This document shows positions 1 to 60,237 of a stretch of DNA of 60,237 nucleotides, in pieces. The notes under the pieces were generated by a model. That model was not told where the DNA came from, did not search any database, and worked only from the letters and a program-made list of their open reading frames with translations. Both the position numbers and the translations under genes were made by a program. Origin of the DNA: Chromatiales bacterium (GTDB lineage Bacteria > Pseudomonadota > Gammaproteobacteria > Chromatiales > Chromatiaceae); assembly GCA_022360905.1 (NCBI GenBank), contig JAKSBX010000120.1:1-60237 (forward strand), in the 5' to 3' direction. The first letter of the stretch is position 1, and every line of letters begins with the position of its first letter.

Positions 1-66
1 GAACGACGAGCAACGCCGAGTGGCGCTTTTTCAGGCGCAACCCCCCATATTGATATCAAAGAGGGG

Positions 67-165
67 GCTGGGTCTGTTTTTGCGCCCAGCGGCGTTATCA
101 TTCGCTCATGTAGAATAACTACACCACGCTCATTCTGCCTTGCTGGACGCAAAAACAGACCCAGC
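67..165. repeat. Imperfect long inverted repeat
   Basis: Two 24-base arms, 67-90 and 142-165, are reverse complements with a single mismatch, separated by 51 bases. The spacer holds a smaller hairpin, TGTAG-AATAA-CTACA. The element lies just downstream of the minus-strand vanZ-like gene, so it could act as a terminator or be a REP-type dispersed repeat. No T-run follows on the minus strand, which weakens the simple terminator reading. Confidence 0.6.
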
Positions 166-170
166 AGGGC

Positions 171-198
171 GCATTGGATTAGTGTTAACAGGCCCTAA
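171..198. repeat. Dispersed repeat, copy 1 (TGTTAACAGGCCCTAA)
   Basis: A 28-base stretch that matches 6463-6490 in the same orientation with 3 mismatches; the core of 16 bases (183-198) is identical. A degenerate copy of the core, TGTTTACAGGCCCTA, lies at 5209-5223. This copy overlaps the stop codon of the vanZ-like gene, so the motif encodes its last residues. Confidence 0.45.
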
Positions 199-562
199 CA
201 CGCAACAACCAGGGTAGAATCAACGTATAGATAATCAGGCCAAGCCCATCCGCCGCCAGGTCAAGCATGGAAAAGAAGCGATGGGGCAGAAATGCCTGGA
301 CAGTCTCGATAAACAACCCATAACCAAGCAGCGACAGGGCTTTCGTTAAATTCCAACGAGCTTCGGGCCAGGCGAAGTCGCACAGCAGCGCGAGGTAGAG
401 AAAGGCGAGAATGTGGGAGAGCTTGTCATTCAGGCTGCTGACAGCCGGTATCTGGAGAGGTGTGAAGGCTAGAAAACTGATCGCGATCAGGCTGATCGCC
501 AAAGCACCCCGCAACAGGGTGCTTTGCAGGCGGTGTCGGTTAGCCTGGCGATCAGCCGCCAT
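185..562 (-). CDS. VanZ-like small membrane protein
   Basis: A 125-residue hydrophobic protein with about three to four membrane segments. The arrangement of a first segment ending in FTPLQIP, a short loop containing NDKLSHILAF, a later ETVQAFLPHRFFSMLDLAAD loop and a final hydrophobic segment fits the VanZ-like family (PF04892). In that family the conserved D/K/H and Q-P-R-D loops are typical; the biochemical function is unknown outside teicoplanin resistance. I chose the ATG at 562 because it overlaps the purD stop by 11 bases and places the basic N-terminus just before the first membrane segment; an upstream in-frame start at 622 would add 20 residues inside purD. It is probably the last gene of the purHD transcript. 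Confidence 0.7.
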   Translation of the reverse strand: MAADRQANRHRLQSTLLRGALAISLIAISFLAFTPLQIPAVSSLNDKLSHILAFLYLALLCDFAWPEARWNLTKALSLLGYGLFIETVQAFLPHRFFSMLDLAADGLGLIIYTLILPWLLRVRAC

Positions 563-1850
563 CCGCCGCCTGTTCCCTGGCGATGGCTCGATAAGCAATA
601 TCCGTACGGAAATAGACACCATCCCAGTGGATGGCGCGGGTCAGCTGGTAGGCATTCTGTTGTGCCTGGGTGACCGTCTCACCCAGTGCGGTGGCGCAAA
701 GTACTCGGCCTCCGGAGGTAACGACTTCGTCACCCTTCATGCTGGTCCCGGCATGGAATACTTTAAGCTCATTGTTGCCACTCTCCGGTAGACCGGAGAT
801 CGGTAGTCCCTTGTCGTAGCTTCCAGGGTAACCGCCAGCGGCCAACACCACGCCAACCGATGCCCGGGGATCCCATTCGGTTGTTTGTTGATCCAGCTTG
901 CCCTCCAGGGCAGCCAGACAGTGGGCGACCAGATCCGATCTCATGCGCAGCATGATCGGCTGGGTCTCCGGATCGCCAAAACGGCAGTTGTATTCGATGA
1001 CCTTCGGTGTACCGTCGGCTGTGATCATCAGGCCGGCATAGAGAAAGCCGGTATAGGGCAGGCCTTCCTCGGCCATGCCTCTGACGGTTGGCAGAATCAC
1101 TTCATCCATGATCCTCCGGTCGATGCTTTCCGTGACCACCGGGGCCGGGGAGTAGGCACCCATACCGCCGGTGTTGAGGCCGGTATCCCCATTACCGACC
1201 CGTTTGTGATCCTGACTGGTGGCCATCGGTAACACATGTTCGCCATCGGCCATCACGATGAAGCTGGCCTCTTCACCTTCGAGGAACTCCTCGATCACCA
1301 CCCGATGGCCCGCCTCGCCAAAGGCGTTGCCGGCCAGCATGTCTTTGACCGCTGTTTCTGCGGTCTCCATGTCCATTGCGACAATCACCCCTTTACCGGC
1401 AGCCAGGCCGTCGGCTTTGATCACAATCGGGGCGCCACACTGATGCAGATAGGCCAAAGCCTTATCGATCTCCGTGAAGGTCTGATAGTCGGCGGTGGGG
1501 ATGTTGTGACGGGCCAGGAAGTCCTTGGTGAAGGATTTAGAACCCTCCAGCTGGGCGGCCCCCTGGGTGGGGCCAAAACAGCTCAGACCGGCCTGCTGAA
1601 AGGCGTCGGTGATGCCCATCACAAGGGGTACTTCCGGACCGATGATGGTCAGACCGATCTGATTCGACTTGGCAAAGCTGACCAACTGCTCGATCTCTTC
1701 AACCCCGATGGCGACATTTTCGAGTTTCTCTTCCAGTGCAGTACCGGCATTGCCCGGTGCTACGTAGACCTTATCCGCCAGGGGAGACTGTGCCGCTTTC
1801 CAGGCGAGGGCGTGTTCTCGGCCGCCCGAACCGATGACCAGAATATTCAT
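552..1850 (-). CDS. purD: Phosphoribosylamine-glycine ligase
   Basis: GAR synthetase joins glycine to 5-phosphoribosylamine with ATP, the second step of purine synthesis, in the cytoplasm. The 432-residue protein has the usual family length and starts with the diagnostic [18 protein letters not shown]. It contains the ATP-grasp signature region KADGLAAGKGVIVA and the PurD motif RFGDPETQP with the upstream GGMGAYSP. Its ATG overlaps the stop of purH (TAATG), so translation is likely coupled. The purH-purD pair is a standard gammaproteobacterial operon. Confidence 0.97.
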   Translation of the reverse strand: MNILVIGSGGREHALAWKAAQSPLADKVYVAPGNAGTALEEKLENVAIGVEEIEQLVSFAKSNQIGLTIIGPEVPLVMGITDAFQQAGLSCFGPTQGAAQLEGSKSFTKDFLARHNIPTADYQTFTEIDKALAYLHQCGAPIVIKADGLAAGKGVIVAMDMETAETAVKDMLAGNAFGEAGHRVVIEEFLEGEEASFIVMADGEHVLPMATSQDHKRVGNGDTGLNTGGMGAYSPAPVVTESIDRRIMDEVILPTVRGMAEEGLPYTGFLYAGLMITADGTPKVIEYNCRFGDPETQPIMLRMRSDLVAHCLAALEGKLDQQTTEWDPRASVGVVLAAGGYPGSYDKGLPISGLPESGNNELKVFHAGTSMKGDEVVTSGGRVLCATALGETVTQAQQNAYQLTRAIHWDGVYFRTDIAYRAIAREQAADGG

Positions 1851-3409
1851 TAGTGACGGAAGTGACGCATGCCGGTGAAAACCATCGCCATACCATGCTC
1901 GTCAGCTGCAGCGATGGCTTCCTCATCGCGCATTGAACCACCAGGCTGTATGACGGCTGCAATCCCCGCTTCTGCGGCATTGTCGATACCGTCGCGGAAA
2001 GGGAAGAAGGCATCGGATGCCATCACCGAACCCTTTACCTCCAGTTTGGCATGCTCGGCTTTGATGGCGGCGATACGGGCGGAGTTGACCCGGCTCATCT
2101 GACCGGCGCCGACACCGATGGTCATGCCGTTACGGCCGTAGACGATCGCATTCGACTTGACGAACTTGGCGACCCGCCAGGTGAACAGCAGATCCTGCAT
2201 CTCCTGCTCGGTAGGTTGCCGTTTGCTGACAACTTTGATCTCGTTGCTCAGCTGCAGATCCGCATCCTGTACCAGCAAGCCGCCATTGACCTGCTTGTAT
2301 TCGGTACGGTGGATCGATTCACTCAACCACTCGCCACAGGCAAGCAGGCGCACATTCTTTTTACTGCTGACCGCTTTTACCGCAGCGGCGGAGACCTTGG
2401 GAGCAATGATCACTTCAACAAACTGCCGGTCGACGATGGCCTTGGCGGTCTCGCCGTCCAGCTCCCCGTTGAAGGCGATGATGCCGCCAAACGCCGATTC
2501 CGGGTCGGTGCTGTAGGCCCGATCATAAGCTTCAAGCAGGTTGTCACCATAAGCGACACCACATGGGTTGGCGTGTTTGACGATCACGCAGGCCGGTGCT
2601 TCATCGAAACTCTTCACACACTCCAGTGCTGCATCGGTGTCTGCGATGTTGTTGTAGGAGAGCTCCTTGCCCTGCAGCTGTTGCGCGGTCGCCACACTGG
2701 CTTCCTCGATATTGTGTTCGACAAAGAAGGCCGCTTTCTGGTGAGGATTCTCACCATAGCGCATGGTCTGACTCTGCTTGAACTGCATCGACAGTGTGCG
2801 TGGGAAGTCGCTGGTTTCGTTGTTCAGCCTGGCACCCAGGTAGTTGGCGATAGCGCCATCGTATCGTGCCGTATGTTCAAAGGTTTTAACCGCCAGATCG
2901 AAACGGGTAGTATCGCTCAACTGGTTCTCATTGGCCGCCATTTCGTCAATCACCCGCTGGTAGTCAGCGGCATCCACAACCACGGTGACATCCCGATGGT
3001 TTTTGGCGGCGGCCCTGAGCATGGTGGGGCCGCCGATATCGATGTTCTCGATGGCGGTGGGCAGATCGCAATCCGGATTGGCCACCGTCTGCTCGAACGG
3101 ATAGAGGTTGACCACGATCAGGTCGATCGGGCCGATACCGTTCTCTTTCATGACCCCGTCATCGGTGCCGCGTCGGCCGAGGATGCCGCCATGGATTTTC
3201 GGATGCAGGGTTTTCACCCGGCCATCCATCATCTCCGGAAAACCGGTATATTCTGAAACCTCGATAACCGGCACATCATTTTCGGTGAGAAGTTTTGCGG
3301 TGCCTCCGGTGGAGAGTATCTCGACCTGTTTGTCCGCCAGAGTTCGGGCGAAATCAACGATGCCGGTCTTGTCTGAGACACTGATCAGTGCGCGTTTTAT
3401 CGATGCCAT
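1850..3409 (-). CDS. purH: Bifunctional AICAR transformylase / IMP cyclohydrolase
   Basis: Catalyses the last two steps of IMP synthesis: formyl transfer from 10-formyl-tetrahydrofolate to AICAR, then ring closure of FAICAR. The 519-residue protein has the N-terminal MGS-like cyclohydrolase domain (about residues 1-200, with SVSDKTG and the phosphate-binding [10 protein letters not shown]) and the C-terminal transformylase domain with the catalytic K-H motif in [12 protein letters not shown]. It ends in GMRHFRH, as usual in the family. It directly precedes purD with a 3-base overlap. Confidence 0.97.
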
Positions 3410-3581
3410 GAGTGATACCGTTAGTTGTTGTAAAGAATGGATTGTGAATAGATCACGATAGTATTCGAAAGAGGGAATAGTCTTATCAGGCCTTGAACCT
3501 ATGTCGATGATGAAGACTTCGGATGTTAAGGCGTGTCCTGTAACCTATGCGATATTTCTACCTGACGCTGGGAACCGGTGC

Positions 3582-3878
3582 TCAATCCAGATCGTACTGA
3601 GACAGTTTTTTGCGTAACGTACTGCGACTGATGCCCAAAATGGTGGCCGCCTGGGTCTGGTTACCGCCGGTATGTTTCATCACGCTTTCCAGTAGCGGGG
3701 CCTCGACCTCATTCATCACCAGACGATAGAGATTGTTGGCGCCGTGACCGTCCAGGTTATTGAAATAGCGTTGCATGGCGTCACTCACACATTGGCGCAA
3801 GGGTTCTGACTTCTTGCTGTGTGTGACGGTCAGATATTCTTCGCTCTGTTGGTCGGATAAAACCGATTCTATCATCAT
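3582..3878 (-). CDS. fis: Nucleoid-associated DNA-binding protein Fis
   Basis: A 98-residue protein of the Fis family, which bends DNA and controls rRNA operons, recombination and growth-phase genes. The C-terminal helix-turn-helix is clear: GGNQTQAATILGISRSTLRK at about residues 71-90, close to the E. coli recognition helix region. The N-terminal beta-hairpin arm is divergent, as is common outside enterobacteria. The start overlaps the dusB stop by 4 bases (ATGA); a second ATG follows immediately at 3875. dusB-fis co-transcription is conserved in gammaproteobacteria. Confidence 0.95.
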   Translation of the reverse strand: MMIESVLSDQQSEEYLTVTHSKKSEPLRQCVSDAMQRYFNNLDGHGANNLYRLVMNEVEAPLLESVMKHTGGNQTQAATILGISRSTLRKKLSQYDLD

Positions 3879-4861
3879 GCTGCCAGATCCCTATTGTCAT
3901 GCAGAAACTGAAAATACTCTTCGATCGCCTGCAGCTGCTCGGCAGGGGATTCTGAGTAGTTTATTTTGTTTCTGAAAACGGTGCCTTCAGGGCGCCCTTT
4001 GCTATACCAGGCGATATGTTTTCGAGCAATTCGTACGCCTAGGTACTCCCCATAAAAACCATAGAGTTGCTGTACATGTGCGATGAGTATGTCAGCGACC
4101 CATTCAAGTTCCGGTTCAGGCAGTAGCCTGCCGGTAGTCAAGTAACTGTTGATCTCATTAAAGATCCAGGGGCGTCCTTGCGCAGCGCGTCCGATCATTA
4201 GAGCATCGGCGCCGGTGAGTTCTAATACCTCCGCCGCTTTCTGCGGGGAGTCGATATCTCCATTTGCAATAACCGGTATGGTTACCTTTTGCTTTATCTT
4301 GCTGATCGTTTCATATTCAGCTTGGCCCGAAAACTTGCAGGCCCGGGTACGGCCATGAACACTTAAAGCCTGAATGCCGCTCTCTTCGGCAATTTTTGCG
4401 ATACGTTCACCGTTACGGTTTTGCGGATCTGTGCCGGTACGTATCTTCAGCGTTACAGGAACATCGACCGCATCAACCGTTGCCTTCAGAATGGCGGCCA
4501 CCAGGGGCTCGTCATTGAGTAGTGCGGATCCGGCTGACTTTTTACAGACTTTTTTTGCCGGACATCCCATGTTGATGTCGATGATCTGGGCACCCATGGC
4601 AACATTGGCTTGTGCAGCCTTGGCCATCATCTGCGGGTCGGAACCCAGAATCTGTACGCTGATCGGTGCCTCTTCCCCGTCGTGATCAAGTCGTTTGACA
4701 CTTTTTTTTGTGCCCCATAATGAAGCGTCGGCTGAGATCATCTCTGACACAGCCAAACCGGCACCCAGACTTCTGCAGAGCTGCCTGAACGGCCTGTCTG
4801 TCACACCGGCCATCGGTGCTAACAGCAGATTATTCGCAATGTCGTAAGACCCAATGCGCAT
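3875..4861 (-). CDS. dusB: tRNA-dihydrouridine synthase B
   Basis: A flavin (FMN)-dependent enzyme that reduces uridines in the tRNA D-loop. The 328-residue TIM-barrel protein shows the family opening NNLLLAPMAGVTDRPFR, the catalytic cysteine in NMGCPAKKVCKKSAGSALL, SVHGRTR, and the FMN-phosphate-binding IGRAAQGRPW. I chose the ATG at 4861 because MRIGSYDI is the normal start of DusB; an in-frame start at 4999 would add 46 unconserved residues. It is the first gene of the dusB-fis pair. Confidence 0.93.
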   Translation of the reverse strand: MRIGSYDIANNLLLAPMAGVTDRPFRQLCRSLGAGLAVSEMISADASLWGTKKSVKRLDHDGEEAPISVQILGSDPQMMAKAAQANVAMGAQIIDINMGCPAKKVCKKSAGSALLNDEPLVAAILKATVDAVDVPVTLKIRTGTDPQNRNGERIAKIAEESGIQALSVHGRTRACKFSGQAEYETISKIKQKVTIPVIANGDIDSPQKAAEVLELTGADALMIGRAAQGRPWIFNEINSYLTTGRLLPEPELEWVADILIAHVQQLYGFYGEYLGVRIARKHIAWYSKGRPEGTVFRNKINYSESPAEQLQAIEEYFQFLHDNRDLAA

Positions 4862-5220
4862 CTTAATTCGCCACTCTTCGGGGGCTGTTCTCAGGAGAAG
4901 AAGGGGTTGGGATACTACCTGTAAATCAGGGTGGAAGCAAAGGCAAAATGGCGTTGAATTGACTCTGCACAGTTGGTTGAATCGTTCGATACTTAGCAAT
5001 CGGCTGGAAGGGTGTTTAGTAAGCTATTCAATCTCCATTAGATATAGGGTTGTGACGATCCTGAAAACTAAAATCATTGCAAATGTAAACTTTTTTGCGA
5101 AATTAATTCCCTAGTTATTTTATGTACTTTGTCTGTGCGATCAGTGCCACCTTTACGGTAGCTCATATAAGGTGAAAGGTTGAGAGATTTAGTAGGTTGA
5201 TGATGTGTTGTTTACAGGCC
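4862..5220. other. 359-base intergenic region upstream of dusB-fis
   Basis: No gene is supported here. The central part (about 5030-5125) is markedly AT-rich, with A/T runs, and should carry the minus-strand promoter of dusB-fis. I could not single out a convincing -35/-10 pair. Fis autoregulation at such AT-rich upstream regions is known in E. coli, but individual sites are too degenerate to call by eye. The right end, 5209-5223, holds a degenerate copy of the TGTTAACAGGCCCTAA repeat. Confidence 0.4.
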
Positions 5221-6444
5221 CTAGAGGAAGTCGAAGGTAAAACCGGTAACTTGGTTGCCGGGGTCGACCAGCTCCAATTCAATCTCTATCGGTTTCAGTT
5301 TCGGCATCAGTTGCGGAGCATCTGTAGAACTGCTCAGGTACTCCGATTCGGAAAAGGTGCGACGGGCGACGAGCGTGCCCATATCGTTAAACAGACTGAG
5401 CTGCAGTTTAGGATAGGGTTGTTCAAACGGTGCGGTGTTAACCACTTCGAGTCGCATGGCAAGGGTGTTGTCCTTATCCGGGTGAGCGGCCAGAGAGCGG
5501 TCCGTTATCAATATTTTCTCTCGGTCTTTTCGCAGTGGAGGTGTGCAGCCGGCCACGGTGCAGACCACATCCACGAGTTGTCGGCCTACATCATGATGTA
5601 TCAAGCTGTCTCGAAATTGCCAGGTCATCTGCCCGAGTAGTGGAATCAACAGCAACAGCGATCCGATTGCCCATAGGGGTGAACGGGGAGAACTTGGACT
5701 GTGCTCTTTCTCTTCTTCAAAGGTGAAGGGTAGCGCTTCTTCCAGTTCGGCTTCCTCTTCCGCCGTCAGGGAATCCTCGGTTAAAGAACTCTCCGCATCG
5801 GATTGCTGTTCTTCATCCGACTCCTGTACGGTTTCGCTCTCTTCAACGCTCGGACTTAGCAAACCCTCTGCATATCCAGGAGGCTGTTCTGTCTCGAGTT
5901 CGGGAATATCCAGCTCGATAATCTCAGCTAGGTCTGCCGCAGGCTTTTCTGAGTCAAGCAGCAGAGAAGCCGAGTCTTTGTCGAGCAGTTCCGACATCTG
6001 AGATTCAGTGCCGGAGGCGAAGTAATCCGGTTCAGTCTCCAGGCCGTCATCCTGTTCATAGAGGAACTGACTGCTCTCTTTCAGCAGGTTCTGATCGTCA
6101 CTATCAAGATTTGAATCGTCGGCTAAGGAGGGGATCGGTGTGGAGTCGTCGGCAAGATCATCCAGGGACCGTTCGACCTCGCTATCGTTGATTAAGAGTG
6201 AGCTGTGCTCATCCTGTTGTGGGGGGTAGTAGACCAGTTTGTCTTCGGAGAGAGTATCCCCATCAGTATCAGTTGGGGGGAGTTCTTCTTGCTGGTTACT
6301 GAATGGCATGGGTGATTCATGCAGATTCTCCAGCGCATTGAACGTCTGGTTGCATTGGCAGCATCGCACCTGCCCTGCAGCAGCTTTGAGCTGCTCCGGT
6401 GTAATACGGAACAAGGTTAGGCAGTGTGCGCACTGGGTAAACAT
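5221..6444 (-). CDS. Zinc-ribbon and DUF3426 single-pass membrane protein
   Basis: A 407-residue protein with three parts. Residues 1-40 form an MJ0042-type zinc ribbon with two CxxC pairs (CAHC and CCQC). Residues about 50-255 are very acidic and low in complexity, rich in E, D and S, and likely disordered. A membrane segment, about residues 265-285, follows (WAIGSLLLLIPLLGQ), and the C-terminal 120 residues match DUF3426, including LRLEVVNTAPFEQPYPKLQL. The family commonly sits next to prmA in gammaproteobacteria; function is unknown. It would have a cytoplasmic zinc ribbon and a periplasmic C-terminus. Near-copies of the same short repeat lie at both ends of the gene. Confidence 0.85.
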   Translation of the reverse strand: MFTQCAHCLTLFRITPEQLKAAAGQVRCCQCNQTFNALENLHESPMPFSNQQEELPPTDTDGDTLSEDKLVYYPPQQDEHSSLLINDSEVERSLDDLADDSTPIPSLADDSNLDSDDQNLLKESSQFLYEQDDGLETEPDYFASGTESQMSELLDKDSASLLLDSEKPAADLAEIIELDIPELETEQPPGYAEGLLSPSVEESETVQESDEEQQSDAESSLTEDSLTAEEEAELEEALPFTFEEEKEHSPSSPRSPLWAIGSLLLLIPLLGQMTWQFRDSLIHHDVGRQLVDVVCTVAGCTPPLRKDREKILITDRSLAAHPDKDNTLAMRLEVVNTAPFEQPYPKLQLSLFNDMGTLVARRTFSESEYLSSSTDAPQLMPKLKPIEIELELVDPGNQVTGFTFDFL

Positions 6445-6462
6445 GGCTGAACTATCGATGTT

Positions 6463-6490
6463 GCATGGGATTGATGTTAACAGGCCCTAA
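6463..6490. repeat. Dispersed repeat, copy 2 (TGTTAACAGGCCCTAA)
   Basis: Matches 171-198 in 25 of 28 positions, with an identical 16-base core (6475-6490). It lies 19 bases upstream of the start of the DUF3426 gene, inside its probable leader or promoter. The third, degenerate core copy sits at the other end of that gene (5209-5223). Confidence 0.45.
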
Positions 6491-6550
6491 TTCAGAGATT
6501 CATTAAGTTAGACTGTAGCAAAATCCCTGGCAATCCTGAATGATCTTTTA

Positions 6551-7438
6551 TCAAGCATTTTTATGATTGACGCCGCTGATCAGGATCCACTCCTCCATTT
6601 GTTTTACCGGGTCAAGCGAGGCAAAGGGTAGATAGTGTTGCGCTACCTCATCGGACTGTTCGGCAAGAATGCCTGACAGGGCAAACAGTCCGTTCGGTTT
6701 GATGCGGTCAATCAGTTGTGGGGCAAGTTCAATCAGCGGCCCGGCGAGAATGTTCGCTACCAGGTAATCGGCTTTTAGCGCCGGTGCTTGATTCGGCAGG
6801 TAGGTTGCGAGTCGATCGGCGACATCGTTTTTCAGCGCATTGTCCTGGCTGGCCTGCAGTGCTTGCGGATCGTGATCTATGGCGATTACCGAGGAGGCTC
6901 CCAGCTTGAGCGCCGCAATTGCCAGAATACCCGAACCGCAGCCATAGTCGATCACGGTTTTGCCGGTAAGATCCTGGCTGTCCAGCCAGGTCAGGCAGAG
7001 TGCGGTTGTCGGGTGGGTGCCGGTGCCGAATGCCAGGCCCGGGTCCAGTTGAATAACCACGCCATTGGGTTCGGAGATCTGTTCGCCAGCCGGACATACC
7101 CATAAACGTTTGCCGAACGACATGGGTTTGAAATGTTCCAGCCAGACCCGCTCCCAGATGCGGTCTTCGATCCGTTCCCAGCAGAGCCTGCTGAGCAACT
7201 CTTCACTCAGTACCTGGTCAAGGGCCTGTTGAAGCTGCCGCTGATCCTGCTCGCCTTCGAACAAGGCGGTAACCCGAGTATGCTGCCATAGCTGTTCACT
7301 GGCAGGCGGTGTTTCAAGTAATGGCTGATCTCCCGCATCGCCCAGGGTCACAGAGAGTGCTCCCAGGTTTTCGAAGACCAGCTCGAGGATCGGTGCTTGT
7401 TCCTCGCTGGTGTCAAGTGTGAGTTGCAGCCACGACAT
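6551..7438 (-). CDS. prmA: Ribosomal protein L11 methyltransferase
   Basis: Uses S-adenosylmethionine to trimethylate lysines and the N-terminus of ribosomal protein L11. The 295-residue length matches E. coli PrmA (293). The N-terminal substrate-binding domain opens with MSWLQLTLDT. The methyltransferase domain has the PrmA signature DPGLAFGTGTHPTT, the SAM-binding motif DYGCGSGILAIAALKLGA, and NILAGPL. It lies 17 bases downstream of accC in the conserved aroQ-accB-accC-prmA order. Confidence 0.97.
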   Translation of the reverse strand: MSWLQLTLDTSEEQAPILELVFENLGALSVTLGDAGDQPLLETPPASEQLWQHTRVTALFEGEQDQRQLQQALDQVLSEELLSRLCWERIEDRIWERVWLEHFKPMSFGKRLWVCPAGEQISEPNGVVIQLDPGLAFGTGTHPTTALCLTWLDSQDLTGKTVIDYGCGSGILAIAALKLGASSVIAIDHDPQALQASQDNALKNDVADRLATYLPNQAPALKADYLVANILAGPLIELAPQLIDRIKPNGLFALSGILAEQSDEVAQHYLPFASLDPVKQMEEWILISGVNHKNA

Positions 7439-7455
7439 CAGGCCAGGCCCTTATT

Positions 7456-8796
7456 TTAGAGTCCCAGTTTCTTTTCCAGGTAGTGAATATTGGCGCCACC
7501 CGCATTGAAAGCGCTGTCACGCATAATATCCTGATGCAGTGGGATGTTGGTCTTGATGCCGCTGATCACCATCTCCTGCAGTGCGATTCTCATGCGTGCA
7601 ATAGCAACATCCCGGTTTTCACCATGGGCAATCAATTTACCGATCATGGAATCATAGTAGGGCGGTACTCTATAGCCGTTATAGATATGAGTATCGACCC
7701 GAATGCCGGGTCCACCTGCCGTATGCAGTTGCGTGATGGTGCCCGGGCTGGGCATGAAGTTATCCGGATCCTCTGCATTGATGCGGCACTCCACAGCATG
7801 ACCCTGCAGCTTGATATCACTCTGTTTGAATCTGAGTGGTTCACCTGCGGCGATGAGGATCTGCTCTTTGACGATATCGACACCGGTGATCAGTTCGGTT
7901 ACCGGGTGCTCAACCTGTACCCGGGTATTCATCTCGATGAAATAGAACTCACCGTTTTCATAGAGGAACTCAAAGGTGCCTGCACCACGATAACCGATCT
8001 GGCGGCAGGCTTCGGCGCAGCGCTCGCCCACATCCATGCGTTGCTGTTCAGTAATGCCTGGTGCCGGAGCTTCTTCGACGACTTTCTGATGACGGCGCTG
8101 CATGGAGCAATCCCGTTCACCGAGATGGATGGCGTTGCCATGGGTATCGGAAAGCACCTGAAACTCCACATGGCGCGGGTTCTCAAGAAACTTCTCCATA
8201 TAGACGGTGGCGTTGCCGAAAGCCGCATCCGCTTCCGCCTTGGTCATGGCTACGGCGTTCAACAGGGTGGCTTCGGAGTGAACCACCCGCATACCCCGGC
8301 CGCCACCGCCGCCGGCCGCCTTGATGATGACCGGATAGCCGATCTCATTGGCCAGCTCTCTGGTGCGTTTGGAGTTGTTGTCGAGGGGGCCGTTGGATCC
8401 TGGAACCGTCGGTACATTGGCCTTGATCATGGCGTCAATGGCGGCAACCTTATCGCCCATTACCCGAATCGTGTCGGCTTTCGGACCGATAAAGATAAAG
8501 CCGCTGTTCTCAACCCTTTCCGCAAAGTCTGCATTCTCTGAGAGGAATCCATATCCAGGATGGATCGCCACCGAATCGGTGACCTCTGCCGCACTGATGA
8601 TGGCCGGTACGTTGAGATAGCTCTCTGTAGAAGGTGCCGGTCCGATGCAGACCGATTCGTCGGCAAGCAGAACATGTTTCAGATCCCGGTCGGCTTCGGA
8701 ATGAACGGCAACGGTTTTGATGCCCAGCTCTTTACAGGCACGCAGAATACGCAGCGCAATTTCACCACGATTGGCGATTACTATCTTGTCTATCAT
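7456..8796 (-). CDS. accC: Acetyl-CoA carboxylase, biotin carboxylase subunit
   Basis: Carboxylates the biotin on AccB using ATP and bicarbonate, the first half-reaction of acetyl-CoA carboxylase in fatty acid synthesis. The protein has the biotin carboxylase N-domain ([20 protein letters not shown]), an ATP-grasp domain with the glycine loop [14 protein letters not shown], and catalytic [16 protein letters not shown]. From the ATG at 8796 it is 446 residues and starts [12 protein letters not shown], like E. coli (449). A TTG at 8808 overlapping the accB stop is a possible alternative that adds 4 residues. Confidence 0.97.
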
Positions 8797-8804
8797 GGGG
8801 CTAC

Positions 8805-9269
8805 TCAATCAATGATGTATAAGGGTTCGTTGTATTCCACCGGTTGACCGTTATCGACCAGGATCTTTCTGACGGTTCCTGCTTTGTCGGATTCGATCTG
8901 ATTGAGGATCTTCATCGCTTCGATGATGCACAGGGTGTCGCCAACACTGACCTGTTGGCCCTCTTCGACAAACGGCTTGCTGCCAGGTGATGGAGAGCGA
9001 TAGAAGGTGCCGACCATGGGTGAACGAACCGCATGGCCCTGAATCTCGTCTGAAGGTTCACTCTCCACGGCCGGGGCTGCGGCAGCCGCCGGTGCGGCTG
9101 GAGCCGCTGCCGGAGCGGCCATGGGTGCGGCTACCGGTGCCGCAAGCGGAATGGCCATGGAGTTGTTGCGACTGATGCGGACCGATTCCTCACCTTCGTG
9201 GATTTCAATCTCCGCAACATCCGACTCCTCAAGCAATTCGATCAATTTTTTTACTTTGCGAATATCCAT
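8805..9269 (-). CDS. accB: Acetyl-CoA carboxylase, biotin carboxyl carrier protein
   Basis: Carries the biotin that shuttles carboxyl groups between AccC and the AccAD transferase. The 154-residue protein has the usual N-terminal helix ([16 protein letters not shown]), an Ala/Pro-rich flexible linker (about residues 41-68) and a C-terminal biotinyl domain. Biotin would attach to Lys120 in the motif EAMKILN; the family consensus is EAMKM, so Met is replaced by Ile next to the lysine. The thumb loop [14 protein letters not shown] is intact. accC follows after 8 bases. Confidence 0.96.
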
Positions 9270-9292
9270 GATGTTTATTTCTCTAAGATTGT

Positions 9293-9733
9293 TTATTTGT
9301 TGAGCCGCGCGGCAGCGGCTTGCAATGCAAGTTCATAGCCCTGGGCGCCCAGGCCGGTGATGATGCCTTCGGCCTTATCCGAGAAATAGGAGTGTTTTCT
9401 GAACTCCTCTCTGGCGTGCACATTGGAGAGATGAACTTCGATATAGGGTATGCCGGTTCCCAGCAGGGCGTCCCTCAGGGCAACGCTGGTGTGCGTGAAG
9501 GCGGCCGGATTGAAGATGATATAGGCGACCTTTTGCTCATAGGCCTGGTGGATCCAGGAGAGCAGTTCGTGCTCAGCGTTCGATTGACGGAAGTCGACTT
9601 GATGGCCGAGCTGGTCGGCCAGCTGCTTCAGGTTCTGGCTGATCTCATTTAAGGACTCATGGCCGTAGTGTTTGGGTTCACGGACACCAAGCAGATTCAG
9701 ATTGGGGCCATTTAGGATCAGAATGGTCGCCAT
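9293..9733 (-). CDS. aroQ: Type II 3-dehydroquinate dehydratase
   Basis: Dehydrates 3-dehydroquinate to 3-dehydroshikimate in the shikimate pathway. The 146-residue length and motifs are standard for the dodecameric type II enzyme: [15 protein letters not shown] with the catalytic tyrosine nearby at HYGHESL (the usual position is Y-G), [17 protein letters not shown] with the catalytic histidine, and [14 protein letters not shown]. It is the first gene of the aroQ-accB-accC-prmA cluster. The leader region upstream (9734-9983) holds no gene. Confidence 0.95.
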
Positions 9734-9935
9734 GTTTCTGTGTTCCCGGACAATGAGTTATGAAGAAAACCGCTCATAATTGTCCCGATTTCCGTGCCAG
9801 GGGATCGTTTTTGCGGTGTCTGTATGAGATGAATGTAATTCTGCAAGATCAGCGCGGTTTTGTCCAGTTTCAATGCAGAACTTATCAAGATCGTTACAAT
9901 TTATCGGTGTGCAATAGAGCGGCTCAAGCCCCTCA

Positions 9936-9974
9936 AAGCCCAGATGCACCCTGATGGTGCAACTTTCTGGGCTT
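9936..9974 (-). terminator. Probable terminator of cutA-dsbD
   Basis: A two-part hairpin begins about 10 bases past the dsbD stop. The outer stem is 9 base pairs (arms 9936-9944 and 9966-9974), the inner stem is 6 base pairs (TGCACC/GGTGCA) with a 5-base loop. On the minus strand it is followed by only a short T run, so termination efficiency is uncertain. Confidence 0.6.
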
Positions 9975-9983
9975 GGAATCCTG

Positions 9984-12278
9984 TTACTTTATCGCCTGTT
10001 GCGCATGTTCAGCGAAGGCATCAGCCGGTTTGAATCCGACTACCCGGTAGGCTTTACGCTCCTGGCCGTCCGCACCATAGAAAATGATCGCTGGAGGTCC
10101 GGGCAGGCCGAAGTGCCCCTGCAGCAGTGCCTGGTCGATATCATCGTTGGCGGTGACGTCAGCCTGCAGCAGGACGGTATTGCTGAGTGCAGCGATCACC
10201 CCGGCATCGGTGAAGGTGTACTTTTCCATCTCCTTGCATGAGACACACCAATCGGCATAGAAATCGAGCATCACCGATTTTCCGGCTGCTGAAGCGGAGG
10301 CCACTTCCTGCTCCAAGTCCTGCAGGCTCTTGATGCGCTTGAAGACCAGCTCCTGATGTGCGGATCCTGAACCGCCGCCGACGGCTAATCCGCGCAGTGG
10401 CTGCAGGGTGTCTTTGCCGCCGGCCGCGGCGCCGACCAGCATCAAGGTGCCGTAGACGAGAAACACCACGCCCAGACCTTTCCATAGTTTCTGCCAGCCG
10501 CTGGCCTCGATCTGAAGGTTACGCAGTGCTCCCATATAGACCGCTGAAATGATCAGCAGAATACCCCACAGTAGCATCGCCACCTCGGCCGGGATGATGC
10601 GTTCGAGCATGACGATCGCAACGCCCAGCAGGGCCACGCCGAAAACCGCTTTGACCGCATCCATCCAACTACCCGCCCTGGGCAGCAGCTTGCCTGCCGA
10701 AGTACCGATGGCAATCAATGGTGCGCCCATACCCATACTGAGGGCGAACAGTGCCAGGCCACCCAGCAAGGCGTCACCGGTCTGGCCGATGTAGATCAGT
10801 GCGCCGGCCAGCGGCGGGGCCACACAGGGGCCGACGATCAGGGCGGAGAGAAAGCCCATGATGGCAACTCCGGCAAGGGAGCCTCCCTGCTGCTTGTTGC
10901 TGACTTCTGTCAGCCGGCTCTGCAGACTGCTGGGCAGTTGCAGATCGTAAAAGCCGAACATCGACAGGGCGAGCAGCACAAACACCAGGGCGAAGGAGGA
11001 GAGGATCCAGGGGTTCTGAAAATAGGCCTGAAGATTCTCCCCGAACACTCCTGCCAGGACGCCGGCAATGGTGTAGGTGATCGCCATCGCCAGGACATAG
11101 ACCAGCGAGAGCACAAATGCCTTGCGGGTGGTGATTTGATCTCCGTGTCCGGCGATGATGCCGGAGAGAATTGGAATCATCGGGAAGATACAGGGGGTGA
11201 AGGCCAGGCCCAGACCCAGCAGAAAGAAGATGCCGACGATCACCAGGGTCGAGCCGCCTTTCAGGGTGTTGGCGATCTCGTCTGTCTCAGACTGGAGTTG
11301 TTGGGGGGCTGCAGCGGAAGTATTGACCGCTACGGCCGTTGACTCCTCCGCCTGGGCCTCGGAGATGCCGGGCAGGTTGAGGGTGAACTGTTTGGTGATC
11401 GGCGGATAGCAGACGCCGATCTCGGCGCAGCCCTGATATTTGGCTTCAAGAACCACCTCGCCCGGATCTGTACTGCTTCTTACCAATGGTACATTCAGCG
11501 CCACCTGATCGTGGTAGACCGCCACATCCCCGATGGTGCCATCGGGGCGGACCGAGTCCTGTTTGATCTCCGCCTGCGGTAACTCATACTGACCCAGCAC
11601 GGCAGTCTGATTGTCCGCCAGGGAGAGTTTGATCTTGTCCTGATAGAGATAGGTGCCCTCGGCAATGGCCCAGTCGAGCTGTAGGTGGGTGCCATCCTCG
11701 ACTCTTGCGCTCAGTTGGTAGGCCTGGTCCGGTTCAAGCAGTTCATCCTCTCCACCGCTGTCAAACAGGGGAGCGCTATCATTCAGGGCCAGGCTTGGGA
11801 TGGTGCTCTCTGCAGCGGCGCTCTCCACCGGCATCGGTAACAGTGCCAGACGAACTTCCTGCATGTGTGGAGGAAAGCAGATGCCCTGGTCTGCGCAGCC
11901 TTGGGAGCGTGCTTTCAGCAGCAGGGTCTCAGGTGAACCCTGGATGCGTTTGAGTGGAATTTCGGCAACCGCTTTATCGCGGTAGATGGCTACCTCGCCA
12001 AAGAACTCGTCCTGTTTGATCTTCGCTTTCGAGAGGCTGGGGTCGCCCAGTTCGATACCGATCGCTTCCGTATCGAAATGGATCTTGTCCCGGTACATGT
12101 AGTAGCCGTCGGCGATGCGCCATTCGACTTTGAGCGTATCGGCTGTGACGGTCTGCCCGGATATCTGGAACGCCTGATCCGGCATCAGCAGCTCATCTTC
12201 GTTCCACTCGGCCAGGGTTGTCCCAGCCAGCCCTGCCAGTAACAGGACCAGGACGATCAAATTGATTGGTTTGTGCAT
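9984..12278 (-). CDS. dsbD: Thiol:disulfide interchange protein DsbD with duplicated N-terminal domain
   Basis: DsbD moves electrons from cytoplasmic thioredoxin across the inner membrane to periplasmic DsbC/DsbE-type partners. The 764-residue protein is about 200 longer than E. coli DsbD (565). After a signal peptide (about 1-23) it has two successive nDsbD immunoglobulin-like domains, about residues 28-150 and 180-310. Each has its own redox pair: QGCADQGICFPP and QGCAEIGVCYPP. The eight-helix membrane domain follows (FTPCIFPMIPILSG and VGPCVAPPLAG), then a C-terminal thioredoxin domain with ADWCVSCKEME. The SD GGTGGAGAG precedes the ATG, which overlaps the end of cutA by 22 bases; cutA-dsbD linkage is typical of gammaproteobacteria. 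Confidence 0.95.
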   Translation of the reverse strand: MHKPINLIVLVLLLAGLAGTTLAEWNEDELLMPDQAFQISGQTVTADTLKVEWRIADGYYMYRDKIHFDTEAIGIELGDPSLSKAKIKQDEFFGEVAIYRDKAVAEIPLKRIQGSPETLLLKARSQGCADQGICFPPHMQEVRLALLPMPVESAAAESTIPSLALNDSAPLFDSGGEDELLEPDQAYQLSARVEDGTHLQLDWAIAEGTYLYQDKIKLSLADNQTAVLGQYELPQAEIKQDSVRPDGTIGDVAVYHDQVALNVPLVRSSTDPGEVVLEAKYQGCAEIGVCYPPITKQFTLNLPGISEAQAEESTAVAVNTSAAAPQQLQSETDEIANTLKGGSTLVIVGIFFLLGLGLAFTPCIFPMIPILSGIIAGHGDQITTRKAFVLSLVYVLAMAITYTIAGVLAGVFGENLQAYFQNPWILSSFALVFVLLALSMFGFYDLQLPSSLQSRLTEVSNKQQGGSLAGVAIMGFLSALIVGPCVAPPLAGALIYIGQTGDALLGGLALFALSMGMGAPLIAIGTSAGKLLPRAGSWMDAVKAVFGVALLGVAIVMLERIIPAEVAMLLWGILLIISAVYMGALRNLQIEASGWQKLWKGLGVVFLVYGTLMLVGAAAGGKDTLQPLRGLAVGGGSGSAHQELVFKRIKSLQDLEQEVASASAAGKSVMLDFYADWCVSCKEMEKYTFTDAGVIAALSNTVLLQADVTANDDIDQALLQGHFGLPGPPAIIFYGADGQERKAYRVVGFKPADAFAEHAQQAIK

Positions 12279-12586
12279 CTCTCCACCCAGTTTATATAGT
12301 CATCCAGCCCCTGTTCTACAGGGACTGCAATGATTTCCGGAAGTTCATAGGGATGTTCCGCCCGGAGTGCCGACTCACAGGCCTGGTAGCGATCCTTTGT
12401 GGTTTTTATGAGTAACAGGATTTCGTCGGACTGCTCGGTTTTTCCCTGCCACCGATAGATCGAGGTAATCGGTGCAGAGAGATTGACGCAGGCGGCCAGT
12501 CCCTGTTCTACCAGCACTCCGGCAAGACGTTCGGCAGTGCCACGGTCGGGGACGGTACAGAGCATCAGCAGGAGTGAGGTCGGCAT
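12257..12586 (-). CDS. cutA: Divalent-cation tolerance protein CutA
   Basis: A small trimeric cytoplasmic protein of the CutA1 family, historically linked to copper tolerance; its precise role is unsettled. The 109 residues include the family motifs CTVPDRGTAERLA, the LAACVNLSAPITSIYRWQGK core, and HPYELPEIIAVPVEQG with DDYINWV near the end. Overlaps dsbD by 22 bases in another frame, as in E. coli, where cutA adjoins dsbD. Confidence 0.95.
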   Translation of the reverse strand: MPTSLLLMLCTVPDRGTAERLAGVLVEQGLAACVNLSAPITSIYRWQGKTEQSDEILLLIKTTKDRYQACESALRAEHPYELPEIIAVPVEQGLDDYINWVERCTNQSI

Positions 12587-12775
12587 GCGCGGAAAAATAC
12601 ACTATCCGGCCTCAGCAAGCAAAGAGAAACAGCGGCTGCGGATTTTCTCGCTGTTGCGGTAAACCCTTGTGTATTTTAGGGGAAATGGCGTGATTTCGTC
12701 GGTGGAAGTCGGGCAGGCATTGAGGGTGGTCCGGCTGCTCGGCTCATGGTTTGCCTGACAGATCGTTAACGCATC

Positions 12776-12799
12776 AGCGACCGGCCTCAGCCGGTCGCT
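12776..12799 (-). terminator. Perfect 10-bp hairpin after the CsgG-like gene
   Basis: AGCGACCGGC and GCCGGTCGCT flank a 4-base loop, 21 bases past the stop of the minus-strand lipoprotein gene. The stem is GC-rich and perfect, but no T-run follows on either strand, so it may be a terminator aided by Rho or an RNA-stabilising 3' hairpin. Confidence 0.5.
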
Positions 12800-12820
12800 G
12801 TGCAACTCGATCGATCTGTT

Positions 12821-13666
12821 TTATTCGCTGACTTTCAAGCGTCCGCCCTTACCCAGACCGCCTTTGACGGTTTGAGCCTTATAGTTACGCAAGGCTTTGA
12901 CCATCTGGTTGTATGAATCGGCGAAAGCGGCGGTAACCACCTTACCTTCCGGGGTGTCGGTAAAGCCCTTGACGCTACCCCATCCGCCGCCGCCGAAGAG
13001 GCCGCCCCAGAGATTGAAGTCAAAGTTCTGGGCATTACCCACGGCCGCTGAGACCTGAACCCCTGAACGGTTGTCGATCAGCAGCAGGGTGGTGGCCGCC
13101 TCATTGGATTTCACTCCGCCGGCAAGCCGTCCGAGTCGATAGTTGCCGAGCAGGCCGCCGACAGTGGCACCGAGACCACCCGTGCCCTTTTCAGAAAACT
13201 GAATGCTGGGATTCATGGTGTAGTCGGCAGCGACCATCTGTCCCTTGCCGAAATTACTCCCCTGGCGCATCTCGCCAGACTGCATCAGCGCCCGCTCCTG
13301 CATCATATTGTTCATCGCACGACCCCGTTCCACGACCACAAAGCAGTTGGACTGCTGAATCATCATGCGCAGTACGGGCACGGTGGTGCCGAGGGTTGGA
13401 TAGCGTCTTCTGTAGGTGTACCACCAGGGGGCGGACTGATCCTCCACTACGGCCAGGGTACCGAGGGTCTCATCGCAGCTCTCCAGTTGGCTGTTGGCTC
13501 CGGCGGAGGTTTCACCGCCCGCAGCGCCGGTTACCGTATTACCTGAGGAGCCGCCCATGGTGGGCATGGTTCCGCCGCATCCGGTCAGTCCGATTAGTGC
13601 GGCAACCGTAACCCAGGTTGCTGTTTTGAAAGAAGTTAATAATGTGTTCTGGAATCGCATACTCAT
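12821..13666 (-). CDS. CsgG/HfaB-like outer-membrane lipoprotein
   Basis: A 281-residue predicted lipoprotein. The N-terminus has a positively charged stretch, a hydrophobic core and the lipobox LTGC (cysteine at about residue 30), followed by a G/T/S-rich linker. The body resembles the CsgG/HfaB fold: VLRMMIQQSNCFVVVERGR is the typical strand-helix segment near the start, and the segment AADYTMNPSIQFSEKG and a glycine-rich stretch follow. CsgG itself is the curli export pore, but no curli subunit or csgE/F lies nearby. An orphan pore-like or envelope-stress lipoprotein is the safest description. An SD AGGGGAATAG precedes the ATG. Confidence 0.7.
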   Translation of the reverse strand: MSMRFQNTLLTSFKTATWVTVAALIGLTGCGGTMPTMGGSSGNTVTGAAGGETSAGANSQLESCDETLGTLAVVEDQSAPWWYTYRRRYPTLGTTVPVLRMMIQQSNCFVVVERGRAMNNMMQERALMQSGEMRQGSNFGKGQMVAADYTMNPSIQFSEKGTGGLGATVGGLLGNYRLGRLAGGVKSNEAATTLLLIDNRSGVQVSAAVGNAQNFDFNLWGGLFGGGGWGSVKGFTDTPEGKVVTAAFADSYNQMVKALRNYKAQTVKGGLGKGGRLKVSE

Positions 13667-13778
13667 TCTATTCCCCTGTGAAGTCCCGTCTGTTTAAGGT
13701 ATAGCATCTCGTCGTATTATTTAGTGCGAAATTTACGCTTGCTTGTGTGACTTATTACGGCGGCGTAAGCTCTGCCCT

Positions 13779-14228
13779 ATGAATCCTCTGTTACTTGTTT
13801 TGTTGTTATTTGTCGGCATCCCCCTTGTCGAACTCTATTTTCTGATCAAGGTGGGTGGACAGATCGGTGTGTTCTCCACGCTGTTTCTTACCCTGTTTAC
13901 TGCGGTGCTGGGTGGCTGGATGGTCCGTGCCCAGGGTGTTTCCACCTTCGGCAGGGTACGGGAAGCCATGGATCGTGGCGAGGTGCCGGCCATCGATATG
14001 ATGGAAGGTGCGGTACTGCTGGTCTGTGGGTTCTTACTGCTGCTGCCTGGGTTTGTTACCGATATCGTAGGCTTCATCTTCCTCATTCCTTGGGTCAGAC
14101 GTTGGCTGTTGACCGTCGGCCTACAGAGTAGTGGAGTCATGCGCCCGATGCAATCGAACCGGCATGAGCCGCAGAGCGGGGAGCAGAAGCGGGTGATCGA
14201 GGGAGAGTTCCGGCGCGAGGATGATTAA
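13779..14228 (+). CDS. fxsA: FxsA family membrane protein
   Basis: A 149-residue cytoplasmic membrane protein of the FxsA family, whose E. coli member suppresses F-exclusion of phage T7. The family pattern is clear: an N-terminal segment PLLLVLLLFVGIPLVELYFL, then GGWMVRAQG, a cytoplasmic loop, and LLLLPGFVTDIVGFIFLIP, with a polar C-terminal tail. I chose the ATG at 13779 (MNPLLLV), since an upstream TTG at 13743 adds only unconserved basic residues. Divergent from the CsgG-like gene; groESL and fxsA are often neighbours in E. coli and relatives, here separated by ppk2. Confidence 0.88.
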   Translation: MNPLLLVLLLFVGIPLVELYFLIKVGGQIGVFSTLFLTLFTAVLGGWMVRAQGVSTFGRVREAMDRGEVPAIDMMEGAVLLVCGFLLLLPGFVTDIVGFIFLIPWVRRWLLTVGLQSSGVMRPMQSNRHEPQSGEQKRVIEGEFRREDD

Positions 14229-14283
14229 ATGCCGGCGGTTATTGGTAGGGCTAGGCTCTAATGGCGCTTACTTAAGAGAATAA

Positions 14284-14362
14284 GCCGCCAGTGAACGCAA
14301 ATCACCGCAAAATGCCGCGAATAATTTTCACATTGAGCCCTCGGTTTGCGTTCATTGGCGGC
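14284..14362. repeat. 18-base inverted repeat, intergenic
   Basis: Arms 14284-14301 and 14345-14362 are reverse complements with one mismatch and 43 bases between them. Outside them, ATGGCGCTTAC (14261) and ATGGCACTTAC (14371) form a near-identical direct repeat. Together with the next palindrome these fill the fxsA-ppk2 gap, which has no gene. Confidence 0.55.
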
Positions 14363-14424
14363 AGGCCCGAATGGCACTTACATAAGCACCAAGACATACA
14401 TCGCATCCAGTGTATCAAAGGGTT

Positions 14425-14491
14425 TTTGGTGGGGCAGGGCCCCACCCTCCACTCTGTATTCAACAGTAGGGTGGGGCCCTGCCCCACCAAA
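14425..14491. repeat. Nested perfect palindrome between convergent genes
   Basis: Two 24-base arms (14425-14448 and 14468-14491) are exact reverse complements around a 19-base spacer. Each arm is itself a small hairpin, GGTGGGGC-AGG-GCCCCACC or its complement, so the element can fold as one long stem or as paired hairpins. It lies between the convergent fxsA and ppk2 genes and could terminate both. The nested form also resembles REP/BIME or MITE-like repeats. Confidence 0.7.
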
Positions 14492-14577
14492 TACTGGTTA
14501 AGTCAGTGCCATTCGCGGCAGGCACCACTAATCTCGACCAGGCATCTCTGGGATGCCTGGCCGGTAGCTTGAAGGGG

Positions 14578-15402
14578 TTAGGGGTAGACATCCGGTACGA
14601 AGGTCTGATCGGTGATCGGTGGTCTGACGTAGCCGGTGTTTTCCGTGCGGTGAGGCAGTTCGATCGATTCAGGTGTCAGGTCCTCATAGGGAATCTGACC
14701 CAGCAGATGGGCGATACAGTTCAGCCGGGCATGCTTTTTGACGTCCGAATGGACCACGTACCAGGGTGCCTGCTTGATGTCGGTATGGGCGAACATCTCA
14801 TCTTTGGCCCTTGAGTACTCCACCCAGCGGGAGCGAGACTCCAGATCCATCGGGCTCAGTTTCCAGCGTTTATGGGGCTCTTCCAGGCGGCTCTGGAAAC
14901 GGCGCTCCTGCTCTTCGTCTGAGACGGAAAACCAATATTTAATCAGGATGATGCCGGAGCGTACCAGCATCCGCTCGAATTCAGGGCAGGAGCGCATGAA
15001 CTCCTGATACTCGTCCTCGGTACAAAACCCCATCACCTTTTCGACGCCGGCACGGTTGTACCAGCTACGATCGAACAGCACCATTTCGCCGGCCGCTGGC
15101 AGGTGGGGCACATAGCGTTGAAAGTACCATTGGGTCTGCTCCCGTTCGGTGGGGGCCGGCAAAGCGACAACCCGGCAGATACGAGGATTCAGGTGCTGGT
15201 TGATGCGCTTGATCACGCCACCCTTGCCGGCGGCATCGCGACCTTCGAATATGACAACCACCTTCAAGCCCTGGTGTTTAATCCACTCCTGTAGTTTGAC
15301 CAATTCCAATTGAAGCTTGAAAAGCTCTTTCTCATAGACTTTGTTGTCGATCTTCTTTGGCTTTTTACTTTTCTCTTTTTTCTCTGGCTTAGCTTCTGCC
15401 AT
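14578..15402 (-). CDS. ppk2: Polyphosphate kinase 2 family protein
   Basis: PPK2 enzymes transfer phosphate between polyphosphate and nucleoside diphosphates (or monophosphates), usually making GTP or ATP from polyphosphate. The 274-residue single-domain form has Walker A GRDAAGKGGVIKR, the segment NPRICRVVALPAPTEREQTQ, the lid-region FDRSWYNRAGVEKVMGFC and the conserved ALSPMDLESRSRW-like stretch KLSPMDLESRSRWVEYSRAK. The ATG at 15402 is preceded by the SD GGGAG; a longer in-frame start at 15504 gives unconserved residues. The N-terminus is very lysine-rich (about residues 4-18), as in other members. Confidence 0.93.
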   Translation of the reverse strand: MAEAKPEKKEKSKKPKKIDNKVYEKELFKLQLELVKLQEWIKHQGLKVVVIFEGRDAAGKGGVIKRINQHLNPRICRVVALPAPTEREQTQWYFQRYVPHLPAAGEMVLFDRSWYNRAGVEKVMGFCTEDEYQEFMRSCPEFERMLVRSGIILIKYWFSVSDEEQERRFQSRLEEPHKRWKLSPMDLESRSRWVEYSRAKDEMFAHTDIKQAPWYVVHSDVKKHARLNCIAHLLGQIPYEDLTPESIELPHRTENTGYVRPPITDQTFVPDVYP

Positions 15403-15633
15403 GGTGATCTCCCGGAGTATGGCTAATGAGTTGCACTGCACTGAATGGTAATACGGGTTGAAGGTTTGGATGATGAAAATTTGCAAAATAGCGCGGCTGG
15501 CCATGGTGATCGGATCACGCCGGCTTACCTGGAATGGCCTCCCCTTATATTATGAAGCTCTCTATTATCACACAGAATAGCGGTAAATTAATTCAGAACT
15601 GAACTGCTCACATGAAAATATTTCCCGCTGGCC

Positions 15634-15661
15634 TTGACTCTCGGCGTTTTGCCTCTATTAT
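15634..15661 (+). promoter_or_regulatory. Probable groESL promoter
   Basis: TTGACT (15634-15639) and TATTAT (15656-15661) form a sigma70-like pair with a 16-base spacer, directly upstream of the CIRCE element. The sequence CCTTGACTC could also be read as a sigma32 -35 box, but no good sigma32 -10 follows. The start point would fall inside CIRCE, which suits repression by HrcA. Confidence 0.55.
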
Positions 15662-15687
15662 TAGCACTCAGTAAAGGCGAGTGCTAA
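15661..15687 (+). promoter_or_regulatory. CIRCE operator (HrcA binding site)
   Basis: TTAGCACTC, nine bases, then GAGTGCTAA: an exact match to the CIRCE consensus. CIRCE is the binding site of the heat-shock repressor HrcA and is found upstream of groESL in many bacteria, though it is absent from enterobacteria. Its presence predicts an hrcA gene elsewhere in this genome. Confidence 0.95.
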
Positions 15688-15756
15688 CAAGCTTGCCCAC
15701 TGACAAATCAAATCATTCGATTAAAAAACACCAAATATAGCTAGGAGAAACAGTCG

Positions 15757-16047
15757 ATGAATATTCGTCCGCTGCACGATCGCGTAATCGTTCGTCGTAT
15801 GGAAGAAGAGCGCACCAGCCCGGGTGGCATCGTGCTCCCTGATGCAGCCACTGAGAAGCCCGTTGAGGGTGAAGTGCTGGCCGTGGGTAACGGCAAAGTA
15901 ACCGACAGCGGCGAGGCCCGTCCGCTGGATGTCAAAGTCGGAGACAGAGTCCTGTTCGGCAAATACTCCGGTACCGAAGTGAAAGTGGGTGGCGAGGAAG
16001 TCCTGGTCATGCGCGAAGAAGACATCATGGGTGTGATCGAGGGCTGA
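15757..16047 (+). CDS. groES: Co-chaperonin GroES
   Basis: The 96-residue heptameric lid of the GroEL cage. Start [18 protein letters not shown] is diagnostic; the mobile loop region [14 protein letters not shown] that contacts GroEL is intact, and the protein ends in DIMGVIEG. First gene of the operon, 72 bases before groEL, regulated by the CIRCE operator upstream. Confidence 0.99.
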
Positions 16048-16116
16048 TCCCGTATCAGCAGTGACCCGATCAGGCAGAGCCTGATGACGAATCTCAACAT
16101 TTTCCAAGGAAATTAA

Positions 16117-17763
<1,647 letters not shown>

Positions 17764-17814
17764 CGCCTCTCATCTCTCTCAGGGCCGATTGAATCGGGCC
17801 CTGATCAGCCCCTC

Positions 17815-17848
17815 AAAACCCGCCTCCGCCAGGAGGCGGGTTTTTTTT
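17815..17848 (+). terminator. Rho-independent terminator of groESL
   Basis: A 9-base-pair GC-rich stem (CCCGCCTCC at 17819-17827 with GGAGGCGGG at 17832-17840), a 4-base loop and a run of eight T residues, 51 bases after the groEL stop. Preceding A residues extend the pairing into the T run. Confidence 0.95.
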
Positions 17849-17954
17849 GTGAACTCTGTTTGTAAAACTAAATAAATTCCAAATATTGCCGTTACCTCAG
17901 ATGGCTGAGTAAAAAACGCACAGGGATGCGCATTTTCCTGAGGTGTTTAGATAA

Positions 17955-19883
17955 ATGTTCCGCAATATTGGTATTTCAGCACGGTTTGTGATTGCTACCG
18001 TCGTCGCTGTAATGGTTGTTCTGGCTATTACTTTGTTCACCACATTCAATTTCATGGGTGGGATTCTGAGCAACTCTGAAAAGAATGAGATGAGTGAAAT
18101 CTACCAGAATGTGGTTTCCGGCATCGATTCAGAGGGTCGTTTGGCACGGGCGATGAGCGCCCTGGTGGCCGGAATTCCCGATGTTCAGGAGGCATTTGCC
18201 AACAAGGAACGGGAGCTTCTTCATGGCCTGTTCGTACCAGGTTTCGCCAAGCTGAAGCAAGAGTACGGTGTTCGCCAGTTTCAGTTTCATGAGCCGCCCG
18301 CCACCTCCTATTTGCGCGTCCACAAGCCGGCCAAGTTTGGCGATGATCTCTCCAGTTTTCGTCTCACCGTGGTGGAAGGCAACAACAGTAAAAAACCGAT
18401 TCAGGGATTGGAGGTTGGTGTTGCCGGTCTGGGTATTCGCGGCTTGGTGCCGGTCAGTCACCAGGGCCAGCATATCGGTACGGTTGAATTCGGGATGTCC
18501 TTTGGTCAGGCCTTTTTTGATGAGTTCGCCCAGATTCACGATGTGGATTTGGAACTCTACATCGACCGTAAGGGCAGTATGGATCGATTCGCCACCACCA
18601 TGGAGGGCAATGAGCTGATCGCCAAGGACCAATTGGGCCAGATCCTGGCGGGTGAAAGCCAGTATGGTCGGGGTGAGCTGAACGGTAAGCCGGTGGCTTT
18701 CTATGCCGCCAACGTCACCAACTATTCCGGTGATCCGATCGGTGTGCTGCTGGTGGCAAAAGATCGCTCCGAAGCGGCTGAGGCGGTTGCCAAGCTGACT
18801 TGGATACTGTTAGCCCTCGGGCTGGTATCGGTGGCGGTGATCGGCCTGCTGGTCTGGCTGATCAGTCGCGGTGTGGTGCAGCCGATCTGTGATGCCGCTC
18901 AGGCTATGGAGGGGATCGCCTCTGCGGAAGGGGATCTGACGGTACGTATGGATGAGACCGGTGAGGATGAGGTGGCCCGCCTCTCCAAGGGCTATAATCG
19001 CTTTGCGGATAAGACCGAGGGCATGGTCAAGAACGTCTCCAGCTCGGCCGGCAATCTGAGTGTGCAGATCGGTGAATTTGCCAATCTGGCCGAACATACC
19101 AACAGCGGTATCCGCAAGCAGCATGAGCAGACCACCCAGGTGGCCACGGCGATGACCGAGATGTCGGCGACGGTACACGAAGTGGCGCAGAATACCACCC
19201 AGACTGCCGAGGCAGCCCGTGAGGCGGATAATCAGGCAAACACCGGGCGTAAAGTGGTGCTGGATGTGACCAAGAGCATCGATCGTCTGGCGACCGATGT
19301 GGGCAAGGCAGTCGATACGGTGCAGGATGTGGCCCAGGACAGTGAGCGGATCGGTTCCGTGCTGGATGTTATCCGCGGTATCGCCGATCAGACCAACCTG
19401 CTGGCGCTCAATGCGGCCATCGAGGCGGCGCGTGCCGGTGAGCAGGGACGGGGGTTCGCCGTGGTGGCCGATGAGGTCCGCACTCTGGCAAAACGGACCC
19501 AGGATTCCACCGAAGAGATTCAGGAGATGATCGAGAGTCTGCAGTCCGGGGTGAATCAGACGGTAGCCGTCATGGAGACCAGTCAACAGCAGGCGGCTGA
19601 GAGTGTGGAGCAAGCTGGGCGGGCTCATCAGTCACTCGAGGAGATTACCCAGGTGATCGATTCAATCTCCAGCATGAGTGCACAGATCGCCACCGCGGCT
19701 GAAGAACAGAGTACGGTGGCTGAGGATATCAATCGCAACATCATCGAGATTACCCAGATTGCCGATCAGACAGCCACGGATTCCAATCGCAGCTACGAGG
19801 CCAGTTCAGAGATGTCTGCTGAAGTGGACAAGCTGAGTCGCTTGCTGGATCAGTTCAATATCGGTGATGGTCATGCCAAGTAG
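17955..19883 (+). CDS. Methyl-accepting chemotaxis protein with Cache sensor domain
   Basis: A 642-residue transmembrane chemoreceptor. Residues about 12-34 form the first membrane segment; a large periplasmic region (about 40-275) looks like a double-Cache ligand-binding domain; the second segment lies at about 280-300 ([19 protein letters not shown]). A HAMP domain and a cytoplasmic signalling coiled coil follow. The hairpin tip is highly conserved: [20 protein letters not shown] and [16 protein letters not shown]. The gene ends with TAG at 19881-19883. Reading on in the same frame gives a CZB zinc-sensing domain, so the natural protein may be longer; see the next entry. Confidence 0.93.
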
Positions 19884-19895
19884 CTGCAACAGGCG

Positions 19896-20216
19896 ATGGT
19901 CGCCCATCTGGGCTGGAAGACCAAGCTGAGAGGTTTTCTGGACGGCAAGGGAGTGCTGGATGAGCGGGCCACCTTTGACCATACCCTGTGCGGTTTCGGT
20001 AAGTGGTATCACACTCATGGTAAGCACGAGTCGAGTCATATCAGCGAGATCAATCAGATCGAGAGGCCTCATAAAGAGCTACACGATCTGATCAAAACAA
20101 TCGCCGATCTGAAGCGAAGCGGTGACATGGCCGGTGCGGAACGGGAGTATGAACGGATTGGGCCGATGTCGGAGAATATCGTTAACCTGATGCGCGCTAT
20201 CAAAAACAAACTCTAA
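19896..20216 (+). CDS. CZB zinc-binding domain, severed from the chemoreceptor by an in-frame stop
   Basis: A 106-residue frame in the same phase as the preceding chemoreceptor, separated only by the TAG at 19881-19883 and four codons. It carries the chemoreceptor zinc-binding (CZB) pattern: HLGWKTKLRGFLDGKG, then DHTLCGFGKWYHTHG with the Cys ligand, then a later helix with RPHKELHDL. CZB domains are normally fused to the C-terminus of chemoreceptors or diguanylate cyclases. The ATG at 19896 has no good SD, so independent translation is doubtful. Either this is a recent nonsense mutation, stop-codon readthrough, a sequencing error, or a true split protein. Confidence 0.75.
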   Translation: MVAHLGWKTKLRGFLDGKGVLDERATFDHTLCGFGKWYHTHGKHESSHISEINQIERPHKELHDLIKTIADLKRSGDMAGAEREYERIGPMSENIVNLMRAIKNKL

Positions 20217-20689
20217 GTAAATCCAGCCTTCAGCCAGTGGGACCTAACTGTCTCGCTGGCTGAAGTTACCACCCCCCCTTCGAGCCGATCCCGGCTCAAT
20301 TGACAGAACCCTCCGCTATAGGCAGACTGAGACTGTCTCAATCACCTTCACTATGTTTCAACCTGGCGACTGAATGACTCCATTCAGGGCTTCAGGTATG
20401 CGCTGGATCAAGGCGAGGTTCGCACAGAATGGGGCTTCTTTTCATCGAGCGGGCTAATAAAATGCCCCTTGATGGGGTGGCCAGGCAGAGCTAAATGATT
20501 GCTGCTGCTCATTCTTGTGGGTGGTGAGAGACAGCTTCAAACAAACGGATTAGTATTAGGGTCAATTGGATCATGTGGAATCACACCCAACTGAGAATGG
20601 GGTTACCCGGTAACAAAAATTGTGCTGTCGCTTTGAGTTTGGCGTATTGAACCGCGCCATGAGCGTTCCTGATTGATACCAGTCCAGAT
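20217..20689. other. 473-base region upstream of the darA-like operon
   Basis: No gene is supported in either strand. Apart from the hairpin at 20228-20265 there is a small GC-rich hairpin near 20281-20296 and a CCCC-TTGAT-GGGG hairpin near 20464. The promoter of the darA-like operon should lie in the right half; I could not pick one with confidence. I see no LuxR-type lux-box palindrome. Confidence 0.4.
20228..20265 (+). terminator. Possible terminator after the chemoreceptor/CZB unit
   Basis: A perfect 10-base-pair inverted repeat (CTTCAGCCAG at 20228-20237 and CTGGCTGAAG at 20256-20265) with an 18-base loop, starting 12 bases after the CZB stop. No T-run follows, so Rho-independent action is uncertain. 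Confidence 0.45.
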
Positions 20690-21634
20690 ATGAAAAAGAT
20701 CCTCGTACTTCAATATTCGCAAACCGGCCAGTTGTCCCGCATTGTCGAGTCGATCAGTGCGCCACTGCAGGCCTCAGCCGGGATTGAGCTGAAAACCGAA
20801 ACCCTTCGTCCGGTAACCCCCTATCCGTTTCCCTGGCCGTTTTTCAGGTTTTTGGATGTTTTTCCCGAATGCGTCTATCTGGATGCTCCTGAGTTGATGC
20901 CGCTGCAGATTGATGCGGATTACGATGCGGATCTGGTGATCCTTGCCTATCAGGTCTGGTTTCTGGCCCCGGCACTGCCGATAACCGGCTTTCTGCAGAG
21001 CGAGCAGGGTAAGCGGTTGCTGAACGGTAAACCGGTGATCACTGTGATCGGTTGCCGCAATATGTGGACCCGGGCGCAAGAGACCATGAAGACCATGCTG
21101 GATGACTGTGGCGCCCGTTTAATTGATAATGTGGTACTGACGGATCAGGGCTCCTTGCTGGCCTCCTTCATTACCACCCCAAGATGGCTGTGGACGGGTA
21201 AAAAGGAGCCCTTCTGGGGATTTCCGGCCGCCGGTGTATCCGATCGGGATATCGAGGCCTGCTGCCGCTTCGGTCAGGCGATTGAGCAGGGGCTTGGCGA
21301 GGACGCAGAGCAGCCATTGTTACAGGGTCTGCAGGCTGTGGAAGCGGATGTGAGTCAAATTCAATCAGAAAAAGTGGGTTATCGTAGTTTTCTGATTTGG
21401 GGTAAGTTGTTACGCAGGATCGGCAAACAGGGCGACTCCAAACGGACACCTGTGCTGGCGGTCTATGTGGTATTTCTGATTCTGATGATTGTCACCGTGG
21501 TGCCGCTGAGCATGGTTCTCAAGGCGCTGTTGGCACCGCTGATGAAGCAAAGACACCAACAGATTAAAACATATTTTGAGGCGCCTTCCGGATCGGGGAG
21601 TGAGCGCATGGAAGAATTCGGTTGCGGTAAATGA
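20690..21634 (+). CDS. darA: DarA-like flavodoxin-fold enzyme of dialkylresorcinol synthesis, membrane-anchored
   Basis: A 314-residue protein of the family annotated as dialkylresorcinol condensing enzyme. It opens with a flavodoxin-type strand and phosphate loop, KKILVLQYSQTGQLSRI, and contains the strand LVILAYQVWFLAPALPI expected of an FMN-binding flavodoxin-like fold. In Pseudomonas and Photorhabdus DarA aromatises the cyclohexanedione formed by DarB. A C-terminal hydrophobic stretch at about residues 248-275 suggests membrane attachment. Its stop overlaps the darB start by 4 bases (ATGA). First gene of a four-gene plus-strand operon. Confidence 0.78.
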   Translation: MKKILVLQYSQTGQLSRIVESISAPLQASAGIELKTETLRPVTPYPFPWPFFRFLDVFPECVYLDAPELMPLQIDADYDADLVILAYQVWFLAPALPITGFLQSEQGKRLLNGKPVITVIGCRNMWTRAQETMKTMLDDCGARLIDNVVLTDQGSLLASFITTPRWLWTGKKEPFWGFPAAGVSDRDIEACCRFGQAIEQGLGEDAEQPLLQGLQAVEADVSQIQSEKVGYRSFLIWGKLLRRIGKQGDSKRTPVLAVYVVFLILMIVTVVPLSMVLKALLAPLMKQRHQQIKTYFEAPSGSGSERMEEFGCGK

Positions 21635-22779
21635 GGGCATACATAACCAATACGTCGGCGTTCCTGCCGAACCAGCCTGTTGAGAATGAGCAGATCGAGG
21701 ATGTGCTGGGCATGGTGGGCGGTAAACCTTCCCGTGCCAAGCGTCTGGTTTTGCGCAGTAACGGCATCAAGCAGCGCTATTACGCGATCGACCCTGAGAG
21801 TGGCGAACTGAGCCACAGCAATGCAGAGATGACAGCGCTCTGCGTGCGGAAGCTGTTCGCCTCCGAGGCGGAACTCGATCAGATGCAGTGTCTGGTTTCA
21901 GGTACCTCCATTCCGGATCAGGTGATGCCAGGCCATGGGCTGATGGTGCATGGGGAACTGGGTAATCAGTGTTGCGAGGTCATCTCCACATCCGGGATCT
22001 GCCTGAGTGGTGCCGCAGCGCTGAAATATGCCTATCTGGCGGTAAAAAGCGGCGAGTTCAAACAAGCGGTCTCCACCGGCTCGGAGCTGGTTTCGCCGGT
22101 GTTGCGGGCCAGTCACTTCGAAGGGGAGTCGAAGTACAAAATCGAAAACCTGAAGAAAAATCCGGAGATCGCCTTCGAGAAGGATTTTCTGCGCTGGATG
22201 CTATCCGACGGCGCCGGCGCCTTTCGTGTCGAAAGCGAGCCCAACCAGCGGGCGGAACAACCGGTCGTGGAGATCGAATGGATTGAGATCTACTCCTATG
22301 CGAATGAGCTGGAGACCTGCATGTACTCAGGCGCGGAAAAGCTGGAGGACGGTGGCCTGGAGAGTTGGAAGCTCTACACTCAGCAGGGATTGATCGATCA
22401 CTCGGTGATGAGCATCAAGCAGGACGTCAAGCTGCTGAACGAGAACATCGTACCCATGGCGGTCAAGGAGACCCTCAAGCGGGTGATCGCCAAAACCGGT
22501 CTGCAGGCTGATCAGGTGGACTATTTTCTGCCCCACATCTCCTCCATGTATTTCGATGAGAAGGTCTATGAGGCGCTGGTGGAGCTCGATTTCGAGATTC
22601 CCCGTGAGCGCTGGTTCACCAATCTGACCACCCGGGGCAATACCGGCTCCGCCTCGATCTACATCATGCTGGATGAGCTGCTAAAATCCGGGCGCCTGAA
22701 AAGCGGTGAGCGGTTGCTCTGCTTTGTCCCGGAAAGTGGGCGCTTTTCCAGTTCATTCATGTTATTGAGCGTGGTATGA
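21631..22779 (+). CDS. darB: DarB-like beta-ketoacyl-ACP synthase III
   Basis: A 382-residue ketosynthase III homologue. DarB joins and cyclises two fatty-acid-derived chains into a dialkylcyclohexanedione, the precursor of dialkylresorcinols. The catalytic triad of the KAS III fold is visible: Cys124 in ISTSGICLSGAAAL, His302 in FLPHISSMY, and Asn337 in TRGNTGSASI. It is longer than FabH (about 317), with an insertion around residues 205-275 (including IYSYANELETCMYSGAEKL), as in the DarB subgroup. Translationally coupled to darA upstream and to the unknown gene downstream by ATGA overlaps. Confidence 0.82.
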   Translation: MRAYITNTSAFLPNQPVENEQIEDVLGMVGGKPSRAKRLVLRSNGIKQRYYAIDPESGELSHSNAEMTALCVRKLFASEAELDQMQCLVSGTSIPDQVMPGHGLMVHGELGNQCCEVISTSGICLSGAAALKYAYLAVKSGEFKQAVSTGSELVSPVLRASHFEGESKYKIENLKKNPEIAFEKDFLRWMLSDGAGAFRVESEPNQRAEQPVVEIEWIEIYSYANELETCMYSGAEKLEDGGLESWKLYTQQGLIDHSVMSIKQDVKLLNENIVPMAVKETLKRVIAKTGLQADQVDYFLPHISSMYFDEKVYEALVELDFEIPRERWFTNLTTRGNTGSASIYIMLDELLKSGRLKSGERLLCFVPESGRFSSSFMLLSVV

Positions 22780-23183
22780 AGATCAAAGACATTCCGCAGG
22801 ACAAAGCAGGATCGCTGGCTGGAGAGACCAAGGTGATCTATGCGGAATCGGACTCCGGCCGGATCGAGTCGTCCGAGACCAGTGGCTGGGAGGTTGAAGA
22901 GATTGTACTCGGCCAAGCGCTGGATGAGATCAAGCGCCTCACCGAGGACGCCTATCAGCGGGCCAAGCAGGGAAAGACCTCGGCTTTGGAATTTCATATG
23001 TATCATCAGCGCATGGACCTGCCGATGCTCGCCCAGGCGATGGGACGCTTTCAATGGATGGTGAAACGGGACTTTTCACCGCAACGCTTTGCCAAGCTCT
23101 CAGCCGAGAAGCTGGACGGTTATGCCGAAGTACTGGGTATCGATCGAGATAGATTAAAACAACTACCTGAAACGTATGAATAA
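22776..23183 (+). CDS. Unknown protein of the dialkylresorcinol-like operon
   Basis: A soluble 135-residue protein that I do not recognise. There is no signal peptide or membrane segment. The first 40 residues are polar and probably flexible; the rest is predicted helical, with EEIVLGQALDEIKRLTEDA and a conserved-looking FHMYHQRMDLPMLAQAMG segment followed by KRDFSPQRFAKLSAEKL. It overlaps darB by 4 bases and the next gene by 8, so it is embedded in a tightly coupled operon and probably acts in the same pathway. It could be an adaptor or chaperone for the acyltransferase downstream; that is a guess. Confidence 0.7.
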   Translation: MKIKDIPQDKAGSLAGETKVIYAESDSGRIESSETSGWEVEEIVLGQALDEIKRLTEDAYQRAKQGKTSALEFHMYHQRMDLPMLAQAMGRFQWMVKRDFSPQRFAKLSAEKLDGYAEVLGIDRDRLKQLPETYE

Positions 23184-24177
23184 ACCACTCGAGCACCGGC
23201 ATGCGGCGCATTGTGAGACAGGGGTCATGTCCGCCATGCTTCGCTATCATGGATTGGATGTGTCCGAACCGATGGCCTTCGGCCTGGCAAGCGGCCTGAC
23301 CTATGCCTATATCCCGATGGTGAAGATCAACGGTATGCCGCTGATTGCCTATCGAACCCCTCCTCGGATGATCATCCGTGCCCTCTCCCGGCGGATCGGT
23401 GGCCTGAAGATGGCATTTCAGAAATTTCGCAAACCGGCCCAGGGAGAGGCTGCGCTCGACCGGCTGTTGGATGATGGGCGGATTGTCGGGCTGCAGACCT
23501 CGGTCTTCTTTCTGCCCTATTTTCCCGAGGATATGCGTTTCCATTTCAATGCCCACAATCTGCTGGTCTACGGTCGCGAGGGTGAAGCCTTCCAGGTCAG
23601 TGATCCGGTGTTTTCCCATCTGGTGACGGTGGACCGGCCGAGTCTGAGCAAGGCGCGCTTTGCCAAAGGCGCTCTGGCCCCCAAAGGTCTACTCTACTAC
23701 CCGGCCGAGGTGCCGGCGGAAATCGATTTCAAAACTGTGCTGCCGAAGGCGATCCGTTTCACCGCCAAGATCAATGGCAACCGAAGTCCGGTGCCGATTG
23801 CCGGCTCGAAGGGTGTTCAGCGGGTGGCAAGAAATATCCGCAAACTGGTCGATGCCGAGGAGCGTTACGCCCATCTCTATCTCGGCCATATTGTGCGCAT
23901 GCAGGAAGAGATCGGTACCGGTGGTGGCGGTTTTCGCTTCATGTATGCGGCTTTCCTGCAGGAGGCGGCGGAGATTCTGGCCTCGGATCAGCTGGCTGAA
24001 GCCGCCGATGAGATGTCGTCGATCGGCGATGAGTGGCGTCTGTTTGCCCTGATGTGTGCGCGTAAGAGCAAAGCCCGCTATGACGACACCTTCGACTCAA
24101 TCGCCGACCAGCTGGATAAGATCGCCCAGCGTGAAGGGGCCCTTTTTACTCAACTCAGTGCTTTAGAATCAAAGTAA
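23176..24177 (+). CDS. BtrH N-terminal-domain protein (acyl-ACP transferase-like)
   Basis: A 333-residue protein related to BtrH, the butirosin enzyme that moves an acyl group from an acyl carrier protein to an amine. The N-terminal half has the BtrH pattern: HRHAAHCETGVMSAMLRYHG with Cys13 as likely nucleophile, then EPMAFGLASGLTYAYIP, and a histidine in FHFNAHNLLVYG. The C-terminal part (about 215-330) is helical and matches the DUF4872-like extension. Similar genes occur in flexirubin-type clusters. Its last 23 bases overlap the end of the convergent ketosynthase-like gene. Confidence 0.8.
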   Translation: MNKPLEHRHAAHCETGVMSAMLRYHGLDVSEPMAFGLASGLTYAYIPMVKINGMPLIAYRTPPRMIIRALSRRIGGLKMAFQKFRKPAQGEAALDRLLDDGRIVGLQTSVFFLPYFPEDMRFHFNAHNLLVYGREGEAFQVSDPVFSHLVTVDRPSLSKARFAKGALAPKGLLYYPAEVPAEIDFKTVLPKAIRFTAKINGNRSPVPIAGSKGVQRVARNIRKLVDAEERYAHLYLGHIVRMQEEIGTGGGGFRFMYAAFLQEAAEILASDQLAEAADEMSSIGDEWRLFALMCARKSKARYDDTFDSIADQLDKIAQREGALFTQLSALESK

Positions 24178-25024
24178 CGGTCAATCGGTCACTGCCGGCA
24201 GTACCGTTCAACATCCCCAGGCGCTCGCCAGGTTGAGCGCCATCGAGCCAGCGTTGCAGGTAGTCTGCATTTTGTGTCAGGTAGTGCCCCCGGCTTCGAG
24301 TGACGAGCCTCTCTCCTGGTAGTTGAAAGTCGCCTACTGCAGAATCCTGGAAGAAATCCCCGAGCAGGTGGTGGCTGATCTGACGCTCATGGAAAAAATC
24401 CGCGACTCGACGGCTATCCCGTATCGGTCCGCAGTATTCGATTGTGGCAAGCGCGGATTCCTGCTGCTGAGGGTGGCCGCAATGGAACCAGAAACTGCCT
24501 TCAGCCAGCGGGGTTGCCGGAGACATACTCAAGCGCTGCCGGTGCTGATCCGGATTGTTGGGAACCTCATCCACGGTGCCAAGCAGGATCGGCGATGGAT
24601 CGCTGTGTTGTAAACTGCCGGCAACCTGGATCCCTGCCTCAAGCGAGCAGTGGTCCCTGGATACGCTGATCGCCTGCCCATGGATACCCAGGGTGACACA
24701 GATATGGTAGGCGGTCGAGTTGTTGACGGTATTGATGAAACCGATCGGGTTGGGCAGGGTACCGCTGGCAAAGATCTGCTCACTATTGAGGATGGTACTG
24801 TTGAGGTTGGCATCGCCGCTGGCCAATACCAGATGTGTCCCAGGGTGGAGCTCGTGACTGGCGGGTATATGGGAGAAACCCAGCAGACTGAGCTGGGTGA
24901 GCCGGTCTGAACGGCGCGGCAGCTTGTAGGGTAGCGCCTTGAGCCGATCATTCAGCTTGGGCAGCTGTTGTTCAACAGTATGGCGAAAGCCGCCATAGGC
25001 AAATAGGGGCAGGTTCAAATCCAT
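24155..25024 (-). CDS. Half-length ketosynthase-like protein (chain-length-factor type)
   Basis: A 289-residue protein resembling only the N-terminal half of a beta-ketoacyl synthase. The segment NPIGFINTVNNSTAYHICVT corresponds to the conserved region before the active site. Where the catalytic cysteine normally sits, the sequence reads ISVSRDHCSLEAG; the best alignment puts Arg at the nucleophile position and a Cys three residues later. The second half with the two catalytic histidines is missing. This suggests a structural or chain-length partner of the intact ketosynthase upstream, as in aryl-polyene and type II polyketide pairs. Starts in the TAATG overlap with that gene; its 3' end overlaps the BtrH-like gene. 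Confidence 0.72.
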   Translation of the reverse strand: MDLNLPLFAYGGFRHTVEQQLPKLNDRLKALPYKLPRRSDRLTQLSLLGFSHIPASHELHPGTHLVLASGDANLNSTILNSEQIFASGTLPNPIGFINTVNNSTAYHICVTLGIHGQAISVSRDHCSLEAGIQVAGSLQHSDPSPILLGTVDEVPNNPDQHRQRLSMSPATPLAEGSFWFHCGHPQQQESALATIEYCGPIRDSRRVADFFHERQISHHLLGDFFQDSAVGDFQLPGERLVTRSRGHYLTQNADYLQRWLDGAQPGERLGMLNGTAGSDRLTVTLILKH

Positions 25025-26172
25025 TAGACCTTTTCCACAATGAGTACGGTATTGCTACCGCCAAATCCAAAATAGTTGAGTAGATAGACACCATCCCTGG
25101 CGTCAAGATCCTCATTCAATGGGGTTAGAGGCAGTTCCGGGTCGGGGGTTTCAAAATTGGGCGTTTTGGGCACATACCCCTGTTCAAGCGCCTCGGCAAA
25201 CAGAATCAGTTCCAGCGTACCGCAAGCCCCAAGGGTATGGCCGACATAGGGCTTGATGGCGGTGATCGGTGGTATTTCGTCTGGAAACGCGGCGACAATC
25301 CCCTTCGATTCCGAGATATCGTTCATATAGGTCGCGGTGCCATGGGTTTTGATCGCCAGTACCTCGGATTTGCCGATACCGGTATCGCGCAGTGCATTCT
25401 CCAGCGTCTGGGCGATGGTCGAACCATCCGGATTCGAGGTGGTGATACTGTATGGGTCAAAACAGCTGCCACCACCGCAGAGCATTAGAGAAGTTGTCGA
25501 TTTCTTAGCGTTGCTGATGACCACCGCGGAACAGGACTCGCCGAGGATGATGCCATCACGGTTTTTATCGAAGGGTGCAATACGTTGTTCGGCGATCAGC
25601 TGCAGGCCGGCGAATCCGTTGATGGTGGTCTCATTGTAGAGTTCGATACCCACCACCAACGCATGTTCATAGTGACCCTGTTGCAACATGTTATGGGCCA
25701 GCAGCATGGCATTGGCGCTGGAGGTGCAGGCCGAGTTGATGTTGAAAGGTTCGCTATCGATACCAAACCGCCGGCAGATCGATTCGCCAAGCCGGTTGTA
25801 GCCGGTAAAAGGCATCGGCACTGCCGATGGATCCCCGGCCACAAGTTTCTGGTTGTAGTCGATTTCACTATCGCGCAGGTCGTAGGAGGATGAGCCGATG
25901 AACAGCCCGGTCTGTCTGATCTCGGCCGGGCTCAGCTGACTTCTCTGCAAAGCCCTTTCGATGACCTCAAACAGAATCCGCTCGGTTCGATCCAGTTCGT
26001 CAAACCGGTTATCGATCGAATAGTAGGGGAGCTGCAGTGCGGTGGAATCGAGTTGCAGTGTGGGCGGTCCAAATTGCCCTGCTGCGCCTCCATCGCCCGA
26101 CGAATTGCTCAGTGATTCGCCGAGGTGGGATGCGCAGGCATATCCTATGATGGGAAGCTTAGCTGACTCCAT
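25024..26172 (-). CDS. Beta-ketoacyl-ACP synthase (FabF/FabB-like)
   Basis: A 382-residue condensing enzyme with a complete catalytic triad: Cys149 in NINSACTSSANAML, His277 in IKTHGTATYMND and His312 in IKPYVGHTLGACGT. It decarboxylates malonyl-ACP and elongates an acyl chain. The region between has the usual MNRDGIILGES-like stretch (FDKNRDGIILGESC). I chose the ATG at 26172, 5 bases after the acyl carrier protein stop; a start at 26244 would lie inside that gene. It is the obvious partner of the half ketosynthase downstream. Confidence 0.88.
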   Translation of the reverse strand: MESAKLPIIGYACASHLGESLSNSSGDGGAAGQFGPPTLQLDSTALQLPYYSIDNRFDELDRTERILFEVIERALQRSQLSPAEIRQTGLFIGSSSYDLRDSEIDYNQKLVAGDPSAVPMPFTGYNRLGESICRRFGIDSEPFNINSACTSSANAMLLAHNMLQQGHYEHALVVGIELYNETTINGFAGLQLIAEQRIAPFDKNRDGIILGESCSAVVISNAKKSTTSLMLCGGGSCFDPYSITTSNPDGSTIAQTLENALRDTGIGKSEVLAIKTHGTATYMNDISESKGIVAAFPDEIPPITAIKPYVGHTLGACGTLELILFAEALEQGYVPKTPNFETPDPELPLTPLNEDLDARDGVYLLNYFGFGGSNTVLIVEKV

Positions 26173-26176
26173 GTCC

Positions 26177-26446
26177 TTACTCTGGGCGTAAATGGTCCGC
26201 CAGGTTGTTGATGGTGGCAAGAATCTCTCTTGATTCGGCGTCATTCTGGATGTGTACGCCGTAACGGTTTTTGATGGTGACTATGACTTGAAGCATATCG
26301 ATGGAATCGAGTCCAAAGCGGGCCTCCGGCCCGGCCAGATATTCGTCATCCTCGATATCCTGAGGATCGAAATCATCCAACCGGCATTCATCAACGATCA
26401 TCTGTTTGAGTTCCTGTTTGAACTGTGTATCCGTTGAACCTTTCAT
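26177..26446 (-). CDS. Acyl carrier protein
   Basis: An 89-residue acyl carrier protein with the phosphopantetheine attachment site at Ser48 in FGLDSIDMLQ. This is a specialised ACP: it is unlike the housekeeping AcpP in having an extended, acidic N-terminus and a RFGLDSID motif like those of aryl-polyene and flexirubin clusters. It starts in a TAATG overlap with the ABC permease and is followed within 4 bases by the ketosynthase, so it is the likely carrier for the chain made and released in this locus. Confidence 0.88.
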   Translation of the reverse strand: MKGSTDTQFKQELKQMIVDECRLDDFDPQDIEDDEYLAGPEARFGLDSIDMLQVIVTIKNRYGVHIQNDAESREILATINNLADHLRPE

Positions 26447-27636
26447 TATTTGATTTCCGTCAGGCCTTTATATGAATGGAGTGAAAGTAAAAACAAACAG
26501 CCGGAGAATGCCAACAACTTGAGGATCTCGGGCCCGGCCATGGCCCATCCGCCCTCTCTCAAAAGGATGGAGAAGAAGCCTTCCAACGCCCAGTTCATGG
26601 GTGACAGGGCGGCGATCTGTTGCATCAGTTCAGGCATTACAAAAGTCGGTACCATGATACCACCAATGGCGGCCAGAATAAGGTTACTGATTCCGCCAAG
26701 CGTGGTCGCCTGCTCGGTGGTCTTGGCCTGGGTGGCGATCAGCAAGGCGAAACTGATTGCCGACAGGCTGGTGGCGATGATTAACGGCAGCAGCAACCAG
26801 CTCTGCCCGGTGAGTTGCAGTCCCTCACCGGTCAGTAGTGGTACCAGGTGGATACCGACCAGTAGCATCAGCAGCGCCTGAATCAGATTGATTCCCAGGT
26901 AGGGAATCAGCTTGCCGATCAGCAGGTAGCTGCGGGGTACCGGCAGGGTCTGTAGGCGATGCAGTGTGCCTTGCTGTCTTTCTGTCAATAGGGTTGTCGA
27001 AATCGGCAGTACCACAAAAAACATCGCAAAGATCAGCCAGGCGGGAACGCTCTGCTGAACTGAATTGGGCTGGGACTTCGTTTCGGTGCCGTGGGTCTCT
27101 GTGACTACCAGGGATCTGCCCAGCAGGTGGTCGACCCGTTGCTGGCGTTCTGTATCGCTGAGATCGTCATGTTTGAACAACTGATTGACCTGATAGGCCC
27201 CGAGGGCCTGTCGCACGGCACCCAGGATCGAACGGCGCATTGAGCTGGGGAGGGTGGCGGCATAGAGGATCCGCAGCTTTTCGCTGCGCTCGGTCACTGG
27301 CGCTTGGATGATCTTGGCGAACCGGGCGGGTAGCATGACGCCAGCGATGATCTCTCCCTGTTGCAGGGCGCGGCTCAATTGTGCGGCGCTTTCGAAGTGC
27401 TCAACCCGGGTCCCTTCAAGTTGTTGGAAGTGTTGGCTCAACTCCCCGTCGTTGTAGTTGTCGGCGGCCATCCAAAGACCCACTTTAGGGCGGTCCTTGG
27501 ACTCGCCGCTCATCCGGTCTTGCAGCGCCAGTGACATGATCAGAATGAACACAATCGGTAGCAGGAACAGCACCAGCAGGGCATGAATATCCCGGGAGAC
27601 CAGTAAAAGCTCTTTTTTAATCACCGCATACAACAT
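26446..27636 (-). CDS. ABC-2 type transporter permease
   Basis: A 396-residue permease of the ABC-2 (YhhJ/NatB-like) type. One membrane segment lies near the N-terminus (ALLVLFLLPIVFILIMSLAL), a large periplasmic domain (about 45-195) follows, and five segments fill the C-terminal half. This layout is common in exporters of lipids, polyketides and antibiotics. The ATG lies 4 bases after the ATPase stop and its own stop overlaps the acyl carrier protein start, tying the exporter to the lipid pathway. Confidence 0.88.
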   Translation of the reverse strand: MLYAVIKKELLLVSRDIHALLVLFLLPIVFILIMSLALQDRMSGESKDRPKVGLWMAADNYNDGELSQHFQQLEGTRVEHFESAAQLSRALQQGEIIAGVMLPARFAKIIQAPVTERSEKLRILYAATLPSSMRRSILGAVRQALGAYQVNQLFKHDDLSDTERQQRVDHLLGRSLVVTETHGTETKSQPNSVQQSVPAWLIFAMFFVVLPISTTLLTERQQGTLHRLQTLPVPRSYLLIGKLIPYLGINLIQALLMLLVGIHLVPLLTGEGLQLTGQSWLLLPLIIATSLSAISFALLIATQAKTTEQATTLGGISNLILAAIGGIMVPTFVMPELMQQIAALSPMNWALEGFFSILLREGGWAMAGPEILKLLAFSGCLFLLSLHSYKGLTEIK

Positions 27637-27640
27637 GGAT

Positions 27641-28564
27641 TCAATCTCTCAAGTGGGTATGGGTCAGCTCGAAAAACAGCTTTTCCAGGGTATGTTTACC
27701 GTAGGAGAGGTTGACCACAGACAGGTTGAGTGAAGCCAGGGTTTGCAGCAGTTCGCCAATCTCTGCCTGATCTTTGGGGTATCCGCTGATCGTCTGCTCG
27801 GAGAGGCTGAAGCCCTTTGTCTGCAGTGATTTACTCAGTTGTGCGTATTGGTTTTTATCGGTTACGGGTGCCAGCTCAATGGTCAGTTGAGGATCCCGCT
27901 TGAGGATCTGGCGCAGCGGACCCTGCTCCAGGATCTTGCCGTGATCCATAATCGCCACTTGGTCACAGAGTTGCTCGATCTCTTCCATGTAGTGGCTGGT
28001 GTAGACGATGGTGCTGCCTGCCCTGTTCAGTTCCCGGATCGATTGCAGGATGAAATGGCGGGACTGGGGATCTATGCCCACTGTAGGCTCGTCAAGGAAG
28101 ATAAGCTGCGGTTCGTTGAGCAGGCCGATGGCCAGGTTGAGACGCCGTTTCAAACCACCGGAGAAGTGTTTCGCCAATTTTCCGCGCTGTTCTGTCAGTC
28201 CGGTCAATACTAGTGCCTGCTCGATCAGCTGGGCTCGGTTGCTGGCCGGTTGGGGATAGAGGCTGGCAAAGAACTGCAGATTCTCCAGCACGCTCAACTG
28301 GGGGTAGAAGGCATATTCCTGAGGAATGTGGGCCAGCTTTTGCAGGATCGATGTTCGCTGCGCCGGGTAGCTTTCTCCATCGATCTCGATCTCGCCAGCG
28401 ACGGGTTGCAGTTGTCCGGTCATCAATGAGATCAAGGTGGTTTTACCCGCTCCGTTGGGACCCAGCAAGCCAAATAGAGAACCCTTGGCAATCGCCAGGC
28501 TTACACCCTCGAAAAGCGGGGGGTGATCCGGGTAGTGATAGTCTATTTGTTGCAGCTCGATCAT
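27641..28564 (-). CDS. ABC transporter ATP-binding protein
   Basis: A 307-residue ATPase of the DrrA/CcmA type. Walker A GPNGAGKTTL, a Q-loop at IPQEYAFYP, the signature FSGGLKRRLNLAIGL and Walker B LIFLDEPTVGID are complete, followed by the H-loop TSHYMEEIEQL. The C-terminal 80 residues form an extra domain usual in drug and lipid exporters. First gene of the minus-strand operon ATPase-permease-ACP-ketosynthase-half ketosynthase; its promoter should lie in the 221-base divergent gap toward glnE. Confidence 0.92.
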   Translation of the reverse strand: MIELQQIDYHYPDHPPLFEGVSLAIAKGSLFGLLGPNGAGKTTLISLMTGQLQPVAGEIEIDGESYPAQRTSILQKLAHIPQEYAFYPQLSVLENLQFFASLYPQPASNRAQLIEQALVLTGLTEQRGKLAKHFSGGLKRRLNLAIGLLNEPQLIFLDEPTVGIDPQSRHFILQSIRELNRAGSTIVYTSHYMEEIEQLCDQVAIMDHGKILEQGPLRQILKRDPQLTIELAPVTDKNQYAQLSKSLQTKGFSLSEQTISGYPKDQAEIGELLQTLASLNLSVVNLSYGKHTLEKLFFELTHTHLRD

Positions 28565-28785
28565 GCCTGATCTGGTCTCTGGCGCCAGTTTGTGAAGTGA
28601 GCCACCCTATGTGATTTGTTACGGCTTGGCAATAATCGATATCCCCAAGCTAGACCCACCTGGTGATTTGTGCTTTTGCCACCTGTTCGGTTCCAGCCGG
28701 ATAGATAACAGCTGCCAATAACAGGTTGGTAGAATCCCCCTGCCAGTGTAATCTGAGCATGGCCTATTAAGATTAGTTTAGATTG

Positions 28786-31680
28786 ATGAGAAGAGGCGTG
28801 GAGCTAGATCAAGAGCACGAACAACAGTGGCAACAGTGGTGTGAAAAGCTGGCGGAAGCTGAACTGAGTCCACCTGAAGACCGGATATTTATCAACCAGT
28901 TGAAGCGGGTTTGGGAGGGCAGTGATTTTGTTGTCCAGGTAGCCAACCGTTTTCCGGAACTGTTGCCGGAACTGCACCAGCAGGGGCTGTTGGGAAGCCG
29001 TTTTGAAGCTGGTGAAATGGCTTCCCGTCTCGCTGATCGTCTTACCGCCGTCACCGATGAGCAGGGGTTGGGAAAACAGCTCCGCCAGTTCCGCCGTGAG
29101 CAGATGGTACGGATCATCTGGCGTGACCTGACCGGTCTGGCGGATCTCGGTGAGACGCTGGAGGATCTCTCCGCATTGGCGGATGCCTCGATTGAGCTGG
29201 CCCTGCAGCATCTCTATGAGTGGTGTTGCATCGAGATGGGGGTGCCGAGAAGCGAGCAGGGGGAGGCTCAGCCCCTGGTGGTGTTGGGTATGGGCAAACT
29301 GGGTGCCCGGGAGCTCAACCTCTCCTCCGATATCGATCTGATCTTCGCCTATCCCCAGTCAGGCCAGACCGATGGCGCACGACGCCTGACCAATGAGCAG
29401 TTTTTCATCCGTCTTTGCCAGAAACTGGTGCAGGCGCTGGATAACCATACGGCCGATGGCTTCGTATTCCGGGTGGATACCCGCCTGCGTCCCTTTGGCA
29501 GTGTCGGTCCGCTGGCGATGAGCTTCTCTGCGATGGAGAGTTACTACGGCTCCCAGGCCCGTGAGTGGGAGCGCTACGCCATGATCAAGGCCAGGGTGGT
29601 TGCCGGTGATGCGCAAGCGGGTGATGAGTTGATGGCGATGCTCAGACCCTTCGTCTACCGCCGCTACCTGGATTTCAGTGCCATCGAGTCGCTCAGGGAG
29701 ATGAAGCAGCTGATCAGCAGTGAACTGCATAAGAAAGGTATGGCGGCCAACATCAAACTTGGGCCTGGCGGAATCCGTGAGATCGAGTTCATTGGACAGG
29801 CCTTTCAGTTGATCCGCGGCGGGCGGGATAAAGCGCTGCAGACCCGCCCCATACTCTCGGTACTGAAGCTGTTGCAGGAGCGCAAGCTGTTGCCGGAGTA
29901 TACGGTGCGGGAGTTGACCGAGGCCTACGAATTTCTGCGCCTGGTGGAAAACCGTGTTCAGGCCTGGCAGGACAAGCAGACCCACCTGCTGCCGTCGGAT
30001 GAGCTGCTGAGAGTGCGCCTGGCTCGATCCATGGGATTTGACGACTGGCTGAGTTTCTCTGAGCTGCTGGAACAGCATCGCAAACGGGTACAGGGCCATT
30101 TCGACATGGTTTTCGCCGCCCCGCAGGCCGAAGCGGATCAGCAGAATCAGCCGTTTGCCGCGGTGTGGAACGAGCTGCTGGATGAGGAGCAGGCCGAATC
30201 GATCCTCCATCAATATGGGTTCAGCAAGCCGGATCAGGCGCTGCATCTGTTGAATCATCTGCGCAACAGTCATGCCTGCCGCCAGCTGAGCAGCAAAGGC
30301 CGGGAGCGTCTCGATCAGTTGATGCCGCTGCTGCTGCAGGCGGTAGGGCAGTCGGAGAGTGCGGATGACACTCTCCCCAGAGTGCTCAATCTGCTGGAGG
30401 CGGTGGCCCGTCGAACCGCCTACATCGCCCTGTTGATCGAAAATCCGATGGTACTCTCACAGCTGGTCAAGCTGGCCGGTATCAGCCCCTGGGTGGCGAG
30501 CATGCTGACCCGTCATCCGATCCTGATGGATGAGTTACTTGACCCGCGCCGGCTCTATTCACCACTCAAGCGGGAAGCGCTCACTGAAGAACTGGGTGAT
30601 CAGTTGTCCCGCATCGATGCGGATGACCTGGAGAGCCAGATGGAGCGGTTACGCCAGTTTGCCCAGAGTAATCGCCTAAGAGTGGCGGCGGCGGACATCG
30701 CCGATCAGATTCCCTTGATGGTGGTCAGTGACTATCTCACCTGGATCGCTGAAAGCATCATCGAGCAGGTGATCCAGCTGACTTACCAGGAGATGGTAAG
30801 GCGGCATGGAGAGCCACCGGGAATCGAGCCGGGAGAGACCGGCTTTGCGGTGGTCGGCTACGGCAAGCTGGGTGGTATTGAGTTGGGTTTTGGTTCTGAC
30901 CTGGATATGGTGTTTCTGCATGGCTGCGCCGACCGGAATGCCTATACCAACGGCAGGAAACCGGTCTCTGTGGACGTTTTCTATGCCCGCATGGCCCAGC
31001 GGTTTATTCATATCATGACCACCCGAACCCCGTCGGGGATACTCTATGAAGTGGATATGCGTCTGCGGCCGAACGGTAATTCCGGCATGATGGTGGCCTC
31101 CCTGGAGACCTTCGAGACTTACCAGAAGAACAGCGCCTGGACCTGGGAGCATCAGGCTCTGGTGCGCGCCAGGGTGGTGGCCGGGGATGCCAGGCTGGCC
31201 GAACGCTTCAATGAGATCCGGCGTGGCATAATCGGTTCCCAGCGGGATGGGGAGAAGCTGCGTGGTGAAGTTGTCGAGATGCGGGAGAAGATGCGCTCCG
31301 CCCTGGATAAGAGCAACCAGGAGCTGTTTGACCTGAAGCAGGGCCGGGGCGGTATCGTCGATATAGAATTTATGGTTCAATACACGGTCCTTCGGTGGGC
31401 GCATCACCACCCAGAACTCTTGGTCTGGACGGATAACATTCGCCTGCTGGAGACGCTTTCCAAACTGGGTTTGCTCGATAATCATGCCGCGGATCGCATG
31501 ATGGGGATCTACAAAGTGCTGCGGGCGGTCTACCATCGCAGTGCGCTACAGGATCAGCCGGCGCTGGTGGAGAGTGAGAAGCTTGCCGAAGAGCGGGCAC
31601 TGGTGCAGGACCTCTGGTCCTGTCTGATGCACAACGAAGAGTTGAACGAGAGAAGTTTTCATGATGTCGACAATGGCTGA
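28786..31680 (+). CDS. glnE: Glutamine synthetase adenylyltransferase / adenylyl-removing enzyme
   Basis: A bifunctional enzyme that adenylylates and deadenylylates glutamine synthetase in response to nitrogen status via PII. The 964-residue length is close to E. coli (946). Both nucleotidyltransferase domains have their motifs: GMGKLGARELNLSSDIDLIF (N-terminal) and GYGKLGGIELGFGSDLDMVF (C-terminal), each followed by a GlnD_UR_UTase-like helical domain. The start is uncertain: an ATG at 28786, a TTG just before and a GTG at 28798 all fit; none has an ideally spaced SD. It overlaps ilvE by 20 bases. Confidence 0.97.
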   Translation: MRRGVELDQEHEQQWQQWCEKLAEAELSPPEDRIFINQLKRVWEGSDFVVQVANRFPELLPELHQQGLLGSRFEAGEMASRLADRLTAVTDEQGLGKQLRQFRREQMVRIIWRDLTGLADLGETLEDLSALADASIELALQHLYEWCCIEMGVPRSEQGEAQPLVVLGMGKLGARELNLSSDIDLIFAYPQSGQTDGARRLTNEQFFIRLCQKLVQALDNHTADGFVFRVDTRLRPFGSVGPLAMSFSAMESYYGSQAREWERYAMIKARVVAGDAQAGDELMAMLRPFVYRRYLDFSAIESLREMKQLISSELHKKGMAANIKLGPGGIREIEFIGQAFQLIRGGRDKALQTRPILSVLKLLQERKLLPEYTVRELTEAYEFLRLVENRVQAWQDKQTHLLPSDELLRVRLARSMGFDDWLSFSELLEQHRKRVQGHFDMVFAAPQAEADQQNQPFAAVWNELLDEEQAESILHQYGFSKPDQALHLLNHLRNSHACRQLSSKGRERLDQLMPLLLQAVGQSESADDTLPRVLNLLEAVARRTAYIALLIENPMVLSQLVKLAGISPWVASMLTRHPILMDELLDPRRLYSPLKREALTEELGDQLSRIDADDLESQMERLRQFAQSNRLRVAAADIADQIPLMVVSDYLTWIAESIIEQVIQLTYQEMVRRHGEPPGIEPGETGFAVVGYGKLGGIELGFGSDLDMVFLHGCADRNAYTNGRKPVSVDVFYARMAQRFIHIMTTRTPSGILYEVDMRLRPNGNSGMMVASLETFETYQKNSAWTWEHQALVRARVVAGDARLAERFNEIRRGIIGSQRDGEKLRGEVVEMREKMRSALDKSNQELFDLKQGRGGIVDIEFMVQYTVLRWAHHHPELLVWTDNIRLLETLSKLGLLDNHAADRMMGIYKVLRAVYHRSALQDQPALVESEKLAEERALVQDLWSCLMHNEELNERSFHDVDNG

Positions 31681-32587
31681 CCGTGACGGTGTCATCTGGC
31701 TGGATGGCAAAATGGTTCCCTGGCGTGAGGCGAAAACCCATGTGCTGACCCACACCCTGCACTATGGGATGGGGGTGTTTGAAGGGGTGCGCGCCTACCA
31801 TGCCGAACAGGGTACTGCGATTTTCCGTCTGCAGGAGCATACCGACCGACTGTTCCGTTCCGGCCATATCCTGAATATGGCGATTCCCTTTGATCGCGAG
31901 ACACTCAATGAGGCTCAGCGGGCGGTGGTGCGGGAGAACAATCTCGACTCGGCCTATATCCGGCCGATGTGCTTTTATGGCTCCGAAGGCATGGGATTGC
32001 GGGCGGATAATCTGAAAGTTCACTGTATGGTTGCCGCCTGGGAGTGGGGCGCCTATCTGGGGGCTGAAAACATGGAGAAGGGCATTCGCATCCGGGTCTC
32101 CTCGTTTACCCGCCACCATGTGAATATCACCATGTGCCGGGCCAAGGCCAACGGTAACTACATGAACTCCATGATGGCCCTGCAGGAAGCGCTGCATGAC
32201 GGCTATGACGAAGCGCTGCTGCTCGACGCCGAAGGCTATGTCATGGAGGGTTCGGGCGAGAATATCTTCATCGTGCGCGATGGGGTGATCTATACCCCGT
32301 ATCTTACCTCGGCGCTGGACGGAATAACCCGTAAGACGGTGATCGAACTGGCCGAAGAGCTGAATTACAAAGTGGTTGAAAAGCGCATCACCCGGGATGA
32401 GGTCTATATTGCTGATGAGGCCTTTTTCACCGGCACCGCCGCGGAAGTGACGCCGATCCGCGAGGTCGACAACCGTGCCATCGGAGCGGGCGGCCGGGGG
32501 CCGATTACCGGGGAGTTGCAGAAGCGCTATTTCGACCTGGTACATGGCCGCTTGGCATCCCATCCGGAATGGCTGGACTATGTCTGA
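31661..32587 (+). CDS. ilvE: Branched-chain amino acid aminotransferase
   Basis: A PLP-dependent class IV aminotransferase for the last step of valine, leucine and isoleucine synthesis. The 308 residues show WLDGKMVPW, THTLHYGMGVFEGVRAY, the PLP lysine segment CRAKANGNYMNSM, and GYVMEGSGENIFIV. Start: ATG codons at 31661, 31664 and 31673 are all in frame; GAGAGAAG placed 5-8 bases upstream favours the first two. glnE-ilvE adjacency is also found in Pseudomonas. Confidence 0.96.
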   Translation: MMSTMADRDGVIWLDGKMVPWREAKTHVLTHTLHYGMGVFEGVRAYHAEQGTAIFRLQEHTDRLFRSGHILNMAIPFDRETLNEAQRAVVRENNLDSAYIRPMCFYGSEGMGLRADNLKVHCMVAAWEWGAYLGAENMEKGIRIRVSSFTRHHVNITMCRAKANGNYMNSMMALQEALHDGYDEALLLDAEGYVMEGSGENIFIVRDGVIYTPYLTSALDGITRKTVIELAEELNYKVVEKRITRDEVYIADEAFFTGTAAEVTPIREVDNRAIGAGGRGPITGELQKRYFDLVHGRLASHPEWLDYV

Positions 32588-32612
32588 TCAACAGGTCCGA
32601 GGAGAATCGTAT

Positions 32613-32801
32613 ATGACCCAGGCAGAAACACAATCCACCCAGCAGGAGATACACAAGGTCACCCGTAAGGACCTGCCCCTCTGCTGCCCTCGACCCGGTG
32701 AAACCCTGGCGGCACTCCATCCCCGGGTCTATCTGCCGATCGAAAAGACCGGCACTGCCACCTGTCCCTACTGCGGTAGCCGCTATCAGTTGACTGAATA
32801 A
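32613..32801 (+). CDS. Small zinc-finger (CHCC-type) protein
   Basis: A 62-residue protein of the zf-CHCC family (PF10276, related to mitochondrial NDUFS6). Ligand pattern: C in LPLCCPRPGE, H in ALHPRVYLPI, and the final CPYCGSRYQL. The ATG at 32613 has the SD GAGGAG 8 bases upstream, so I prefer it to an ATG at 32580 that overlaps ilvE. Function is unknown in bacteria; it commonly sits downstream of ilvE in gammaproteobacteria. Confidence 0.88.
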   Translation: MTQAETQSTQQEIHKVTRKDLPLCCPRPGETLAALHPRVYLPIEKTGTATCPYCGSRYQLTE

Positions 32802-32842
32802 TGGGCGCATAACGACAAGCTGAATATCTACAAAGCTTCACG

Positions 32843-32882
32843 AACCTGCCTCTGGGCCGGTAAGCGACACCTCGGGCAGGTT
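32843..32882 (+). terminator. Possible terminator after ilvE-zinc finger
   Basis: AACCTGCC (32843-32850) and GGCAGGTT (32875-32882) are exact complements around a 24-base loop, followed by TTCTGTC. It lies 42 bases after the zinc-finger gene stop. The loop is long, so this is tentative. Confidence 0.4.
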
Positions 32883-33089
32883 TCTGTCATCGCCTCCGAT
32901 CGGTGAATGACCTGTAGAGTTTGTTGCCATTTCCTAGGGCCTGCAGAGTTGATACGCCTTCAATCTACAGGTTTTCAGGCCACCGGACGATATAGGTAGA
33001 TATGATTGATCGATGTCAGACCCATAGATTGTGTAAATGTCCCAGATCAATGTTGGTAGCGACCCGAAATGGCACCATCATTGGTATAG

Positions 33090-33110
33090 ATGACCGATAC
33101 GCTCGGTCAT
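33090..33110 (+). promoter_or_regulatory. Palindrome upstream of the response regulator
   Basis: ATGACCGA-TACGC-TCGGTCAT, a perfect 8-base-pair inverted repeat with a 5-base loop, ends 12 bases before the first candidate start (33122) and 33 before the preferred one (33143). ATGACCGA recurs at 33122. It may be an operator or a leader hairpin; no factor can be named. Confidence 0.4.
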
Positions 33111-33142
33111 GCGAGTTGTGAATGACCGACTGGACTACGGTT

Positions 33143-33568
33143 ATGAACGAAAATCATATTTTACTGGTTGAAGACAATCCCGATGATGAGCTTCTGGCGC
33201 TACGTGCCTTCAAGAAGTCAAAAATCTCTCATCGGGTTGAGGTGGCTCGTGATGGTCATGAAGCGGTAGATTATCTTTTCCGGATTGATGACACGGAATC
33301 CTTGCCAAAAGTTGTATTACTTGATCTGCAGTTGCCGAAAATGAGTGGTTTGGATGTATTGAAAGCGATACGCGAATACCCACGTACCCAGTTGTTACCG
33401 GTGGTGGTACTCACCTCGTCCGATGAGCAGCGGGACATGGTAGAGAGTTACCGGCTGGGCGCGAACAGCTTTATCAGGAAGCCGGTGGATTTCACTCAAT
33501 TCGTTGATCTGATTCGGCAGTTGGTAACTTATTGGATGAAGATGAATATGACACCAAAGAATTGCTGA
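33143..33568 (+). CDS. Single-domain response regulator (Rcp1/CheY-like)
   Basis: A 141-residue receiver domain of the Rcp type that partners phytochrome-like histidine kinases. Acidic pocket in LLVEDNPDDE, phosphoacceptor Asp61 in VVLLDLQLPKMSG, the conserved VVVLTSSDEQRD, and the lysine in SFIRKPVDF. I prefer the ATG at 33143 (MNENHILLVED); 33122 is an alternative adding 7 residues. It has no output domain. Three bases separate it from the REC-GGDEF-EAL gene. The kinase at 39866 has the kind of HisKA domain that usually pairs with this regulator type. Confidence 0.9.
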   Translation: MNENHILLVEDNPDDELLALRAFKKSKISHRVEVARDGHEAVDYLFRIDDTESLPKVVLLDLQLPKMSGLDVLKAIREYPRTQLLPVVVLTSSDEQRDMVESYRLGANSFIRKPVDFTQFVDLIRQLVTYWMKMNMTPKNC

Positions 33569-33571
33569 AGG

Positions 33572-35272
33572 ATGAACAAGCCTCCACTGCGTCTGCTGTT
33601 GGCCGAGGATTCAGAAGATGATGCCTTGTTACTCCTGCATTATCTGAGAAAAGACCAGTGGACGATTGAGCACCATGTTCGTGTAGACAGTCCGGAGTCG
33701 CTGGCTAAAGCGCTGACCGACCAATCATGGGATCTGGTCATTACCGATCACAATATGCCCTCCTTCGATTCAGAGGAGGTACTGAAGATGGTGAATGCCG
33801 CCAATGAGGATATTCCGGTGATTATCGTCTCCGGAAGCATTGGCGAAGAGCTGGCGGTTTCGATGATGAAGTTCGGCGCAGCCGACTACATCATGAAGAG
33901 CAATCTGACCCGCCTGGGTGCCGCCATCGAACGGGAGCTGCAAGAGGCCAAATCCCGTGAAGCCAGACGATTGGCGGAAGACCGTCTGCATCACATGGCC
34001 TTTCACGACTCCCTGACCAACCTTAAAAACAGGCATGAGCTGGAACAGGCGTTGCAAAATGCACTTGATGAAGCGCGGCATGCGAACCAGTCTCACGCCT
34101 TCATGTATTTGGATCTCGATCAATTCAAGGTGGTGAACGATACCTGCGGTCATATGGCGGGTGACGAGCTGCTGCGTCAGATCTCCGGGGTTCTGAAAAA
34201 GTGTGTGCGTGAGAGTGATCTGCTGGCGCGACTTGGTGGAGATGAATTTGGTGTGCTGCTGCTCAACTGCCCTTTAGACCGGGCGGAGCAGTTGGCCAAT
34301 ATCCTCAGAGAAGCCGTGGAAGGCTACCGGTTTATCTGGGAGGGCCGCCCTTTCAATACGAGTGTGAGCATCGGACTGGTCGATATCACGCCGGTAACCA
34401 ATAGCGGCATCGAAGTATTGAGTAATGCGGATATGGCCTGTTTTGCGGCAAAAAGCCGGGGCCGTAACCGGGTGCATATCTATACCGCGGAAGATGATGA
34501 ATTGGCCCTGCGGCGGGATGAGATGCAGTGGGTCAGCCGTATCAACAGTGCATTGAGTGAGAGTCGCTTCTTACTCTATCAGCAGCCGATCGTCCCGCTG
34601 GTCGAGGTGGATGGCCCGCGGCATACCGAGGTGCTGTTACGTATGCAGGGGCCTGATGGTGAGATCATTTCACCCGGCGCATTTATTCCCGCCGCAGAGC
34701 GTTATGATCTGATGCAACGGCTGGACCGTTGGGTGGTCAACTCCATCTTCACCCATCTGGGTGAGGGCAGCCTGGATTACCATCAGGGGCAGCTGTTCTT
34801 TATCAATCTGTCAGGAACATCGCTGAGCGATCCCGATTTCTTCAATTTTATCCAGGAACGGATGAACAGCCTCAAGGTGCCGCCCCAATCGATCTGTTTC
34901 GAAGTGACCGAGACCGCCGCCATCAACAATCTCGAAATCACCGAGAGCTTTATCCAGGAGATTCGGCAGATGGGTTGTTACTTTGCCCTGGATGATTTTG
35001 GCGCCGGGCTCAGCTCCTTCTCCTACCTGAAATCCCTGTCGGTGGATTTTCTCAAAGTGGACGGTTCATTCGTCAAGCAGGTGGAAGAGGATGAGATGAG
35101 TCGGGCGATTGTCGATGCGATCAACACCATCGGCCATGTGGCCGGTTTGAAGACCATTGCTGAGTTCGTCGAACGGCAACAGACCCGGGAGATGCTGCAG
35201 TCGATGGGGGTCGATTTCGCTCAGGGATATGGGATCCAGAGGCCACAACCACTAAGAACCAATGGCGGCTGA
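33572..35272 (+). CDS. Response regulator with GGDEF and EAL domains
   Basis: A 566-residue cyclic-di-GMP protein. Receiver domain at about 1-125 with Asp59 in DLVITDHNMPSF. GGDEF domain at about 145-305 with intact LARLGGDEFGVLL and an RxxD inhibitory site (RESD) five residues upstream. EAL domain at about 320-560: the signature reads EVLLR rather than EALLR, but NLSG, FEVTET, LDDFGAGLSSFSYLK, LKVDGSFV and FAQGYGIQRP are present, so phosphodiesterase activity is plausible. Likely converts a phosphorelay signal into c-di-GMP change. Cotranscribed with the regulator upstream. Confidence 0.92.
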   Translation: MNKPPLRLLLAEDSEDDALLLLHYLRKDQWTIEHHVRVDSPESLAKALTDQSWDLVITDHNMPSFDSEEVLKMVNAANEDIPVIIVSGSIGEELAVSMMKFGAADYIMKSNLTRLGAAIERELQEAKSREARRLAEDRLHHMAFHDSLTNLKNRHELEQALQNALDEARHANQSHAFMYLDLDQFKVVNDTCGHMAGDELLRQISGVLKKCVRESDLLARLGGDEFGVLLLNCPLDRAEQLANILREAVEGYRFIWEGRPFNTSVSIGLVDITPVTNSGIEVLSNADMACFAAKSRGRNRVHIYTAEDDELALRRDEMQWVSRINSALSESRFLLYQQPIVPLVEVDGPRHTEVLLRMQGPDGEIISPGAFIPAAERYDLMQRLDRWVVNSIFTHLGEGSLDYHQGQLFFINLSGTSLSDPDFFNFIQERMNSLKVPPQSICFEVTETAAINNLEITESFIQEIRQMGCYFALDDFGAGLSSFSYLKSLSVDFLKVDGSFVKQVEEDEMSRAIVDAINTIGHVAGLKTIAEFVERQQTREMLQSMGVDFAQGYGIQRPQPLRTNGG

Positions 35273-35295
35273 AAGCGATCGATCTCGTCGCCAGG

Positions 35296-37500
35296 TCAAT
35301 CGTAGTTGATTTCGAGTGCCAGCCAATAGGCTCTGCTATCCATCGGGTACTCATTGATGATGGTCGAGCTGGCGGGTTCACTTATCTCATCGTCCAACAA
35401 ATTTCGGATGCCGAATGCCAAATCCAGATGCTCGAACAGTTGATTCTTACGTAGAGTCAGATTGAGCAGATGGTATGCGTCGATATCCGCTCGATCGTCC
35501 CCTTCAGCCCTTTTCTGTGCGCCGATCCAGAACCACTGGCCGTCGAGTGACCAGTTCGGCAGAAAGCGCCAATTGGCCCGGGCGTAGTATTGGAAGCCAT
35601 GGGAGTTGGCCAGATGCTTACCGCTGTTGCTGTCTTCACTGTGCTGCCAGGCGCCATTGCTCTGCACTCTGAGTTGTTGGTTCACCTGCCAGTCGATCTC
35701 GAATTCAACCCCATGTCCCCGCTGATCCCTGGCGTTCTGATTGGTGTTGCTGGCACCGCCTGCATCGGGTACCGCCTCGATCAGATCCTCTATCTCATAA
35801 ACAAATAGGTTGCTGGCCATCCTCAGGTCTGGCGTAGGGCGCCAGTCGATGGCAAACTCCAGGGTGTCGATGGTTTCCGCTTCCAACTCGCTATTGCCCA
35901 GTTGAACCGGGTTGTTCTGTGCATAGAGTTCTGAGAATGAGGGGGGGCGGAACGCCCGGCCGTAGAGCAGCTTGGTGGTCAGGTCGTAGCGGCTCTGCCA
36001 CACCAGCGCCAGTCTGGGATTGAAAGTGTCGCCGAAGTCTGAGTAGCGGTCATAGCGAGCGCCGAGGGTGAGATCCCAATCCTTCGCCAGAGCCCATTCG
36101 TCCTGTAGCGAGATGAACCAGAGATCCCGTTTCTTGTCCGGGCTGTAGTTATAGGGGGTACCGGTGACGTTGGTCAGGGTGCCGTCCACCTCCTGCGGAC
36201 TTCCATCGAGTACTCCGGGGCCGAAGTTCTGTCTCGCTCCGGCTTTGTACTCCATACTGTCGTAGCCTGCAGAGAGTCGAATCAGATGGTGCGCCAGACC
36301 ATCATAGACACCAATGATACTGTTACGGTAGATGCGGTTGGTCGCTGCCGGGTGACCAATGTAGCCGTCGCTGAAATGGGTGACGCCTACCGGGTTGATG
36401 AAGTCCAGGTTGCCGTCAGCGCCGATGGGTAGGGTGGCACCTGGCGGGAAGAGATTGAACTTGCTGACATAATCAGAGTAGTTGTAGTTAAAGCGAAGCT
36501 GCAGATGCCAGTCCGGATGAAGTTCCTGGTTCTGGTAGAGGAGATCGAGGCTGTAGAGGTCCTTGTCGTGTGAACCTTCGGTATCCAGCACCGGAGCGGC
36601 TCCCACGCCGACGCCGGCATCCCGTTGTCTTATTCCCCAAAAGCGGGCGGTCCACTCATCCTTGCGCAGGCCGAGGTGAAAATTGAGCAGACGCTGATCC
36701 AGATTCATGGCGCCAGGGGCCTGGGAGGCCTGGGTGCCGAAACTCTCATCCAGGGTGGTTTGCAGATCCTGTTGAATAATCCGCTGATCATCGGTCCCCT
36801 GTTTCAATGCCTCGATGCTGGCAACCAGATCCCAACCCTGATGATTACCGCCATACTGAAGCCAGCCATTGCTGGTATCGAATGACCCTTGGCGGTAGCC
36901 GGCCCGGGCGCCACCGATCTCCTGGCCATCCTTGGTGACGATATTGATCGTGCCGGCAAAGGCATCGGCGCCATGGATCGCCGAACCTGGCCCCCTGACG
37001 ACCTCGATCCTGGAGATCATCTCCACCGGCATCTCAAAGCGGTGGCCGAGATTGCCGTTCCACAGATCCTTGATCGGTGCGCCGTTGATCAATACCAGCA
37101 CTTGCGGGTTAAGGGCGGTCGTGATGCCGCGAATGTTGATGTTGGTTATCAGCGGGCCGAAGTTGCTTGAAGGGGTGACATGGAGTCCGGGTACGGTTTC
37201 CAATACTTCATACAGGGTTCTGGCCCCCAGCTCCCGGATCTCCTGCTTGCTGATCACACTCGTTACCGATGGTGCAAGAAACACCGGTTTGGCGCTGCCG
37301 GTGGCCGATACCAGCTCGGCATCGGTCCGGTAGTAGTCCTCTTCACCCGGTCCGCTGAACAGACTTTCAGCCTCACTCATCTGCTGATCGGTGATCACTG
37401 GAGAGTTGGCGATGGCGGAAACAGGAAACAGCAGCGGGAAGATGCAGATGAAGGGTAGCCTTTTCCATCGGTGGGTTAACGGCGTATGGGAATAGATCAT
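35296..37500 (-). CDS. TonB-dependent outer-membrane receptor (paralogue 1)
   Basis: A 734-residue receptor: signal peptide (about 1-31), an N-terminal extension ending in GEEDYYRTDAELVSATGS, a plug domain (about 55-180, including TLYEVLETVPGLHV and the RIEVVRGPGSAIHGADAFAG motif) and a 22-strand barrel ending in a C-terminal aromatic/charged strand (LALEINYD). The substrate cannot be told from sequence. It follows its paralogue with an ATGA overlap and is clearly a tandem duplicate, with long stretches such as TRYDLTTKLLYGRAFR-like segments shared. Confidence 0.9.
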   Translation of the reverse strand: MIYSHTPLTHRWKRLPFICIFPLLFPVSAIANSPVITDQQMSEAESLFSGPGEEDYYRTDAELVSATGSAKPVFLAPSVTSVISKQEIRELGARTLYEVLETVPGLHVTPSSNFGPLITNINIRGITTALNPQVLVLINGAPIKDLWNGNLGHRFEMPVEMISRIEVVRGPGSAIHGADAFAGTINIVTKDGQEIGGARAGYRQGSFDTSNGWLQYGGNHQGWDLVASIEALKQGTDDQRIIQQDLQTTLDESFGTQASQAPGAMNLDQRLLNFHLGLRKDEWTARFWGIRQRDAGVGVGAAPVLDTEGSHDKDLYSLDLLYQNQELHPDWHLQLRFNYNYSDYVSKFNLFPPGATLPIGADGNLDFINPVGVTHFSDGYIGHPAATNRIYRNSIIGVYDGLAHHLIRLSAGYDSMEYKAGARQNFGPGVLDGSPQEVDGTLTNVTGTPYNYSPDKKRDLWFISLQDEWALAKDWDLTLGARYDRYSDFGDTFNPRLALVWQSRYDLTTKLLYGRAFRPPSFSELYAQNNPVQLGNSELEAETIDTLEFAIDWRPTPDLRMASNLFVYEIEDLIEAVPDAGGASNTNQNARDQRGHGVEFEIDWQVNQQLRVQSNGAWQHSEDSNSGKHLANSHGFQYYARANWRFLPNWSLDGQWFWIGAQKRAEGDDRADIDAYHLLNLTLRKNQLFEHLDLAFGIRNLLDDEISEPASSTIINEYPMDSRAYWLALEINYD

Positions 37501-39674
37501 AGGTTAATCTGCAGTTCTGCCCAGATCTCGCGTCCTTTCATCGGGTAGTCATTCGGGATTACTGAGGTGCTGGGTTCCCGCACATCCTCATCGAACAGGT
37601 TACGCACCGCCAGGGCTAGGTCCAGGTGTTCGAACAGGGCTTGCCGGCGCAGTGTCAGATTGGTGATTCTGTAGTCGTCAACCGCTTTACGGGTGTCGCC
37701 ACTGGCCCGTTCCCGCTGGCCGACCCAGAGCCATTGGGCATTGACCGACCAGTCCGGCAGAAATTGCCAATCACCAGCCAGGTAGGCCTGCAGGCCGGGG
37801 GCATTCGGTACCGGGTCGCCACTTTCTTTGTCTTCAGAGTTCTGCCAGGCCATATTCGAACTCAGCTGCAGGCTGTCGGTAACCTGCCAGTCACCTTCAA
37901 GCTCAAATCCATGGCCTTTCTGATCCCTGGCATTTTGCGATGTTGTCGTGGCCTCGCCTTCATCCGGCAGAAACTCGATCAGACCGTCGATTGTATAGGC
38001 AAAGAGATTGGCGGCCAGCCGCAGATCAGCCGTTGGTCGGTAGTCAAAAACCAGCTCCAAGGTATCCAGAATGGCCGGGTCCAGGTCCAGATTGCCCAGG
38101 CCGATGGGGTTGTTCTGCGCATGCATATTGGTAAAGCTGGGTGCCCGGAATGCGCGTCCATAGAGCAGTTTGGTGGTCAGGTCATAGCGGGTCTGCCAGA
38201 CTAAGGCGGCGCGTGGATTGAAAGTGCCACCAAAATCCGAATAGTGGTCGTAGCGGGCTCCCAGGGTCAGCTCCCAGCCTTTGCTGAAGTTCCATTCATC
38301 CTGTGCGGATAGATACCAGAGACGGCGATCCACATCGGGCATGAAGATTCTCGGATCACCGGTGAGATCAGTCAACGTACCATCGACAACAGTCTGTGTG
38401 CCATCCAGTACGCCAGGTCCCCAATTCTGATAGGCCTTGTAGGCGGTTTCCGTATACTGATAGCCAATCGAAAAGCGCATTTGATGCTGCGCGATGCCGT
38501 CATACAGTGCAACACTCTCAGCACCATATTGGTTTTGAGTACGGATCGGAAAGCCGATGTAACCGTCAGTGAATAGCGTAAGTCCGGCTGGATTCGTAAA
38601 GCTCAAGTTCCCATCGCTGCCGATTGGCAGCAGAGCACCAGGGGGGAAGAGCTGTAGATTGGTTATTGCCTTCAGGTAGAGATAGCTGAGGTTCAGATCG
38701 AAATGCCAGTTATCGAGCCACTGGTCGTTGTTGTATGTCACGCTTCCCAGTAAGGCATCACTTTCCAGGTGGTTCCCATCTGCCATGGCGTTGGCCAGTC
38801 CGGCCCTGGTGCCGCCGTCATTTTCCCTCCAGCCCCAGAGAAAGATCTGCCAGTTTTCCTTGTTGAATCCGAAATAGGCATTGAGCGTGTCCTGTTGAGT
38901 ATCCATGGCGCGGGGAGCCAGTGAAGCAGAAGTGTCGAAACTCTCGTCCAACAGGGTTTGAAAATCCCGCTCAATGACCCGGCCATCGTCACCATCAGAT
39001 TTCATCATATCCAGCGTCATCGCGATGTCCCAGCCCTGATATTGGCCACCAGTCAATACCCAGGCATCTTTGCGCGAAAAGGAGCCGCCTCGGTATCCTC
39101 CCTGTGTTCCGGCAATCTCCTGACCATCTTTGGTGATCACATTGATGGTACCAGCGAATGCATCAGCGCCGTGTACTGCAGAACCGGGCCCCCGTATTAC
39201 CTCAACCCTTGAGATCATGCTGACAGGCAATTGAAACTGACTGGGTCGCCCGCCCTGGTGCAGATCCTGTACCGGCTTGCCGTTGATCAAAAGTAAAACA
39301 TGGGGGTTGGCATTGGCATGGATGCCGCGAATCGACCACTGGGTCTGATAGTTGGGTGAGGGTGACATGTAGACATGCAGACCGGGTACGGTTTCCAGGA
39401 CCTCGTCCAGGGTAGTGGCGCCCATCGCCTTGATCTCTTCTTTGGTAATAACGCTGGCGACCGATGGCGCCAGGAATACCGGTTTGGCACTACCGGTAGC
39501 ACTCACCAGAACAGCATCGGTCCGATAGTAGTCCTCTTCAACCGGTCCACTGAACAGACGTTCCGCCTCTTCCATCTGTTGATTGGTGATGAGTGGGGTT
39601 TCATTTGCCTGGGCAGCAAACTGGCTGCTCAACAAGATGATCGGTATGAGGCGCTTGCAGGGAGTGCGTGGCAT
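37497..39674 (-). CDS. TonB-dependent outer-membrane receptor (paralogue 2)
   Basis: A 725-residue receptor closely related to its downstream neighbour; the two share DYYRTDA, LVSATGSAKPVFLAPSV, VIRGPGSAVHGADAFAGTIN-type plug motifs and a near-identical barrel segment around LTTKLLYGRAFR. I chose the ATG at 39674, which gives a standard signal peptide MPRTPCKRLIPIILLSSQFA; an in-frame start at 39821 would place 49 odd residues before it. The N-terminal region after the signal peptide contains the conserved LFSGPVEEDYYRTD. Divergent from the histidine kinase. Confidence 0.9.
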   Translation of the reverse strand: MPRTPCKRLIPIILLSSQFAAQANETPLITNQQMEEAERLFSGPVEEDYYRTDAVLVSATGSAKPVFLAPSVASVITKEEIKAMGATTLDEVLETVPGLHVYMSPSPNYQTQWSIRGIHANANPHVLLLINGKPVQDLHQGGRPSQFQLPVSMISRVEVIRGPGSAVHGADAFAGTINVITKDGQEIAGTQGGYRGGSFSRKDAWVLTGGQYQGWDIAMTLDMMKSDGDDGRVIERDFQTLLDESFDTSASLAPRAMDTQQDTLNAYFGFNKENWQIFLWGWRENDGGTRAGLANAMADGNHLESDALLGSVTYNNDQWLDNWHFDLNLSYLYLKAITNLQLFPPGALLPIGSDGNLSFTNPAGLTLFTDGYIGFPIRTQNQYGAESVALYDGIAQHQMRFSIGYQYTETAYKAYQNWGPGVLDGTQTVVDGTLTDLTGDPRIFMPDVDRRLWYLSAQDEWNFSKGWELTLGARYDHYSDFGGTFNPRAALVWQTRYDLTTKLLYGRAFRAPSFTNMHAQNNPIGLGNLDLDPAILDTLELVFDYRPTADLRLAANLFAYTIDGLIEFLPDEGEATTTSQNARDQKGHGFELEGDWQVTDSLQLSSNMAWQNSEDKESGDPVPNAPGLQAYLAGDWQFLPDWSVNAQWLWVGQRERASGDTRKAVDDYRITNLTLRRQALFEHLDLALAVRNLFDEDVREPSTSVIPNDYPMKGREIWAELQINL

Positions 39675-39786
39675 ATTGACTAGCTGCTTGTTCGTATCAT
39701 TGCTGTACTGTTTTTTACCCTCATAAAGGGGTAGCGACCGGGGATCGATATCCAGTACTAAATTATTCATGAAAGTTGTAAACCTA

Positions 39787-39794
39787 GGGGGGGG
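39787..39794. repeat. Homopolymer of eight G (C on the minus strand) in the receptor leader
   Basis: Eight consecutive G residues between the receptor and kinase genes. On the minus strand the C8 tract lies inside the 17-base gap between a TTGATT (39809-39804) and a weak TAGGTT (39786-39781), so slippage could change promoter spacing. The -10 is poor, so this is only a candidate for phase variation. Confidence 0.35.
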
Positions 39795-39865
39795 ATTGAG
39801 AAAAATCAAGAGAAAACGCATTCTTAGCTGACATGACGCAAGGTGCTATCTAAACTTGTGCCTCT

Positions 39866-41470
39866 ATGGGACTTAAAAGTATTCGATATCCTGCCGGCAA
39901 ACTGCCTTCGATCCGGGTCTATCTGGTGTCGATGAATCTCGCATTGCTGCTGCTTTTTATGGCGATCAGCCTATTGTTCTGGCAACAGATCAGCAATTTC
40001 TACCAGAGTGAACAGGCGGAGGATATCGTCTCGATACATAATGCCATGCAGGCCCGCAGTGCCTCACTGGTCCGCAGTATGGCCCTCAGCGCCAACCAGG
40101 CAATCACCGGATACGATTTCAGTTTTCTGATTAACCTGATGAAGCAGGTTACTGATGGGGATCGGGATATTCAGTACTGTACGGTACTTAGCAATCTGGG
40201 GCAGGTGGTTGCACACAATCAGGTCGATCAGGTCGGGCGTCTACCGGACAACCCGATCGATAAGCAGGCACTCGCCTTGCTGGACGATGAGTTCATTGAT
40301 GATCAGGTCAGTGATTTTTCGATTCAGTTCATTGACACTCTTGGCACCCTAGAGACTCAGAATCAGATGATGCAGGTTGTCACGCCGGTATTCAACGGTC
40401 AGGAATTGTGGGGCATATTGTATTGCGGTATCTCACTGGCCGGTGTGCAGGCGAGCATCATCGAGCGAACGGCCGAGTGGCATGAGGAGATAAACCGTAT
40501 CTGGTTCTTTTATATCAGTGTGGCGGCGGTATTTATTCTGTTTGGGTTTATGATTTCACTGTTCGTCACACAGCGTCTGCTGAGGGCCGTTGACCAGCTC
40601 GATGCGGGTGTTAAGGAGGTCTCTGCTGGGGATCTCAACTACCGCCTGAGCATGCAAGGATTGATGTGCGCAGAGTTCGGGACCTTTGCAACCTCGTTCA
40701 ACCGTATGGCCAGCAATCTGGAAAATTCACATCGGGCGCTGGATGGTTACAATCGCTTACTGGAGTACAAGGTTGAGGAAAGAACCGTCGAGCTGGCCCG
40801 TAGCAATAAAGAGCTTGAGGCGTTTAATTACTCGGTGTCCCACGATCTGCGCGCGCCATTACGCAGTATTGAAGGGTTCAGTCAAGTGCTCTCAGAGGAG
40901 TACCATGATCGCCTCGATGAGACCGGCCTCGATTACCTGCGTCGGGTCAGAGCCGCGGCATCCCGCATGGGGGTGTTGATTGACGATATGCTGAGACTCT
41001 CAAGGCTCGGTCGACAGGAGATGCAGGTCAGTACGGTTGATTTGAGCGAATTGGCTAACAATACCCTCAGTAAGTTGGCCGAGAATGAACCTGACCGCCA
41101 GGTGAGCTTCCAGGTCGCGCCGGATCTGATGGTCCAGGGTGACCGTCAGTTGCTGGGTATCGCCCTGGATAACCTGATTGGCAATGCCTGGAAGTACACC
41201 AGTCGTCGCGAAAAAGCTGAAATTGTATTCGGCAAAGCTGTAAAGGAGGGCAAATCCTGTTACTTTGTACAGGATAATGGGGCCGGATTCGATATGCGCT
41301 ATGCCGATAAACTGTTTGGTGCCTTTCAGCGCTTGCACAAAAGCAGTGATTTTGAAGGGACCGGCATCGGTCTGGCGACTGTGGCCAGAATCATTCATCG
41401 ACATGGTGGATCCGTGTGGGCGGAATCCGAGGTGGATGCCGGTGCAACCTTTTATTTCCAACTGCCTTAG
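39866..41470 (+). CDS. Transmembrane sensor histidine kinase
   Basis: A 534-residue kinase. First membrane segment at about 19-40, a periplasmic sensor domain of about 170 residues resembling a Cache-type fold, second segment at about 213-235, HAMP at about 236-290, a coiled segment, HisKA with the phosphoacceptor His326 in NYSVSHDLRAPLRSIEGF, and an HATPase domain with NLIGNAWKYT, DNGAGFD and GTGIGLATVARIIHRHGG. The NYSVSHDLRAPL type of HisKA is that of phytochrome-like kinases that use Rcp regulators. No receiver domain is attached and no regulator is adjacent; the nearest is at 33143. Divergent from the receptors. Confidence 0.9.
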   Translation: MGLKSIRYPAGKLPSIRVYLVSMNLALLLLFMAISLLFWQQISNFYQSEQAEDIVSIHNAMQARSASLVRSMALSANQAITGYDFSFLINLMKQVTDGDRDIQYCTVLSNLGQVVAHNQVDQVGRLPDNPIDKQALALLDDEFIDDQVSDFSIQFIDTLGTLETQNQMMQVVTPVFNGQELWGILYCGISLAGVQASIIERTAEWHEEINRIWFFYISVAAVFILFGFMISLFVTQRLLRAVDQLDAGVKEVSAGDLNYRLSMQGLMCAEFGTFATSFNRMASNLENSHRALDGYNRLLEYKVEERTVELARSNKELEAFNYSVSHDLRAPLRSIEGFSQVLSEEYHDRLDETGLDYLRRVRAAASRMGVLIDDMLRLSRLGRQEMQVSTVDLSELANNTLSKLAENEPDRQVSFQVAPDLMVQGDRQLLGIALDNLIGNAWKYTSRREKAEIVFGKAVKEGKSCYFVQDNGAGFDMRYADKLFGAFQRLHKSSDFEGTGIGLATVARIIHRHGGSVWAESEVDAGATFYFQLP

Positions 41471-41501
41471 GGTTAGTTACAGCTCCCAGGGAGCAGATTG
41501 A

Positions 41502-42299
41502 TTGCATAACCTGAAACGATTAAACCTGGGCTGTTGGCTGTTATGGCTAAGCCTGCTGATCGTCCCTGGTCATGTTGCCGGGGATGATGGGTTGCGTTTC
41601 TACTACTTCAATCCCGACTCGCCACAAAACAATCTTGGTCGACTTAAGAGTGACATGGAGTCGTTGCTGGATGGTTTCGATATGACCATCGAGTTCCAAC
41701 CATTTGCCCATTTGACCGATTTCGATGCCCGGGTGCGGAGTGATCGACCGGCATTCGTGTTTGCCCCTCACTGGTATCTGAAGCGCAATGCGGACGAGAT
41801 TCGCTTTACTCCCCTTTTGCAGTCTGTACGCCAGCAACAAAACAGTTATCGCAAATTGTTGGTCGCCAGGCTTGGTGAAGATGACGACATCAACAGGCCC
41901 GAACGTCTGACCCTGGCCATGACCAGTCTTGGTCCGGGTTCAAAGCTGTTGTTGGCAAGTATGCTGAACCCCGAGAACTTTGTGGCACTCGACAAGCTGA
42001 GTATCGTTGAAGTGCCTAAAGATGCCGATGCGATCTTTGCCGCGGCATTGGGACAGGTTGATGTGGCCCTGGTGTCTCAGGCCAATATGAAGCTGTTCCG
42101 CAAAATTAATCCCAGATTGATCGATTCCCTAAAAGTCATCAGTGAATCGACACCGATTGATATGCCTGTATTGGGTTACATCGATGGCGTTGTGACGGAG
42201 GAACAAGCGGCTGCACTAAAACAATTCATGATTTCCTCTCAAACCAGCTCTGTCATGCGAACACTTCAGATTGAAGGGTGGAGCAGCCATGAAAGATAG
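41502..42299 (+). CDS. Periplasmic PhnD-like binding protein
   Basis: A 265-residue protein with a signal peptide ending near AGDD (residue about 28) and a PhnD-type phosphate/phosphonate-binding fold: FYYFNPDSPQNNLGRLKSDM, RPAFVFAPHWYLKR, and AALGQVDVALVSQAN, in which the last motif corresponds to the DVG-type ligand loop. The start codon is a TTG at 41502, preceded by AGGGAG; no in-frame ATG gives a signal peptide. No permease or ATPase accompanies it, so a ligand-sensing accessory to the upstream kinase is more likely than uptake. Overlaps the next gene by 11 bases. Confidence 0.72.
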   Translation: MHNLKRLNLGCWLLWLSLLIVPGHVAGDDGLRFYYFNPDSPQNNLGRLKSDMESLLDGFDMTIEFQPFAHLTDFDARVRSDRPAFVFAPHWYLKRNADEIRFTPLLQSVRQQQNSYRKLLVARLGEDDDINRPERLTLAMTSLGPGSKLLLASMLNPENFVALDKLSIVEVPKDADAIFAAALGQVDVALVSQANMKLFRKINPRLIDSLKVISESTPIDMPVLGYIDGVVTEEQAAALKQFMISSQTSSVMRTLQIEGWSSHER

Positions 42300-43215
42300 A
42301 TCTCTGCTGATTTTTATCTTGTTGCTGTTCACCCAGCCGGCCTGGGCGGCCCAACAGACGATCGCTGTACTGCTGTCGGATTCGGAGGCTGTTTACGAGC
42401 AACCTTTGGTCGAGTTCAGGGCAAAAGTGAAACAGCCAATCGAGGTCTTCAATCTCCAGGGGGATATCCAACAAGCACCACAAGTGTTGGGTCAGCTCAT
42501 GTCGTCTAAGCCTTCACTGATCATGGCTTTTGGCGCCAAGGCGGCTTACTTTGCCAAAGCGGCGACCCAGAATAGTCAACAGGTGCCGGTGATTTTCGCC
42601 ATGGTGCTGAACTGGCAGCGATATCAATTGTTGGATGGGCAAAACAATTTGGCTGGTATCAATGCCGAGGTTTCACCGGGTACCCAGCTACTCTCCATGA
42701 ATCTGCTGCTTCCGGAGATCGGTCGTTTAGGTGTGATCTACAGTAAGGCACATAGTGCGATGAGCGTCAGCGAAGCGAAAAGCGCTGCGGAGCTGGTGGG
42801 TATCGACATCAGTGCCAGGCCGATTGAGCGGGCTAAAGAGCTCAAGCAGGCCTATCGAAGGCTGGCCGGGGAGGTCGATGCAATCTGGTTGCCGACAGAT
42901 CCGGTACTCTACACCTTGGAAAATATCCATTGGTTGAAGCGTCAATGTGTCAAAGACCGGCTGATCTGCATCGGTCAGTCGGATAATGTCGTCAAGCTCG
43001 GTCTGTTATTGGCCGTCAATCCCGATATCCCGAGTATTGGTGGACAAGCTGCCGTCCTGGCAACACAGATTCTATCGCTCGGCGTAACGCCAGCACAGAT
43101 TGGCGTGCAGGATCCGCTCGGCACCCGTCTCACCCTGAATGCCAAAACCGCCAGTAAGATCGGCGTGAAGTTGGCAGAAGAGGTGCTGATTCTGGCCGAT
43201 GAAGTGATTGAGTGA
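42289..43215 (+). CDS. Periplasmic ABC-type substrate-binding protein (PF04392-like)
   Basis: A 308-residue protein with a signal peptide (MKDRSLLIFILLLFTQPAWA) and a bilobal periplasmic fold of the ABC_sub_bind family: TIAVLLSDSEAVYEQ, PSLIMAFGAKAAYFAKA, LLPEIGRLGVIYSKAHS and AIWLPTDPVLYTLEN are typical. ATG at 42289 has the SD GGTGGAG. There is no linked permease or ATPase gene. With the PhnD-like protein and the kinase it forms a three-gene plus-strand unit. Confidence 0.75.
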   Translation: MKDRSLLIFILLLFTQPAWAAQQTIAVLLSDSEAVYEQPLVEFRAKVKQPIEVFNLQGDIQQAPQVLGQLMSSKPSLIMAFGAKAAYFAKAATQNSQQVPVIFAMVLNWQRYQLLDGQNNLAGINAEVSPGTQLLSMNLLLPEIGRLGVIYSKAHSAMSVSEAKSAAELVGIDISARPIERAKELKQAYRRLAGEVDAIWLPTDPVLYTLENIHWLKRQCVKDRLICIGQSDNVVKLGLLLAVNPDIPSIGGQAAVLATQILSLGVTPAQIGVQDPLGTRLTLNAKTASKIGVKLAEEVLILADEVIE

Positions 43216-43240
43216 GTCCGGTCGCTGAATAGGCTGCGGA

Positions 43241-43483
43241 TCAGCGACGAAAGTCGGAGACCGGATGCACGCTGACTTCGCCGTCCTGTTCCAGAGTACC
43301 GATCTGGTCACCGGTAGGATTGGTCACAACAATGGTGATTTCCTGAAACAGGGGGCGACGGATGAATTTCACCCGCCAGCCGAAACCTTCGATTTTCTGC
43401 AGCGTGTTCTGCTGCCACTGGTTGAGTAGTTCCGCAAAGTTGTCCGGAACCGGGGGTATGCCTGTGCGTTTTTCCTTGGCCAT
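43241..43483 (-). CDS. Small conserved-looking protein of unknown function
   Basis: An 80-residue soluble protein with no signal peptide or cysteine. The sequence is compact, with NWQ-rich helix NFAELLNQWQQNTLQKIEGF and then beta-like VKFIRRPLFQEITIVVTN and QIGTLEQDGEVSVH. I do not recognise a family. It converges with the binding-protein gene and is 25 bases away. Regular amphipathic pattern and start ATG at 43483 with no competing frame support it as real. Confidence 0.6.
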   Translation of the reverse strand: MAKEKRTGIPPVPDNFAELLNQWQQNTLQKIEGFGWRVKFIRRPLFQEITIVVTNPTGDQIGTLEQDGEVSVHPVSDFRR

Positions 43484-43695
43484 GAGATCTATTCCCTCAG
43501 TCTGTGATATCGCAAGCTTCCTACGGACGCTCCAGCGTCAATAGCGCGGATTTTAAATCTTTTTCGATTTGATGTACAAAACTTACGGATATCCCGGTTG
43601 ACAGGGAACTGGCACTGGGCGCAGTCTTGTGTCCTAGGCGCTTTATCGAGCGCCAGGACTAAGATCGACGAGACATAATTAAGATATTGATAGAT

Positions 43696-44274
43696 ATGCC
43701 AAAATTCAGTGCACTTACATGGCTGGTTATCCTGGTTGCGCAGATCACCTACGGTTTGATGGTTTATGCAATAACCCGAAGCTACTACGAACAGAGACCG
43801 GCCGTTGCCACGGCAACCGCACCTTCCAGCCCGGTCGCTCCCCATCCGATGCCCAATCCCAGCCCGGCGGGTTTGACCCCTGGGATGGGTTATACCCCGA
43901 CGATGGAGGATCTCAAGGAGGAGGATCCGGCGCTGATCGCACGGCTGGCCGATAGCTATTTCGCGCAGAAAAACTACCCGCAGGCGATCGAGCTCTACGA
44001 ACGTGCATTGACCATCGACCCAAAGGATGTTGAATCCTATAACGATCTGGGGCTAGCACTGTTTTATACCGGCCAGAATGAACAGGCGGTCGATATTCTA
44101 CTGGCCGGCATTCAGCAGGATGGGGAGTTTCAACGTATCCGGCTCTCCCTGGGATTTATCCTGGCACAGCTCGGTGATAAAGAGGGTGCTGCCGCCGCCT
44201 TCAAAAAGGCGATCGAACTGGGCGCGGAAAACAGCGTCGGTAGAGAGGCGAAACGTATGCTGGGTGAGCTGTAA
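43696..44274 (+). CDS. Membrane-anchored TPR protein
   Basis: A 192-residue protein: one membrane segment at about 9-27, a proline-rich linker, then at least two and a half tetratricopeptide repeats (ARLADSYFAQKNYPQAIELY; VESYNDLGLALFYTGQNEQA; FILAQLGDKEGAAAAFKKA). TPR domains mediate protein-protein contact. The ATG at 43696 (MPKFSALTW) is preferred over a TTG at 43687. It is followed by the SDR gene after 38 bases. Confidence 0.8.
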   Translation: MPKFSALTWLVILVAQITYGLMVYAITRSYYEQRPAVATATAPSSPVAPHPMPNPSPAGLTPGMGYTPTMEDLKEEDPALIARLADSYFAQKNYPQAIELYERALTIDPKDVESYNDLGLALFYTGQNEQAVDILLAGIQQDGEFQRIRLSLGFILAQLGDKEGAAAAFKKAIELGAENSVGREAKRMLGEL

Positions 44275-44312
44275 GATAGTCTCAGCAACAATACCGCTTC
44301 CTGGAGGTGGCT

Positions 44313-45131
44313 ATGGCGCAGCAGATTGAATTCTCCGGACAATCGGTGTTGGTGGTTGGCGGGACCAGTGGCATCAACCTGGGCATCGCCGAAGCATTTG
44401 CCGCGAACGGGGCGAAGGTTGCGGTGGTCGGCCGCTCCAGGGAGCGGATGGAGAATGCCCTGTCACACCTCTCTGAGTATGGTGGAGAGGCCATCGGTCG
44501 CTGTGCCGATGTACGGGATCTGACGGCTGTGGAACAGGCCATCGGCGAGATCAGCGATCACTTTGGCGGTATCGATGTACTGGTCTCCGGGGCAGCCGGT
44601 AACTTTCCTGCCAGTGCACTGGATATGTCTCCTGCGGGCTTCTCGGCTGTGGTCGATATCGACCTGCTGGGTACCTATCATGTTCTACGCACCGCCTATG
44701 CCTACCTGACAAAGCCCGGTGCTTCGGTAATCAATATCTCAGCCCCCCAGGCCTACATACCCATGCCGTTACAGCTGCATGTCTGCGCAGCCAAGGCGGG
44801 GGTGGATATGGTGACCCGGGTGTTGGCCATGGAGTGGGGTGAGTCCGGGGTAAGAGTCAATTCGATCGTTCCCGGTCCGATCGCCGACACCGAAGGCATG
44901 AAACGGCTGGCGCCCACCGCTGAAGCCAGGCAGATGATTACCGCCTCTGTGCCTTTGAGGCGGCTGGGCAAAGCGGGGGATGTGGCCAATCTTGCACTGT
45001 TTCTGGCCTCACCGATGGCGAGCTATGTCACCGGTGCGGTGATGCCGGTTGACGGGGGCTGGTCGCTCGGTGGCCTGAGTGCCATGGCGGCCGAGCTGCA
45101 GCGACACTTCAAACCGGGCGGCAGAGACTGA
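44313..45131 (+). CDS. SDR family oxidoreductase, 2,4-dienoyl-CoA reductase-like
   Basis: A 272-residue short-chain dehydrogenase. NAD(P)-binding GGTSGINLGIAEAF near the N-terminus, the motif LVSGAAGNFPASALDMSP, and a C-terminal GAVMPVDGGWSLGG are those of the 2,4-dienoyl-CoA reductase branch. The usual catalytic Tyr-xxx-Lys is replaced by HVCAAKAG: Lys is kept, Tyr is absent, as in peroxisomal dienoyl-CoA reductases. Likely helps degrade unsaturated fatty acids. ATG at 44313 follows the SD GGAGGT; a GTG at 44307 is an alternative. Confidence 0.85.
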   Translation: MAQQIEFSGQSVLVVGGTSGINLGIAEAFAANGAKVAVVGRSRERMENALSHLSEYGGEAIGRCADVRDLTAVEQAIGEISDHFGGIDVLVSGAAGNFPASALDMSPAGFSAVVDIDLLGTYHVLRTAYAYLTKPGASVINISAPQAYIPMPLQLHVCAAKAGVDMVTRVLAMEWGESGVRVNSIVPGPIADTEGMKRLAPTAEARQMITASVPLRRLGKAGDVANLALFLASPMASYVTGAVMPVDGGWSLGGLSAMAAELQRHFKPGGRD

Positions 45132-45252
45132 AAGCGACATTGAAATCGGCAATAATAGTGCGGCAGACTGCCTGGATCCGAGCCATTATCCGCTGATGTT
45201 GGGGGCAGTGGCCTCAACGGCAATGGCACAGAAGTAGAGGAAACAAAACGAG

Positions 45253-45477
45253 ATGTTCAACTGGCTCGATCGCATTCCCATGCATATGATCGCACTGCCT
45301 GCTCTTTTGCTGGGGCTGGCGCCGTTCGTACCTGAACCCCATTTGTGGGAGAAGCTGAAGATGCTGATGGCCGGTACTCTGCATCGCCCGATCGATATTT
45401 TTGACCTGCTAATGCACGGCATCCCGGTGATTCTGTTGGCGATCAAGGTGATCCGTGGCGAACGGGAGCCTGAATAG
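45253..45477 (+). CDS. Small membrane protein of unknown function
   Basis: A 74-residue protein with two probable hydrophobic segments, MIALPALLLGLAPFVP (about 12-27) and LLMHGIPVILLAIKVI (about 52-67), and a charged tail. I do not recognise a named family. GAGGAAAC lies upstream of the ATG. It sits after the SDR gene and converges with fetB. Composition is like that of its neighbours. Confidence 0.62.
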   Translation: MFNWLDRIPMHMIALPALLLGLAPFVPEPHLWEKLKMLMAGTLHRPIDIFDLLMHGIPVILLAIKVIRGEREPE

Positions 45478-45504
45478 GCTGTCGTGGCAGCTTGGCTCAG
45501 CGGG

Positions 45505-46308
45505 TCAGGTGCGCTTTTTATCCAGCCGGTCGAGTCGTAGGCGTTCCCGGTCATCGAACAGCCGTTTGGCACCGATCCACACTGCTGCCGTGGCGCCGAA
45601 ACCGGTGCCGGCTGCGATCAGCAGCATGATCAGAATCTGGTACTTCGAGGCTTCCATCGGCGGTGTACCGGCGAGTATCTGACCGGTCATCATCCCGGGC
45701 AGGCTGACGATCCCGGCCGCTGCCATCGCATTGATGATTGGAATCAGCCCGCTGCGTAGAGCGTTACGGCGAATCTCCCGGATGGCCTGATCCCAGGTGT
45801 GTCCCAGAATCAGGCGGGCTTCGATCTCCTGGCGTCTCTGCCAGGCGTTCTGGGTGAGGTTGTCCAGGGCGATGGCTACCCCCGACATGGTGTTGCCCAG
45901 CATCATGCCGAGCAACGGAATCAGATATTGCACCGAATACCAGGGCTCTGCCTGGATGATCACGATCAAGGCCAGGATGGTGACGCTGAAGGATGAGATG
46001 AACATCGAAAGGGTGCCCACGCCAAACCCCCAGATGCCGCTGAAGCGGCGCAGCTGTCTGGCCATCACTTCATAACCGGCCACGAACAGCATGAACATCG
46101 CCAGTGCGCTGATCAGCAGCGGGTGGGATTGAACAAACAGAAATTTCAATACCAGGCCGAGCAGGCTGAGCTGGACCACGGTACGTACGGCGGCCACCAG
46201 CAGCTTGCCCTCGATTCCCAGGGAGAGTCGCAGGGAGATCAGTGCCAGCGCTACCACCAGGGTTGCGGCGATGGCAAGATCGAGGGGGGTCAGCAGGATC
46301 AGGTTCAT
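45505..46308 (-). CDS. fetB: FetB-like ABC transporter permease (iron export)
   Basis: A 267-residue permease of the UPF0014/FetB family with about seven membrane segments. Characteristic stretches are AAVRTVVQLSLLGLVLKF, PLLGMMLGNTMSGVAIALD and SLPGMMTGQILAGTPPMEA. E. coli FetAB exports iron and protects against oxidative stress. Its ATG overlaps the end of the ATPase gene by 4 bases. Confidence 0.9.
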   Translation of the reverse strand: MNLILLTPLDLAIAATLVVALALISLRLSLGIEGKLLVAAVRTVVQLSLLGLVLKFLFVQSHPLLISALAMFMLFVAGYEVMARQLRRFSGIWGFGVGTLSMFISSFSVTILALIVIIQAEPWYSVQYLIPLLGMMLGNTMSGVAIALDNLTQNAWQRRQEIEARLILGHTWDQAIREIRRNALRSGLIPIINAMAAAGIVSLPGMMTGQILAGTPPMEASKYQILIMLLIAAGTGFGATAAVWIGAKRLFDDRERLRLDRLDKKRT

Positions 46309-46901
46309 GAGGTCTCCCTCAGTCGCCCTGACTCGATCAGCCAGCTGCGGTCACTGACCCGTTTTCGCTGTTGCGGGTCATGGGTGACCCACAGCACAGC
46401 CACCTGGTGCTGCTTTCGCCAGTCGGCGATCAGTGCCTCCACTTTGGCGGTGTTGGCCTGATCCAGGTTGGCGGTGGCTTCATCCAGCAGCAGAACCTGG
46501 GGTTGGTTGCTCAGCAGTCTGATCAGGGAGAGTCGCTGACGTTCGCCGCTGGAGAGGCGGCCGACCTCCCAGTCGATCGCCTCCCTGGGTAACTCCAGGC
46601 GCTCAAAGAGCTCCAGTTCCGGCTGCTTGAAATGGTCACCGACCCGCTCCAGCCACCATCCGCTTTCCGCCAGCAACAGGCCCACTTTGCGGCGCCATTG
46701 GGGGGAGCTGAAGGTCGATCTCTCCTGGTCGTTGAGCGAAACCTCTCCCTGGGCGGGATCCAGATCGGCCAGCGCCCGTAACAGGCGGGTTTTGCCCGAC
46801 CCTGAGGGGCCGCTGAGGGTCTGGCATTCGCCGGCCCGCAGATGCAGGTCGATTGGCTCCAGCAGCGGAGCACGGAACTGCTTCAGGGTCAGGCTGCCCA
46901 T
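46305..46901 (-). CDS. fetA: FetA-like ABC transporter ATP-binding protein
   Basis: A compact 198-residue ATPase: Walker A LSGPSGSGKTRLLRA, signature RLSSGERQRLSLIRL, Walker B VLLLDEATANLD and H-loop LWVTHDPQQRKRV. The ATG at 46901 overlaps the trmB stop (ATGA); a start at 46931 would lie inside trmB. The ATPase is smaller than usual, as in E. coli FetA (YbbL, 225 residues). Forms trmB-fetA-fetB on the minus strand. Confidence 0.9.
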   Translation of the reverse strand: MGSLTLKQFRAPLLEPIDLHLRAGECQTLSGPSGSGKTRLLRALADLDPAQGEVSLNDQERSTFSSPQWRRKVGLLLAESGWWLERVGDHFKQPELELFERLELPREAIDWEVGRLSSGERQRLSLIRLLSNQPQVLLLDEATANLDQANTAKVEALIADWRKQHQVAVLWVTHDPQQRKRVSDRSWLIESGRLRETS

Positions 46902-47593
46902 CACGCCTGCCGCTCGAACAGCAGATCCCAAACCCCATGCCCGAGCCGCTCGCCACGTTGTTCGAATTTGGTCAGGGGCCGGGTGTCGGGACGGGGCGAG
47001 AAATTTCCCTCGCCTGCCTGGTTCTCGAAGCCCTCATGTGATGACAACACTTTCATCATCTGTTGGGCGTAGTCCTCCCAGTCCGTTGCCATGTGCAGAA
47101 TGCCGCCAGGGAGCAGCGCCCGGTAGATCAGTTCGGCAAACTCATCCTGCACAATGCGCCTTTTGTTGTGTTTGCGCTTGTGCCAGGGGTCCGGAAAGTA
47201 GAGCAGTACCCGATGCAGGGAGCCGGGTGGCAAGTGGTGGCGCAGCAGTTCCATGGCATCGTGCTTGAGGATGCGGACGCTGCCGAGTTGGTACTGATCC
47301 AGCTGAATCATCAGATGACCAACCCCCGGACCATGCACCTCGACCCCCAGAAAGTTATGTTGCGGTTCATTCTGTGCCAGCTGGCGCAGGCTCTCACCGT
47401 TGCCAAACCCGATCTCCAGGGTGACCGGTTGCGGTTGCTCAAACAGCCCTGAGAGATCGAGCTGGCCCTCGTCGAGTTCCACGCCATAGCGGGGCCAAAG
47501 CTCCTCATAGGCCCTTTGCTGGCCTTCGGTCATGCGGCCCTGACGCAGCACATAGCTGCGTATCGGGCGAGGCTTTTGCTCAGATTGGGGCAT
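46901..47593 (-). CDS. trmB: tRNA (guanine-N7-)-methyltransferase
   Basis: Methylates G46 of tRNA at N7 using S-adenosylmethionine. The 230-residue protein has SAM-binding TLEIGFGNGESL, the family motifs NFLGVEVHGPGVGHLM, LYFPDPWHKRKHNKRR and IVQDEFAEL, and a lysine/arginine-rich N-terminus. Starts at 47593. Followed on the minus strand by fetAB with an ATGA overlap. Confidence 0.95.
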   Translation of the reverse strand: MPQSEQKPRPIRSYVLRQGRMTEGQQRAYEELWPRYGVELDEGQLDLSGLFEQPQPVTLEIGFGNGESLRQLAQNEPQHNFLGVEVHGPGVGHLMIQLDQYQLGSVRILKHDAMELLRHHLPPGSLHRVLLYFPDPWHKRKHNKRRIVQDEFAELIYRALLPGGILHMATDWEDYAQQMMKVLSSHEGFENQAGEGNFSPRPDTRPLTKFEQRGERLGHGVWDLLFERQA

Positions 47594-47674
47594 AACAGTG
47601 TCTGATCACAATTGTGTTGGCTATCGGCTGCGCCGCAGCCGAGTTCGCCGGATTTTGAGGTGAGAACATCGCCT

Positions 47675-48469
47675 CTAGAAAAACAGGCCATCCGTTGGGG
47701 ATGAGGCCGAGGCAAAGCGCTTGGCCGGCATACGACCCGCCAGGTAGGCCTCCCGCCCAGCCTGGATACCCTTCTTCATGGCCGAGGCCATCAGCACCGG
47801 GTCCTGAGCCGCTGCAATAGCGGTATTCATCAGCACACCGTCGCAACCCAGCTCCATGGCGACGGCCGCATCGGATGCGGTACCTACCCCGGCATCGACC
47901 AGAATCGGTACCTTGGCGTTTTCAACGATGGTGCGGATGTTGAGGCGATTACGTACGCCAAGGCCGGAACCGATCGGCGCCGCAAGGGGCATCACCGCCG
48001 CACAGCCCAGCTCTTCGAGCCGCTTCGCCATGATCGGGTCGTCATTGGTGTAGACCATCACATCGAAACCGTCTTTGATCAGGACCTCGGCGGCCTCCAG
48101 GGTCTGTACTACGTCGGGAAACAGGGTCTGTTCATCGCCGAGCACTTCGAGTTTGACCAGATTGTGGCCATCCAGCAGTTCCCGGGCGAGACGGCAGGTG
48201 CGGATGGCTGTCTTCGCGTCGTAGCAACCGGCCGTATTGGGCAGATAGGTATATTCGCTGGGTGGCAGGGTTTCCAGAATATTCGGTTCATCCTGGTTCT
48301 GGCCGATGTTGGTACGGCGCACCGCAATGGTGACGATCTCGGCGCCACTGGCGTCGATCGCTGCGCGGGTCTCCGCCATATCCTTGTATTTGCCGGTTCC
48401 CACCAGGAGTCGGGATGTAAAGGTGCGTCCAGCGACGCTAAAGCTGTCTGTCTGGTTATCGTTTGACAT
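47675..48469 (-). CDS. thiG: Thiazole synthase
   Basis: Builds the thiazole phosphate of thiamine from deoxyxylulose phosphate, dehydroglycine and the ThiS thiocarboxylate. The 264-residue TIM-barrel protein shows [10 protein letters not shown], the catalytic lysine in [29 protein letters not shown]-type stretch ([14 protein letters not shown]), and [18 protein letters not shown]. It lies 44 bases downstream of thiS. No TPP riboswitch is visible upstream of the pair. Confidence 0.96.
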
Positions 48470-48513
48470 CGGATTCTATCTGTTGAAGTTGAAATAAAAA
48501 GTCTGGCTGCAAC

Positions 48514-48714
48514 TCAACCGCCGCCGACCGCATGAATGATCTCGATGCGGTCCTGGTCGTTGATGGCATGGCCGCTGAAAGTCGTGCGCGGGACCAGTTC
48601 CTCATTGACCTCGACGGCAATGCGCTGATCGGTCAAATCGAGCATTTCAATCAATCCGGCCATATCCAGTGAGTCAGGAATTTGCTTTTCCAAGCCGTTT
48701 AAGTAAATCTGCAT
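48514..48714 (-). CDS. thiS: Sulfur carrier protein ThiS
   Basis: A 66-residue ubiquitin-like protein ending in the required Gly-Gly (HAVGGG), which is adenylylated and thiocarboxylated to donate sulfur to ThiG. Opening MQIYLNGLEKQIPDS and the internal VAVEVN-like IAVEVNEELVPR are typical. First gene of thiS-thiG; divergent from the acyl-CoA synthetase gene. Confidence 0.93.
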   Translation of the reverse strand: MQIYLNGLEKQIPDSLDMAGLIEMLDLTDQRIAVEVNEELVPRTTFSGHAINDQDRIEIIHAVGGG

Positions 48715-48858
48715 CTCAAGTGATCTCTGTCAGGAGTAGAGTCAGGTTCAGTTTTTGAATTCTACCTCAACTCAAGGAGACAACCTATGCAAAGGACAAA
48801 ATGATAACAGCCCCCGATCTGACAGAGCTGAATAAAGGGGTGGATGTAGGAGAACAAA

Positions 48859-50676
48859 GTGGATTGGAGTGAAGATCTCATACCCTTGGATCAGGCAGGA
48901 ACCCTGGATGGGCTCTTTTTTCAGCGGGTGCGCCGTACACCGGATGCGATTGCCTATCGTAACTACGACCGTACCCGTAAACAGTGGTATGAGTTGAGCT
49001 GGGATGACATGGCCCGTCATGTGGCTCGCTGGCGCCAGGCGCTGAGCGGCGAGGATCTGGAGCCGGGCGACCGGGTGGCGGTGCTGTTACGCAACAGTCC
49101 GGAGTGGGTGATGTTCGATCAGGCTGCCCTCTCGCTGGGCCTGGTTGTCGTTCCCCTCTATACGGATGACAGGGCGGATGCGATCGCCTACATACTCAAA
49201 GATGCCGCGGTAAAGCTGCTGTTGGTACAGGACACCGGGCGCTGGAACCGGATGGTGAATGTGGTTGAGGAGCTACCCAATCTGCAGCGGGTGGTGGTGC
49301 TTGAGACGGCTAAACAGCCAGATCCGGGAGAGGATGACCTGGTGCGGGAAGCCAATAACTGGCTGCCGCCCCGTGGTGAACCGTTGCAAAAACGTAAGGC
49401 TGATCCCCACACACTTGCCTCGATTGTCTACACATCCGGCACCACCGGCCGCCCCAAGGGGGTGATGTTGAGTCATTACAATATGCTCTCGGTTGCCCAC
49501 GCCTCGGTGACGGTGGTGGATTGTTATCAGCAGGACAGCTTCCTCTCGTTTCTGCCCCTGTCCCATACCCTGGAGCGGACCGGGGGATACTACCTGCCGA
49601 TGCTGTCCGGTGCTTCGGTCTCATTCGCCCGCTCCATCCCGCAACTGGCGGAAGATCTGCAAACCATTCAGCCAACAGCGATTATTGCCGTACCGAGGAT
49701 TTTCGAACGGGTCTATGCCCGGGTTCAGGACCAGTTGAAACACAAACCGGCGTTTGCCCGGATGCTGTTTCAGATGGCCCTGTCGGTCGGCTACAAGGAG
49801 TTCGAATATCGCATGGGGCGGCAGCGCTGGTTTCCCGGGCTGTTGATCTATCCATTGCTACGGCATCTGGTTTCGGCCAAGATTCTGGACAAGCTGGGCG
49901 GCCGGTTACGGGTGGCCGTCAGTGGCGGGGCTGCTATCTCACCTGAGATTGCCAAAGTGTTCCTCGGCCTGGGGCTGCCGATGCTGCAGGGTTACGGTCT
50001 GACTGAAACCAGTCCGGTGATCAGCGTCAATCCAATGAACAACATCAAGCCGGAGAGTGTCGGCGTGCCGTTGCGTGGGGTAACCACCAAGATCGGCGAA
50101 GATGACGAGTTGCTGGTAAAAACCCCGGGCATGATGCTCGGCTACTGGAATAACCATGCAGCCACCGCCGCGATGATCGATCCACAGGGCTGGCTGCATA
50201 CCGGTGACCAGGCCCGTATCGATGAAGATGGCCATATCCATATTACCGGCCGGATCAAAGATATTCTGGTGCTCTCCAATGGAGAGAAGATTCCGCCGTC
50301 GGATATGGAGATGGCGATCGCTCTGGACCCACTGGTGGAGCAGGCGATGGTGGTGGGTGAGGGCAAACAATATCTTGGTGCGCTGGTGGTGCTCAATCCG
50401 GATCTGTGGAGTGGCCTGGCCGAAGAGTTCGATCTGGACTCCTCGAATGAGGCGAGTCTGAATGACGAACAGATTCAGGGCGTGTTGTTGAAACGCATAC
50501 GGGGTGCACTGAAAGATTTTCCAGGCTACGCCAAGATCAGACGGGTTGCTGTGTTACTGGAGCCCTGGAGTATCGAGAATGGCCTGATGACGCCGACTCT
50601 GAAGATCAAACGGCAGAAAGTTACTGAGCATCATCGGGATCTGATCGAAACCCTCTATAAAGGCGGGCCGGTGTGA
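48859..50676 (+). CDS. Long-chain fatty acyl-CoA synthetase (AMP-binding)
   Basis: A 605-residue adenylate-forming enzyme that activates fatty acids to acyl-CoA. The ATP-binding P-loop VYTSGTTGRPKGVMLSHY, the motif QGYGLTETSPVISVN, the hinge region LHTGDQARIDEDGHIHITGRIK-like stretch and the C-terminal lysine-containing tail are all present; length and order match the FAA1/FadD15-like group. The start is a GTG at 48859 with the SD AGGAG 7 bases upstream. Divergent from thiS. Confidence 0.92.
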   Translation: MDWSEDLIPLDQAGTLDGLFFQRVRRTPDAIAYRNYDRTRKQWYELSWDDMARHVARWRQALSGEDLEPGDRVAVLLRNSPEWVMFDQAALSLGLVVVPLYTDDRADAIAYILKDAAVKLLLVQDTGRWNRMVNVVEELPNLQRVVVLETAKQPDPGEDDLVREANNWLPPRGEPLQKRKADPHTLASIVYTSGTTGRPKGVMLSHYNMLSVAHASVTVVDCYQQDSFLSFLPLSHTLERTGGYYLPMLSGASVSFARSIPQLAEDLQTIQPTAIIAVPRIFERVYARVQDQLKHKPAFARMLFQMALSVGYKEFEYRMGRQRWFPGLLIYPLLRHLVSAKILDKLGGRLRVAVSGGAAISPEIAKVFLGLGLPMLQGYGLTETSPVISVNPMNNIKPESVGVPLRGVTTKIGEDDELLVKTPGMMLGYWNNHAATAAMIDPQGWLHTGDQARIDEDGHIHITGRIKDILVLSNGEKIPPSDMEMAIALDPLVEQAMVVGEGKQYLGALVVLNPDLWSGLAEEFDLDSSNEASLNDEQIQGVLLKRIRGALKDFPGYAKIRRVAVLLEPWSIENGLMTPTLKIKRQKVTEHHRDLIETLYKGGPV

Positions 50677-50752
50677 TGGGATTGAGGAAAGGTTGTGTCT
50701 GAGTGGCAATTTGAGTCGGGGCTGGTGTAGGATTCCCTGACAGCTTTACGCT

Positions 50753-50826
50753 GCGGGTGTAGTTCAATGGTAGAACTGTAGCTTCCCAAGCTACTAACGT
50801 GGGTTCGATTCCCATCACCCGCTCCA
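50753..50826 (+). tRNA. tRNA-Gly (anticodon CCC)
   Basis: A complete 74-base cloverleaf with an encoded CCA. Acceptor stem GCGGGTG/CACCCGC, D-arm with GTTCAATGGTAGAAC, anticodon stem GTAGC/GCTAC with loop TTCCCAA giving anticodon CCC, and T-arm TGGGT-TCGATTC-CCATC-type pairing. Discriminator T precedes CCA. Confidence 0.97.
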
Positions 50827-50869
50827 GTCACGCTGGTTGTCCCGATTGATCGTTTCTGCAGCGATGGCG

Positions 50870-51145
50870 CTATTCCAAACAGGCCTTTTTATGCCTTTCG
50901 ATTGCGGCATGGCGACGCTGGGGCTTCCCTTTCAACGCTTCGATCTGTTGCTGCAACTGTTGGCATTTCTCTGCCTCGCTCTGTTGTTTTGGTGGGAGCT
51001 CGGTAAACGGGTGTGCTTTGGGTTCGAACATCACTGACTCTCCCCGTTCAGCCGCGGCGCTGGAGAGCGGCAGCAGGAGCAGTGTTAGCAGTGGGATCAA
51101 TCGTTTTGGATGGTTTTGCATTTTATTTCTGACGTGCCGTTTCAT
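50870..51145 (-). CDS. Small secreted coiled-coil-like protein
   Basis: A 91-residue protein with a signal peptide (basic n-region, then LIPLLTLLLLPLSSAAA) and a short charged mature part with QSEAEKCQQLQQQIEALKG, a helix with Gln-rich repeats and two cysteines. No family recognised. ATG at 51145 has GGAG four bases upstream; an ATG at 51121 (MQNHPKRL) is a fair alternative. It faces tRNA-Gly. Confidence 0.6.
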   Translation of the reverse strand: MKRHVRNKMQNHPKRLIPLLTLLLLPLSSAAAERGESVMFEPKAHPFTELPPKQQSEAEKCQQLQQQIEALKGKPQRRHAAIERHKKACLE

Positions 51146-51472
51146 TCAGCTCCAGGTCGGTTTTACGGGATCAGGGTCTGTTCTACAGCCGTAACGATGT
51201 CACTAGTCCAATCCTGATCCGGTTGTAAGGTTCACGCAATAGGGCCAATGTATCACTAAATTTACAGAATGTTACACAGTCAAAGTGGGGATATTCTCTT
51301 GTATGTGTTGGTAGCATGTATGATTTAAGCTATTCGGGATGGCTCGATAACAACAGAATACGATCGTTCGTCTCAGAAGCCGGTTGTCAGCAGATCAATA
51401 AAAGAGATCGCTTGGGCCAGTTGGATGAGTGGTAACCGGGCTTAAGACGAAGAGGAACTGCAGGGGGTGCTT
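51146..51472. other. 327-base divergent intergenic region
   Basis: No gene seen. An 8-base inverted repeat (GGATCAGG at 51168 and CCTGATCC at 51213) lies near the left end. It should carry promoters for both flanking secreted proteins, none of which I can identify firmly. Confidence 0.4.
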
Positions 51473-51847
51473 GTGAAAAAAATCAAAAACCTGGTCGCTA
51501 TCATCGGCTTGATGGCCGTAACAGCAACGGCTTCTGCCCTGGGTTTACGCCTGGAAGAATCTACACCGATCAAATACTTTACCAAAGAGGATTGGCAGCA
51601 AGCCAAACAGGTGGCGAAAACAGCGCTCGAGCAGGGAAAACTGGGTGAAACCTTTGACTGGCATAATGAGTCTACCGGTCATAGTGGTTCCTACAAGGTA
51701 CTGCGCCGTCTGGAAATCGATGGGCGGAGCTGCCGGGATCTGCTGATTATACATCAGGCAGGACAGGCCAATGCGAGTGGCGATTATCGCTTCTGTCAGA
51801 TGGAGAGCGGAGCATGGAAGACGATGGGCAAAGCACCCTCCAACTGA
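51473..51847 (+). CDS. Secreted surface-antigen-like protein
   Basis: A 124-residue secreted protein. A signal peptide (MKKIKNLVAIIGLMAVTATASA) is followed by a region like the 17-kDa/RT0821 surface-antigen C-terminal domain: ALEQGKLGETFDWHNESTGH, GSYKVLRRLEIDGRSCRDL and a final YRFCQMESGAWK. Start is GTG at 51473, 5 bases after a GGGGG-type SD; a GTG at 51467 would add two residues. It lacks a lipobox. Confidence 0.7.
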   Translation: MKKIKNLVAIIGLMAVTATASALGLRLEESTPIKYFTKEDWQQAKQVAKTALEQGKLGETFDWHNESTGHSGSYKVLRRLEIDGRSCRDLLIIHQAGQANASGDYRFCQMESGAWKTMGKAPSN

Positions 51848-51965
51848 CCGTTTGAGCGATTGGGGCTTGTTCTTAACACGATGTTTTTAAAAAATAACTT
51901 TCCTTTCGTTAGGGATCGTTCCAGGTCTGGGTTTAGGTGGGTTGAATCGATGGCATGTGGCAGAA

Positions 51966-52292
51966 ATGATTGAACTTTTTCAGGCACAAGACCGTATTGA
52001 GGCCCAGATGTTGAAGGATTATCTGCAGGATCAGGGAATCGAGACAGTGATACTCAATGATCACCTCAGTGGCGCACTGGGTGAACTACCGGCTAATATA
52101 TTCCCAACGCTTTGGTTATTGGAAGACCGGGACCTGAGCAGGGCCAGCGAGCTGAAAGAGCGGTTTTTAAATCTGCACACCTCGAAGGTCGCCGCTTGGC
52201 GCTGTCCGGCCTGCGGTGAGCAGATCGACGGTGGATATGAGATTTGCTGGAACTGCGGCACCCCTGGCCCAAAAGATAACAATAAGGAGTAG
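51966..52292 (+). CDS. DUF2007 and zinc-ribbon protein
   Basis: A 108-residue protein. The N-terminal 65 residues fit DUF2007 (putative signal-transducing fold; AQDRIEAQMLKDYLQDQGIE and LWLLEDRDLSRASEL). The C-terminus is a four-cysteine ribbon, CPACGEQIDGGYEICWNCG. ATG at 51966 (MIELFQAQ) fits the family start; an upstream TTG at 51942 is less likely. It ends 3 bases before asmA and shares its likely transcript. Confidence 0.82.
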   Translation: MIELFQAQDRIEAQMLKDYLQDQGIETVILNDHLSGALGELPANIFPTLWLLEDRDLSRASELKERFLNLHTSKVAAWRCPACGEQIDGGYEICWNCGTPGPKDNNKE

Positions 52293-52295
52293 AGG

Positions 52296-54436
52296 ATGGG
52301 AAAAACCCTGAAAGTGCTAGGCTGGTTGGTCGGGATGATCGTCGTGCTGGTGATTGCAGCAATCATCCTGATACCGATGTTTGTCGATCCCAACGATCAC
52401 AAAGATCGCATTGTGAGCGAAGTGAAGCGAGCCACGGGCAGGGATCTGACGATCAGTGGCGATATCGGCTTGTCTGTATTCCCCCGATTGGCACTGGAGC
52501 TGAACGGTCTGACCTTGAGTAATGCGCCGGGCTTCAATGGTTCCGAGTTTGCTTCGGTCAAACATGCCCAGGTGAGGGTTAATCTTCTACCCCTGTTATT
52601 CAAGCAGCTGCTCGAGGTGGATACGGTACAGGTGGATGGTGCCAGGCTGAATCTGGCGAAAGCAAAAGACGGCACCACCAACTGGGAAGATATGGCTGGC
52701 GGCAAGGCGAAAGGGAAAAAGCCGGAGTCAGCTCCTGAGGCTGGAAAATCCGGAGACATGGGCCTGCTCGCCTTCACCATTGGTGGTCTGAATATCAATC
52801 AGGCGAGCGTTGTATGGGATGATCAGTCCACCGGAGAGCGTTACAGTGTGGAGAATATCCAGCTGGAGACAGGGGAAGTGGTGCCGGGAAAACCGGTCGA
52901 CCTGAAGTTCAGCTTCTCAGCCGGCAGCCAAAAACCGGCGATGGATGGAAAGCTCTCCATGACCACACAACTGGTGGTAAACCCAGACAGCCAGTCGATC
53001 GGTATGGATGATCTGGACCTTGACGTTGAGGTGAGTGGTGAGGGCTTGCCCGAGAAGGGGGTGGCTGTTTCACTGCAGTCGGATGTGGCGCTCAACATGA
53101 GTAGCGGCACTCTGGATATCCAGGATCTCACCCTGGCCTCGGGAAACCTCAAACTGACCGGTCGCCTGGAAGGCCTGGATATACAGAGCAATCCCAGTAT
53201 GAAGGGAGAGCTTCGCTTGGCTGAATTCAATTTGAAGGAGTGGATGGAGCATTTCGGCATGCCTACACCGGAGACAGCCGATGAAAATGTGTTGGAAAAG
53301 CTCCAGTTCTCCGCCAGCTTCGTCGCCAATCCTGAACAGCTGCAACTGAACGACCTGGTGGCGACCCTGGATCAAACCAACCTGAAGGGGAAGTTTGAAA
53401 TTATCGATTTTGCCGATCCCACCTATCTGTTCAATCTGGATGTGAACAGCATCAATCTGGATCGCTATCTTCCTCCACCCAGTGAACAGAAAGCGCCACC
53501 GGCCGGTCCGCCGGGTAAACAGAAAGGTGCCAAAGAGGAGCCCCTGTTTCCGACTGAGTTGTTAAGAAAGTTGAAACTCAATGGCACCATCCGAATCGCC
53601 AATCTGACGGTGAACAATCTTCACTCCGAGGCGATCCTGGTCAAACTCAGAAGCCGGGACGGCAAGTTCAGTGTGGATCATGAGATCGGCCGGTTTTACG
53701 ATGGCCTGCTGAAGGGGGATATGGAGCTGGATGTAAAAGGCGCCAAGCCCCGCTTGAAGCTGAATCAGTCCATATCGAGAATATTGTCTGGTCCGCTGCT
53801 GAAAGACCTGACCGGAGAGGACACCCTGCTGGGCAGCGGTGATCTGGAGATGGCTCTGACCAGCCAGGGAGAGACCATCAGCCAATTGAAGAGAGGTTTG
53901 AACGGCGATGTTTCATTCGACTTCCGCGACGGGGCTGTGAAGGGGTTCAACCTGGCCAAGATGATCCGTGACACCAAAGCCCGCCTGAGTGGTGAACCCA
54001 TCTCGGTATTGAACGAGCCGGAGCAGACCGATTTTTCCGAACTGACCGGGGTGGCCAAGATCGTCAACGGGGTGGTCAACAATCAGCGGCTGCAGGCCAA
54101 GTCGCCCTATATCCGACTGGAGGGCAGTGGCAAAGCCTATCTGCTTGAAGAGCGACTCAAATATACAATCCGTCCGGTGATCGTGAATACCTCAACCGGC
54201 CAGGGGGGCAAGGCGCTGGAAGATCTGAAAGGCATTCCAATTCCAGTCAAGATCAAAGGTAACTGGAACGATCCCGAGTTCTCAATTCAGCTCTCCAAGA
54301 TTCTGGAAGAGCAACAGAAGGCGAAGTTGAAAAAGAAACTCGACGATAAGATCGACGAGAAGGTCAGCGAGGAGCTGGAAGAGAAGCTGCCGGAAGAGTT
54401 GCAGGATCAGTTGAAGGATAAGCTGAAAAACCTGCT

Positions 54437-54440
<4 letters not shown>
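52296..54440 (+). CDS. asmA: AsmA family protein
   Basis: A 714-residue inner-membrane protein with a single N-terminal membrane segment (about 5-27) and a long periplasmic part. AsmA-like proteins resemble bridge-type lipid-transfer proteins and affect outer-membrane biogenesis. Seen here: the N-terminal FVDPNDHKDRIVSEVKRATG and LSVFPRLALELNGLTLSNAP, and a C-terminal RLEGSGKAYLLEERLKYTIR. The last 60 residues are highly charged and helical, with Lys/Glu repeats. It starts with a strong SD and ends in an overlap with mutY. Confidence 0.9.
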
Positions 54441-55563
<1,123 letters not shown>

Positions 55564-55567
<4 letters not shown>

Positions 55568-55833
55568 GCCGTACAGTTGAATGTGTCAGATTGAAGCGAG
55601 AGGCCGAAGGGCTGGATCGCCAACCCTATCCGGGAGAGCTGGGTCAGCGGATTTTCGATCATGTCTCCAAGGAAGCCTGGCAGGAGTGGTTGAGGCATCA
55701 GACCATGCTGATCAATGAAAACCGGCTAAGTCCTATGGATCCCAAGGCAAGGAAGTTTCTCGAAGAGCAGATGGAGCAGTTCTTTTTCGGCGAAGGATCG
55801 GAACTGCCTCCGGATTATAAACCTCAGGCTTGA
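55564..55833 (+). CDS. yggX: Iron-trafficking protein YggX
   Basis: An 89-residue Fe(II)-trafficking protein that protects iron-sulfur clusters from oxidative damage. Start [18 protein letters not shown] with the conserved Cys7, then [19 protein letters not shown] and the [20 protein letters not shown] block are diagnostic. Overlaps mutY by 4 bases, as in other gammaproteobacteria. Confidence 0.97.
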
Positions 55834-55922
55834 ACCACCCTTTTAGAGAAACTGGGGCGCGAGAATGGCAATCCAACTTGACTCGGCCCTGTAACCTCGG
55901 TTTAATACGGCCCTCTCACCGA

Positions 55923-55998
55923 GGCCAGGTAGCTCAGTCGGTAGAGCAGGGGACTGAAAATCCCCGTGTCGGCAGTTCGATTCTGTCCCTGGCCACCA
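55923..55998 (+). tRNA. tRNA-Phe (anticodon GAA)
   Basis: A complete 76-base tRNA with CCA encoded. Acceptor GGCCAGG/CCTGGCC, D-arm GCTCAGTCGGTAGAGC, anticodon stem GGGGA/TCCCC with loop CTGAAAA giving anticodon GAA, and T-loop TTCGATT. No integrase or obvious att repeat follows it, although the next 4 kb are accessory in character. Confidence 0.98.
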
Positions 55999-56268
55999 TC
56001 CATCCTGTCTCTTGATCTGTCCTGGACAACTTGGCCAGTAAGAAACCTGCGTGACAGTTTCATTGTCTTGGTTACCAATAATGTATTCATGCCTTTTTAT
56101 TACCTGACAAAGGCGTCTTCGCTTATCATTTAGAACATTCTCAATGTAGGACAAGTGTGGGACGCATCATTGCCTCCACGCGCAACGCGATAAAGGTTTC
56201 TGGTACGCTGGCAGCCGAATGTAAAAAAAGATAATGCTAAGGAGGCCCGTCCCCCGCTTTGGGTAGGA

Positions 56269-57564
56269 TTAGGATTCAATCAGTTTCGCACGTTTCATCA
56301 TTCCATCGAGAATGGTATCAGCTGTGTTTCGAGGTATTTCAGCCTCCTCAGCAAGAGTCGCTGCTTTTTCGTATGCAGGATCAAGGCAAGCCTGAATATC
56401 TGTGAACAGTAAATCCATCTCTTGTTTTGAGATACCGGCTTTTTTTGCAGTTTGATAGAAGTGTCTTGGCAGAATCCCTTTGATACTGTATTGATGGCGA
56501 TCGCCGATGGCCATCGCAAGTTTTACCTTATGCGGTGAAAATTCAGGGTAGGGAGAGGACGACATGACATCGTATAGCGGTGTTAAGCTGTAACCGCCCG
56601 GTGTCAGGAAGATCGAAAAGTTCTTGGCGTGGCCGTCGATCGCAGCAAGCAGCCAGAAGACAATTTGAGCTTTCATGAATTGAAGGCGATCTTCGCGTGG
56701 CGATTCGGCGCCGTTAAGGCAGTTCAGGATCTCAAGTGTACCGGGACCGCCGTCAGCTTCGTATTTGCGGATAGAAGGGACGCCCAGTGCCTGGCACAGA
56801 TCTTCCTGTGGTAGACGGTACAGCACCTTGTCCTTCCAGAGGCGGTCAAATCGTTCGACTACGATTACAGGCTTACCGCCAAAATGTAGCACCTCGGCTT
56901 GGGCGGTCTTCAGGCCGAAGTAACGGCAGATATTCAGACAAAACCATTCGTTCCATGGCATGTCGGAAAAGTCAGCTCCCCTTGGGGCTTCCTTCATGGC
57001 CGGTTTGAAAATATGGGAGGTCGGTGTTGCACCTAGCGGCAAGTGCCATTGATCTTTGATTTGCAGTAAAGCGGTTTTCTCCTGCATGCCTGCAATCGAT
57101 ATTCTGAAGTCATCGGCGCTGGCATCGATGCCGAGCGGATGATGGGCGAGCACGGCGAGTCGCTCTGTGATTTCTGCGTCAGTGACTGGGCGGTGGGACA
57201 TCCTAGACGGATTGCCTGGGTCGCTGCCCTCAGGGATGAAACGCAGTGCCCCGACACAATCACGCCCGATTACGGCCAATAGGTCGAAGGTACCCGCGCT
57301 ATCCGCACTTTCTCGCGAGGCGATCTTCTCCCTGACTGCCTGGTCGTCTGGCAGCAAACCGTCAAAATAGGCGTTGGCCTCATCGCCAGACCAGACCCGG
57401 TCAGACAGTGGCAGCGATAGTGAAATCGGAAAAGCGCGCTCGGCTTCCAGCCACTGTGGAGCGTAGCGGAAACTGGTTGCAGCGCTGGGCGCTCGCGTGT
57501 AGCGGCCGACCAGACTGGTGCCGACATAAATATCCAAAGCCCGCGATTTGCGCTTACGGCCCAC
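56269..57564 (-). CDS. hipA: HipA-type serine/threonine kinase toxin
   Basis: A 431-residue kinase close to E. coli HipA (440), which phosphorylates GltX and triggers persistence when not bound by HipB. Key positions match the E. coli protein: Ser156 in FRISIAGMQEKTAL (regulatory autophosphorylation serine, E. coli Ser150), the catalytic Asp310 and Asn315 in AIDGHAKNFSIF, and Asp332 in LYDVMSS. The start is a GTG at 57564, two bases after the hipB stop, with CGGAG 8 bases upstream. No sign of inactivation. Confidence 0.95.
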   Translation of the reverse strand: MGRKRKSRALDIYVGTSLVGRYTRAPSAATSFRYAPQWLEAERAFPISLSLPLSDRVWSGDEANAYFDGLLPDDQAVREKIASRESADSAGTFDLLAVIGRDCVGALRFIPEGSDPGNPSRMSHRPVTDAEITERLAVLAHHPLGIDASADDFRISIAGMQEKTALLQIKDQWHLPLGATPTSHIFKPAMKEAPRGADFSDMPWNEWFCLNICRYFGLKTAQAEVLHFGGKPVIVVERFDRLWKDKVLYRLPQEDLCQALGVPSIRKYEADGGPGTLEILNCLNGAESPREDRLQFMKAQIVFWLLAAIDGHAKNFSIFLTPGGYSLTPLYDVMSSSPYPEFSPHKVKLAMAIGDRHQYSIKGILPRHFYQTAKKAGISKQEMDLLFTDIQACLDPAYEKAATLAEEAEIPRNTADTILDGMMKRAKLIES

Positions 57565-57565
57565 T

Positions 57566-57805
57566 CTAATACTCCGTCGGATCGAAACTGGCCTTGCGGC
57601 GCGATACAACGGTTAAATCCAGCTTCAGGGCGGCCAGTACCTTGAGGACGGTATCCAGTGTGGCATTCGTGGTGCCATTCTCCAGTTCAGAGATCAGTGG
57701 CTGACGCAGGGAAGCTTTTGTCGCTAGATCGACTTGTTTCAGTTTTTGCGCTTTCCGGGCTCGTCGGATCGTGGCTCCCAAGTCCTTACTGCTTCGTATT
57801 GTCAT
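57566..57805 (-). CDS. hipB: HipB-type antitoxin and repressor
   Basis: A 79-residue XRE-family helix-turn-helix protein: KQVDLATKASLRQPLISELE (about residues 24-43) is the DNA-binding part, followed by NATLDTVLKVLAALKLDL dimer helix. It neutralises HipA and represses hipBA by binding operators of the form TATCC-N8-GGATA; such a site lies 18 bases upstream of its ATG. First gene of the hipBA pair. Confidence 0.94.
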   Translation of the reverse strand: MTIRSSKDLGATIRRARKAQKLKQVDLATKASLRQPLISELENGTTNATLDTVLKVLAALKLDLTVVSRRKASFDPTEY

Positions 57806-57822
57806 GGCTTTGGTTGTTCAAG

Positions 57823-57840
57823 TATCCGATAAAAAGGATA
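57823..57840 (-). promoter_or_regulatory. HipB operator
   Basis: TATCC-GATAAAAA-GGATA: an exact match to the E. coli HipB operator consensus TATCC-N8-GGATA. It sits 18-35 bases upstream of hipB and at the predicted transcription start, which suits repression by HipB with HipA as co-repressor. Only this single full site is clear; E. coli has four. Confidence 0.85.
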
Positions 57841-57845
57841 ATATA

Positions 57846-57874
57846 TAAATATATGATATAAACGATAATGTCAA
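57846..57874 (-). promoter_or_regulatory. Probable hipBA promoter
   Basis: On the minus strand a consensus TTGACA (57874-57869), a 17-base spacer, and TATTTA (57851-57846). The -10 is only fair, but the AT-rich setting and the position of the HipB operator just downstream support it. Confidence 0.55.
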
Positions 57875-57935
57875 TTTATATTATATAACAGATATAGATA
57901 TTTTATACGTTAAAGCGTATTTTATGGAATTATGA

Positions 57936-58079
57936 GAAGAGTTTCCCGTTGATGTTAGCGTTGGTGTCACTAATCTGTTTCTAGTCTTGGCAATAAGGCC
58001 GGGTGAAAAAGAGACCTATGGCTATCGCTTTCTCGATTTGGCAAGTGAGTACGGAGTTGATGAAGACCGTCATACATAA
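57936..58079 (+). pseudogene. Possible gene remnant without a start
   Basis: A 47-codon frame open from just after a TGA at 57933 to a TAA at 58077 with protein-like content, including RPGEKETYGYRFLDLASEYG. It has no ATG start and lies in an otherwise AT-rich intergenic stretch (57806-58085). It could be the 3' end of a decayed gene; chance is also possible. Confidence 0.25.
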
Positions 58080-58085
58080 AGGTGG

Positions 58086-58595
58086 ATGATGGGACAAGGA
58101 TTATGTGCTAAGCACACGGTCAGATATATTCAGATAACAATACTATTCTTTGTGGGATCGGTAATGGCCTCAGAACAACAAATATCGAATCTAACCAGCC
58201 GGGATCATGATCGTCTTAATGAACAACGTGCTGTCATCACAGAATATTTGAGCAAAGAAGATTTAGAATCAAAATACCAAACCCCCGCAGGTAAACTTTG
58301 CACGCTGAGAGCATTACTCGATGCTAATGTTTTTCAGAAATCACAAACATACGAGCTGCAGCCCAGGGGTATAGTTGTCGGTGACGCTTTCGTGCAGGAG
58401 ATGGGGATTCATTGGGTGATGGTCGAAGATGAGTATGGGAGAGACCCCGTAATAGAATATAAAGAGACCTCGATAATCCTCTATCCTCTGACAATGATCT
58501 CAAAGCGCGTGGAAAAAGATGAAGAGGTCGATGTATTTGAATTGTTCAACGGTACAGCGGCCAGGGTTGAAGAGTTGATCGAGAATGGATACTGA
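58086..58595 (+). CDS. DUF3806-like secreted protein
   Basis: A 169-residue protein with a probable signal peptide (IQITILFFVGSVMA) and a mature part resembling DUF3806: LNEQRAVITEYL near the start, GVLGDAFVQEMG-like stretch (GIVVGDAFVQEMGIHWVMVED), and IILYPLTMISKRVEKDEEVD. Function unknown. ATGs at 58086 and 58089 both possible; AAAGGTGG lies just upstream. The end overlaps the HD gene by 11 bases. Confidence 0.75.
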   Translation: MMGQGLCAKHTVRYIQITILFFVGSVMASEQQISNLTSRDHDRLNEQRAVITEYLSKEDLESKYQTPAGKLCTLRALLDANVFQKSQTYELQPRGIVVGDAFVQEMGIHWVMVEDEYGRDPVIEYKETSIILYPLTMISKRVEKDEEVDVFELFNGTAARVEELIENGY

Positions 58596-59613
58596 AAAAA
58601 ACATACCACGACGCTCGATGCTCTACGACGACGAGTTATATGGGAAGGTCGAGATTATGGAGCCAGTGCTGCTTGATCTGATCACAAGCGATGCGATGAA
58701 AAGAACAGAAGGGATTTCACAGCACGGCATCACTACTCTTTTGGGAATTACCCCTTCGTTCAGTCGCTTCGATCATGCCGTAGGAGCAATGCTGCTTGTC
58801 CGCCGTCTCGGAGCAAACCTCAAAGAGCAGGTTGCGGCGCTTCTCCATGATGTCAGCCATACAGCCTTTAGCCATGTTATCGACTTCGTATTTGACGACC
58901 ATCGTGGTCAAAGCTACCACGAAGAAAAAAAGGAGGAGTTTGTCGCCAACACAGATATCCCCTCAATTTTGAATCAACATGGCATGGATTGGCGCGAATT
59001 GATTCGTGAAGAGCGGTTTCCACTTCTTGAACAGCCCTCACCGGACCTCTGTGCCGACAGATTGGATTACTTCCTCAGGGATGTGGAGTTCCTCAAGTTG
59101 GCAAACCGGGATGAAATAGGGGAGGTTATCGACTCTTTGGAAGTGGTTGAGGGGCGGATTGCCGTGAATGATTATAGCGTTGCGTGCTGGTTGGCATACA
59201 CTTTTATTGAAGCGGATCGAGTGAGTTGGTCGAGTTTTCGCGAAGTCGGTCTTTATCAATTAACTGCGGAGGCAATCAAAGCCGCCAGTCGGTACGGAGT
59301 TATTGTGGAGGCTGACTTATGGGGTTCTGACGAATCCCTTTGGGGTAAACTGAAATCGGCGGACCATCCTGAAGTTAAACGCTGGGTAAAGCTAATAACA
59401 CCGGGAACACGTTTCATTTGGAACGAAGATGTGCCGGTATTCACTATCTCAACCAAGGTCAGGAGCATAGATCCGCCGGTAACCAATGGAAATTCGGTAA
59501 CCCCTTTGTCGGAGCTGGACCCTGCCTTTGCCCGGTATCGAAACGACTACCTATCCGGTAAGCAGGGGCAGTGGTCAATGGGAATCGTGAATGCACCCGA
59601 GGTCATGAGCTGA
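58585..59613 (+). CDS. HD-domain phosphohydrolase (COG1078-like)
   Basis: A 342-residue protein of the HD superfamily. The metal ligands can be placed: His64 in SRFDHAVGAM, His88-Asp89 in ALLHDVSHTAFSH, and Asp158 in CADRLDYFLRD, the last motif typical of COG1078/dGTPase-like enzymes related to SAMHD1. A deoxynucleotide triphosphohydrolase or phosphodiesterase role is possible; substrate unknown. The C-terminal 150 residues are not recognised. Overlaps the DUF3806 gene, so the two are co-translated. Confidence 0.85.
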   Translation: MDTEKNIPRRSMLYDDELYGKVEIMEPVLLDLITSDAMKRTEGISQHGITTLLGITPSFSRFDHAVGAMLLVRRLGANLKEQVAALLHDVSHTAFSHVIDFVFDDHRGQSYHEEKKEEFVANTDIPSILNQHGMDWRELIREERFPLLEQPSPDLCADRLDYFLRDVEFLKLANRDEIGEVIDSLEVVEGRIAVNDYSVACWLAYTFIEADRVSWSSFREVGLYQLTAEAIKAASRYGVIVEADLWGSDESLWGKLKSADHPEVKRWVKLITPGTRFIWNEDVPVFTISTKVRSIDPPVTNGNSVTPLSELDPAFARYRNDYLSGKQGQWSMGIVNAPEVMS

Positions 59614-59656
59614 AAGCAAGCTATTCAGTCTAAAATTAATTGCGAGAGGGTATGCG

Positions 59657-60031
59657 GTGATTAAAATATCAGTGAGTATCGATGTCTCAAACTTGAACCA
59701 GGCGGAGACTTTTTATGTAGAAGCCTTGGGCTGTAAGAAACTGAGAGACCAAGGTTCAGATATGACTGTTCTTTCAACAGAAAATTGCGATATATACCTT
59801 CAACAGAAACATGAGGGGAGCAAACCTCTGTTATCAAGCGAGGTTGTACGTGATTACAGCCGTCATTGGACGCCAGTACATTTAGATTTTCTAGCCAAAA
59901 ATGTCGATGAGTTAGTAGAAAAAATAGTTCGGTTAGGTGGGAGACATGAAGGCGGTGAAAGTGGTGAATGGGGCTCTATCGCTTATTGCGCCGATCCATT
60001 CGGTAATGGTTTTTGTATCATTAATGAGTAA
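59657..60031 (+). CDS. VOC-fold (glyoxalase/bleomycin-resistance-like) protein
   Basis: A 124-residue single VOC domain: ISVSIDVSNLNQAETFYVEA at the N-terminus, the central HWTPVHLDFLAKNVDELVEK, and the final IAYCADPFGNGFCIINE, where family members carry a metal-binding Glu. Substrate unknown. Start is a GTG at 59657 with AGAGGG 7 bases upstream. Third gene of the DUF3806-HD-VOC group. Confidence 0.82.
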   Translation: MIKISVSIDVSNLNQAETFYVEALGCKKLRDQGSDMTVLSTENCDIYLQQKHEGSKPLLSSEVVRDYSRHWTPVHLDFLAKNVDELVEKIVRLGGRHEGGESGEWGSIAYCADPFGNGFCIINE

Positions 60032-60127
60032 TGGATCGAATCACAATAACACCAACATGATACTAGCTGGAAACCTTATGTCTTAATAAAAGCTATTCTA
60101 GCCCTGGTGCAGTAAGATGAAGAAATA

Positions 60128-60147
60128 AGGGAGGCCTTCACCTCCCT
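60128..60147 (-). terminator. Probable terminator of the gene at the window edge
   Basis: AGGGAGG-TGAAGG-CCTCCCT on the minus strand, a perfect 7-base-pair stem followed by TTATTTCTT. It lies 37 bases after the stop of the truncated minus-strand frame. Confidence 0.55.
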
Positions 60148-60183
60148 CGAAATTAAAGCGGAAAAATTTTAGGTCAGTTTCTA

Positions 60184-60237
60184 TCAGTATTTGCCCAGCG
60201 TCAGCTCAGCTTCAGCCAATACACTCCTGATACCTCC
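60184..60237 (-). CDS. 3' end of an unidentified gene, cut by the window edge
   Basis: The last 17 codons read GGIRSVLAEAELTLGKY, then TGA and TAG in tandem. A good terminator follows downstream. Too short to assign; supported only by protein-like content, the double stop and the terminator. Confidence 0.35.
   Translation of the reverse strand, partial: GGIRSVLAEAELTLGKY

Follow-up and report, generated by a model that had tools for sequence, protein, structure and literature searches.

The window, the 60,237-nucleotide stretch of DNA analysed here, encodes nine genes in two facing groups which, judged from sequence, very likely represent the dialkylresorcinol (DAR) module of a polyene-DAR membrane pigment of the arcuflavin/flexirubin type, made by the five predicted steps below. 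The host bacterium resembles, and probably is, Candidatus Thiodiazotropha, a marine clam symbiont, so that probable clam symbionts would carry a polyene-DAR pigment system made of two parts. A literature search for Thiodiazotropha together with polyene or resorcinol returned no joint mention, and the part of the Thiodiazotropha secondary-metabolite literature that was searched contained no resorcinol, pigment or polyketide.

Gene content of the facing module

All nine predicted open reading frames were found intact, with A, B, D and E on the forward strand (20690-24177) facing K, J, C, I and F on the reverse strand (24155-28564; Table 1). Adjacent frames mostly overlap, while I and F are separated by four bases. 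Scans for promoters and terminators performed no better than on shuffled sequences (4 vs. 5.0 and 9 vs. 8.0, respectively). Homologues were aligned using score floors, with row counts, window included, of 77 (DarA), 81 (DarB), 73 (DarD), 70 (DarE), 48 (DarK), 54 (DarJ), 54 (DarC), 57 (DarI) and 60 (DarF).

Table 1. Genes of the DAR module in the window.
Gene	Predicted product	Position	Strand	Basis
darA	DAR aromatase, flavodoxin-like, 314 aa	20690..21634	+	homology to DarB-adjacent proteins
darB	StlD/DarB-type ketosynthase/cyclase, C124-H302-N337	21631..22779	+	NF005293
darD	small conserved DAR protein (NCBIfam 'DarG family')	22776..23183	+	NF053536
darE	BtrH_N + DUF4872 acyltransferase (NCBIfam DarH_acyl), putative Cys13-His127-Asp143	23176..24177	+	NF053550
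darK	half ketosynthase, chain-length-factor-like	24155..25024	-	hhalign to polyene chain-length factors
darJ	ketosynthase, C173, H301, H336	25024..26244	-	PF00109/PF02801
darC	acyl carrier protein, attachment Ser48	26177..26446	-	PF00550
darI	ABC-2 permease	26446..27636	-	PF12698 (7.5e-40)
darF	ABC ATPase	27641..28564	-	PF00005 (1.8e-30)

DarB couples two intermediates of fatty-acid type to form a ring, which DarA aromatises to a resorcinol, and DAR production by darA and darB has been demonstrated in relatives. The window's DarB and DarA would catalyse this same coupling and aromatisation as the first step of the pathway. The translated DarB falls within the StlD/DarB family (NF005293; 597 bits; cut-off: 450), matches StlD in the PDB (5gk0; e-value: 2.4e-138), and retains C124, H302 and N337 in 81/81 aligned sequences, comprising the window and the best 80 of at least 546 relatives. 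It scores below the cut-off of the narrower DarB model NF053539 (520 vs. 550 bits), which is missed by all eight DarB homologues in the relatives, that of the window's genome included. DarA shares 48-52% identity over 304-313 aligned residues with DarB-adjacent homologues at 7/7 loci compared, Photorhabdus among them. No Pfam or NCBIfam model matched it at an e-value of 0.001 or below, and likewise no NCBIfam model matched the Photorhabdus homologue. The original prediction was to be abandoned if DarA and DarB lay outside their families; DarB lies inside its family, while DarA matches no model and is placed by close homologues only. A weak PDB match of DarA was to 2mwm ('putative trp repressor binding protein'; e-value: 0.013), which we take to have a flavodoxin fold. 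The name DAR-aromatase follows Table 1 of PMC3949708.

The reverse-strand genes include an acyl carrier protein and a ketosynthase pair, and DarJ, DarC, DarI and DarF all score above the cut-offs of their Pfam families (Table 1). DarC matches PF00550 (24.1 bits; cut-off: 20.8) and its Ser48 is conserved in 54/54 aligned sequences, as are C173 and H336 of DarJ, with H301 present in 41/54 (all from the best 80 of at least 546 relatives). The called darJ frame overlaps darC by 68 bases, and the true darJ start therefore probably lies inside it. A DarK alignment of 26 rows, window included, was used for hhalign and Pfam comparison. Its profile aligns with polyene chain-length factors over 77 columns (probability: 78%; e-value: 1.9e-5), the window's DarK matches PF13723 below threshold (e-value: 0.02), and at e-values of 0.1 or below PF00109 and PF13723 match 4/26 and 3/26 of the DarK homologues, respectively. 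These homologue and profile matches give moderate support to a chain-length-factor-like identity, which is preferred over that of an unrelated protein. In the second predicted step, DarC together with the DarJ/DarK pair would supply tailored acyl-ACP.

The gene between darB and darE, previously considered unknown, encodes a DarG family dialkylresorcinol biosynthesis protein (NF053536; 154 bits; cut-off: 70), and DarD profile matches occur in 72 of the 80 best DarB loci from at least 546 relatives. The BtrH-like product of darE matches NF053550 (DarH_acyl; 463 bits; cut-off: 300), PF14399 and PF16169, while no PDB relative was found at an e-value of 1 or below. Cys13, His127 and Asp143 are retained in 70/70 aligned sequences, the homologues being drawn from the best 80 of at least 546 relatives. 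As a cysteine-type BtrH-like acyltransferase, DarE may transfer the polyene to a phenolic hydroxyl to form an ester, the fourth predicted step. Counting against this role, in flexirubin the two halves are suggested to be joined by a ligase-like protein, FlxW (PMC3992019). The invariant Cys-His-Asp residues, together with the genomic link between DarE and polyene genes described below, mean that DarE can be tested as the candidate enzyme of ester formation. Overall, the gene content supports the predicted DAR pathway with its own acyl carrier protein, ketosynthase pair, BtrH-type transferase and ABC pair.

Distribution of the module and co-occurrence with polyene genes

A scan for DarB loci recovered at least 596 stretches from at least 546 relatives, and locus counts refer to the best 80. 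The exact facing ABDE/KJCIF layout is found in 24 of these 80 loci, 18 of the 24 belonging to Pseudomonas. A further 33 of the best 80 were classed as 'other/partial', a class which includes loci truncated at contig ends as well as some with all nine genes in another order (e.g. L068). Three loci (L057, L083 and L099) carry ABDE with C, I and K not found nearby, which counts against the polyene-DAR reading.

Closer to the host, the module is syntenic in the relatives G002, G008, G016 and G017, as well as in G009, where contig ends truncate A and F, and in G044, where A, B, D, E, K, J and C were seen before the contig stops; in G011 it is split over two contigs. In G002, G008 and G016 and, over two contigs, in G011, the module is flanked by groEL/MCP/CZB and glnE. 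This synteny across species rules out chance or misassembly as the origin of the arrangement.

DarE exceeds its cut-off in 8/93 genomes, that of the window included, and in seven of the 22 genomes of the probable host genus. The eight are the same as those with DarB above 500 bits, and all are among the 20 genomes carrying a polyene chain-length factor (hypergeometric test, relatedness ignored: 1.2e-6; 0.0019 for the seven of 22 within the genus). In other taxa, 48 genomes were surveyed for the polyene chain-length factor family (PF13723), drawn from 49 of the 53 loci of at least 19 kb plus L038, and exclusive of L080, L081, L091, L093, L071 and L087 (Photorhabdus). The family is present above cut-off in 43/43 of the named DarE-containing genomes searched, with weak matches (59-99 bits) in 10 of all 47 positive genomes. 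It also occurs in 4/5 genomes with DarB and no DarE, and polyene and DAR genes can therefore coexist without DarE.

This distribution bears on an alternative we consider unlikely, namely a free-standing DAR-lipid pathway in which DarE attaches an ordinary fatty acid to the resorcinol, the ABC pair exports the product and the polyene operon makes something unrelated. The DAR and polyene loci do lie on different contigs, the former with its own ketosynthase, acyl carrier protein, transferase and exporter, and the relatives G005, G007, G013 and G018 carry the polyene chain-length factor without DarE or a DarB above 500 bits. Against this, among the genomes searched for both, none with DarE above cut-off lacks the polyene chain-length factor (8/8 relatives; 43/43 named genomes), and Azoarcus makes a single polyene-DAR pigment although its polyene loci are unlinked and apart from dar (PMC3949708).

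The polyene operon and its predicted starter

A type II polyene operon was identified elsewhere in the host genome, on two contigs, C207 and C241, that have an identical 141-base end in common. It encodes an acyltransferase (cut), a LolA-like protein (weak match), an MMPL exporter, a membrane protein, an AMP-ligase, a ketosynthase, a chain-length factor, a dehydratase-sized frame, a KR and a GT (cut), and is colinear with that of G002. The ketoreductase, whose absence the original prediction noted as odd, and other polyene genes are located on these contigs. A self-contained pathway is not supported, and the operon's presence lowers the probability of the free-standing reading. A complete aryl-polyene or flexirubin cluster elsewhere had been named as evidence against that prediction; the operon found comes near to such a result, both of its outer ends being interrupted by contig edges. 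The dehydratase was called from its size, its place and sub-threshold PF22817 matches adjoining the chain-length factor in two relatives (G005 and G009); PF22817 was above cut-off in 0/23 genomes, and the G002 dehydratase gave no Pfam match. The polyene acyl carrier protein was observed in G002 only. In the preferred polyene-DAR reading, this operon would build the aryl polyene on an acyl carrier protein (third step), and DarF/DarI, along with the operon's MMPL and LolA-like proteins, may carry the finished pigment to the outer membrane (fifth step).

The polyene starter is probably 4-hydroxybenzoate made by UbiC, which is present in 8/8 genomes checked, that of the window included. Ammonia lyase (PF00221) was found in 0/15 genomes, with controls matching in 5/14, and XanB2-type chorismatase (PF21168) in 0/15, the window's genome included, its control also giving no match. 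We rate at somewhat under an even chance the proposal that UbiC-derived 4-hydroxybenzoate primes a polyene-DAR ester in some sulfur-oxidising lucinid-clam symbionts. This would be a variant of arcuflavin made without tyrosine ammonia lyase or XanB2, with DarE joining the halves and the pigment shielding symbiont or host membranes from oxidants.

Comparison with known DAR systems

Free DARs serve as signals or antifungals, and products of darAB loci include isopropylstilbene in Photorhabdus and HPR in Pseudomonas chlororaphis. The window's DarA and DarB are homologous to those of such loci (48% and 55% identity, respectively, to Photorhabdus), but a free DAR product with the remaining genes as accessories is highly improbable here, as D, E, F, I, J and K, all present in the window, were not found at three Photorhabdus loci, and neither DarE nor PF13723 was found in the one Photorhabdus genome searched (G121).

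The closest characterized counterpart is Azoarcus sp. BH72, whose pigment arcuflavin was assigned by mass spectrometry as a polyene-DAR ester (PMC3949708). Its dar cluster (azo0283-0293; Table 1 of PMC3949708) contains, matched by gene kind, A, B, D, a BtrH-like E, an ABC ATPase (F), a permease (I), an acyl carrier protein (C), a ketosynthase (J) and K. With the same nine kinds already in print and the facing layout in 24 of the best 80 loci from at least 546 relatives, the suggestion of a possibly undescribed gene set is not supported. As in the host, the polyene genes of BH72 are elsewhere in the genome, in two physically unlinked loci that are apart from dar by locus number, and one polyene-DAR pigment is made (PMC3949708). 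The order in that table, which gives no strands, fits a one-strand ABDEFICJK arrangement in contrast to the facing order of the window, a PHD/PilT pair is inserted between the ABC genes, and BH72 has a XanB2-type chorismatase (PMC3949708), where the window's genome has UbiC and no PF21168 match (control silent).

Among the marine Pseudomonadaceae hybrid APE-DAR clusters, Pseudomonas sp. 8O (L080) shows the exact facing layout of the window, although in these hybrids the polyene cluster is connected to the DAR cluster (PMC10165715), while those of the host lie on different contigs. The flexirubin loci of Chitinophaga and Flavobacterium, according to PMC3992019, resemble the host in combining darA/darB with a polyene cluster of ketosynthases, reductases, dehydratases, a LolA-like protein and an exporter, but in flexirubin synthesis the starter comes from tyrosine through an ammonia lyase, a family found in none of the 15 genomes here. 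The two-part yellow polyene-DAR pigments are a family already described, of which the window's module is very likely one more case.

The nine-gene module and its host

The nine open reading frames of the predicted module are intact, with four on the forward strand and five opposing them on the reverse strand, in agreement with the original prediction. DarB matches NF005293 (NCBIfam; 597 bits) and misses the narrower NF053539 model (520 vs 550 bits needed), while the small gene previously regarded as unknown, DarD, matches NF053536 ('DarG family dialkylresorcinol biosynthesis protein') and DarE matches NF053550 ('BtrH-related acyltransferase DarH'); the NCBIfam names DarG and DarH fit the genes at the positions of DarD and DarE in PMC3949708. 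The ketosynthase (KS; DarJ), ACP (DarC), ABC-2 permease (DarI) and ATPase (DarF) were placed by Pfam/NCBIfam models. Family placement by models thereby extends to DarB but not to DarA, which, like the half KS (DarK), matched no Pfam or NCBIfam model at E ≤ 0.001; DarA instead shares 48-52% identity with homologues adjoining DarB in all seven loci compared. On profile comparison, DarK is judged to be related to polyene chain-length factors (CLFs; probability 78%, 77 columns), and its match to PF13723 is sub-threshold (E 0.02).

Among the best 80 DarB loci, the top match that carries a name comes from Candidatus Thiodiazotropha sp. 'RUGA' (98% in DarB), and the host probably belongs to Candidatus Thiodiazotropha, which are endosymbionts of lucinid clams (PMC13137333). 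The host genome (4.59 Mb, 288 contigs, 93% complete) carries the window as an entire contig, C76. DarE exceeds its cut-off in 8/93 genomes, comprising seven of the 22 within the genus, host included, and G044 of another genus of the family; the match in G070 is weak. The dialkylresorcinol (DAR) locus is flanked by groEL/MCP/CZB on one side and glnE on the other in the relatives G002, G008, G016 and G011 (two contigs in the last), while G017 has groEL and a glnE piece near the locus and no MCP/CZB match.

Features located in the window and in related genomes
Feature	Location	Strand	Content
Nine-gene module	window 20690-28564	+ and -	DarABDE (+); DarKJCIF (-)
TonB-dependent receptor region	window 35296-42299	- and +	two adjoining receptor genes (-), next to genes for a histidine kinase (+) and for a periplasmic binding protein of the phosphonate type
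Host polyene operon, one portion	C241 (4281 bp)		GT (cut), KR, dehydratase-sized ORF, CLF, KS, AMP-ligase end
Host polyene operon, other portion	C207 (5421 bp)		acyltransferase (cut), LolA-like ORF, MMPL exporter, membrane protein, most of AMP-ligase
Second ACP-like ORF	L015:1435-1659 (G044)	opposite to darA	upstream of darA; 31% to DarC
Tryptophan-halogenase-like FAD protein	L119:6467-7702		near G002 polyene operon
Similar FAD protein	L031:16867-18138		within Paraglaciecola polyene cluster
Distant DarB-like protein	G076:C1:1474726-1475823		scores 255 bits against NF053539; lies in an open frame of 635 aa

Distribution of the module

A contig scan with a three-sequence DarB alignment was performed, and the best 80 loci among at least 546 relatives were kept, one of them titled Candidatus Thiodiazotropha. 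Profile matches among these 80 were observed for DarA (78), DarD (72), DarE (70), DarJ (61), DarF (60), DarC (59), DarI (57) and DarK (50), with all nine genes present in 41 of the 53 loci of at least 19 kb. The search for the nine-gene set elsewhere recovered the exact facing layout in 24/80 loci, 18 of them titled Pseudomonas; the others were arranged on one strand (ABDEFICJK, 17), as FICJK-ABDE (4), divergently (2) or in other or partial layouts (33). Three loci (L057, Colwellia; L083, Alteromonadaceae; L099, a Psychrobiaceae bin) retain ABDE with no C, I or K matches nearby, so the module may be able to do without its second half or may carry it at an unlinked site.

A polyene operon elsewhere in the genome

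The lack of a ketoreductase and dehydratase noted at first holds for the DAR locus, but not for the genome, where C241 carries a KR and a dehydratase-sized ORF. C241 and C207 have an exact 141-base end in common and fall next to each other when mapped on the G002 cluster, which by Pfam comprises GT2, KR, CLF (PF13723), KS, AMP-binding, MMPL and lipid-A-type acyltransferase genes, its dehydratase and membrane protein having no Pfam match. The C207 MMPL exporter is 94% identical to that of G002, and the LolA-like ORF reaches 34 bits vs 125 bits for NF053544. An ACP starts the G002 operon; the corresponding host end lies outside both contigs. Searching 23 genomes with the PRK09116 KS model revealed a further KS locus, beyond FabF-like matches and DarJ, in all eight DAR+ genomes (C241 in the host) and in G005, G007, G013 and G018. 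Neither this model nor PF22817 exceeded its cut-off in any of the 23 genomes, the two sub-threshold PF22817 matches (G005, G009) each directly adjoining the CLF.

The polyene CLF is present in 20/93 genomes, including all eight with DarE over cut-off, which are also the eight with DarB above 500 bits. Outside these, 48 genomes from other taxa that carry a DarB locus were searched, and PF13723 exceeds its cut-off in 47 (ten at 59-99 bits), Photorhabdus tasmaniensis being the sole exception. DarK is an unlikely source of these matches, as the best E among 26 DarK rows is 0.0011. DarE lies at the DarB locus in 42/48 and elsewhere in the genome in G137, and is accompanied by polyene genes in 43/43 (raw count, kinship ignored). 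Genome searches found no DarE in G093, G095, G102, G121 and G122, four of which have PF13723; polyene genes therefore do not imply DarE. Neither DarE nor CLF was matched in the G076 genome.

Proposed chemistry and comparison with known clusters

Cys13, His127 and Asp143 of DarE are kept in 70/70 aligned sequences, and transfer by the BtrH family depends on acyl-ACP, which together suggest that DarE is a cysteine acyltransferase that would esterify DAR with an ACP-bound polyene. DarJ retains Cys173 and His336 in 54/54 aligned sequences and His301 in 41/54 only, while the DarC attachment Ser is found in 54/54. DAR production by darA/darB has been shown in relatives (PMC3992019). Regarding the polyene starter, no ammonia lyase was found in 15 genomes, nor a XanB2-type enzyme, for which the control was likewise silent; UbiC is present in 8/8 genomes, and E. 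coli aryl polyenes (APEs) are predicted to start from UbiC-made 4-hydroxybenzoate (PMC8253772).

The module in the window constitutes the DAR half in a pigment class that is already known. No such pigment is reported for the host group in the literature searched, which covered part of the Thiodiazotropha papers. A hybrid APE-DAR cluster has been described in Pseudomonas sp. 8O (PMC10165715), represented here by locus L080. The suggestion that the exact gene set may be undescribed is contradicted by Table 1 of PMC3949708, which lists for Azoarcus BH72 (azo0283-0293) darK, darJ (KS), darC (ACP), darI (ABC permease), darH (PilT), darG (PHD), darF (ABC ATPase), darE (BtrH-like), darD, darB and darA. 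By these descriptions, the nine gene kinds of the window are all present in Azoarcus BH72, whose cluster differs in the insertion of the additional PHD/PilT pair.
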